Positions 1 to 33,744 of a DNA stretch of 33,744 bases are shown in pieces. Every line of letters starts with the position of its first letter. The first letter of the stretch is position 1. The stretch spans positions 1 through 33,744 of the forward strand of contig JAOPZA010000065.1 in the NCBI GenBank assembly GCA_025964325.1, written 5' to 3'. The DNA is from Conexibacter sp. (GTDB taxonomy: Bacteria > Actinomycetota > Thermoleophilia > Solirubrobacterales > Solirubrobacteraceae). The translations under genes and the position numbers were made by a program. Under the pieces are notes generated by a model that saw nothing but the letters and a program-made list of their open reading frames with translations, did not search any database and had not been told where the DNA came from.

Positions 1-103
1 CGATCGCCCCCAACACGCTCGGCGCGACGTCGCGCAACGACTTCCCGTACGAGCCGACGGCCGTCCGCGCCACCGACGCAATCACGACATCGCTCACGCT
101 CAC
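1..103 (-). CDS. Thiolase (acetyl-CoA acetyltransferase family), N-terminal fragment
   Basis: Only the first 34 codons lie in the window; the gene continues past the left edge. The GTG start (103-101) overlaps the TGA stop of the upstream hydratase as GTGA, so the two are translationally coupled. The peptide has the thiolase opening: a DVVIASVARTAVGSYGKSL stretch, then a DVAP..LGA segment, matching the first beta strand and the ART.(I/V)G motif of degradative thiolases. The active-site cysteine lies outside the window. The likely role is CoA-dependent cleavage of a 3-ketoacyl-CoA, working with the neighbouring MaoC hydratase. Family assignment from so short a piece is good but not certain; which thiolase subclass it is cannot be told. 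Confidence 0.72.
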   Translation of the reverse strand, partial: MSVSDVVIASVARTAVGSYGKSLRDVAPSVLGAI

Positions 104-1017
104 GAAACGCTCCTCCGGTGGTGGGTCGCGGCGGGCCCGGTCGAGCGCCCTCGCACGGAGAACTCCCCGTGCGTCAGCGCCACGGAGCCGTCCTGCGTCG
201 AGGTCTCGAAGACGGCCTCGCCGTCTGCCGTCGTCCAGATCGCGGTGCGGAGCTCGTCGCCGGGGAAGACCGGGGCCGAGAAGCGACCGTGCATGCGGCC
301 GAAGCGATCCGGGTCACCGTGACAGACGGTCTCCAGCAGGGCCCGACCGGCGAAGCCATACGTGCACAGGCCGTGCAGGATCGGGCGGTCGAAGCCGGCT
401 CTGGCGGCGAAGGCCGGATCGGAGTGCAGCCGGTTGCGGTCTCCCGAGAGGCGGTAGGCGAGCGCCTGGTCGGGACGCGTGCGCGCGCTGACGACGACGT
501 CGGGGGCGCGCTCCGGGCGCGCCCAGTCCGAGGCGGGCCCGCGGCGGCCGCCCCAGCCGCCGGCGCCGCGGATGAACGCCGCCCAGCGGGTGCGCATCAT
601 CAGCCGGCCGTTCTCGGGATCGTCGGCGTCGCACTCCGTCACGAGCATCGCCGCGGTGCCCTTGTCCCAGACCTCGGCGACGCGCGCGACGTTGGACAGC
701 TCGCCCTGCGCCGGCAACGTCGCGAAGAGCTCGATCGTCTGCTCGGCATGGATGACCTTGGTCCAGTCCATCCGCGGCAGCATCCCGTAGACGCTGGCGC
801 GCTGTCCGACCACCACGGCCATCGTCGGCAGCGCCCGCTGCTCGTGACCCGCCGAGTTCTCGGTCGTGAAGCGAAGCTCGTCCGCGCCGGCTCCGACGCC
901 CAGTGCGTAGACGATCGCGTCGGTGCTGCTCCAGCTCGACCGGCGCCGCTCGGACTGCAGCCCGACGGCGTCGTCGGTCAGCGACGGCTGCGGGCGAGGG
1001 GGCTCGAGCTCGGGCAT
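100..1017 (-). CDS. MaoC-family (R)-specific enoyl-CoA hydratase, hydratase-2 type
   Basis: This 305-residue protein has two hotdog halves, as in the hydratase domain of multifunctional enzyme 2 and in actinobacterial steroid enoyl-CoA hydratases. The C-terminal half carries the hydratase-2 motif, with D193, N195 and H198 in GDRNRLHSDP, followed by a GFDRPILHG segment. It should hydrate trans-2-enoyl-CoA to (R)-3-hydroxyacyl-CoA. An upstream ATG at 1074 would add 19 residues, but that stretch contains an AT-rich promoter-like segment resembling the promoter at 1792-1820. The ATG at 1017 gives the usual N-terminus, with the family's YALGVGAG element near residue 40. No clear ribosome site precedes either start, so translation may be leaderless. 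The gene follows marR and precedes a thiolase fragment. Confidence 0.85.
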   Translation of the reverse strand: MPELEPPRPQPSLTDDAVGLQSERRRSSWSSTDAIVYALGVGAGADELRFTTENSAGHEQRALPTMAVVVGQRASVYGMLPRMDWTKVIHAEQTIELFATLPAQGELSNVARVAEVWDKGTAAMLVTECDADDPENGRLMMRTRWAAFIRGAGGWGGRRGPASDWARPERAPDVVVSARTRPDQALAYRLSGDRNRLHSDPAFAARAGFDRPILHGLCTYGFAGRALLETVCHGDPDRFGRMHGRFSAPVFPGDELRTAIWTTADGEAVFETSTQDGSVALTHGEFSVRGRSTGPAATHHRRSVS

Positions 1018-1029
1018 CAGCGAAAGATT

Positions 1030-1060
1030 ATCGCGTCCTCGACTATTGGGGAAGCGATCT
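1030..1060 (-). promoter_or_regulatory. Candidate promoter/operator for the MaoC hydratase gene
   Basis: Read on the minus strand, 1060 to 1030 matches 1802-1832 of the divergent promoter at 22 of 31 positions without gaps. Both share AGATCG, CCC, ATAGTCG and the right half of the palindrome region. The aligned -10 is AATAGT (1047-1042). A second -10-like GATAAT lies at 1032-1027, which would place the transcript start almost at the ATG at 1017. No good -35 is visible. Likely bound by the same regulator as the divergent site (inference). Confidence 0.45.
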
Positions 1061-1096
1061 TCAACACGACCCATGCCCAGCGCGTGCGCGAGCCCG

Positions 1097-1591
1097 CTAG
1101 GGGACGTCGCCGATCGCGGCGCGCGTCTCGCGGAGCGCCTCGCGCAGATCTCTCGCCTCGCTGACCTTCACCGTGCTGAGGCCGAACTTCGCCTTGGCGA
1201 GGTCGCGGTTGGCGCTCTTGACCGCTCTCACGCCGGCGGGGGTGAGGATCGCGAGCACCGTGCGACGGTCCGTGGGGTGGGCTTCGCGGCGGACGAGCCC
1301 GTCCTTCTCGAGACGGTCGATCACGAGCGTCACGCTGGTCGGGTGGATCAGCAGATGGCGACTCAACTGCCCGAGCGGGCGCGAGAATCTGTTCGACATC
1401 AGCAGCGTGGCCATGACCAGGTACGTCGTGAGGCCGAAGCCGTAGGGCTTGAGGACGCGCTCGACCTCTGTCACCACGCGCTGATGCGTGCGCAGGACGG
1501 CGGCCATCGCGGCGAAGTGCTCGGGAGCGGGCTGACCCTCCTCCTTCCACCTGCGCCTCATCCATTCGACCGAGTCTGCCTCGCCGTCCAT
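1097..1591 (-). CDS. MarR-family transcriptional regulator
   Basis: This 164-residue protein has the MarR winged-helix layout. A long N-terminal helix region leads to a helix-turn-helix with PLGQLSRHLLIHPTSVTLVI as recognition segment (about residues 72-91). The wing sequence DRLEKDGLVRREAHPTDRR (about 92-110) is typical of the family, and a C-terminal dimerisation helix follows. MarR proteins usually repress divergent or nearby catabolic genes and release DNA when an aromatic acid or acyl-CoA ligand binds. The gene sits divergent to the ABC transporter operon, 22 bases upstream of the longer hydratase frame. A palindrome over the divergent promoter is its most likely target. The ATG at 1591 has only a weak GGTGGG ribosome site. 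The ligand is unknown. Confidence 0.9.
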   Translation of the reverse strand: MDGEADSVEWMRRRWKEEGQPAPEHFAAMAAVLRTHQRVVTEVERVLKPYGFGLTTYLVMATLLMSNRFSRPLGQLSRHLLIHPTSVTLVIDRLEKDGLVRREAHPTDRRTVLAILTPAGVRAVKSANRDLAKAKFGLSTVKVSEARDLREALRETRAAIGDVP

Positions 1592-1791
1592 CGCCCACCC
1601 TCAGCTTCATTCGGCTCGTGGCCGGCCTCCAAGCGATCGCGGCGGTCACGAGGTTCTCGTCGGTGCGCCGGCGCAGCGGATCCGGCGCGCGCGCACTCGA
1701 CGCTCGACGGCGAATCATAGCCTCCCCAGGCGGCGCGAAACGCCGCTGTGCGGCGGCTTCGCGGTCGCAGATCGATGAGCAAGCGACAATC

Positions 1792-1820
1792 TTGACGTGA
1801 AAGATCGTGCGCCCTATAGT
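1792..1820 (+). promoter_or_regulatory. Sigma-70-type promoter of the ABC transporter operon
   Basis: TTGACG (1792-1797) and TATAGT (1815-1820) are separated by exactly 17 bases in an AT-richer patch of otherwise GC-rich DNA. This is close to the housekeeping consensus. Transcription would begin near 1827, leaving a leader of about 170 bases before the ATG at 1998. Confidence 0.75.
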
Positions 1821-1832
1821 CGTGAACACGAC
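1819..1832. promoter_or_regulatory. Perfect palindromic operator candidate, GTCGTG-AA-CACGAC
   Basis: This perfect 6-base inverted repeat with a 2-base centre overlaps the end of the -10 box and the expected start of transcription. A repressor bound here would block RNA polymerase. The divergent MarR protein is the obvious candidate. A GTCGTG half-site with a degenerate partner recurs in front of the MaoC hydratase (1070-1030, minus strand). Confidence 0.6.
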
Positions 1833-1860
1833 ATTCCTGGAGGAGCTGTCGTACCCGCTG

Positions 1861-1969
1861 CGGGAGATCTCGAGCAGACGTCTGCGGCATGAGATCCCGC
1901 GAGACGCTCAACAGTCGCTGATCGCAAGAGATGTGCTCAGGAGTACGCGGCCAGCCCGCCCCGGGCTGG
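1861..1969 (+). promoter_or_regulatory. Structured 5' leader of the transporter mRNA
   Basis: The leader can form two hairpins. CGGG-AG-ATCTC (1861-1871) pairs with GAGATCCCG (1891-1899), leaving an AG bulge and enclosing a perfect 12-base palindrome GCAGACGTCTGC (1874-1885). A second stem pairs CCAGCCCG (1951-1958) with CGGGCTGG (1962-1969) around a CCC loop, close to the GGAGG ribosome site of the lipoprotein gene. Neither is followed by a U run, so these are not classic terminators. No known riboswitch class was recognised. Confidence 0.35.
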
Positions 1970-1997
1970 TTCGATCGATGACGGAGGTAGGAGAGCT

Positions 1998-3173
1998 ATG
2001 TCGGTTTCAACCCGGGCTCGCTGGCGCTGCCTCGTGGCCGGATGCGCGGCTGCCGGTCTGGCCCTGTCCGTATCCGCTTGTGGCAGTTCCTCGCCCACCT
2101 CGAGCGGGAGCTCGGGCAGCACCGCGAGCACCGCGTCGACCGGCTCCGGCTCGGGCGCCGACGTCGCGGCGGCCGCCGCCGCCGTCAAGAAGGCCGAGCA
2201 GGCGCCGACGCGGATCGGCGTCGCCGAGCCGCTGAAGTCCGCGCCCCCGAAGGGCAAGACCTTCGTCTGGCTGCAGTGCAACTTCACGCAGTGCACGCAG
2301 ATCGGCGATGGCGTCAAGGCGGCGGCCCAGGCGATCGGCTGGAACTTCAAGGTCATCCCCTACAAGTCCGAGGATCCCGCCACGCTCGTGTCGGGCTTCA
2401 GACAGGCGCTCTCGGCCGACAATCCGACCGCCGTCGGCCTCTCGGGCATCCCCGTCGACGTCTGGTCGAGCGTGCTGCCGGCCTACAAGCAGGCGGGCGT
2501 CCCGATCGTGGCGAGCTACGTCGGCCCGACCCCGATCGGCGATCCGATCATCGCGAACGTGTCGGGGCCCGAGGCGAAGAAGGCGGAGAGCGTTCCGCTC
2601 ACCAACTGGCTCGTCGCGGACTCGCACGGCAAGGGCCACGTCCTCCTGCAGCGGGCCGACGATTTCACGATCTACAAGAGCGGCGACGACATCTTCGAGG
2701 CCGACGTGAAGCGGCTCTGCCCCGGCTGCCAGGTGACCAACCTCGCGCAGACGATCCCCGACGTGCAGGGCGGCAAGACGGTTCCGGCGATCGTCTCGGC
2801 GCTGAAGCGCGACCCCAGCATCGACTACGTGTTCACGAGCAACGGCTCGTTCATCCCGGGACTGCCCGCCGCGCTGAAGGCGGCCGGCGTGGCGAATCGC
2901 GTGAAGATCTTCGGCTTCGACCCGACGGTCGAGAACGTCGCGGCGGTGAAGAGCGGGACCGAGCAGGCCTTCACGCCGTCGGCGCAGTCCTATGCCGGCT
3001 GGCTGATCATGGACGCGACGCTGCGGCACCTGCAGTCGATCCCGTTGCCGGCCGGCTACGGCGAGACGCCGGTCCAGCTGCTGACGAAGGACGCCGACTT
3101 CACGGTGACGGGCGACTACCCGCAGCCCGTCGGCTATCAGGATCAGTTCAAGCAGCTCTGGAAGGTCAAGTAG
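1998..3173 (+). CDS. ABC transporter substrate-binding lipoprotein (sugar-type, Peripla_BP family)
   Basis: This 391-residue protein begins with a lipoprotein signal peptide ending in the lipobox VSAC, with C28 as the lipidated residue, followed by a Ser/Gly/Thr-rich tether to about residue 55. The rest is a two-lobed type I periplasmic binding protein of the RbsB/Peripla_BP_4 kind. The segment near SNGSFIPGLPAALKAAG and a later GFDPTVENVAAVKSGT block are typical of the family. It should capture the substrate outside the membrane and deliver it to the permease at 4746. The ATG is preceded by GGAGG and the gene ends 4 bases before the ATPase. This class is best known for sugars, but in catabolic clusters it also serves other small molecules; the ligand here is unknown. 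Confidence 0.88.
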   Translation: MSVSTRARWRCLVAGCAAAGLALSVSACGSSSPTSSGSSGSTASTASTGSGSGADVAAAAAAVKKAEQAPTRIGVAEPLKSAPPKGKTFVWLQCNFTQCTQIGDGVKAAAQAIGWNFKVIPYKSEDPATLVSGFRQALSADNPTAVGLSGIPVDVWSSVLPAYKQAGVPIVASYVGPTPIGDPIIANVSGPEAKKAESVPLTNWLVADSHGKGHVLLQRADDFTIYKSGDDIFEADVKRLCPGCQVTNLAQTIPDVQGGKTVPAIVSALKRDPSIDYVFTSNGSFIPGLPAALKAAGVANRVKIFGFDPTVENVAAVKSGTEQAFTPSAQSYAGWLIMDATLRHLQSIPLPAGYGETPVQLLTKDADFTVTGDYPQPVGYQDQFKQLWKVK

Positions 3174-3177
3174 CCCG

Positions 3178-4749
3178 ATGCCGGATCAGACGCAGGAGCG
3201 GCCGCGCGAGCGCGCGGCCGTTCCCCCGGCACTCGCGGGACGGAGCCTCAGCAAGGGCTTCGCGGGCGTGCTCGCCCTCGACGCCGTGGACCTGACGATC
3301 GAGGCCGGCGAGGTGCACGCGCTGCTGGGCGAGAACGGCTCCGGCAAGTCGACCCTGATCAAGCTCCTGTCGGGGTACCACCGTGCGGAGGGATCGACGG
3401 AGGTACACGTCGGCGGTGCGTCGATGACGCTCGGCTCGCCCCGCTCCTCACACGCGCTCGGATGCCGCTTCGTCCACCAGGACCTCGGCCTCGTCGACGC
3501 CGCCACGATCGCCGACAACCTCTGCCTCGGCGCCGGCTTCCCGCTGCGGTGGGGCACGATCCGGGCGCGCGAGCTGCGCCGTCGCGCCCGCGGCGACCTC
3601 GCTCGGGTCGGCGTCGAGCTCGATCCCGCGCGGCTCGTCGGCGAGCTGACGCCCGCGATGAAGACCGGGATCGCGGTCGCGAGAGCGCTCGCGAGCCACG
3701 GGGGAGATCCCGTCAAGCTGCTGGTCCTCGACGAGCCGACCGCGACGCTGCCCGACGACGAGGTGAACGACCTGCTCGGCATCGTCGAGCGGGTCGCGGC
3801 GAGCGGCGTCGGCGTGCTCTACGTCACGCATCGGATCGACGAGGTCTTCCGCATCGCCGACAACGTGACGGTCCTGCGCGACGGCCGCAAGGTGACGACC
3901 CGCCCGACCGCCTCGCTCGATCGCAGAGAGCTGATCAACCTGCTCGTAGGCAGCGAGTTCGACGAGACGCAGGCGGCGTCGGAGGCGCTCGCGCCGTCCG
4001 CCGCCGACGCGCTCCTCCATGTCGAGACGCTCGACGCCGGTCCGGTGCGGGCGGCCTCCTTCGAGGTGGCGGCCGGAGAGGTCGTCGGCATCGCCGGCAT
4101 CACCGGCTCCGGGCGCGAGACGATCCTGGGCGCGCTCTTCGGCGCGAACCCGCGCGAGGCCGGCACCGTGCTCGTCGGCGAGCAGCCGGTTCCCGCGGCC
4201 CGCCCGGCCGCGGCGATGGAGGTCGGCGTGGCGTACCTGCCGCCGGATCGCCCGAAGCTCGGAGCGCTGATGGAGCTGAGCGCGCGCGAGAACCTCTCAC
4301 TCGCCGACCTGCGTCCGTTCTGGCGCCGCATGCGGCTCCAGCGGCGGGCGGAGGCGAGCGAGACGCGCGCGTGGTTCGACCGGCTCTCGATCCGCCCGCT
4401 GGACGGATCCGAGCGCCGCCTCGCCACCTTCAGCGGCGGCAACCAGCAGAAGCTGCTGTTCGCGAAGTGGCTCCGGCGCAGACCGCGCGTGTTCCTCCTC
4501 GACGAGCCGACGCAGGGCGTCGACATCGCGGCCAAGCGGGAGCTTCACCGTCAGCTGCTGCTGGCCGCCGCCGACGGCGCCGCAGTGGTCGTCAGCTCGT
4601 CCGACATCGACGAGCTGGCGGTGCTCTGCCACCGCGTGCTCGTCCTGCGCGACGGACGGATCGTCGCGAACTTGACCGGTGACCGCGTGTCGGTGGATCG
4701 CATCGCGCGCGAGTGCCTCAACGCAAGCGGAAAGGTCATCGCGGCATGA
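3178..4749 (+). CDS. ABC transporter double ATP-binding protein (RbsA/MglA type)
   Basis: This 523-residue protein has two fused nucleotide-binding domains. The first has a full Walker A (GENGSGKST, about residue 50) and Walker B (LLVLDEPTATLP), but a poor signature motif reading ELTPAMKTGIAVARAL where LS.(G/A)QQQ is usual. The second has the degenerate Walker A of this family (ITGSGRETILGALFG), an intact signature FSGGNQQK, and Walker B VFLLDEPTQGVD. One competent and one weakened site is normal for RbsA-like proteins, although the first signature is more divergent than usual. It powers import with the lipoprotein and permease. The gene overlaps the permease start as ATGA. Confidence 0.92.
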   Translation: MPDQTQERPRERAAVPPALAGRSLSKGFAGVLALDAVDLTIEAGEVHALLGENGSGKSTLIKLLSGYHRAEGSTEVHVGGASMTLGSPRSSHALGCRFVHQDLGLVDAATIADNLCLGAGFPLRWGTIRARELRRRARGDLARVGVELDPARLVGELTPAMKTGIAVARALASHGGDPVKLLVLDEPTATLPDDEVNDLLGIVERVAASGVGVLYVTHRIDEVFRIADNVTVLRDGRKVTTRPTASLDRRELINLLVGSEFDETQAASEALAPSAADALLHVETLDAGPVRAASFEVAAGEVVGIAGITGSGRETILGALFGANPREAGTVLVGEQPVPAARPAAAMEVGVAYLPPDRPKLGALMELSARENLSLADLRPFWRRMRLQRRAEASETRAWFDRLSIRPLDGSERRLATFSGGNQQKLLFAKWLRRRPRVFLLDEPTQGVDIAAKRELHRQLLLAAADGAAVVVSSSDIDELAVLCHRVLVLRDGRIVANLTGDRVSVDRIARECLNASGKVIAA

Positions 4750-5840
4750 GCGCAGCACACGGAAGCCGGCGTCCGCTGCAGCGGACGTCCCGGCGGACGC
4801 TCAACTTCGGATTCGACCGGTTCAGCGGCCTCTACCTGTGGGCGCTGTTCATCCTCGTCTTCGGGATCTGGGTCCCGAACGCCTTCCTCACGACCGACAC
4901 CCTGCACTCGGTCGCCTCCTCGCAGGCGATCTCCGCGATGGTCGCGCTGGCCGTGCTGGCGCCGCTGGCGGCGGGGGTCTACGACCTCTCGGTCGGGGCC
5001 ACGGCCAACCTGACGGCGATCGTGGTCGCCGTCCTGCAGGCCCACCACCACAGCATCGGGACCGCGATCGCCGTCGCGATCGCCACCGGCGTGGCGGTCG
5101 GCGTGATCAACGGCTTCCTCGTCGTCAAGCTGCAGATCAGCTCGTTCATCGCCACGCTCGGGATGGCGACCGTCCTCGCGGCGGTGCAGTCGATCGTCAG
5201 CGGGCAGCAGCAGCCGGCGCCCCCGACGGCGTCGAGCTGGCTGAACCTGACGCAGAGCACGGTCGGCGGCTTCCAGGTCGTCGTGGTCTACCTCGTGGTG
5301 CTCGCCGTGATCTTCTGGTGGGTCCTGGCCCACACGCCGGCCGGGCGCTACATCGACGCCGTCGGCGCGAACGCCGAGGCCGCGCGCCTGTCGGGCGTGA
5401 GCGTCGGGAAGTGGCGCTGGCTCTCGCTCGTCTGCTCGGGAGCGATCAGCGGCCTCGCCGGCGTCCTCTACTGCTCGCTCAACGGCCCGTCGCTGACCTT
5501 CGGGACGGCGCTGCTGCTGCCCGCGTACGCCGCCGTGTTCCTCGGCTCGACCCAGCTGAAGCCCGGGCGCTTCAACGTCTGGGGCACGCTGATCGCGGTC
5601 TACGTGCTCGCCACGGGCGTGCAGGGCCTGCAATTCGTCACCGGCGTGCAGTGGCTCAACGACATGTTCAACGGCGTCGCCCTGCTGGCCGCCGTCGCCT
5701 TCGCCGGCTGGCGTCAGCGCAAGTCGCTGAGCCGGCGCTTTCGCAGAAGCACGGGTCGCTCCGACGAGCCCGACGCCACCCCGACCGAACCGGACCAGTC
5801 GCCGTCGGGCGCCGCCACGAGCCAGGTGGCGAGCCGATGA
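4746..5840 (+). CDS. ABC transporter permease (RbsC type, BPD_transp_2)
   Basis: This 364-residue integral membrane protein has about eight to ten hydrophobic segments. The conserved VYDLSVGA element (near residue 80) matches the DLSVGS motif of ribose-type permeases, and a later GANAEAARLSGVSVGKW loop is the usual ATPase-coupling region. It forms the membrane channel of the importer. The ATG overlaps the ATPase stop (ATGA), indicating translational coupling. The C-terminus carries a hydrophilic tail rich in Arg, Ser, Thr and Pro. The next gene starts 21 bases later with its own AGGAGG. Confidence 0.9.
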   Translation: MSAAHGSRRPLQRTSRRTLNFGFDRFSGLYLWALFILVFGIWVPNAFLTTDTLHSVASSQAISAMVALAVLAPLAAGVYDLSVGATANLTAIVVAVLQAHHHSIGTAIAVAIATGVAVGVINGFLVVKLQISSFIATLGMATVLAAVQSIVSGQQQPAPPTASSWLNLTQSTVGGFQVVVVYLVVLAVIFWWVLAHTPAGRYIDAVGANAEAARLSGVSVGKWRWLSLVCSGAISGLAGVLYCSLNGPSLTFGTALLLPAYAAVFLGSTQLKPGRFNVWGTLIAVYVLATGVQGLQFVTGVQWLNDMFNGVALLAAVAFAGWRQRKSLSRRFRRSTGRSDEPDATPTEPDQSPSGAATSQVASR

Positions 5841-5861
5841 CGCGGATTCAGGAGGATCACC

Positions 5862-7310
5862 ATGGCCGTTAGCAGCACCGTCGAGCGCGACAGCCTGTAC
5901 ATCGGCGGCGAGTGGGTGAGCCCTGCCTCGGATCGCCGCTTCGAGGTCGTGAACGCGACAACCGAGGAGGTCTTCGGCAGCGTGCCGGAGGGCGTGGAGG
6001 CCGACATCGACCGCGCCGTCGCGGCAGCCCGCCGGGCGGTCGACGAGGACGGCTGGGCGACGGCCGAGCCATCCGAGCGGGCCGCGGTGCTCGGCCGCTT
6101 CGCCGACGCGGTCGAGCGGCGCGGGAGCGAGCTGGCGCAGACGGTCAGCCGCGAGAACGGCATGCCGCTGAGCCTCTCGGAGCAGTTCGAGGCGGGCTAC
6201 TCGGTCGCGCTGCTGCGCTACTACGCCGGTCTCGCGGCGGCCCTGGAGGTGGAGGAGCGTCGTCCCTCGCCGCTCGGCTTCGATTCGCTCGTCCGGCGCG
6301 AGCCGCTCGGCGTCGCGGCCGGGATCGTCCCCTGGAACTTCCCCGTCGTGCTCTCGATGACGAAGATCGCGCCGGCGCTCGCGGCCGGCTGCGCGATCGT
6401 GCTGAAGCCATCGCCCGGCACGCCGCTCGACTCCTACGTGATCGCCGAGGCGGCCGAGGAGGCCGGCGTCCCCGCGGGCGTGCTCAACTGGGTCCCGGGC
6501 GGACGCGAGATCGGCCGCCACCTCGTCGCCCACGCGGGGATCGACAAGGTCGCCTTCACGGGCTCGACCGAGGCCGGACGGGAGGTCGGGGCGACGTGCG
6601 GTCGCCTGCTGCGTCCGTGCAGCCTCGAGCTGGGCGGCAAGTCCGCGGCCGTCATCCTCGACGACGCCGACGTCGACGAGGTCCTCCAGGGCCTCGCGTT
6701 CGCGTCGCTCGCGAACAACGGCCAGAACTGCGCGGCGAGCACGCGGATCCTGGCGCCCGCGAGCCGCTACGACGAGATCGTCGCGGCGCTGACGGACTTC
6801 TGCTCCGATCTGCGGATCGGCGACCCGCTCGACCCCGCGACGCAGATCGGGCCGCTCGCCTCGCGCGAGCATCGCGAGCGCGTCGAGGGCTATATCGAGA
6901 CGGGGCGGGGCGAGGGTCGCATCACGACCGGCGGCGGCCGGCCGCCCGGCGCGGGCTGGTTCGTCGAGCCGACCGTCTTCGCCGACGTCGGCAACGACGC
7001 GCGGATCGCGCGCGAGGAGATCTTCGGCCCGGTGCTGGTCGTGATCCGCTACGCGGACGACGACGACGCGGTCAGGATCGCCAACGACTCGGACTACGGG
7101 CTCGGCGGCACGGTCTGGTCGCGGGACGGCGAGCGCGCCCGCGCCGTCGCCCGCCGGATCGTCAGCGGCACGGTCGGCGTCAATGGCTACGTGCTCGACC
7201 TGAACGCCCCGTTCGGCGGCGTGAAGGACAGCGGCATCGGCCGCGAGTACGGGCCCGAGGCGATGGCCGGCTACCAGCGCCTGAAGTCGATCTACCTGCC
7301 GGCCGGGTAG
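5862..7310 (+). CDS. NAD(P)-dependent aldehyde dehydrogenase
   Basis: This 482-residue protein is full length for the ALDH superfamily. It has the VPWNFP cofactor-binding segment, the general base E256 in LELGGKS and the nucleophile C290 in NGQNCAAS, 34 residues apart as expected. The EEIFGPVL motif and the C-terminal GGVKDSGIGREYG segment are also present. It should oxidise an aldehyde to the acid, most likely the product of the GMC alcohol oxidoreductase at 10231; that acid could then be activated by a CoA ligase. A strong AGGAGG precedes the ATG. The exact aldehyde is unknown. Confidence 0.93.
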   Translation: MAVSSTVERDSLYIGGEWVSPASDRRFEVVNATTEEVFGSVPEGVEADIDRAVAAARRAVDEDGWATAEPSERAAVLGRFADAVERRGSELAQTVSRENGMPLSLSEQFEAGYSVALLRYYAGLAAALEVEERRPSPLGFDSLVRREPLGVAAGIVPWNFPVVLSMTKIAPALAAGCAIVLKPSPGTPLDSYVIAEAAEEAGVPAGVLNWVPGGREIGRHLVAHAGIDKVAFTGSTEAGREVGATCGRLLRPCSLELGGKSAAVILDDADVDEVLQGLAFASLANNGQNCAASTRILAPASRYDEIVAALTDFCSDLRIGDPLDPATQIGPLASREHRERVEGYIETGRGEGRITTGGGRPPGAGWFVEPTVFADVGNDARIAREEIFGPVLVVIRYADDDDAVRIANDSDYGLGGTVWSRDGERARAVARRIVSGTVGVNGYVLDLNAPFGGVKDSGIGREYGPEAMAGYQRLKSIYLPAG

Positions 7311-7314
7311 CGGG

Positions 7315-8025
7315 ATGATCAAGCTCTTCGCGCTCCTGCCCAAGCGGGAGGACGTCTCGCTCGAGCAGTTCCACGAGCACTGGCGCACGACGCACCGGGA
7401 CTACGCGCTGCGGATGCGGTCGCTGCGTCGCTACGTCCAGGGCCACCGCCTCGCGTCCGCGCCCGACGGCTTCCCGCCGGCGCCGTTCGAGGGCTTCGAG
7501 GCCGCGCCCTACCCGGGGATCGCCGAGGCCTGGTTCGAGGACCTGGCGGCGGCCGCGGGCATGGGCGAGGACCCCGACTACACCGAGGGCGCCATGCTCG
7601 ACGAGCCGAACTTCATGGACGTCGAGCGCAGCCGCTTCCTGCTGACGGAGGAGAACGTCGTCGTGGAGGGGCCGCCGGTCGAGCGCGACGCCGCGGCGAT
7701 CAAGGCGCTCCTGCTCCTGCGGCGGCGCCCGGACATGACGCCGGCGCAGTTCCGTCGCCGCTGGCACGAGCAGCACGCGCCGCTCGCCGCGCAGATCCCC
7801 GGCCTGACCCGGTACGTGCAGTCCCACGCCGCGCCCGAGACCTACGCGCCGGGGACGGCGCCGCCGTTCGACGGCGTCGGCGAGCTGTGGTGGCCGGACC
7901 TCGACGCCTGCCGGCAGGCGTGGAGCACGCCGGAGATGCAGCGGGTGCTCGCGGACGCGGGCGAGTTCGTCGGTCCCGGATCGTCGGCCGCGCTGGTCGA
8001 GGAGCTCCGGGTCATCTGGCCCTGA
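7315..8025 (+). CDS. Tandem EthD-domain protein
   Basis: This 236-residue protein is made of two EthD-type ferredoxin-like repeats. The first (about 1-105) opens MIKLFALLPKREDVSLEQFH with an EHWRTTH element. The second (about 128-236) repeats the pattern as ALLLLRRRPDMTPAQFRRRW with EQHAP and a LTRYVQSH strand. EthD proteins are small dimeric alpha/beta-barrel proteins first found beside a P450 needed for ethyl tert-butyl ether degradation; some relatives are enzymes (decarboxylases, cyclases). Here two domains are fused in one chain, which could fold as an internal dimer. It lies 4 bases after the aldehyde dehydrogenase and 12 bases before a P450. The function is not established. Confidence 0.8.
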   Translation: MIKLFALLPKREDVSLEQFHEHWRTTHRDYALRMRSLRRYVQGHRLASAPDGFPPAPFEGFEAAPYPGIAEAWFEDLAAAAGMGEDPDYTEGAMLDEPNFMDVERSRFLLTEENVVVEGPPVERDAAAIKALLLLRRRPDMTPAQFRRRWHEQHAPLAAQIPGLTRYVQSHAAPETYAPGTAPPFDGVGELWWPDLDACRQAWSTPEMQRVLADAGEFVGPGSSAALVEELRVIWP

Positions 8026-8037
8026 ACGAGGAGAGCA

Positions 8038-9276
8038 ATGTCGGACACGAGCGACACCTACTGGAACCCCGACCTCTCGGCTGGCGAGCACGACACGCCC
8101 GAGCACTGGGCCGCCCACTTCGACGGGATGGACCCGACGCTCTCGCGCGGCCGCTTCTTCCGCGTCTCGGCGGAGATGCAGCAGCGCTGCCCGGTGGCGC
8201 ACAGCGATCGCTACGAGGACGGCGGCTTCTGGGTGCTGTCGCGCTATCGCGACATCGAGCAGGTCCACAAGGATCCGGCGACGTTCTCGAGCTACCCGGT
8301 CGTCTGCCCGTCGTTCGGGAACCTGCGGCCGATGATCCCGATCGAGTCCGACCCGCCGCTCCACAAGCCGTACAGAGCGCTGCTGTCGGACTTCTTCTCG
8401 CGCAGAGCGCAGCTCGCGAAGGAGCCGCTGTTCCGCCGCTTCGCGGTCGAGCAGCTGGACCGGTTCGTCGCGCGGGGCGAGTGCGACATCACCGAGGAGC
8501 TCTGCCTGCCGTTCGTCCTGCGGGCGCTGATCGACATGCTCGGCGTGCCGGACGAGGACCGCGAGCTGATGGGCGACATCGGCATGCGCCTCGTGCGGAT
8601 GGACACGAGCCGGGGCAACCCGGCGGTCGAGCTCTACGGCTACTTCCAGAAGCTCGTCGCCCACCGCCGCGAGCATCCGGGGGACGACGTCGTCAGTCTC
8701 ATCACCCACGCCGAGCTCGACGGCGAGCCGCTCTCGGAGTTCGAGATCCTCGACTACTGCATGGTGATCCTGCCGGCCGGCTTCGAGACGACCGCCAGCT
8801 CGATGAGCTACACGTTCCTGTTCCTCGCCGAAAACCCGGAGCTGGCCGACCGCCTGCGCGCCGATCCCGCGCTGATCGCCTCGGCGGTGGACGAGATGAT
8901 CCGCTACGCGACGCCCGTCCGCGCGCTCGCCCGCACCGTGATGAGCGAGGTCGAGGTCGGCGGGCAGACGATGGCGCGCGGCGACCGCGTCGTGCTCAAC
9001 TGGGCCGCCGCCAACCGCGACCCCGCGTACTTCCCCGAGCCCGACACGCTCGACGTCGAGCGCAAGCCGAACCGGCACATGGGCTTCGGCATGGGCGTCC
9101 ACCTCTGCACCGGCATCCACATGGCCCGGATCGAGATCCGCGTGGCGCTCGAGGAGGCGCTCAAGCGGATGGACAACATCCGCCTGGCCGATCCCGCCGC
9201 CGTCGTCGAGCGGCCCGGCAGCACGTGGGGCCTCGACGTCCTGCCGCTGCGCTTCGACCCGGTGGCGGTCTCGTGA
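8038..9276 (+). CDS. Cytochrome P450 monooxygenase
   Basis: This 412-residue soluble bacterial P450 has the I-helix motif AGFETT (residues 247-252), the K-helix EMIR, and the heme-binding loop FGMGVHLCTGIHMAR with C357 as thiolate ligand. It should hydroxylate a hydrophobic substrate using electrons from a ferredoxin. The only ferredoxin and ferredoxin reductase in the window lie about 17 kb downstream (26130, 26329). The start ATG follows GAGGAG. Its stop overlaps the GTG start of the next gene. The acid/threonine pair in the I helix looks normal, so an active oxygenase is expected; the substrate is unknown. Confidence 0.94.
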   Translation: MSDTSDTYWNPDLSAGEHDTPEHWAAHFDGMDPTLSRGRFFRVSAEMQQRCPVAHSDRYEDGGFWVLSRYRDIEQVHKDPATFSSYPVVCPSFGNLRPMIPIESDPPLHKPYRALLSDFFSRRAQLAKEPLFRRFAVEQLDRFVARGECDITEELCLPFVLRALIDMLGVPDEDRELMGDIGMRLVRMDTSRGNPAVELYGYFQKLVAHRREHPGDDVVSLITHAELDGEPLSEFEILDYCMVILPAGFETTASSMSYTFLFLAENPELADRLRADPALIASAVDEMIRYATPVRALARTVMSEVEVGGQTMARGDRVVLNWAAANRDPAYFPEPDTLDVERKPNRHMGFGMGVHLCTGIHMARIEIRVALEEALKRMDNIRLADPAAVVERPGSTWGLDVLPLRFDPVAVS

Positions 9277-10217
9277 GCCTCGTCCTGGCCGGGCTCTACC
9301 CGAGCGCGCTGCTGCCGCTGCGCGAGGACCTCTCGATCGCCGAGCGCGACTACGTCGTGCAGATCCAGCACCTCGCGCGGGCCGGCGCCGGCGTCGGCGG
9401 CGTGATCGTCAACGACCCGGCCGGCGACGCGGCCGGGCTGAGCCGCGAGGAGCGGGCACGCGTGCTCGAGCTGGCGGCCGCGGCGGCGCCGGAGGGCTTC
9501 CCCGTGATCGCCGGCATCCAGGCCGAATCGGTCGAGCGCGTCGTCGAGCTGCTCGACGACGCCCGCGCGCACCACGCCGACGCCGCCCTCGTCTTCCCGC
9601 CGACGGATCCGCGGCTCACGGCCGAGCTGACAAGCGCCGTGGACGCGCCCCGCAGGCTGTTCGCCGAGCTCGCCGCGGCGACCGACCTGCCGCTCGTCGT
9701 CGCGCAGACGGCGGCCGAAGGGGGCGCCTCGTACCCGACGCAGGCGCTCGTCGAGCTGGCGCGCCTGGAACGCGTCGTCGCGATCGTCGACGCAATCGGC
9801 GACGCGGGGCGCCATGCGGAGCAGTACCGGGCCGTGGATCGCGCCGTGCCGCTGCTCGTCGCCGTCGACGGACCCGAGCTGCGCGAGCTGCTGCTGGCCG
9901 GCGCGGAGGGCGCCGCGCTCGGCATCAGCAACATCGCGCCGCGCGCCTGGGGCGCCTTCGTGGCCGATCTGCTGGCCGGTCGCCGGGACCGTTCCGACCG
10001 CTGGTACGCCGAGGTCGGCGAGCCACTGCTGCGGGCGCTCGGCGGGAGCCGGGCGCGGGCCTCCGGGAGCGGGGCGGCCTGGGTGAAGCACGGCCTCGTG
10101 CTGCTCGGACAGCACGCCAACAGCCGGGTGCGGCCGCCGCAGCCGGAGCTCAGCGAAGAGGATGGAGCAGCGGTTCGCGAGGCGCTCGCCGTCGCCGGTC
10201 TGCTGCCCGGACACTAG
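9273..10217 (+). CDS. DapA-fold (dihydrodipicolinate synthase family) protein lacking the catalytic lysine
   Basis: This 314-residue protein has the length and pattern of the DapA/N-acetylneuraminate lyase family, including the ending in which GQHANSRVRPPQPELSEE matches the family's G...VR.P...LS.E. Family enzymes form a Schiff base on a lysine in an I-K-D-S-x-G-D context. Here the aligned segment is I-V-D-A-I-G-D, so the lysine is V172. The usual Tyr-Asn of the YN.P motif is A144-Q145, and the GTTGE loop is replaced by DPAGD. Retro-aldol chemistry by the normal route is therefore unlikely. It may be a binding or scaffolding protein, or an enzyme with a new mechanism. GTG start overlapping the P450 stop (GTGA). 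Confidence 0.8.
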   Translation: MSLVLAGLYPSALLPLREDLSIAERDYVVQIQHLARAGAGVGGVIVNDPAGDAAGLSREERARVLELAAAAAPEGFPVIAGIQAESVERVVELLDDARAHHADAALVFPPTDPRLTAELTSAVDAPRRLFAELAAATDLPLVVAQTAAEGGASYPTQALVELARLERVVAIVDAIGDAGRHAEQYRAVDRAVPLLVAVDGPELRELLLAGAEGAALGISNIAPRAWGAFVADLLAGRRDRSDRWYAEVGEPLLRALGGSRARASGSGAAWVKHGLVLLGQHANSRVRPPQPELSEEDGAAVREALAVAGLLPGH

Positions 10218-10230
10218 AAGGAGCGTTCGC

Positions 10231-11796
10231 ATGACCGCACCGCAGTTCGACTACGTGATCGTCGGGGCCGGATCAGCCGGCTGCGTCCTCGCCAACCGCC
10301 TCTCGGAGGATCCGGAGTGCACGGTGCTCCTGCTCGAGGCCGGCCCGCTCGACGAGCGGCCCGAGATCGCCAATCCGCTCGAGTGGCCGCTGCTGCTCGG
10401 CTCGGAGGTCGACTGGGACTACGCGACGACGCCGCAGGCCGGGACCGCGGGTCGCGTCCACCCGTGGCCGCGCGGCAGAGTCCTCGGCGGCAGCGGCTGC
10501 CTGAACGGCATGGTCTACATGCGCGGCGCCCGCTGGGACTACGACGGCTGGGCGATGCGCGGCAACGTCGGCTGGGACTTCGACTCGGTCACGGCCGCGT
10601 ACCGGGAGCTCGAGAGCTTCGCGGGCGGCGATCCCGCCTACCGCGGGAGCGACGGGCCGCTGCCGATCACCGTCGTCGAGGACGTGAACCCGCTCACGAC
10701 GGCGTTCCTGGAGGCGTGCGCCCAGCGCGGCCATCGCGAGGCGCTCGACTTCAACGGCGCCGACGCGGAGGGCTATGGGCTCCATCAGCTCAACGCCGCG
10801 AACGGACGCCGTCAGAGCTCGGCCGTCGCGTTCGTGCACCCGGCGCTCTCCCGTCCGAACCTCACGCTCGTGACCGAGGCCGTCGTGCATGAGCTGGCGC
10901 TCGACGCCGCCCACCGGCGCGTCGACGCGGTCGTCTACGTGCGCGACGGCGAGCGCCACCGGGTCGGCGTGGGCCGGGAGGCGATCGTCGCCGCCGGCGC
11001 GATCGACTCGCCGAAGCTGCTGATGCTCTCCGGCGTCGGCGCGGCCGACGAGCTCGGCCGCGCCGGCATCGAGGTGAAGGCCGAGCTCCCCGGCGTCGGT
11101 CGGAACCTGCACGACCACCTCGCGATCACGGTGACCTACGAGGCGAAGCAGGACGTGGCGCCCGGTCGCAACCAGAACAGCGAGGCCGCCCTCTTCTGCC
11201 GCAGCGATCCCGCGCTGCCCCGCTACGACCTCCAGCTCGCGTTCCTCCACATCCCCTACCTGGCTCCCGGCTTCACCTGCGGGCCGTTCGGCTACACGCT
11301 CTTCGCCGGGCTGCTGAAGCCGCTCAGCCGGGGTCGCGTGATGCTGCGCTCGGCGGACCCCGCCGAGCCGCCGCTGATGGATCCCGCCTACCTGCGGGAG
11401 GAGGCCGACTACCAGGGCCTCGCGCGAGCGCTCGAGATCGCCCGCGACCTCGGCGCCGCGCCGGCGTTCGACGCCTGGCGCGGTCGCGCGGTCGCGCCCG
11501 CGCCCGACGTGCGCACGCCGGAGCAGATCCGTCGCTACATCGGCGCCGCCGCGACGACGTTCTACCACCCGGTCGGTACGTGCAGGATGGGCTTGCAGGA
11601 CGACTGCGTCGTCGATCCCCAGCTGCGCGTCCACGGGTTCGAGAACCTGCGCGTGGCGGACGCGTCGGTCGTCCCGGAGATCATGTCCGGCAACACGAAC
11701 GCGGCCGCGATGATGATCGGGTGGCGCGCCGCCGACTTCATCCGCGGCCACGATCGCGAGCTCTCCGCGGCGCGGCTCGACGCGGTGGTCTCGTGA
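10231..11796 (+). CDS. GMC-family FAD-dependent alcohol oxidoreductase (choline dehydrogenase-like)
   Basis: This 521-residue protein has the N-terminal FAD-binding motif VGAGSAGCVLANRLSE and a distal LLLEAGP. The GMC signature GGSGCLNGMVYMRG follows, and the C-terminal catalytic region has H446 in HPVGTCRMG and the N488/N490 pair in SGNTNAAAMM. GMC dehydrogenases oxidise primary alcohols to aldehydes, passing electrons to a quinone or oxygen. With the aldehyde dehydrogenase at 5862 it could convert a hydroxylated substrate to an acid. The ATG at 10231 follows AAGGAG; an upstream in-frame start would run into the preceding gene and is not favoured. The amidase GTG overlaps its stop. Confidence 0.92.
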   Translation: MTAPQFDYVIVGAGSAGCVLANRLSEDPECTVLLLEAGPLDERPEIANPLEWPLLLGSEVDWDYATTPQAGTAGRVHPWPRGRVLGGSGCLNGMVYMRGARWDYDGWAMRGNVGWDFDSVTAAYRELESFAGGDPAYRGSDGPLPITVVEDVNPLTTAFLEACAQRGHREALDFNGADAEGYGLHQLNAANGRRQSSAVAFVHPALSRPNLTLVTEAVVHELALDAAHRRVDAVVYVRDGERHRVGVGREAIVAAGAIDSPKLLMLSGVGAADELGRAGIEVKAELPGVGRNLHDHLAITVTYEAKQDVAPGRNQNSEAALFCRSDPALPRYDLQLAFLHIPYLAPGFTCGPFGYTLFAGLLKPLSRGRVMLRSADPAEPPLMDPAYLREEADYQGLARALEIARDLGAAPAFDAWRGRAVAPAPDVRTPEQIRRYIGAAATTFYHPVGTCRMGLQDDCVVDPQLRVHGFENLRVADASVVPEIMSGNTNAAAMMIGWRAADFIRGHDRELSAARLDAVVS

Positions 11797-13202
11797 CGGG
11801 CGACCGGACGATCGCCGCGGCGGCGGCGGCGCTGCGCGCCGGGAGCGTCACGAGCGTTGCCCTGACGGAGGCGTCGATCGCGGCCGCCGACCAGCTCGAC
11901 GAGCGGCTCGGCACCTACCTGGCGCGCTCGGACGAGGCCGCGCTGGCGGCCGCCGCCCGCGCCGACGCCGAGCTCGCCGCGGGGCTCGATCGCGGGCCTC
12001 TGCACGGCATCCCGCTCGCGATCAAGGACACGATCGCGACCGCGGACGGGCCGACGACGGCGCAGAGCGCGATCCTCGACCCCGCCTGGGGCGAGCAGGG
12101 CGACGCGCCCGTCGTGGCGCGCCTGCGCGCCGGCGGGGCGCCGATCCTCGGCAAGACGACGACGATGGAGTTCGCGATCGGCGTCCCCGATCCGTCCGCG
12201 CCGTTCCCCGTCCCCCGCAACCCGTGGGACGTCGAGCGGTGGGCCGGAGGATCGAGCTCGGGGACCGGCAGCGGGCTCGCATCCGGCCTCTTCCTCGGCG
12301 GCCTCGGGACGGACACCGCCGGCAGCGTCCGGCTGCCGGCCGCCTTCTGCGGGATCAGCGGCCTCAAGCCGACCTTCGGGCGGGTGCCGAAGAACGGGTG
12401 CGTGCCGCTCGGCTTCAGCTACGACACGGTCGGGCCGATGGCGCGCAGCGCCCGCGACTGCGCGACGCTCCTCGGCGTCATCGCCGGCCCGGACCCCGGC
12501 GACGCCTGCTCGGTCGACCTCGCCGTTCCCGACTACGTCGCCGCCCTGAGCGGCTCGCTCGACGGCGTCCGCATCGGCGTCGATCGCCTCGCCGGCGTCT
12601 CGCCGGTCAGCGATCCCGCGCTGTCCGCCTGTCTCGACGCGGCGCTGGAGGCGCTCGCCGACGCCGGCGCGAGCCTCACCGACGTGCAGATCCCGCTCTA
12701 CTCCGAGCTCGTGACGACGACGATGGTCGGCGAGCTGGCCGAGGCCTTCGCGTACCACCGTGGCGACCTCCAGACCCGCTGGGAGGAGTACGGCGCCGGG
12801 ACGCGCATGGTGATCGCGTCCGGAGCGCTGTTGCCCGCCGCCGACTACGTGCAGGCCCAGCGGGTGCGGCGCGTCGGCCAGAAGGCGATCGCCGCGCTGT
12901 TCGAGACGGTCGACCTCGTGATCACGCCGACCGCGTCGGTCGCCGCCGGCCGGCTCGACCAGCTCGCGTTCGGCGACATCATCGACGCGATCCACACGCC
13001 GCTGTGGAACGCCGTCGGCAATCCGGCCCTCTCGGTCCCGATCGGGCTGACCGCGGACGGCCTGCCGCTCGCGATGCAGATCGCCGGAGCGCCGTTCGAC
13101 GAGGCCGGCGTGCTCCGCGCCGGAGACGCCTACCAGCTGCGGACCGACTGGCACGTGCGCCGGCCGCCCCTGCACGCGAGCAACGTGGCCGGCGCGGCGT
13201 GA
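11793..13202 (+). CDS. Amidase-signature family hydrolase
   Basis: This 469-residue protein has the complete Ser-cisSer-Lys triad of the amidase signature family. K78 lies in AIKDT, the cis-serine is probably S154 in GGSSSG, and the nucleophile is S178 in GTDTAGSVRLPA, 24 residues later as in fatty-acid amide hydrolase. A GLKPTFGRVP segment follows, as usual. It hydrolyses an amide (or ester) bond; the substrate could be an amide entering the pathway or a small carboxamide. The GTG start overlaps the GMC stop (GTGA). The next gene encodes a tiny AtzG-like protein, recalling the AtzE-AtzG hydrolase complex. Confidence 0.92.
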   Translation: MTGDRTIAAAAAALRAGSVTSVALTEASIAAADQLDERLGTYLARSDEAALAAAARADAELAAGLDRGPLHGIPLAIKDTIATADGPTTAQSAILDPAWGEQGDAPVVARLRAGGAPILGKTTTMEFAIGVPDPSAPFPVPRNPWDVERWAGGSSSGTGSGLASGLFLGGLGTDTAGSVRLPAAFCGISGLKPTFGRVPKNGCVPLGFSYDTVGPMARSARDCATLLGVIAGPDPGDACSVDLAVPDYVAALSGSLDGVRIGVDRLAGVSPVSDPALSACLDAALEALADAGASLTDVQIPLYSELVTTTMVGELAEAFAYHRGDLQTRWEEYGAGTRMVIASGALLPAADYVQAQRVRRVGQKAIAALFETVDLVITPTASVAAGRLDQLAFGDIIDAIHTPLWNAVGNPALSVPIGLTADGLPLAMQIAGAPFDEAGVLRAGDAYQLRTDWHVRRPPLHASNVAGAA

Positions 13203-13252
13203 CGCCGCGCGGGCACGAACGGCTGCGACCCGACGACACCGAAGGAGCTCCG

Positions 13253-13465
13253 ATGGACGACGCGACCCAGATCGTGAAGATCCTCCTGCGGCAGGCGCGG
13301 ATCGGCGCCTCGCCGGAGGAGCTGGACGCCCTCGCCGCGGGGTATCCCGCCATGCGGGCCGGGGTAGAGGCGCTGTACGCCGTCGCGGGCGCGCGCTACG
13401 AGGAGCCGGGACTCGTCTTCGGCGCCCGGCCGCAGGCCGCTCGCACAGACCCGGCCGGCGATTGA
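13253..13465 (+). CDS. Small AtzG/GatC-like putative amidase partner (70 aa)
   Basis: This short gene has a clear GAAGGAG ribosome site 5 bases before its ATG. The 70-residue product is mostly helical in appearance. The core, about residues 3-45, has a short helix, an ASPEELDALAAGYPAMRAGV segment and an ALYAV helix. This resembles DUF4089/AtzG proteins, which wrap around an amidase-signature enzyme in the manner of GatC around GatA. The resemblance is by pattern and context, not by strong residue identity. It lies 50 bases after the amidase. The last 20 residues look disordered. Its stop codon overlaps the -35 of the next promoter. Confidence 0.62.
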   Translation: MDDATQIVKILLRQARIGASPEELDALAAGYPAMRAGVEALYAVAGARYEEPGLVFGARPQAARTDPAGD

Positions 13466-13489
13466 CAAAGAACTCTACTGCCCTATTAT
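13462..13489 (+). promoter_or_regulatory. Promoter of the thiolase operon, giving a probable leaderless transcript
   Basis: TTGACA (13462-13467) matches the -35 consensus fully, and TATTAT (13484-13489) is a good -10 at 16-base spacing. Only six bases separate the -10 from the ATG at 13496, where transcription should begin. No ribosome site precedes that ATG. The -35 overlaps the TGA stop (13463-13465) of the small upstream gene. Confidence 0.72.
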
Positions 13490-13495
13490 TGAGAT

Positions 13496-14653
<1,158 letters not shown>

Positions 14654-14670
14654 TCCCGAGGAGACTCCCG

Positions 14671-15465
14671 ATGGACTACGAAGACATCCTGTACGAGGTC
14701 GACGGCCCGGCCGCCGTCCTGACGATCAACCGCGAGGAGCGGCTCAACGCCTTCCGCGCGAAGACGGTCGAGGAGCTGATCCACGGCTTCAAGCGCGCCT
14801 GGGCCGACAAGGCCGTGCAGGTCGTGATCCTGACCGGCGCGGGCGACCGCGCGTTCTGCGTCGGCGGCGACGTCAAGCAGCGCGCGGAGACCGGCGACTA
14901 CGGCCCGACCGACAACGGCCTCTTCGAGGGGACCTACCTGCACCGCCTGATCCGCGACGTGCCGATGCCGGTGATCGCGGCCGTCAACGGCCTGGCGATC
15001 GGCGGCGGCCACGTCCTGCACGTGCTGTGCGACCTGTCGGTCGCCGCGGAGCACGCGCGCTTCGGTCAGAGCGGCCCCCGCGTCGGCTCGTTCGACGGCG
15101 GCTTCGGGGCGTCGTACCTCGCGCGCGTCGTCGGCGAGAAGCGCGCGCGCGAGATCTGGTTCCTGCTGAAGCAGTACTCCGCCGAGGAGGCGGAGCGCTG
15201 GGGACTCGTGAACCGCGTCGTGCCGAGAGAGGAGCTGCTGCCGGCGGCGAAGGAGTGGGCCAACGCGATCGCGCAGTACAGCCCCACCGCCCTGCGGTTC
15301 CTCAAGCACGCGTTCAACGCCGACACGGAGCATCAGGGCGGCCTCTCGCGGCTGGCCGAGTCGGGGCTCGACGTCTTCGCCCAGACCGACGAGGCGAGAG
15401 AGGGCGCGGCCGCCTTCGCGGAGAAGCGGACGCCCGAGTTCGCCAAGTACGCCGGGGCGCACTGA
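14671..15465 (+). CDS. MenB/BadI-type crotonase, candidate ring-cleaving acyl-CoA hydrolase
   Basis: This 264-residue crotonase belongs to the MenB/BadI branch. Diagnostic stretches are TGAGDRAFCVGGDVKQ, AIGGGHVLHVLCDL, GPRVGSFDGGFGASYLAR, GEKRAREIWFLLKQYSAEEA, and a C-terminus with a DEAREG motif and EKRTPEF. MenB closes a ring in menaquinone synthesis. BadI, from anaerobic benzoate breakdown, opens the ring of 2-ketocyclohexanecarboxyl-CoA. Remembered BadI and MenB sequences match this protein about equally in the core. No menaquinone genes are near, while a BadH-like dehydrogenase is encoded at 22727, so ring opening is the better guess. GAGGAG precedes the ATG. The related mycobacterial EchA20 ring hydrolase is another precedent. 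Confidence 0.85.
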   Translation: MDYEDILYEVDGPAAVLTINREERLNAFRAKTVEELIHGFKRAWADKAVQVVILTGAGDRAFCVGGDVKQRAETGDYGPTDNGLFEGTYLHRLIRDVPMPVIAAVNGLAIGGGHVLHVLCDLSVAAEHARFGQSGPRVGSFDGGFGASYLARVVGEKRAREIWFLLKQYSAEEAERWGLVNRVVPREELLPAAKEWANAIAQYSPTALRFLKHAFNADTEHQGGLSRLAESGLDVFAQTDEAREGAAAFAEKRTPEFAKYAGAH

Positions 15466-15468
15466 GCG

Positions 15469-16374
15469 ATGTCCGAGCTGCTCTTCGACGGCGACGTCGC
15501 GATCGTCACGGGCGCGGGCCGCGGCATCGGCCGCGAGCACGCGCTCGAGCTCGCGCGGCGCGGCGCGCGCGTGCTCGTCAACGACGTCGGAGGGCAGCTC
15601 GACGGCAGCGGGGGCGACGGGGGGCCGGCCGCAGCCGTGGTCGACGAGATCCGGGCCGCCGGCGGCGAGGCGGTCGCGAACGGCGACAGCGTGGCCACGC
15701 CGGAGGGCGGCGCCGCGATCGTCGCGCACGCGATCGACCGCTTCGGCCGCCTCGACGTCGTCGTCAACAACGCCGGCATCGTCGGCGACAAGGCGTTCCA
15801 CAAGCTGACGCCCGAGCTGCTGGCCGCCGTGCTCGAGGTGAACCTGCTGGGCGCGTTCCACGTGACCGGCGCGGCCTGGCCGCACCTGCGCGCGCAGGAG
15901 TACGGACGCGTCGTGAACACGACGTCGGGATCGGGCCTGTTCGGGAACTTCGGGCAGGCCAACTACGGCGCCGCGAAGGCCGGGCTGCTCGGCCTGACGC
16001 GCGTCCTCGCGGTCGAGGGCCGCAAGCTCGGCATCCACGTCAACGCGATCGCCCCGGCTGCCGCCACTCGCATGAACGCCGAGCTGCTCGGCGAGCGGGC
16101 CGGCCTGCTCGACCCGCGACACGTCTCCCCGGTCGTCGCGTTCCTCGCGCACCGCGACTGCGAGCTCGTCGGCCAGGTGCTGTCCGTCGGCGGCGGCCAC
16201 GTCGCCGCCGTGCTCGTCAGCCTGACGCGCGGGATCACCGACGCGCAGCTGTCGGCGGAGGACGTGCGCGACCGCCTGCCCGAGATCTTCGACGCCGACG
16301 GCGCGCTCGTCCCGCGACACGTCGGCGACGAGCTGACCGCGCTGGTCGCGGCGATCCGGGGGGACGAGGGATGA
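15469..16374 (+). CDS. SDR-family (3R)-hydroxyacyl-CoA dehydrogenase, MFE-2/HSD17B4 type
   Basis: This 301-residue short-chain dehydrogenase has the cofactor motif TGAGRGIG, NNAG and the catalytic pair Y166/K170 in YGAAK. An insertion after the second strand (GGQLDGSGGDGG, with PAAAVVDEI following) and a C-terminal extension of about 60 residues are features of the dehydrogenase domain of peroxisomal multifunctional enzyme 2 and its bacterial relatives. It should oxidise (R)-3-hydroxyacyl-CoA to the 3-keto form, suiting a MaoC-type hydratase such as the one at 16444. It starts three bases after the crotonase stop. The substrate chain is unknown. Confidence 0.9.
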   Translation: MSELLFDGDVAIVTGAGRGIGREHALELARRGARVLVNDVGGQLDGSGGDGGPAAAVVDEIRAAGGEAVANGDSVATPEGGAAIVAHAIDRFGRLDVVVNNAGIVGDKAFHKLTPELLAAVLEVNLLGAFHVTGAAWPHLRAQEYGRVVNTTSGSGLFGNFGQANYGAAKAGLLGLTRVLAVEGRKLGIHVNAIAPAAATRMNAELLGERAGLLDPRHVSPVVAFLAHRDCELVGQVLSVGGGHVAAVLVSLTRGITDAQLSAEDVRDRLPEIFDADGALVPRHVGDELTALVAAIRGDEG

Positions 16375-16429
16375 GCACCACGAACGCGAGCGGTGACGCC
16401 GCGAGCCATAGAACGAGATTCCATCAAGA

Positions 16430-16435
16430 GATAGT
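16430..16435 (+). promoter_or_regulatory. Possible -10 element in the gap before the dehydratase gene
   Basis: GATAGT lies in the 69-base gap between the SDR and the next gene, in a distinctly AT-richer patch. Eight bases separate it from the ATG at 16444, which has no ribosome site, so the arrangement recalls the leaderless thiolase promoter. No convincing -35 is visible. Tentative. Confidence 0.3.
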
Positions 16436-16443
16436 TGATTCAG

Positions 16444-17646
16444 ATGACTGTTGATCAGACTGTTGCGCTCATGCCCCAGGCCGTCATCGACGACGAGATG
16501 GTCGAGAGCATGAAGGCGAAGGTGGGTGCGCAGCTCCGCATCGACCACTCGGTGAACAACGAGTACGCGTCGCGGATCGCGGTGGCGAAGTTCGTCGGCG
16601 GCGTCGGCGACATCAACCCGCTCTGGACAGATGCCGACCACGCCGCGCGCTCGCCCTACGGCGCGCCCGTCGCGCCGCCGTCGTTCGTGATCGGGTGCTT
16701 CTCCGGGATCCAGTTCGGCTGGCCGGGCCTCGGCTCGTTCCACTCGAAGTCGGACATCACCTTCGAGCGGGCGGTCTACTGGGACGACGTCGTCCTCGCC
16801 GCGTGCGTCTACGAGGGCTTCGACGGGCCGTCGCCGAGCAGCTTCGCCGGCCACACGGTGACCGACAGGTTCGTCAACACCTACCGCAATCAGCGCGACG
16901 AGCTGATCGCGACGATCCACTGGCAGGTCATCAACTTCGAGCGCGGGTCGGCCTCGGCCCGCAGAAGCCAGGACGGATCCGGCGCGGGTCCCGTGCTGCC
17001 GCACCGCTGGGACCGCGCCGAGCTGGAGCGGATCGAGGCGCGCATCCTCGCCGAGCGCCCGCGCGGCCGCGAGCCGCGCTTCTGGGACGACGTGGCGCCG
17101 GGCGACGTGCTCGACACGGTCACCAAGGGGCCGATCGGGCTGACCGACGAGATCGCGTTCGTGGCAGGCGGCGGGACGCCGATTCCGCGGCTCAAGGCGC
17201 ATGCCGCCGCGCTGCACGACTACGACGCGCACCCGGCCTGGTCGTTCCGGGACCCCGTGACGTCGGCCCAGGAGCCGATCTACTCGGTCCACTACAACCC
17301 GCAGGCCGCGCAGGCGATGAGCGTTCCCTCGCCCTACGACGTCGGGTTCCAGCGCCAGTGCTGGCAGATCCACCACCTCACCCACTGGTGCGGCGACGAC
17401 GCCTGGATCAAGCAGTGCTCGGCCGAGTACCGCAAGTTCGTCTACCTCTCCGACGTCGTGGAGCTGACCGGCGAGGTGGTCGCGAAGCGGGTCGACGACG
17501 ACGGCGAGCACGTCGTCGAGCTGCGCACCGCCGCTGTCAACCAGCGCGGCGAGACCGTGATGCCGGGCAGCGCCGTGGTCGCGCTGCCGACGCGCGACGG
17601 CCGCTCCGCGCCGGTCGCGCCCCGCCGACGGCAGCCGGCGCCGTGA
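16444..17646 (+). CDS. MaoC-like/FAS1-type double-hotdog dehydratase
   Basis: This 400-residue protein carries two MaoC-like hotdog regions. The N-terminal one (about 25-165) has the FVGGVGDINPLW element followed by a PVAPPSF loop, typical of the 'MaoC N-terminal' or FAS1-type dehydratase domain. The C-terminal one (about 215-385) has a QIHHLTHWCGDDAWIK helix and a VELTGEVVAKRV strand. Such proteins hydrate or dehydrate bulky acyl-CoA thioesters. The C-terminal hotdog lacks a clear hydratase-2 D-x-N-x-x-H motif, so activity may rely on the first half or on an unseen partner. An in-frame TTG nine bases upstream is possible, but the ATG is favoured. It overlaps the next gene as GTGA. Confidence 0.8.
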   Translation: MTVDQTVALMPQAVIDDEMVESMKAKVGAQLRIDHSVNNEYASRIAVAKFVGGVGDINPLWTDADHAARSPYGAPVAPPSFVIGCFSGIQFGWPGLGSFHSKSDITFERAVYWDDVVLAACVYEGFDGPSPSSFAGHTVTDRFVNTYRNQRDELIATIHWQVINFERGSASARRSQDGSGAGPVLPHRWDRAELERIEARILAERPRGREPRFWDDVAPGDVLDTVTKGPIGLTDEIAFVAGGGTPIPRLKAHAAALHDYDAHPAWSFRDPVTSAQEPIYSVHYNPQAAQAMSVPSPYDVGFQRQCWQIHHLTHWCGDDAWIKQCSAEYRKFVYLSDVVELTGEVVAKRVDDDGEHVVELRTAAVNQRGETVMPGSAVVALPTRDGRSAPVAPRRRQPAP

Positions 17647-18416
17647 GCGCGACGGACGTGGTCCGCTGGAGCGAGCAGGACGCCGTCTTCGTCGTGCGTC
17701 TCGGACGGCCGCCGGTCAACGCCCTCGGCCCGCCGCTGATCGACGGGCTCGACGCCGCGCTCGACGAGTTCGAGGCGCGCGAGGGCCGCGTCCTCGTCCT
17801 CGTCTCCGACGTGCCCGGCTTCTTCGCGGCGGGGGCGGACATCAAGGCGATGGTCGGCCTCGACCTCGAGGCGTTCGCCGCCTACGGTCGCCGGCTGCGG
17901 GCCGCGGTCGAGCGGATCCCCGCGCTCGAGCGGCCGTCGATCGCCGCCGTCGAGGGACGCGCGCTCGGCGGCGGGATGGAGCTGGCGCTGGCGTGCACGC
18001 TGCGCGTCGGCGGCGCCGACTGCCGCATGGGGCTGCCGGAGGCGAAGATCGGGCTCGTCCCGAGCGCCGGCGCGACCCAGCGGCTGCCGCGCTACGTCGG
18101 CCGCGGCCGCGCGCTCGAGCTGATGCTCACGGGCCGCGAGATCGACGCCGACGAGGCCGGCCGGATCGGCTTGATCGATCGCGCCGCGGCAGCCGGCGAG
18201 GCGGAGGCCGACGCGGTCGCGCTCGCCCGGCAGCTGCGCGGGCTCTCCGCCCCCGCGCTGAGGGACATCGTCCGCGGCGTCGACGACGCCTACGAGCTGC
18301 CGCTCGCGGCCGGGCTCACGCGCGAGGCCGCGCGCGTCGACGCGCTCTACTGCGGGCCCGACGCGAGAGAGGGCCTGCGGGCGTTCGTCGAGAAGCGCCC
18401 GCCGGAGTTCTCGTGA
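17643..18416 (+). CDS. Enoyl-CoA hydratase/isomerase (crotonase family)
   Basis: This 257-residue crotonase carries both hydratase glutamates, E113 in ALGGGMELALAC and E133 in GLPEAKIGLVPSAGATQRLPR, spaced 20 residues apart as in mammalian enoyl-CoA hydratase. The oxyanion-hole segment FFAAGADIKAM is also present. It should add water to a 2-enoyl-CoA, giving the (S)-3-hydroxyacyl-CoA. In an alicyclic pathway it would take the role of BadK, feeding the BadH-like dehydrogenase at 22727. The GTG start overlaps the stop of the dehydratase gene. The C-terminus ends in the family's EKRPPEF. Confidence 0.92.
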   Translation: MSATDVVRWSEQDAVFVVRLGRPPVNALGPPLIDGLDAALDEFEAREGRVLVLVSDVPGFFAAGADIKAMVGLDLEAFAAYGRRLRAAVERIPALERPSIAAVEGRALGGGMELALACTLRVGGADCRMGLPEAKIGLVPSAGATQRLPRYVGRGRALELMLTGREIDADEAGRIGLIDRAAAAGEAEADAVALARQLRGLSAPALRDIVRGVDDAYELPLAAGLTREAARVDALYCGPDAREGLRAFVEKRPPEFS

Positions 18417-18445
18417 GCGACCTCCATCCCCGGAAAGGAACTGCG

Positions 18446-19648
18446 ATGACGAACGACACCATCAGCGACGACGGGATCGACATCGCCAAGGCCCGTCAGC
18501 GGCACCCGAAGGCGATCGAGATGGCGCGCCGCGGGCTCGAGCTCGTCCGCACCAAGACGACCGACCAGGCCCCGGCGGTCCACGAGCAGCCGGTCGGCGT
18601 CTACCTCGACCCGGCGCGCTTCGAGACCGAGGTCGACGTGCTGTTCCACCAGCGCGCGCTGTTCGTCGCGCTCAGCGTCGAGCTGCCGCAGCCGGGCGCG
18701 TTCAAGACGCTCGAGATCCCGCGCTTCCCGCTGATCGTCGTCCGCGGACAGGACGGGGTCGTGCGCGCGTTCCTCAACACCTGCCGTCACCGCGGCAGCT
18801 CGCTCGTGCAGGGCACCGGCCTCACGCGCGCCTTCGTCTGCAAGTACCACGGCTGGGCCTACGACCTCGACGGCAAGCTGCGCAAGGTCCGCGCGGCGGA
18901 CAACTTCGGCGAGCCCGGCTGTCCCGGCCTGATCGAGGTCGCGGCGGCCGAGAGATACGGCATGGTCTTCGCGCGGCCGCGCTCGCTCGAGCGGGACCCG
19001 TCGCCGATCGACGTCGACGAGGTGCTCGGCGACGAGCTCGCCGGGCAGCTCGAGGGCTGGCATCTGAACCTCTCCGAGAAGGTGCACGCGGCGACGGTCG
19101 AGACCGCCTCGAACTGGAAGCTCGCGGTCGACACCTACCTCGAGACCTACCACTTCGCGACGCTGCACAAGACGACGGTCGCGAAGACCAACTTCTCCGA
19201 CCACGCGCCCTTCGACGTCTACGGACCGCACTCGCTGACCGCGTTCCTGGACCGCAGAATCGAGCGCCTCGCCGACCAGCCGGAGGACCAGTGGCGTCCG
19301 CTCAAGCACGTGCAGATGGTCTACGTGCTCTTCCCGAACACGATCATGACCGTGATGCAAGACCACGTCGAGTACTCGATGATCCTGCCCGGCAGGACCC
19401 ATGCCGAGAACAGCATGGAGCACCTGTACTTCAGCTTCCCCGACTTCCACGCCGAGGACGTCCACCGCAGCCGCTTCGACAACACGCAGTGGATCCTCGC
19501 GGAGGAGGACTGCCCGATGGCGGAGGAGATGTTCCGCAACGTCGAGGCCGGCGTCCTGCAGACGATCCGCTTCGGGCGCAACGAGCCCGGGCTCCAGCAC
19601 CAGTACGGCGGCTACGAGGCCGCGCTCGCGGAGGCGGCTCGCCGATGA
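18446..19648 (+). CDS. Rieske-type non-heme iron oxygenase, alpha subunit
   Basis: This 400-residue protein has an N-terminal Rieske [2Fe-2S] domain with ligands C113/H115 (in CRHRG) and C132/H135 (in CKYHGW). The catalytic domain has the DTYLETYHFATLH motif, where H236 and H241 bind mononuclear iron; the third, acidic ligand probably lies near DNTQWILAEED. It should hydroxylate or dihydroxylate its substrate, or remove a methyl group, using electrons from a ferredoxin/reductase. No beta subunit is encoded nearby, which suggests a homotrimeric alpha-only enzyme. AAGGAA precedes the ATG. The kinase gene overlaps its stop. The substrate is unknown. Confidence 0.93.
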   Translation: MTNDTISDDGIDIAKARQRHPKAIEMARRGLELVRTKTTDQAPAVHEQPVGVYLDPARFETEVDVLFHQRALFVALSVELPQPGAFKTLEIPRFPLIVVRGQDGVVRAFLNTCRHRGSSLVQGTGLTRAFVCKYHGWAYDLDGKLRKVRAADNFGEPGCPGLIEVAAAERYGMVFARPRSLERDPSPIDVDEVLGDELAGQLEGWHLNLSEKVHAATVETASNWKLAVDTYLETYHFATLHKTTVAKTNFSDHAPFDVYGPHSLTAFLDRRIERLADQPEDQWRPLKHVQMVYVLFPNTIMTVMQDHVEYSMILPGRTHAENSMEHLYFSFPDFHAEDVHRSRFDNTQWILAEEDCPMAEEMFRNVEAGVLQTIRFGRNEPGLQHQYGGYEAALAEAARR

Positions 19649-20673
19649 GCGCGCAGACGCTCCTCGCGGGCCTCGACCTGACCGCGCTGCACGCGTTCCT
19701 CGACCACGCGATGCCGGGGCTCGTCCACGGCGAGCTGCGGGCGCGCCTGCTCGCCGGCGGCCACTCGAACCTCACCTACGAGGTCGCCGACGACGCGACC
19801 CGCTGGGTGCTGCGGCGCCCGCCTCTCGGCGAGCTGCGCCCGACCGCGCACGACATGGGCCGCGAGTACCGCGTCATGCGCGCGCTGCACGGGACGGCCG
19901 TGCCGGTGCCCGCGACGACCGTGCTGTGCGAGGACGCCGCGATCCTCGGCGCGCCGTTCTATCTGATGGCGCACGTCGACGGCACCGTCTACCGCTCGCA
20001 GGAGCAGACCGCGACGCTGGGGCCGCGGCTCGCCCGCGAGGTGTCGTTCGCGCTCGTGGACGCGCTCGCGGACCTGCACGCGCTCGAGCCCGCCGCGGTC
20101 GGGCTCGGCGAGCTGGGCCGGCCGGCCGGCTACCTCGAGCGCCAGGTCCGTCGCTGGACCGGCCAGATCGACGGCTCCTGGCGCGAGATCCCCGGCATCG
20201 ACGCGCTCGCGAAGCGCCTGCGCGACGAGCTGCCGGGCAGCTCGGACGCCGCGATCGTGCACGGCGACTTCCGGCTCGACAACGCGATCGTCGCGTCCGA
20301 CGGTCGCGTCGCCGCCGTCGTCGACTGGGAGCTGGCGACGCTCGGCGACCCGCTCGCCGACCTCGGACTGCTGTCGTGCTACTGGACCGGCGTGCCGTCC
20401 CACAGCGCCGACACGATGACGAAGGGGATCGCTCCCGAGCTCGGCTTCCCGCCGATCGCGGAGCTGGTCGAGCGCTACGCGGCGCGGACGCGACGCGACG
20501 TCTCGGCGCTGCCGTGGTACGTCGCCTTCGGCTACTTCAAGCTCGCGGTCATCCGCGAGGGCATCCACCACCGCTACACGCGCGGCGAGACGGTCGGCGA
20601 AGGCTTCGAGCGCATCGGCGAGCTCGTCGCCCCGCTCGTCGCGCAGGCGCTGACGACCCTCGAGGAGGGCTGA
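19645..20673 (+). CDS. APH-fold kinase, ACAD10/11 kinase-domain type
   Basis: This 342-residue protein has the aminoglycoside-phosphotransferase fold. The catalytic loop is HGDFRLDN (residues 206-213, base D208) and the metal site D227 lies in VVDWELATLGDP. The GHSNLTYEV glycine-rich start and VLRRPP with its lysine-poor strand are as in ACAD10/11. Resemblance to the N-terminal kinase part of human ACAD11 is strong from memory (GDFRLDN, DWEL.T.G.PL.DL, SYFK/GYFK). In that enzyme and in the levulinate protein LvaA the kinase phosphorylates a 4-hydroxyacyl-CoA. This is therefore probably a hydroxyacyl-CoA kinase and not an antibiotic-resistance gene. ATGA overlap upstream; TGATG overlap with its dehydrogenase partner downstream. 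Confidence 0.85.
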   Translation: MSAQTLLAGLDLTALHAFLDHAMPGLVHGELRARLLAGGHSNLTYEVADDATRWVLRRPPLGELRPTAHDMGREYRVMRALHGTAVPVPATTVLCEDAAILGAPFYLMAHVDGTVYRSQEQTATLGPRLAREVSFALVDALADLHALEPAAVGLGELGRPAGYLERQVRRWTGQIDGSWREIPGIDALAKRLRDELPGSSDAAIVHGDFRLDNAIVASDGRVAAVVDWELATLGDPLADLGLLSCYWTGVPSHSADTMTKGIAPELGFPPIAELVERYAARTRRDVSALPWYVAFGYFKLAVIREGIHHRYTRGETVGEGFERIGELVAPLVAQALTTLEEG

Positions 20674-21905
20674 TGGAATTCGCGTACGACGAGCGCACCG
20701 AGCACCTGCTGCAGGAGCTCGGGTCGTTCATGGACGAGCACGTCTACCCGGCCGAGGCCGCGTTCGGCGAGCACGCCGCCAATCCCGAGAACGCGTTCGC
20801 GCACCCGCCGGTGCTGGACGAACTGAAGCTCGAGGCGCGCCGGCGCGGGCTGTGGAACCTCTTCCTGCCCGCTCCCGATCCGGAGGGCGGCGGCCTCACG
20901 AACCTGCAGTACGCGCCGCTGGCCGAGCTGAGCGGACACAGCGCGCGACTCGCGCCGGAGGCGATGAACTGCTCCGCGCCGGACACCGGCAACATGGAGA
21001 TCCTCACGCTGTTCGGCACGCCGGCCCAGCAGGAGCGCTGGCTGCGGCCGCTGCTCGAGGGCGAGATCCGCTCGGCGTTCTGCATGACCGAGCCGGACGT
21101 CGCGTCCTCCGACGCCACCAACATCGGGACACGGATCCGCCGCGAGGGGGACGAGTATGTCGTCAACGGGACGAAGTGGTGGTCCTCCGGCGCGCTCAAC
21201 CCGCGCTGCGAGCTGCTGATCGTGATGGGCAAGACCGACCCGGACGCGAGCAGACACCGGCAGCAGAGCATGCTGCTCGTGCCGCGCGACGCGCCGGGAG
21301 TCGAGCTCGTGCGGCCGCTGACGGTGTTCGGCTACACGGACGGCTTCCGCGGCGGCCACGCCGAGGTCCGCTTCACCGACGTGCGCGTGCCCGTCGGGAA
21401 CATCGTCGCCGGCGAGGGCGAGGGCTTCGCGATCGCCCAGGCGCGCCTGGGGCCGGGTCGCGTGCACCACTGCATGCGCGCGATCGGCGTCGCCGAGCGC
21501 GCGCTCGAGCTGCTCTGCCGGCGCGCGGTCCGCCGCGAGGTGCGCGGCACGCGGCTCGACGAGCAGGGCGTCATCCAGGACTGGGTCGCGGAGGCGCGGG
21601 TCCGGATCGAGCAGGCCCGGCTGCTGACGCTCAAGACCGCGTGGCTGATGGACACGGTCGGCAACAGAGGCGCGCACACCGAGATCCAGGCGATCAAGGT
21701 CGCCGTGCCCGCCGTCGCCGAATGGGTGCTCGACAAGGCGATCCAGGTGCACGGCGGCGCCGGCGTGAGCGCCGACTTCCCGCTCGCCGCGATGTGGACG
21801 TTCAACCGCGGGCTGCGGATCGCCGACGGTCCCGACGAGGTCCACAAGGCGTCGCTCTCGCGCCGCGAGCTGGCTCCGTACCGCGCCGAGGCGGGAGTCG
21901 GCTGA
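20673..21905 (+). CDS. Acyl-CoA dehydrogenase, ACAD10/11 type
   Basis: This 410-residue flavoprotein matches the dehydrogenase part of ACAD11 closely: CMTEPDVASSDATNI, NGTKWWSSGALNPRCE, VFGYTDGFRGGHAE, RLGPGRVHHCMRAIGVAERA, IQVHGGAGVSADFPLA and RIADGPDEVH. It should use FAD. In ACAD10/11 and LvaC-like enzymes this module acts on the 4-phosphoacyl-CoA made by the kinase, losing phosphate to give an enoyl-CoA. It could also be a plain acyl-CoA dehydrogenase starting ring or chain beta-oxidation. Its ATG overlaps the kinase stop by one base (TGATG), so the pair is made in step. Electrons in the usual reaction would go to ETF, which is not encoded here. Confidence 0.92.
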   Translation: MEFAYDERTEHLLQELGSFMDEHVYPAEAAFGEHAANPENAFAHPPVLDELKLEARRRGLWNLFLPAPDPEGGGLTNLQYAPLAELSGHSARLAPEAMNCSAPDTGNMEILTLFGTPAQQERWLRPLLEGEIRSAFCMTEPDVASSDATNIGTRIRREGDEYVVNGTKWWSSGALNPRCELLIVMGKTDPDASRHRQQSMLLVPRDAPGVELVRPLTVFGYTDGFRGGHAEVRFTDVRVPVGNIVAGEGEGFAIAQARLGPGRVHHCMRAIGVAERALELLCRRAVRREVRGTRLDEQGVIQDWVAEARVRIEQARLLTLKTAWLMDTVGNRGAHTEIQAIKVAVPAVAEWVLDKAIQVHGGAGVSADFPLAAMWTFNRGLRIADGPDEVHKASLSRRELAPYRAEAGVG

Positions 21906-21906
21906 G

Positions 21907-22656
21907 ATGGCCGCGTTGTCCGCTCGCACCGCGCTCGTCACCGGCGGGAGCCGCGGCATGGGCCTGGAGATCGCACGGCAGCTGCTCGCGCGCGGCGCCA
22001 GCGTCGCGATCACCGGCCGCACGCCGGAGGCGCTGAGCGCGGCCGAGCAGGAGCTCGACAGCGAGCGCCTGCTGTGCGTGCCGGCGAACGCCGGTGAGAT
22101 CGACCGCGCGGAGGACGTCGTCGCGGGCGTGCTGGAGCGCTTCGGCTCGCTCGACCTGCTCGTCAACAACGTCGGCATCAGCCCCTACTTCGGCCCGCTC
22201 GTCGACGCGCCCGCCGCCGCCGTCATGAAGACGTTCGAGGTCAACGTCGGCGGCGCGCTGGCGATGATCCAGGCGGCGTGGACGCGGCGGATGCGCGAGC
22301 ACGGCGGCGCAGTCGTGAACGTCGCGTCGATCGCGAGCGTGCGGACCGCCGCCAACCTCGGCGTCTACGCGCTGACGAAGGCCGCGCTGCGTCACCTGAC
22401 GATGCAGCTCTCGGCCGAGCTGGCGCCGACCGTGCGGGTCAACGCGATCGCGCCGGCGATCATCAAGACGCGCTTCTCCGAGGCCCGCTACGACGGTCGC
22501 GAGGAGGAGCTGCTCGAGCGCTACCCGATGGGCCGCCTCGGCGTGCCCGAGGACGTCGCGCCGGCCGTCTGCTTCCTGCTCTCCGACGACGCCTCGTGGA
22601 TCACCGGCGAGACGCTCGCCGTCGACGGGGGCGCCTTGAAGGTCGACACGGGCTGA
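21907..22656 (+). CDS. SDR-family oxidoreductase
   Basis: This 249-residue classical short-chain dehydrogenase has TGGSRGMG at the cofactor site, NNVG, a catalytic serine in VASIAS and the pair Y154/K158 in YALTK. The C-terminal ITGETLAVDGG is standard. It should interconvert a hydroxyl and a keto group with NAD(H) or NADP(H). It directly follows the kinase/dehydrogenase pair, one base after the stop, as LvaD follows LvaC in the levulinate operon. A role in reducing a keto-acyl-CoA to the hydroxyacyl-CoA that the kinase needs is possible, but this is inference. Confidence 0.9.
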   Translation: MAALSARTALVTGGSRGMGLEIARQLLARGASVAITGRTPEALSAAEQELDSERLLCVPANAGEIDRAEDVVAGVLERFGSLDLLVNNVGISPYFGPLVDAPAAAVMKTFEVNVGGALAMIQAAWTRRMREHGGAVVNVASIASVRTAANLGVYALTKAALRHLTMQLSAELAPTVRVNAIAPAIIKTRFSEARYDGREEELLERYPMGRLGVPEDVAPAVCFLLSDDASWITGETLAVDGGALKVDTG

Positions 22657-22659
22657 GCG

Positions 22660-22681
22660 CCTCCCGAATCCGCCGGGGAGG
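22660..22681 (+). repeat. Short inverted repeat after the SDR gene
   Basis: CCTCCC (22660-22665) is complementary to GGGAGG (22676-22681) across a 10-base loop, immediately after the stop at 22656. There is no U run, so a strong terminator is not indicated. It may be a processing or weak attenuating hairpin in the 70-base gap before the next gene. Confidence 0.3.
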
Positions 22682-22726
22682 TGGGCCGCGACGCCGGGCC
22701 AGCATGAAGAACTGACAGGAGGAACG

Positions 22727-23488
22727 ATGAGCACAGACAGACGAGTCGCATTGGTGACCGGGGGAGCGCAGGGGATCGGACGGGGCATCGCCGAGGGGCT
22801 CGCCCTCGACGGCTTCCACGTCGTCGTCGCCGACCGCTCGCCCGCGCCGGCGGAGGCGACCGTCGCCGCGATCCGGCAGGACGGCGGCGCGGCCTCCGCG
22901 CTCGAGGTCGACGTGACCGACAGCGCGCTCGTCACGGCCGCGCTCGACCGCGTCGCGAACGACGTCGGTCCCGTTCACGTGCTCGTCAACAACGCCGGCT
23001 GGGACGACCACAAGCGGTTCGTCGAGACCGACGAGGCGTTCTGGGACCAGATCATCGACCTCAACTTCAAGGCCGCGCTGCGGTTCGTGCGCCACCTGCT
23101 GCCCGGGATGATCGACCGCAAGGCCGGCCGCATCGTCAACATCGGCTCCGACGCCGGCCGCGTCGGCTCCTCGATGGAGGCCGTCTACTCCGGTGCGAGA
23201 GGCGGCGTGATCGCGTTCACGAAGACGATCGCGCGGGAGGCCGCCCGAGCCGGCGTGACGGCGAACGTCGTCTGCCCCGGTCCGACGCGGACGCCGGCGA
23301 TGGACGCCGTCCTCGCGCAGCAGGGCGACGCCGAGGCGGTGATGGCGGCGATGGTCAAGGCGGTCCCGATGCGACGGCTGGGCGAGCCGAGCGACATCGC
23401 CGCCGCCGTCCGCTTCTTCGCCAGCGACGCGGCCGGGTTCGTCACCGGCCAGACGCTCTCGGTCAGCGGCGGACTGACGATGGCCTGA
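22727..23488 (+). CDS. BadH-like SDR (2-hydroxycyclohexanecarboxyl-CoA dehydrogenase-like), catalytic Lys replaced by Arg
   Basis: This 253-residue SDR resembles BadH of Rhodopseudomonas palustris as remembered: NNAGWD, LPGM.(D/E)R..GRIVNI.SDA, RVGSS.EAVY, NVVCPGPT and the C-terminal TGQTLSVSGGLTM. BadH oxidises 2-hydroxycyclohexanecarboxyl-CoA to the 2-keto form that BadI cleaves. The cofactor motif is TGGAQGIG and the tyrosine is Y154, but the lysine four residues later is R158 (codon AGA at 23198-23200). SDR enzymes rely on this lysine to bind ribose and lower the tyrosine pKa, so activity may be altered. An AGGAGG site precedes the ATG. The gene has a 70-base gap upstream, unlike its coupled neighbours. 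Confidence 0.85.
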   Translation: MSTDRRVALVTGGAQGIGRGIAEGLALDGFHVVVADRSPAPAEATVAAIRQDGGAASALEVDVTDSALVTAALDRVANDVGPVHVLVNNAGWDDHKRFVETDEAFWDQIIDLNFKAALRFVRHLLPGMIDRKAGRIVNIGSDAGRVGSSMEAVYSGARGGVIAFTKTIAREAARAGVTANVVCPGPTRTPAMDAVLAQQGDAEAVMAAMVKAVPMRRLGEPSDIAAAVRFFASDAAGFVTGQTLSVSGGLTMA

Positions 23489-23503
23489 AGGCCGGTGACG
23501 AGG

Positions 23504-25192
23504 ATGACGATCGAGACGGAGACGATGGGAGACGCTGTCGTGGAGCTGCTGAGCGAGTCCTACTGGCCGGCCGACCGGGCCGAGCCGGTGGAGGAGATCA
23601 CCGTCGGCGGACGGCTGCGGCAGGCGGCCGCCGACGCTCCGGACCGTCTCGCGCTGGTCGACGGATGCCCGGATCCGGCCGCGCGCCGGACGTGGACCTA
23701 CGCGGAGCTGCTGACGGCCTCCGAGCAGGTCGCCCGCTCGCTGCTGACGCACTTCTCGCCCGGGGAGCGGCTGCTCGTCCTGGCCCCGAACTCGCCCGAG
23801 TGGGTGCTGCTGCAGATGGGGGCCGCGATGGCGGGGCTCGTGCTCGCCTGCGCGAACCCCGCCTACCGCGACCGCGAGATCGACTACGTGCTGCGGCGCT
23901 CGCGCGCGGCCGGCGTCGTGCTGGCGGACGAGTACCGCGGCCACGACCTGCTCGCGACCGTGCAGCGGCTGAGCGCCGAGCTGCCCCAGCTGCGCACGAT
24001 CCTGCGCTTCAGCCGTTGGGACGAGCTGCTGCGCGACGGCGACCCGGCGACCGCGCTGCCGCTGGTCGATCCGGACGACGCGGCGCAGATCCAGTACACC
24101 GGCGGCACGACCGGCTTCCCGAAGGGCGTCCTGCTGCATCACCGCGGCATCTGCAACGCGCCCAACTTCGTGCTCACGAACGCCGGGATGCAGGTCGGCG
24201 ACACGTGGGTCAACACGATGCCGCTGTTCCACGTCGGCGGGTGCGTCACGACCGGGCTCGGGATCCTCGCGCGGCGGGGGACGCACGTCGTCGTCCGCGA
24301 GTTCGACCCGGGCGTCGTGCTGGAGCTGTTCGAGAGCCGGCGCGGGAACATGTCGCTGCTGGTCCCGACGATGCTGATCCGCGTGCTCGACCAGCCGGGC
24401 TTCGCGCGGCGGGACGTCTCCAGCGTGCACACGCTCGTCTCCGGCGCTGCGCCGGTGCCGGCCGAGCTGATCCGCCGCACGAAGCGCGCCTTCGGCTGCC
24501 AGTTCACGAACATCTTCGGGCAGACCGAGGTCAGCGGCGTCGTCACGACGACGCGCACGGACGACACGCCCGAGGACCAGGCGGAGACGATCGGCCGGGC
24601 GGTCAAGCAGGTCGAGCTGAAGATCGCCGATCCGTCGGACGGCCACGTGCTGCCGATCGGCGGCGAGGGCGAGATCTGCGGCCGCGGCTACCAGATGATG
24701 ATCGGCTACCTCGACGATCCGGATGCGACCGCGAAGACCCTGCGTCCGGACGGCTGGCTCCACACCGGCGACGTCGGCTCGATGGACGAGCGCGGCTACG
24801 TGCGGATCACCGGGCGCCTGAAGGAGATGATCATCCGCGGCGGCGAGAACATCTCGCCGCGCGAGGTCGAGGACGTGCTGTTCGACCGCCCCGAGGTCGC
24901 CGAGATCGTGGTCCTCGGCATCCCGGACGAGGAGTGGGGCGAGCAGGTCGCGGCGGTGATCCGACCGGCGGCGGGCGAGCCGCGCCCCTCGGCCGCGGAG
25001 CTGCGCGAGCACTGCCGTCGCCAGATCGCCCGCTTCAAGGTCCCGGCGCTGTGGTTCTTCCTCGACAGCTACCCGACGACGCCGGCTGGCAAGATCCAGA
25101 AGTTCGTGCTGCGCGACCAGATCCTCGCCGGAGCGCTCGTGCCCGAGCAGCTGCCGGCCTCCGTGCCGGCAGCGACCGAGGAGACCTCGTGA
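23504..25192 (+). CDS. Acyl-CoA synthetase (AMP-forming), AliA/fatty-acid CoA ligase-like
   Basis: This 562-residue ANL-family ligase has the phosphate loop YTGGTTGFPKGV, the FGQTE motif, the GWLHTGD hinge region, KEMIIRGGENISPREVE, and the C-terminal lysine in TPAGKIQKF. All key elements look intact. It converts an acid, ATP and CoA to an acyl-CoA, the entry step of the beta-oxidation blocks on either side. An in-frame GTG nine bases upstream lies too close to the AAGG ribosome site, so the ATG at 23504 is chosen. Beside a BadH-like gene it could be the cyclohexanecarboxylate-CoA ligase counterpart (AliA); the substrate is inferred only. Confidence 0.93.
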   Translation: MTIETETMGDAVVELLSESYWPADRAEPVEEITVGGRLRQAAADAPDRLALVDGCPDPAARRTWTYAELLTASEQVARSLLTHFSPGERLLVLAPNSPEWVLLQMGAAMAGLVLACANPAYRDREIDYVLRRSRAAGVVLADEYRGHDLLATVQRLSAELPQLRTILRFSRWDELLRDGDPATALPLVDPDDAAQIQYTGGTTGFPKGVLLHHRGICNAPNFVLTNAGMQVGDTWVNTMPLFHVGGCVTTGLGILARRGTHVVVREFDPGVVLELFESRRGNMSLLVPTMLIRVLDQPGFARRDVSSVHTLVSGAAPVPAELIRRTKRAFGCQFTNIFGQTEVSGVVTTTRTDDTPEDQAETIGRAVKQVELKIADPSDGHVLPIGGEGEICGRGYQMMIGYLDDPDATAKTLRPDGWLHTGDVGSMDERGYVRITGRLKEMIIRGGENISPREVEDVLFDRPEVAEIVVLGIPDEEWGEQVAAVIRPAAGEPRPSAAELREHCRRQIARFKVPALWFFLDSYPTTPAGKIQKFVLRDQILAGALVPEQLPASVPAATEETS

Positions 25193-26133
25193 TCCGCATC
25201 GGCGCCCAGTACCTCGGCGGCTCGCTGTCGCCGAAGACGTTCGCCGTCGCGGTCGAGGAGGCGGGCTTCGACTCGGTCTGGTGCGGTGACCACGTGAGCC
25301 ACTACGTCGACGGCATCGCCACGCTCGGCTGCTACGCCGGCGCCACCGAGACGATCGAGATCGGCACCAACGTCCTGGTCGCGCCGCTGCGACCCGCGGT
25401 CGTCGCCGCGAAGGCCCTCGCCACCGTGGCCGACATCGCCGGGCCGCAGCGGCTCGTCGCCGGCATCGGGGTCGGCGGGGACTTCCCGGCCGAGATCGCC
25501 GCCGTCGGCGCCGAGATGAGACAGCGCGGCGCCTACACCGACGAGGCGCTCGAGCTGATCCGCCTGCTGTGGAGCGGCGAGCCGATCAGCTACGACGGGC
25601 GCTGGACCCAGCTCGCGGACTACCGCATCGAGCCGGCGCCGGATCCGGCTCCGCGCGTCTGGATCGGGGGCCGCGCCGATGCCGCGCTGCGCCGCGCGGT
25701 CCGCTCCGGCTCGGGCTACCTCGGCTACCTGCTGAGCCCCAGTGGGGTCGCCAAGCGCGCGGCGCGGATCGCCGAGCTGGCGCTCGAGCAGGGGCGCGCG
25801 CCGGCGGACCTCACGATCGCGTGCAACGTCTTCTTCGTGCCGGCGCGGACGGTCGACGAGGCGGTCGACGCGGCGATCGCGAACGGGATGAGCCTCCAGG
25901 GCCTGACGCCCGAGCTGGTCCGCTCGTTCTTCCTGCTCGGCGACGACGAGGCCTGCCTGGCCCGCATCCAGCAGTACGTCGACGCCGGCCTCGACCACCT
26001 GATCCTCGGCTGCGCTCCCGGCGGGGAGGACGAGCTGCGGACGTTCCTCGCCGCCGCGACCCGGCTGCTGCCCGAGATCCGCGCGCTGGTGCCCGCCGCC
26101 GCGACCACGACGACCGAAGGAGTCGGAACATGA
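25189..26133 (+). CDS. LLM-class flavin/F420-dependent oxidoreductase
   Basis: This 314-residue protein has the luciferase-like TIM-barrel pattern: an N-terminal GFDSVWCGDHVSHY segment (about 20-40), IEIGTNVLVAPLRP, RLVAGIGVGGDFPAEI, and a PRVWIGGRADAALRRA strand. In high-GC actinobacteria such proteins often use coenzyme F420, but FMN is also possible and the residues cannot decide. It may reduce a double bond or ketone, or act as a monooxygenase. The GTG start overlaps the ligase stop and its own stop overlaps the ferredoxin ATG, so all three are coupled. Confidence 0.85.
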   Translation: MIRIGAQYLGGSLSPKTFAVAVEEAGFDSVWCGDHVSHYVDGIATLGCYAGATETIEIGTNVLVAPLRPAVVAAKALATVADIAGPQRLVAGIGVGGDFPAEIAAVGAEMRQRGAYTDEALELIRLLWSGEPISYDGRWTQLADYRIEPAPDPAPRVWIGGRADAALRRAVRSGSGYLGYLLSPSGVAKRAARIAELALEQGRAPADLTIACNVFFVPARTVDEAVDAAIANGMSLQGLTPELVRSFFLLGDDEACLARIQQYVDAGLDHLILGCAPGGEDELRTFLAAATRLLPEIRALVPAAATTTTEGVGT

Positions 26134-26324
26134 AGGTCATCGTCGACCTCGACGTGTGCGAGGCCTATGGGCAGTGCGTGCTGCAGGCGCCGCAGGTGTT
26201 CGACCTCGGCGACGACGACGAGGTCGTGACCGTGCTCGACGCCGACCCCGACGACGCGCTGCGCGAGCGCGTGGAGGCGGCCGCCGACGCCTGCCCCGTC
26301 GATGCGATCAGGATCGCGGACTGA
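26130..26324 (+). CDS. [3Fe-4S] ferredoxin
   Basis: This 64-residue ferredoxin has three cysteines placed for a [3Fe-4S] cluster: C10 and C16 in CEAYGQC, and C55 in ACPVDAIRI. The fourth cysteine of a [4Fe-4S] site is missing. The protein is acidic, as is usual for P450 redox partners in actinobacteria. It most likely carries electrons from the reductase at 26329 to the P450 at 8038, and perhaps to the Rieske oxygenase at 18446. Its ATG overlaps the LLM stop (ATGA) and the reductase starts five bases after its own stop. Confidence 0.92.
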   Translation: MKVIVDLDVCEAYGQCVLQAPQVFDLGDDDEVVTVLDADPDDALRERVEAAADACPVDAIRIAD

Positions 26325-26328
26325 CGAG

Positions 26329-27513
26329 ATGCGACGGGTGGTCATCGTCGGGGGCGGCCTCGCCGGGCATCGCGCGGCGACGGCACTGCGCCGCCACGGC
26401 TTCGACGGCGAGCTGACGCTCGTCGGCGAGGAGCGCCACCGCCCGTACGACCGGCCGCCGCTCTCGAAGCAGCTGCTCGCCGGCGACGACGACCACCGGC
26501 GCTTCTACCCGACGGAGGAGCTGGAGCTGACCTGGTCGCTCGGCGAGCCTGCGGTCGGACTCGACCTCGCCGCGCGCGCGCTCCAGCTGGCCGGCGGGGG
26601 CCGGCTCCCCTTCGACGGCCTCGTGCTGGCGACCGGCCGCCGCGCCAGGACGTGGCCCGCGCGCCCTCAGCTGAGCGGCTTCCACACGCTCCGCACGCTC
26701 GACGACGCGTACGCCCTGCGCGACGCGGCGCTGCCCGGCCAGCGCGTGGCGATCGTCGGCGCCGGCTTCGTCGGCTGCGAGGTCGCCGCCACGCTGCGCG
26801 GTCGCGGCCTCGAGGACGTCACGTTGATCGACGTCGCCGCGCACCCGATGCCGGCGCTCGGCCCCGAGCTCGGACGCCACGCGGCACGCGTCCACGCCGA
26901 GCACGGCGTGCGCCTGCGGCTCGATCGTGCCGTCGCGTCGTTCGAGGGCCGCGACCGCGTCGAGGCGGTCCGGCTCCTCGACGGCGAGCGGATCGCGGCC
27001 GACGTCGTGCTGCTCGCGCTCGGCTCGGTCCCGAACAGCGAGTGGCTCGACGGCTCCGGCCTCGAGCTGTTCGCCGGCGCCGTCTGCTGCGACGAGCACT
27101 GCTTCGCCCTCGGCGCCGAGGACGTCGTGGCCGCCGGCGACATCGCGGCGTTCCCCTATCCCGGCGTGCCCGAGCCCGTCTGGGTCGAGCATTGGAGCAA
27201 CGCGCGCGAGATGGCCGAGCGGGCCGCCGTCAACCTGCTCGCGGCGCCGCGGGAGCGCCGCCCGTACGTGCCGATCCCGACCTTCTGGTCGAACCAGTAC
27301 GACCTGCAGATCAAGGCGGCCGGCCTGCTGCGCGCGGCGAACCGCTTCGTCACGGTGGAGGAGGACGCCGCGCGGCCCGCGCTCGTGATCGAGGCGTACC
27401 GCGACGACCAGCTCGTCGGCGCGATCGTCGTCAACCGCAATCGCGCCTTCGTCGACTACCAGCGGCGGCTCGGCCGCGAGCTCGAGGCGCGCGCGGCCGA
27501 GACGGTCTCGTGA
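26329..27513 (+). CDS. FAD-dependent NAD(P)H-ferredoxin reductase
   Basis: This 394-residue protein is of the putidaredoxin-reductase type. It has the FAD motif VIVGGGLAGHRAATALR at the start, a conserved YDRPPLSKQLL segment near residue 40, the NAD(P) motif VAIVGAGFVGCEVAATLRG near residue 145, and the AAGDIAAFP FAD-binding element. The C-terminal FWSNQYDLQIKAAG is typical. It should pass electrons from NAD(P)H to the adjacent ferredoxin. Its stop overlaps the GTG of the next gene. Confidence 0.94.
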   Translation: MRRVVIVGGGLAGHRAATALRRHGFDGELTLVGEERHRPYDRPPLSKQLLAGDDDHRRFYPTEELELTWSLGEPAVGLDLAARALQLAGGGRLPFDGLVLATGRRARTWPARPQLSGFHTLRTLDDAYALRDAALPGQRVAIVGAGFVGCEVAATLRGRGLEDVTLIDVAAHPMPALGPELGRHAARVHAEHGVRLRLDRAVASFEGRDRVEAVRLLDGERIAADVVLLALGSVPNSEWLDGSGLELFAGAVCCDEHCFALGAEDVVAAGDIAAFPYPGVPEPVWVEHWSNAREMAERAAVNLLAAPRERRPYVPIPTFWSNQYDLQIKAAGLLRAANRFVTVEEDAARPALVIEAYRDDQLVGAIVVNRNRAFVDYQRRLGRELEARAAETVS

Positions 27514-28655
27514 GCGAGCGGCCGCCTCGCAGCCGGCTGGAGCTGCCCGGAGTCGGCGAGCTCGCCGTGCTCTACCCCGATCTCTGCTACGCCGCCGTCG
27601 AGACCGTCGCGGCGACGCCGGCCGCCGCGTTCGCCGGCGCGGTGCTCGCCGCATGGCCGGCGACGACGACCGACCGGGACCTCCCCGTCGCGTCGCTGAT
27701 CGTCTCGCGCGAGCGGCCCGATCGCTTCTCGCCCGAGCTGTCGATCCGCGAGCCGTTCGAGCTGCAGGTCTGGGCCGGCGGCGCGGTCTCCTTCGAGATC
27801 GAGTTCGCCGGCCGCGACGTCGCCGGCACCGGTCCCGAGTGGGAGGAGATGCGCACGGCGCTGTCCGAGTGGGCGCAGGCCCGTGGCACGCGGCTGGTGG
27901 GCGTGCACAACGACCGCGGCCGCTCCCTGTCGGACGTCTGGAACGCGCGCTTCGCCGTCCCGCGCGGCGAGACGCCGATCGGCGAGCTGGCGGAGCTGGC
28001 GCGGCGGGCGATCCGGGTCGCCGAGCTCCGCGCGAGCGCCATCCTCACGGTCACGGATCTGCTCGGCCTGCTGCGCGCCGGCGAGGGCGCCGCGCTCGTC
28101 GGCCTGCGGGAGAGCGCGACACTGCTGCTGCGGGGCGTGCCGTCGCTCGCCGGCGAGCGCGAGCGCTGGCAGCTGGCGAGCGACGTCGCGGCGCTGGCGA
28201 ACGGATCGCAGGGAGGCCTCGTCCTCCACGGCGTCGCGACGCGCGAGGAGGGAGGCGTGCCGACGGCGACCGGCGTGGAGCCGTTCGACGCAGCCGGCCG
28301 CGGCGCCGCGCTCGAGCACGTGCTCGCACGCCTCGTGTACCCGCCGCCGGACGGACTGCGGATCGAGCCGCTGGCGCTGGCGGACGCCGCCGCGCAGGGG
28401 CTGCTGGCGATCGTCGTCCCCGCACAGGACCGGATCCTGAAGCCGTTCCTCGTCCACGGCGCCCTGCTCGACGACCGCATCGACGGCCGCTTCGTGAGCC
28501 TCGTCGAGCGCCGCGACGCCGACACCCACGTCGACGGGATCGCGGCGCTGCACGCCGCGATCGCCGCCGGTCGGGCGCTGCTGCGCGGACCCGACCAGGC
28601 GATCACCACGACCGACCCGTCCCCGACCCGAGATCCCGAACATGACCCTGACTGA
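27510..28655 (+). CDS. AlbA_2/Schlafen-like domain protein of unknown function
   Basis: This 381-residue protein is not a recognised catabolic enzyme. Its first 160 residues match no family I can name. The middle (about 185-255) looks like an AlbA_2 (Schlafen-type) domain. It has a glutamate in GLRESATLLLRG where the family has E.LEFK, a helix RERWQLASDVAAL, then ANGSQGGLVLHGV, matching the AN..GG.L..GV signature. In other proteins this domain binds nucleic acid or has nuclease activity. The usual FK is not clear, so the call is tentative. GTG start overlaps the reductase stop; the end overlaps the next gene by 14 bases, so it is fully embedded in the operon. The C-terminal tail is rich in Asp, Pro and Thr. 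Confidence 0.6.
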   Translation: MSERPPRSRLELPGVGELAVLYPDLCYAAVETVAATPAAAFAGAVLAAWPATTTDRDLPVASLIVSRERPDRFSPELSIREPFELQVWAGGAVSFEIEFAGRDVAGTGPEWEEMRTALSEWAQARGTRLVGVHNDRGRSLSDVWNARFAVPRGETPIGELAELARRAIRVAELRASAILTVTDLLGLLRAGEGAALVGLRESATLLLRGVPSLAGERERWQLASDVAALANGSQGGLVLHGVATREEGGVPTATGVEPFDAAGRGAALEHVLARLVYPPPDGLRIEPLALADAAAQGLLAIVVPAQDRILKPFLVHGALLDDRIDGRFVSLVERRDADTHVDGIAALHAAIAAGRALLRGPDQAITTTDPSPTRDPEHDPD

Positions 28656-30276
28656 CGATCGCCTGCACTGGGGAACCGAGATCGCACGGCGCGACGACGC
28701 CACCCCGTTCCTCTGCTACTCGCCGCGCCGCCACCACGTCGCCGAGCTGCTGGAGGACGCGGCCCGCTGGCACGACCGCGTCCACCTCGTGCAGGGCAGC
28801 CGCCGGCTGACGTTCGCGCAGATCCTCGCGGCGACCGACGTCGTCGCCGACGAGCTGCGGGCCGCCGGCCTGCGACCCGGCGACCGCCTCCTGCTCCTGA
28901 CGCCGAACTCGCCCGAATGGGTGATCGCCTTCTGGGCGGCGGTCCGGGTCGGCGCGATCGTCGCGCTCGGCAACGGCTGGTGGAGCAGCTCCGAGACCGC
29001 GCACGCGACGACGCTCACCGCGCCGCGACTCGTGATCGCCGACGCCAAGCGCGGCGCCCTGCTGCCCGAGGACCTCGACCCCGATCGCGTCGTCGACGTC
29101 GGCACGGTGCGGGAGTGGGTCGAGCGGGCGCCGGCGGCGCCCGTGCGCGACGCGGCGCGGACGCCCGAGACGGCGCCCGCGCGGGCGAGCTCCGAGGACG
29201 ACCCGGCGGTGATCATCTTCACGGCCGGCACGACCGGGCCGCCCAACGCGGTCACGCTCGCGCACCGGTCGGTGATCGCGAACGTGCACAACCTGCTCGC
29301 GATGTCCCGCCGCCTGCCCGGCCACGTCGACGACGCGCGGCCGCCCGCGGTCAGCCTCCAGAGCGGCCCGCTCTTCCACATCGGCGGACTCCAGTCGCTC
29401 GTGCTCGCCCTGCTCGGCGGCAACACGCTGATCTTCCTCGAGGGCCGCTTCGACGGCGGCCAGGTGCTCGACATCATCGAGCGCGAGCAGGTCACCTGGT
29501 GGGCGGCGGTTCCGACGATGGCCTCGCGGGTTCTGGACCACCCGACGGTGCCAGACCGCGACCTGCGCTCGGTCCGCTCGGTCTCGATGGGAGGCGCGCC
29601 CGTGCAGCCCGCGCTGCTCGAGCGACTGCGTCTCGCCTTCCCGAACGCCGAGAAGGGGATGTCGACGGTGTACGGCATGACCGAGACCGGCGGCACGTTG
29701 GCCGCCGCCTCGGGCCGCACGATGGCCGAGCACCCGACCACCGCGGGCCGCCCGCTGCCGGTCGTCGAGCTGCGCATCGACGCGGCCTCCGAGGGCGAGG
29801 ACGGTGAGATCGTCGTGCGCACGCCCGGGCAGATGATCGGGTACTGGGGCCGGGAGGACGGCGGGGCGATCGACGCCGACGGATGGGTCCGCACCGGCGA
29901 TCAGGGACGGCTCGTCGACGGCCTGCTGTACGTCACCGGACGGATCAAGGACATCATCATCCGGGGCGGCGAGAACATCGCCCCGAGCCACATCGAGTCG
30001 GTCCTGCTGCGCCATCCCGCCGTCGCCAACGTCGCGGCGCTCGGCCTGCCGGACGACGACCTCGGCGAGCGGGTCGGCGCCGTGATCCAGATCCGCGCCG
30101 GCGAGCACGTCTCCGAGGCCGAGCTCGAGGCGTTCGCCGCCGCCGAGCTGGCCCGCATCGAGATGCCGGCCGAATGGTGGCTGCGGGAGGAGCCGCTGCC
30201 GATGTCCGACACCGGCAAGGTGGACAAGCGCTCGCTCCGCGCGTCCTGGGCGGGCGGCGTCGGCGCCCGCCCGTGA
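28642..30276 (+). CDS. Second acyl-CoA synthetase (AMP-forming), variant phosphate loop
   Basis: This 544-residue ANL-family ligase has the MTETGG motif, GWVRTGDQG, KDIIIRGGENIAPSHIE and the C-terminal lysine in DTGKVDKRSLR. The phosphate loop reads FTAGTTGPPNAVTLAH. The lysine usual in TTG.PKG is N202 and the next glycine is alanine. Adenylation may be slower or the protein may act on an unusual substrate. The ATG at 28642 lies 14 bases inside the upstream gene. It may activate a different intermediate from that of the ligase at 23504. Confidence 0.88.
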   Translation: MTLTDDRLHWGTEIARRDDATPFLCYSPRRHHVAELLEDAARWHDRVHLVQGSRRLTFAQILAATDVVADELRAAGLRPGDRLLLLTPNSPEWVIAFWAAVRVGAIVALGNGWWSSSETAHATTLTAPRLVIADAKRGALLPEDLDPDRVVDVGTVREWVERAPAAPVRDAARTPETAPARASSEDDPAVIIFTAGTTGPPNAVTLAHRSVIANVHNLLAMSRRLPGHVDDARPPAVSLQSGPLFHIGGLQSLVLALLGGNTLIFLEGRFDGGQVLDIIEREQVTWWAAVPTMASRVLDHPTVPDRDLRSVRSVSMGGAPVQPALLERLRLAFPNAEKGMSTVYGMTETGGTLAAASGRTMAEHPTTAGRPLPVVELRIDAASEGEDGEIVVRTPGQMIGYWGREDGGAIDADGWVRTGDQGRLVDGLLYVTGRIKDIIIRGGENIAPSHIESVLLRHPAVANVAALGLPDDDLGERVGAVIQIRAGEHVSEAELEAFAAAELARIEMPAEWWLREEPLPMSDTGKVDKRSLRASWAGGVGARP

Positions 30277-31280
30277 GCGATCGTCCGGCCGGTCTCCCCG
30301 CCGGGATCCGGCGGCTCACGGTTCCGACGCCGTTCGCGGTCGGGCCCGTCAACGCGTACCTGATCGACGGGCCGCCGCTGACGCTCGTCGACGGCGGCCC
30401 GAACCTGGCCAGCTCGCTGACCGAGCTCGAACGGCTGCTGCGCGACGCCGGCCGGCGGGTCGAGGAGCTGGAGCTGCTCGTCGTCACGCACCACCACATG
30501 GACCACGTCGGGCTGACGGGCGCGATCGCCGAGCGCTCCGGAGCCGAGGTCGCGTTCCTCGGCGCCGCGCGGAGGCTCGTCGAGGACTACGCCGCGGAGG
30601 CCGAGCGCGACGACGCGTTCGCGGCCGCGCTGATGCGCCGGCACGGCGTCGAGGCGTCCGTCGTCAAAGCGCTCGAGGCGACCGCCGCACGGATGCGGTG
30701 GTTCGGGGCGCCGGCCGCCGTCGACCGGCCGCTGGCCGACGGCGCAACGCTGGAGATCGGCGAGCGGCGGCTGCGTGTGCTGCATCGGCCCGGCCACAGC
30801 GTCGCCGACGTCGTCCTCCACGACGCCGACGCGAAGCTGCTGATCGCGGGCGACCATCTGCTGGGACGGATCTCGTCGAATGCGCTGGTCGCCCGGGCAC
30901 TCGATCAGCCCGCCGGCGGTCCGGAGCGAGCCCGACCGCTGCTGGACTACCGCCGCTCGCTGCGGGCGACCCGCGAGCTCGACGTCGACCTGGTGCTCGG
31001 CGGTCATGGTCCGGCGTTCGGCGATCATCGCGCCCTGATCGACCGGCGACTCGCAGACCAGGAGCGCCGCGCGACGCGGATCCTGGCGATGTTGCGAGAC
31101 GGGCCCGCAAGCGCGCACGCGATCGCGGCCTCGATCTGGGGCGAGGTGGCGATCACCCAGGCCTACCTGACGCTGTCTGAGGTGCTCGGACATCTCGACC
31201 TGCTCGAGGACGAGGGACTCGTGCGAGAGACAGCCCGCGACGGCGTCGTCCTATTCGAGCACGTCGGACGCGGCGGCTAG
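30273..31280 (+). CDS. Metallo-beta-lactamase-fold hydrolase (LACTB2-like, with winged-helix tail)
   Basis: This 335-residue protein has the metal-binding motif THHHMDH (H73, H75, D77, H78), a GHS element, GDHLL and a GGHGP near the end of the metal domain. About residues 255-330 resemble the BLACT_WH winged helix found in LACTB2-like hydrolases. Members of the fold cleave thioesters, lactones or RNA. Here a thioesterase or lactonase acting on a pathway intermediate is plausible. GTG start overlapping the ligase stop. It is the last gene of the coupled run; a 75-base gap follows. Confidence 0.87.
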   Translation: MSDRPAGLPAGIRRLTVPTPFAVGPVNAYLIDGPPLTLVDGGPNLASSLTELERLLRDAGRRVEELELLVVTHHHMDHVGLTGAIAERSGAEVAFLGAARRLVEDYAAEAERDDAFAAALMRRHGVEASVVKALEATAARMRWFGAPAAVDRPLADGATLEIGERRLRVLHRPGHSVADVVLHDADAKLLIAGDHLLGRISSNALVARALDQPAGGPERARPLLDYRRSLRATRELDVDLVLGGHGPAFGDHRALIDRRLADQERRATRILAMLRDGPASAHAIAASIWGEVAITQAYLTLSEVLGHLDLLEDEGLVRETARDGVVLFEHVGRGG

Positions 31281-31297
31281 GTACTCGGAATCGCGAT

Positions 31298-32327
<1,030 letters not shown>

Positions 32328-32396
32328 TGCCGCGCGGCGCGTGGGAGGTCCGCTGCCTGACACGTGGGTGGGGCGCGGGCGCGAACTGAAGTACTG

Positions 32397-32425
32397 CTTG
32401 CTGGTGTGTTGTGCGGTCCAGCAAG
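32397..32425 (+). promoter_or_regulatory. Inverted repeat overlapping the ribosome site of the metallophosphatase gene
   Basis: CTTGCTGG (32397-32404) pairs perfectly with CCAGCAAG (32418-32425) across a 13-base loop. The right arm shares AAG with the AAGGAGG ribosome site (32423-32429). In RNA the hairpin would partly hide the site; in DNA the same repeat could be a repressor operator. Confidence 0.4.
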
Positions 32426-32436
32426 GAGGCGACAAG

Positions 32437-33744
32437 ATGGACGGAAGATCGCAGGCGTGTCACGGACCGGAAGCTCGAGCGTTTGGCGTGGCGGCCGCGG
32501 TCGCCTGCGTGCTGGCGTTCGCCGTCCCGGCGTCGGCTCGAGCGGCGGACCCCGTGCTCGCCGCGGCGGGCGACATCGCGTGTGCTCCCGGCAGCGCCGT
32601 GACGCCCGTCGACTGCCACCAGCAGGCCACGTCGAACCTGATCATCGCCGCCGCGCCCAGCGCCGTCGCCACGGTCGGCGACAACCAGTACGAGTCGGGC
32701 CTGCTGACCGAGTTCACGGGCGCCGGCGCCTTCGACGCCACGTGGGGGCGGCTCACGCCGTTGCTGCATCCCGCCCCGGGCAACCACGAGTACACGATCT
32801 CGCCGACGGCCGACGGCTACTTCAGATACTTCGGCGGCCTCGCCGGCCCGTCGACTGGGGGGTACTACTCCTACGACGTCGGCGCCTGGCACGTCGTCTC
32901 GCTCAACTCGAACTGCAGCGACACCGGCTGCTCGGACTTGCTCCACGGCGCGGTCTCGACCGCCGAGGTCCGCTGGCTGCAGTCCGACCTGGACGCGCAC
33001 GCCGGCCGCTGCACCCTGGCCTACTGGCACCACCCCCGGTTCACGTCCGGCCCGATCGGCGACAGCCCCGGCGTCGGCGCGCTCTGGGACCAGCTCTACG
33101 CCCACCGGGCGGACGTGACGCTCGCGGGCCACGACCACGACTACGAGCGCTTCGCCCCGATGAACCCCGCCGGGGCGGCCGACGCCCAGGGCATCCGCGA
33201 GTTCGTCGTCGGCACCGGCGGGCAGAACCACGGCGGCGCCGCCACGAACTTCCACCCCTACAGCCAGGTCTTCGACAACACCGACTTCGCGGTGCTCATG
33301 CTGACCCTGCACCCCGCGAGCTACGACTGGGCGTTGGAGCGCGACGACGGCACGGTGCTCGACCAGGGCTCCGGACAGTGCCACGCCCAGCCGCCGATCG
33401 TGACGACCGGCGCCGCGAGTCAGGTGACCACGTCGAGCGCCGCCGTCGCCGGCACCGTCGACCCGAACGCGCTGAGCACCAGCTACCAGTTCGGCTACGG
33501 GACCACGACCGCGTACGGAGCCTCGTCGCCGACCGTGAGCGCCGGTTCCGGCAAGGGTCCCGTCGCCGCCTCCGCCTCCCTCGGCGGGCTGTCGCCGGCG
33601 ACGACCTACCACTACCGCCTCGTCGCCGGCAACACGGCGGGGACGAGCTACGGGCCCGACCAGACGTTCACGACGGACGCCGAGCCGCCCGCGGTGACGC
33701 CGCCGCCGGCGCCGCCGCCGATCCCGCCGCCGGCGCCGCCGCCG
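32437..33744 (+). CDS. Secreted metallophosphatase with fibronectin-like domain, C-terminus cut by the window end
   Basis: The first 436 codons are present without a stop. A signal peptide (about residues 1-36) has a hydrophobic core and an ASARA cleavage region. The calcineurin-like phosphoesterase motifs are complete: GDIA (D46), GDNQYE (D82), GNHE (N116, H117), a WHHPRF segment and GHDHDYE (H232, H234). After about residue 325 there is a fibronectin type III-like domain with a LSPATTYHYRLVA strand, then a proline-rich stretch. The enzyme should act outside the cell as a phosphatase or phosphodiesterase, perhaps anchored by what follows the window. AAGGAGG lies just upstream of the ATG. It does not obviously belong to the catabolic operon. 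Confidence 0.9.
   Translation, partial: MDGRSQACHGPEARAFGVAAAVACVLAFAVPASARAADPVLAAAGDIACAPGSAVTPVDCHQQATSNLIIAAAPSAVATVGDNQYESGLLTEFTGAGAFDATWGRLTPLLHPAPGNHEYTISPTADGYFRYFGGLAGPSTGGYYSYDVGAWHVVSLNSNCSDTGCSDLLHGAVSTAEVRWLQSDLDAHAGRCTLAYWHHPRFTSGPIGDSPGVGALWDQLYAHRADVTLAGHDHDYERFAPMNPAGAADAQGIREFVVGTGGQNHGGAATNFHPYSQVFDNTDFAVLMLTLHPASYDWALERDDGTVLDQGSGQCHAQPPIVTTGAASQVTTSSAAVAGTVDPNALSTSYQFGYGTTTAYGASSPTVSAGSGKGPVAASASLGGLSPATTYHYRLVAGNTAGTSYGPDQTFTTDAEPPAVTPPPAPPPIPPPAPPP
33700..33744 (+). repeat. Proline-rich tandem repeat at the window end
   Basis: Two identical 21-base copies (33700-33720 and 33724-33744) encode PPPAPPP on each side of an isoleucine codon. The repeat runs off the window. 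It lies in the linker after the fibronectin-like domain and probably forms a stiff wall-spanning stretch. Copy number may vary between strains. Confidence 0.8.

Follow-up and report, generated by a model that had tools for sequence, protein, structure and literature searches.

A DHDPS-fold protein without the Schiff-base lysine in a P450/EthD/GMC operon of Conexibacter sp.

The class I aldolase chemistry of the dihydrodipicolinate synthase (DHDPS) superfamily requires a Schiff-base lysine. One paper assigns class I aldolase chemistry to this superfamily (PMC13398020), and another describes 'largely impaired activity' upon mutation of K161 of E. coli DHDPS (PMC3369909). Four described systems come closest to the protein analyzed here, which is termed Q. 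DapA (TIGR00674; structures 3flu, 3pud and 1dhp) is similar to Q in length and in its whole TIM barrel and C-terminal helical domain, with a VIA Z of about 39-40, but Q lacks the Schiff-base Lys, Tyr133, Thr44 and Thr45 and scores 64.9 bits against the TIGR00674 equivalog cut-off of 206.15. 5-Dehydro-4-deoxyglucarate dehydratase (KdgD; NF002958 and TIGR03249) gives the best NCBIfam match of Q, but its score to NF002958 (67.6 bits) is below the cut-off of 278, and with 50.5 bits against 373.95 for TIGR03249, Q lies below every NCBIfam cut-off. The K161A mutant of E. coli DHDPS (3i7q) likewise has the DHDPS fold without the lysine, but it carries an engineered single change with the rest of the site intact. 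Finally, an unnamed clade of 'dihydrodipicolinate synthase family proteins' (L037, L005, L011, L003, L155 and others), termed the FQ/NG clade, shares with Q an N-x-x-x-G loop, Gln145 and the absence of Tyr-Asn, but differs from it by Lys172 and Glu52 in all 43 members examined and by an identity of at most about 34%.

The window is the whole stretch of 33,744 nucleotides that was analyzed, and the features of Q and its operon are listed in Table 1. Q is a member of Pfam family PF00701 (DHDPS) with a score of 70.1 bits (E = 1.7e-19; cut-off 22.1). Its codon usage is similar to that of the operon (r = 0.974 against ten neighboring genes; GC3 0.93), and therefore Q is a real gene; a shadow ORF or a frame error is ruled out by this codon usage together with the full-length homology. 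Q contains a single Lys and no Cys. The same genome encodes three further PF00701 proteins, all with the Schiff-base Lys. Q is not the DapA of this genome, because a PF00701 protein with GTTGE, YN and VKQ (C33) scores 250 bits.

Table 1. Features of the Q gene, its active-site codons and its operon in the window
Feature	Position	Strand	Basis or remark
Sugar-type ABC substrate-binding protein (Peripla_BP_4)	1998..3173	+	family match
Sugar-type ABC ATPase	3178..4749	+	family match
ABC permease (BPD_transp_2)	4713..5840	+	family match
Aldehyde dehydrogenase (ALDH)	5862..7310	+	family match
Tandem EthD-domain protein	7315..8025	+	family match
Cytochrome P450	8038..9276	+	family match
Q, DHDPS/NAL-fold protein without Schiff-base Lys	9273..10217	+	314 aa, GTG start, TAG stop
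D48-P-A-G-D52 at GTTGE loop	9414..9428, codons 48-52	+	alignment
Ala144-Gln145 at Tyr133-Asn134 (Phe-Gln in most of clade)	9702..9707, codons 144-145	+	alignment
Val172 at Schiff-base Lys161	9786..9788, codon 172	+	alignment
K272, sole Lys of Q, C-terminal helical domain	10086..10088, codon 272	+	Lys in 43/43 clade members
GMC oxidoreductase	10231..11796	+	family match
Amidase	11793..13202	+	family match

The active-site residues of Q are placed by alignment to solved DHDPS and DapA relatives, in E. coli numbering. This alignment returns the same three replacements that had been reported in the initial annotation, those of the Schiff-base Lys, the Tyr-Asn pair and the GTTGE loop. P49, A50 and D52 of Q align with T44, T45 and the Glu of GTTGE, and the column of R138 of DHDPS is occupied by E149. 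Class I (Schiff-base) members have Lys at the K161 position and Tyr at the Y133 position, and Q has Val172 and Ala144 there. Because of Val172, the imine chemistry of the family has no usable lysine at its usual site in Q. A lysine from elsewhere in the chain, a possibility raised in the initial annotation, does not reach the active site. The sole Lys of Q, K272, is the conserved C-terminal Lys, and therefore no other Lys can form the imine.

The Schiff-base Lys is present in all 114 other rows of the alignment of relatives, in 10/10 plasmid homologues and in 29/29 non-window loci of an order-wide profile search (loci are given for 30 matches), three sets that overlap one another. The contig alignment scan keeps 80 of 246 confirmed relatives, and the survey of the lysine covers those that were read; a cousin lacking the Lys may exist among the others. 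Judged from these sequence comparisons, Q is a lone variant, with no orthologue in any collection searched. The highest identity to Q among the relatives searched is about 34% (L087). No orthologue is found in 232 genomes of the order at E ≤ 1e-20, a 396-genome sample of the phylum gives four other matches to Q at E ≤ 1e-18 that are just 27-33% identical, and the best match other than Q in a 399-genome sample of the class is at 1.6e-17. Two other classes, sampled with 39 and 27 genomes, yield nothing beyond the known matches. Single-protein scans of the genome contig and viral contig collections with Q give no match, and neither do the phages searched nor, at 1e-10, the plasmids searched; at a loose limit, two Thioclava plasmid records are 28% identical to Q. 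Two plasmid-labelled records, NZ_CP064203.1 and NZ_LT559118.1, are 3.97 and 11.85 Mb in size and are probably chromosomes in PLSDB. A natural DHDPS-family protein without the lysine is not found among the papers listed by searches of the open-licence PMC literature.

The structure of Q was predicted with AlphaFold from a 46-sequence alignment consisting of Q and 45 of the 114 relatives. The model has a pLDDT of 94.8 and a pTM of 0.92, and both Foldseek and VIA return DHDPS structures as its best matches; VIA aligns 294 residues with DHDPS 3flu at an rmsd of 1.6 and a Z of 40.5. The K161A structure 3i7q is also among the structural matches. Thus, Q is confidently predicted to have the DHDPS fold, as the initial annotation had proposed, and this prediction speaks to the fold and not to the function.

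The placement of Q was analyzed with a 49-row tree of Q, 38 of the 114 other rows and 10 plasmid proteins. An earlier tree also took 38 of the 114 other rows, and the first tree is a quick version. In the 49-row tree, Q joins the FQ group (16 rows) and the NG group (10 rows with L158) with support of 99/95. Its branch is the longest in the tree, at 2.26 changes per column where the median is 0.57. Q scores 146 bits with the NG HMM, 124 with FQ, 117 with YNN and 116 with DapA. AU tests keep other placements of Q, with DapA (p = 0.08), with YNN (p = 0.07) or with FQ alone (p = 0.09). By the tree and the HMM scores, Q fits best in the Lys-bearing FQ/NG clade, a placement that is favored but not proven, its position being unsure on so long a branch.

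The clade counts refer to 43 members, which are 33 of the 36 FQ rows (the near-twins L040, L052 and L077 are left out) and 10 NG rows (L006, a twin of L004, is left out, and L154b and L161 lie outside the clade). The loop of these proteins has the pattern N-x-[D/H]-[T/A]-G-E, and most of them have Phe-Gln at Tyr-Asn. Lys172 and Glu52 are found in 43/43 members, and Q has V172 and D52. Position 144 is Tyr in one, Phe in 40 and His in two; position 145 is Asn in none and Gln in 38; position 49 is Thr in none, Asp in 33 and His in 10, and GTTGE is found nowhere. Q retains N47, G51 and Q145 of the N-x-x-x-G loop and Gln145 pattern, which are present in 40/43, 40/43 and 38/43 members respectively. 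Because the clade keeps Lys in 43/43 but has Asn in 0/43, Tyr in 1/43 and GTTGE in 0/43, the Tyr-Asn and GTTGE differences look old and inherited from the Lys-bearing clade, and the changes from Lys to Val, Phe to Ala and Glu to Asp look private to Q, if the placement is right. The three changes thus probably did not arise together, and the earlier view of three elements changed at once does not agree with these counts, again depending on the placement.

The FQ group (L005, L011, L036-L051, L087, L111 and others) is widespread in archaea and bacteria, has the motifs VNVDTGEGPHL, LFQLQPALGG, IKEASFDAR and LTGNDNF, and retains the Lys with Phe-Gln or Phe-Thr at the Tyr-Asn position of DapA. None of six FQ/NG members scanned, L037 among them, exceeds any NCBIfam cut-off, and a close solved structure is not found for the three members searched; the top solved-structure sequence match of L037 is 1s5w, the engineered Y133F mutant of E. 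coli DHDPS. The FQ-clade neighborhoods, read as 10 proteins from five loci, vary in content (Gfo/Idh, DHO dehydrogenase, luciferase-like, LacI, solute-binding and other proteins) and indicate no function.

All genes at 1998-13202 are read from the same strand, and no gap between them exceeds 21 bases. The GTG start of Q lies inside the stop of the P450 gene, with GTGA shared at 9273-9276, which bears out the overlap of the two genes, and the GMC gene starts 13 bases after Q. The P450 sequence contains the heme-Cys motif. A 70-aa ORF without a Pfam match is located just past the amidase gene (13253-13465), and we take it to resemble the AtzG-type small partners of AtzE amidases. Sigma-70-like promoter matches are detected at 1792-1820 (10/12) before the gene for the ABC binding protein and at 13462-13489 (11/12) before the thiolase gene, which belongs to the next gene group; two such promoter-like pairs are seen against 0.3 expected. 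The downstream genes encode a thiolase, an enoyl-CoA hydratase, SDRs, a Rieske oxygenase (17993-19648), an acyl-CoA dehydrogenase, a ferredoxin, a ferredoxin reductase and an AMP-ligase. The ferredoxin and ferredoxin reductase genes (25569-27513) could serve either the P450 or the Rieske oxygenase. The whole region looks like a catabolic one for a hydrophobic compound.

The P450-EthD-Q arrangement is found in none of eight EthD-homologue regions of 9-17 kb, which contain no DHDPS homologue, and 12 P450-homologue loci (flanks of about 1.5 kb) contain none either. The ABC ATPase and permease accompany EthD in 4/8 of these regions (40-47% identity) and ALDH in 2/8, and within the order the closest relatives of the P450 share 35-42% identity with it. 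Because EthD recurs with the ABC ATPase and permease in 4/8 regions without a DHDPS homologue, Q and the P450 appear to have been added locally. Homologues with the same substitutions beside P450, EthD or GMC genes, which the initial annotation had envisaged, are not found in the regions and genomes searched. A Rhizobium plasmid (L155:1-7365) carries ALDH, ABC permease, binding protein, Lys-bearing NG-type and GMC genes, a composition like that of the window operon.

The leading reading, about as likely as not, is that Q is a folded protein that is dead for imine chemistry, is kept in the P450/EthD/GMC/ALDH operon and is repurposed for non-covalent binding or catalysis. The main alternative, which is possible but the less probable of the two, is that Q is a degenerating gene, derived from a redundant Lys-bearing FQ/NG-type enzyme, which has lost its catalytic residues and drifts while staying open in GC-rich, stop-poor DNA. 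Q is a singleton with the longest branch, as expected for decay. It retains 24 of 38 clade-conserved columns (63%), against 71% for the lowest of the 43 others, and its losses extend beyond the active site (G101H, P263A and R270W). The intact reading frame, on which the initial annotation based its argument against decay, is weak evidence because the 942 bases are likewise free of stops in frame 3 and in antisense frame 1. The hydrophobic core is the stronger argument for constraint. At 75 columns, 90% or more of the clade members have a hydrophobic residue. Q does so at 60 of these, a number reached by none of 10,000 shuffles (maximum 51), and eight other divergent members keep 84-100%. This retention indicates that the fold of Q was constrained through much of its divergence. 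Against decay are also the normal codon usage and GC3, the start that still overlaps the P450 stop, the proximity of the GMC gene and the neighbors that match their families over full length. Codon usage and the preserved core speak more strongly for long-lasting constraint than the open frame does. Repurposing and relaxed constraint are both compatible with these data on Q.

It is unlikely that Q carries out residual family chemistry as an aldolase, dehydratase or hydrolase without the lysine. K161A structures such as 3i7q retain the DHDPS fold, and some activity reportedly survives engineered mutation of K161 in E. coli DHDPS, but other catalytic residues are also gone from Q (Y133 to A, T44 to P and the R138 column to E149), and the operon shows no evident pyruvate-type pathway. 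Least probable is that Q descends from an ordinary DapA or a YNN-type dehydratase and lost the three elements independently. The AU tests allow this, and the SNIAP segment at 219-223, closer to DapA than to FQ, is consistent with it, but the tree support, the HMM scores and the Q145 and N47 typical of the FQ/NG clade speak against it.

For the repurposed protein, the favored course is that Q descends from the FQ/NG clade with Tyr-Asn and GTTGE already changed, would then have lost its imine (class I aldolase) chemistry, and persists, still folded, in a catabolic operon. The mouth of its barrel (the retained N47/G51/D52 loop, Q145 and D199) may still bind an oxygenated pathway intermediate non-covalently, in a pathway in which oxygenation by the P450 would precede oxidation by GMC and ALDH. 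Q may thus be a pseudoenzyme for binding or scaffolding, a partner protein of the P450, or a lyase or isomerase with weak acid/base catalysis. The neighborhood is the only hint to its substrate or partner. That Q is a natural DHDPS-superfamily enzyme without imine catalysis, acting non-covalently on an intermediate of P450, GMC and ALDH, is the more specific proposal and is doubtful.

Q is less dramatic than it first appeared, since two of the three unusual elements are probably common to a wider Lys-bearing clade. This clade is the larger by-product of the analysis: its Lys-bearing proteins, found in bacteria and archaea, almost all lack the Tyr that is regarded as catalytic in DHDPS. If non-covalent action of Q is true, it would represent a shift of mechanism inside a superfamily for which the Schiff-base lysine is the usual defining feature. 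A folded natural member without this lysine would test the capacity of the scaffold beyond covalent catalysis.
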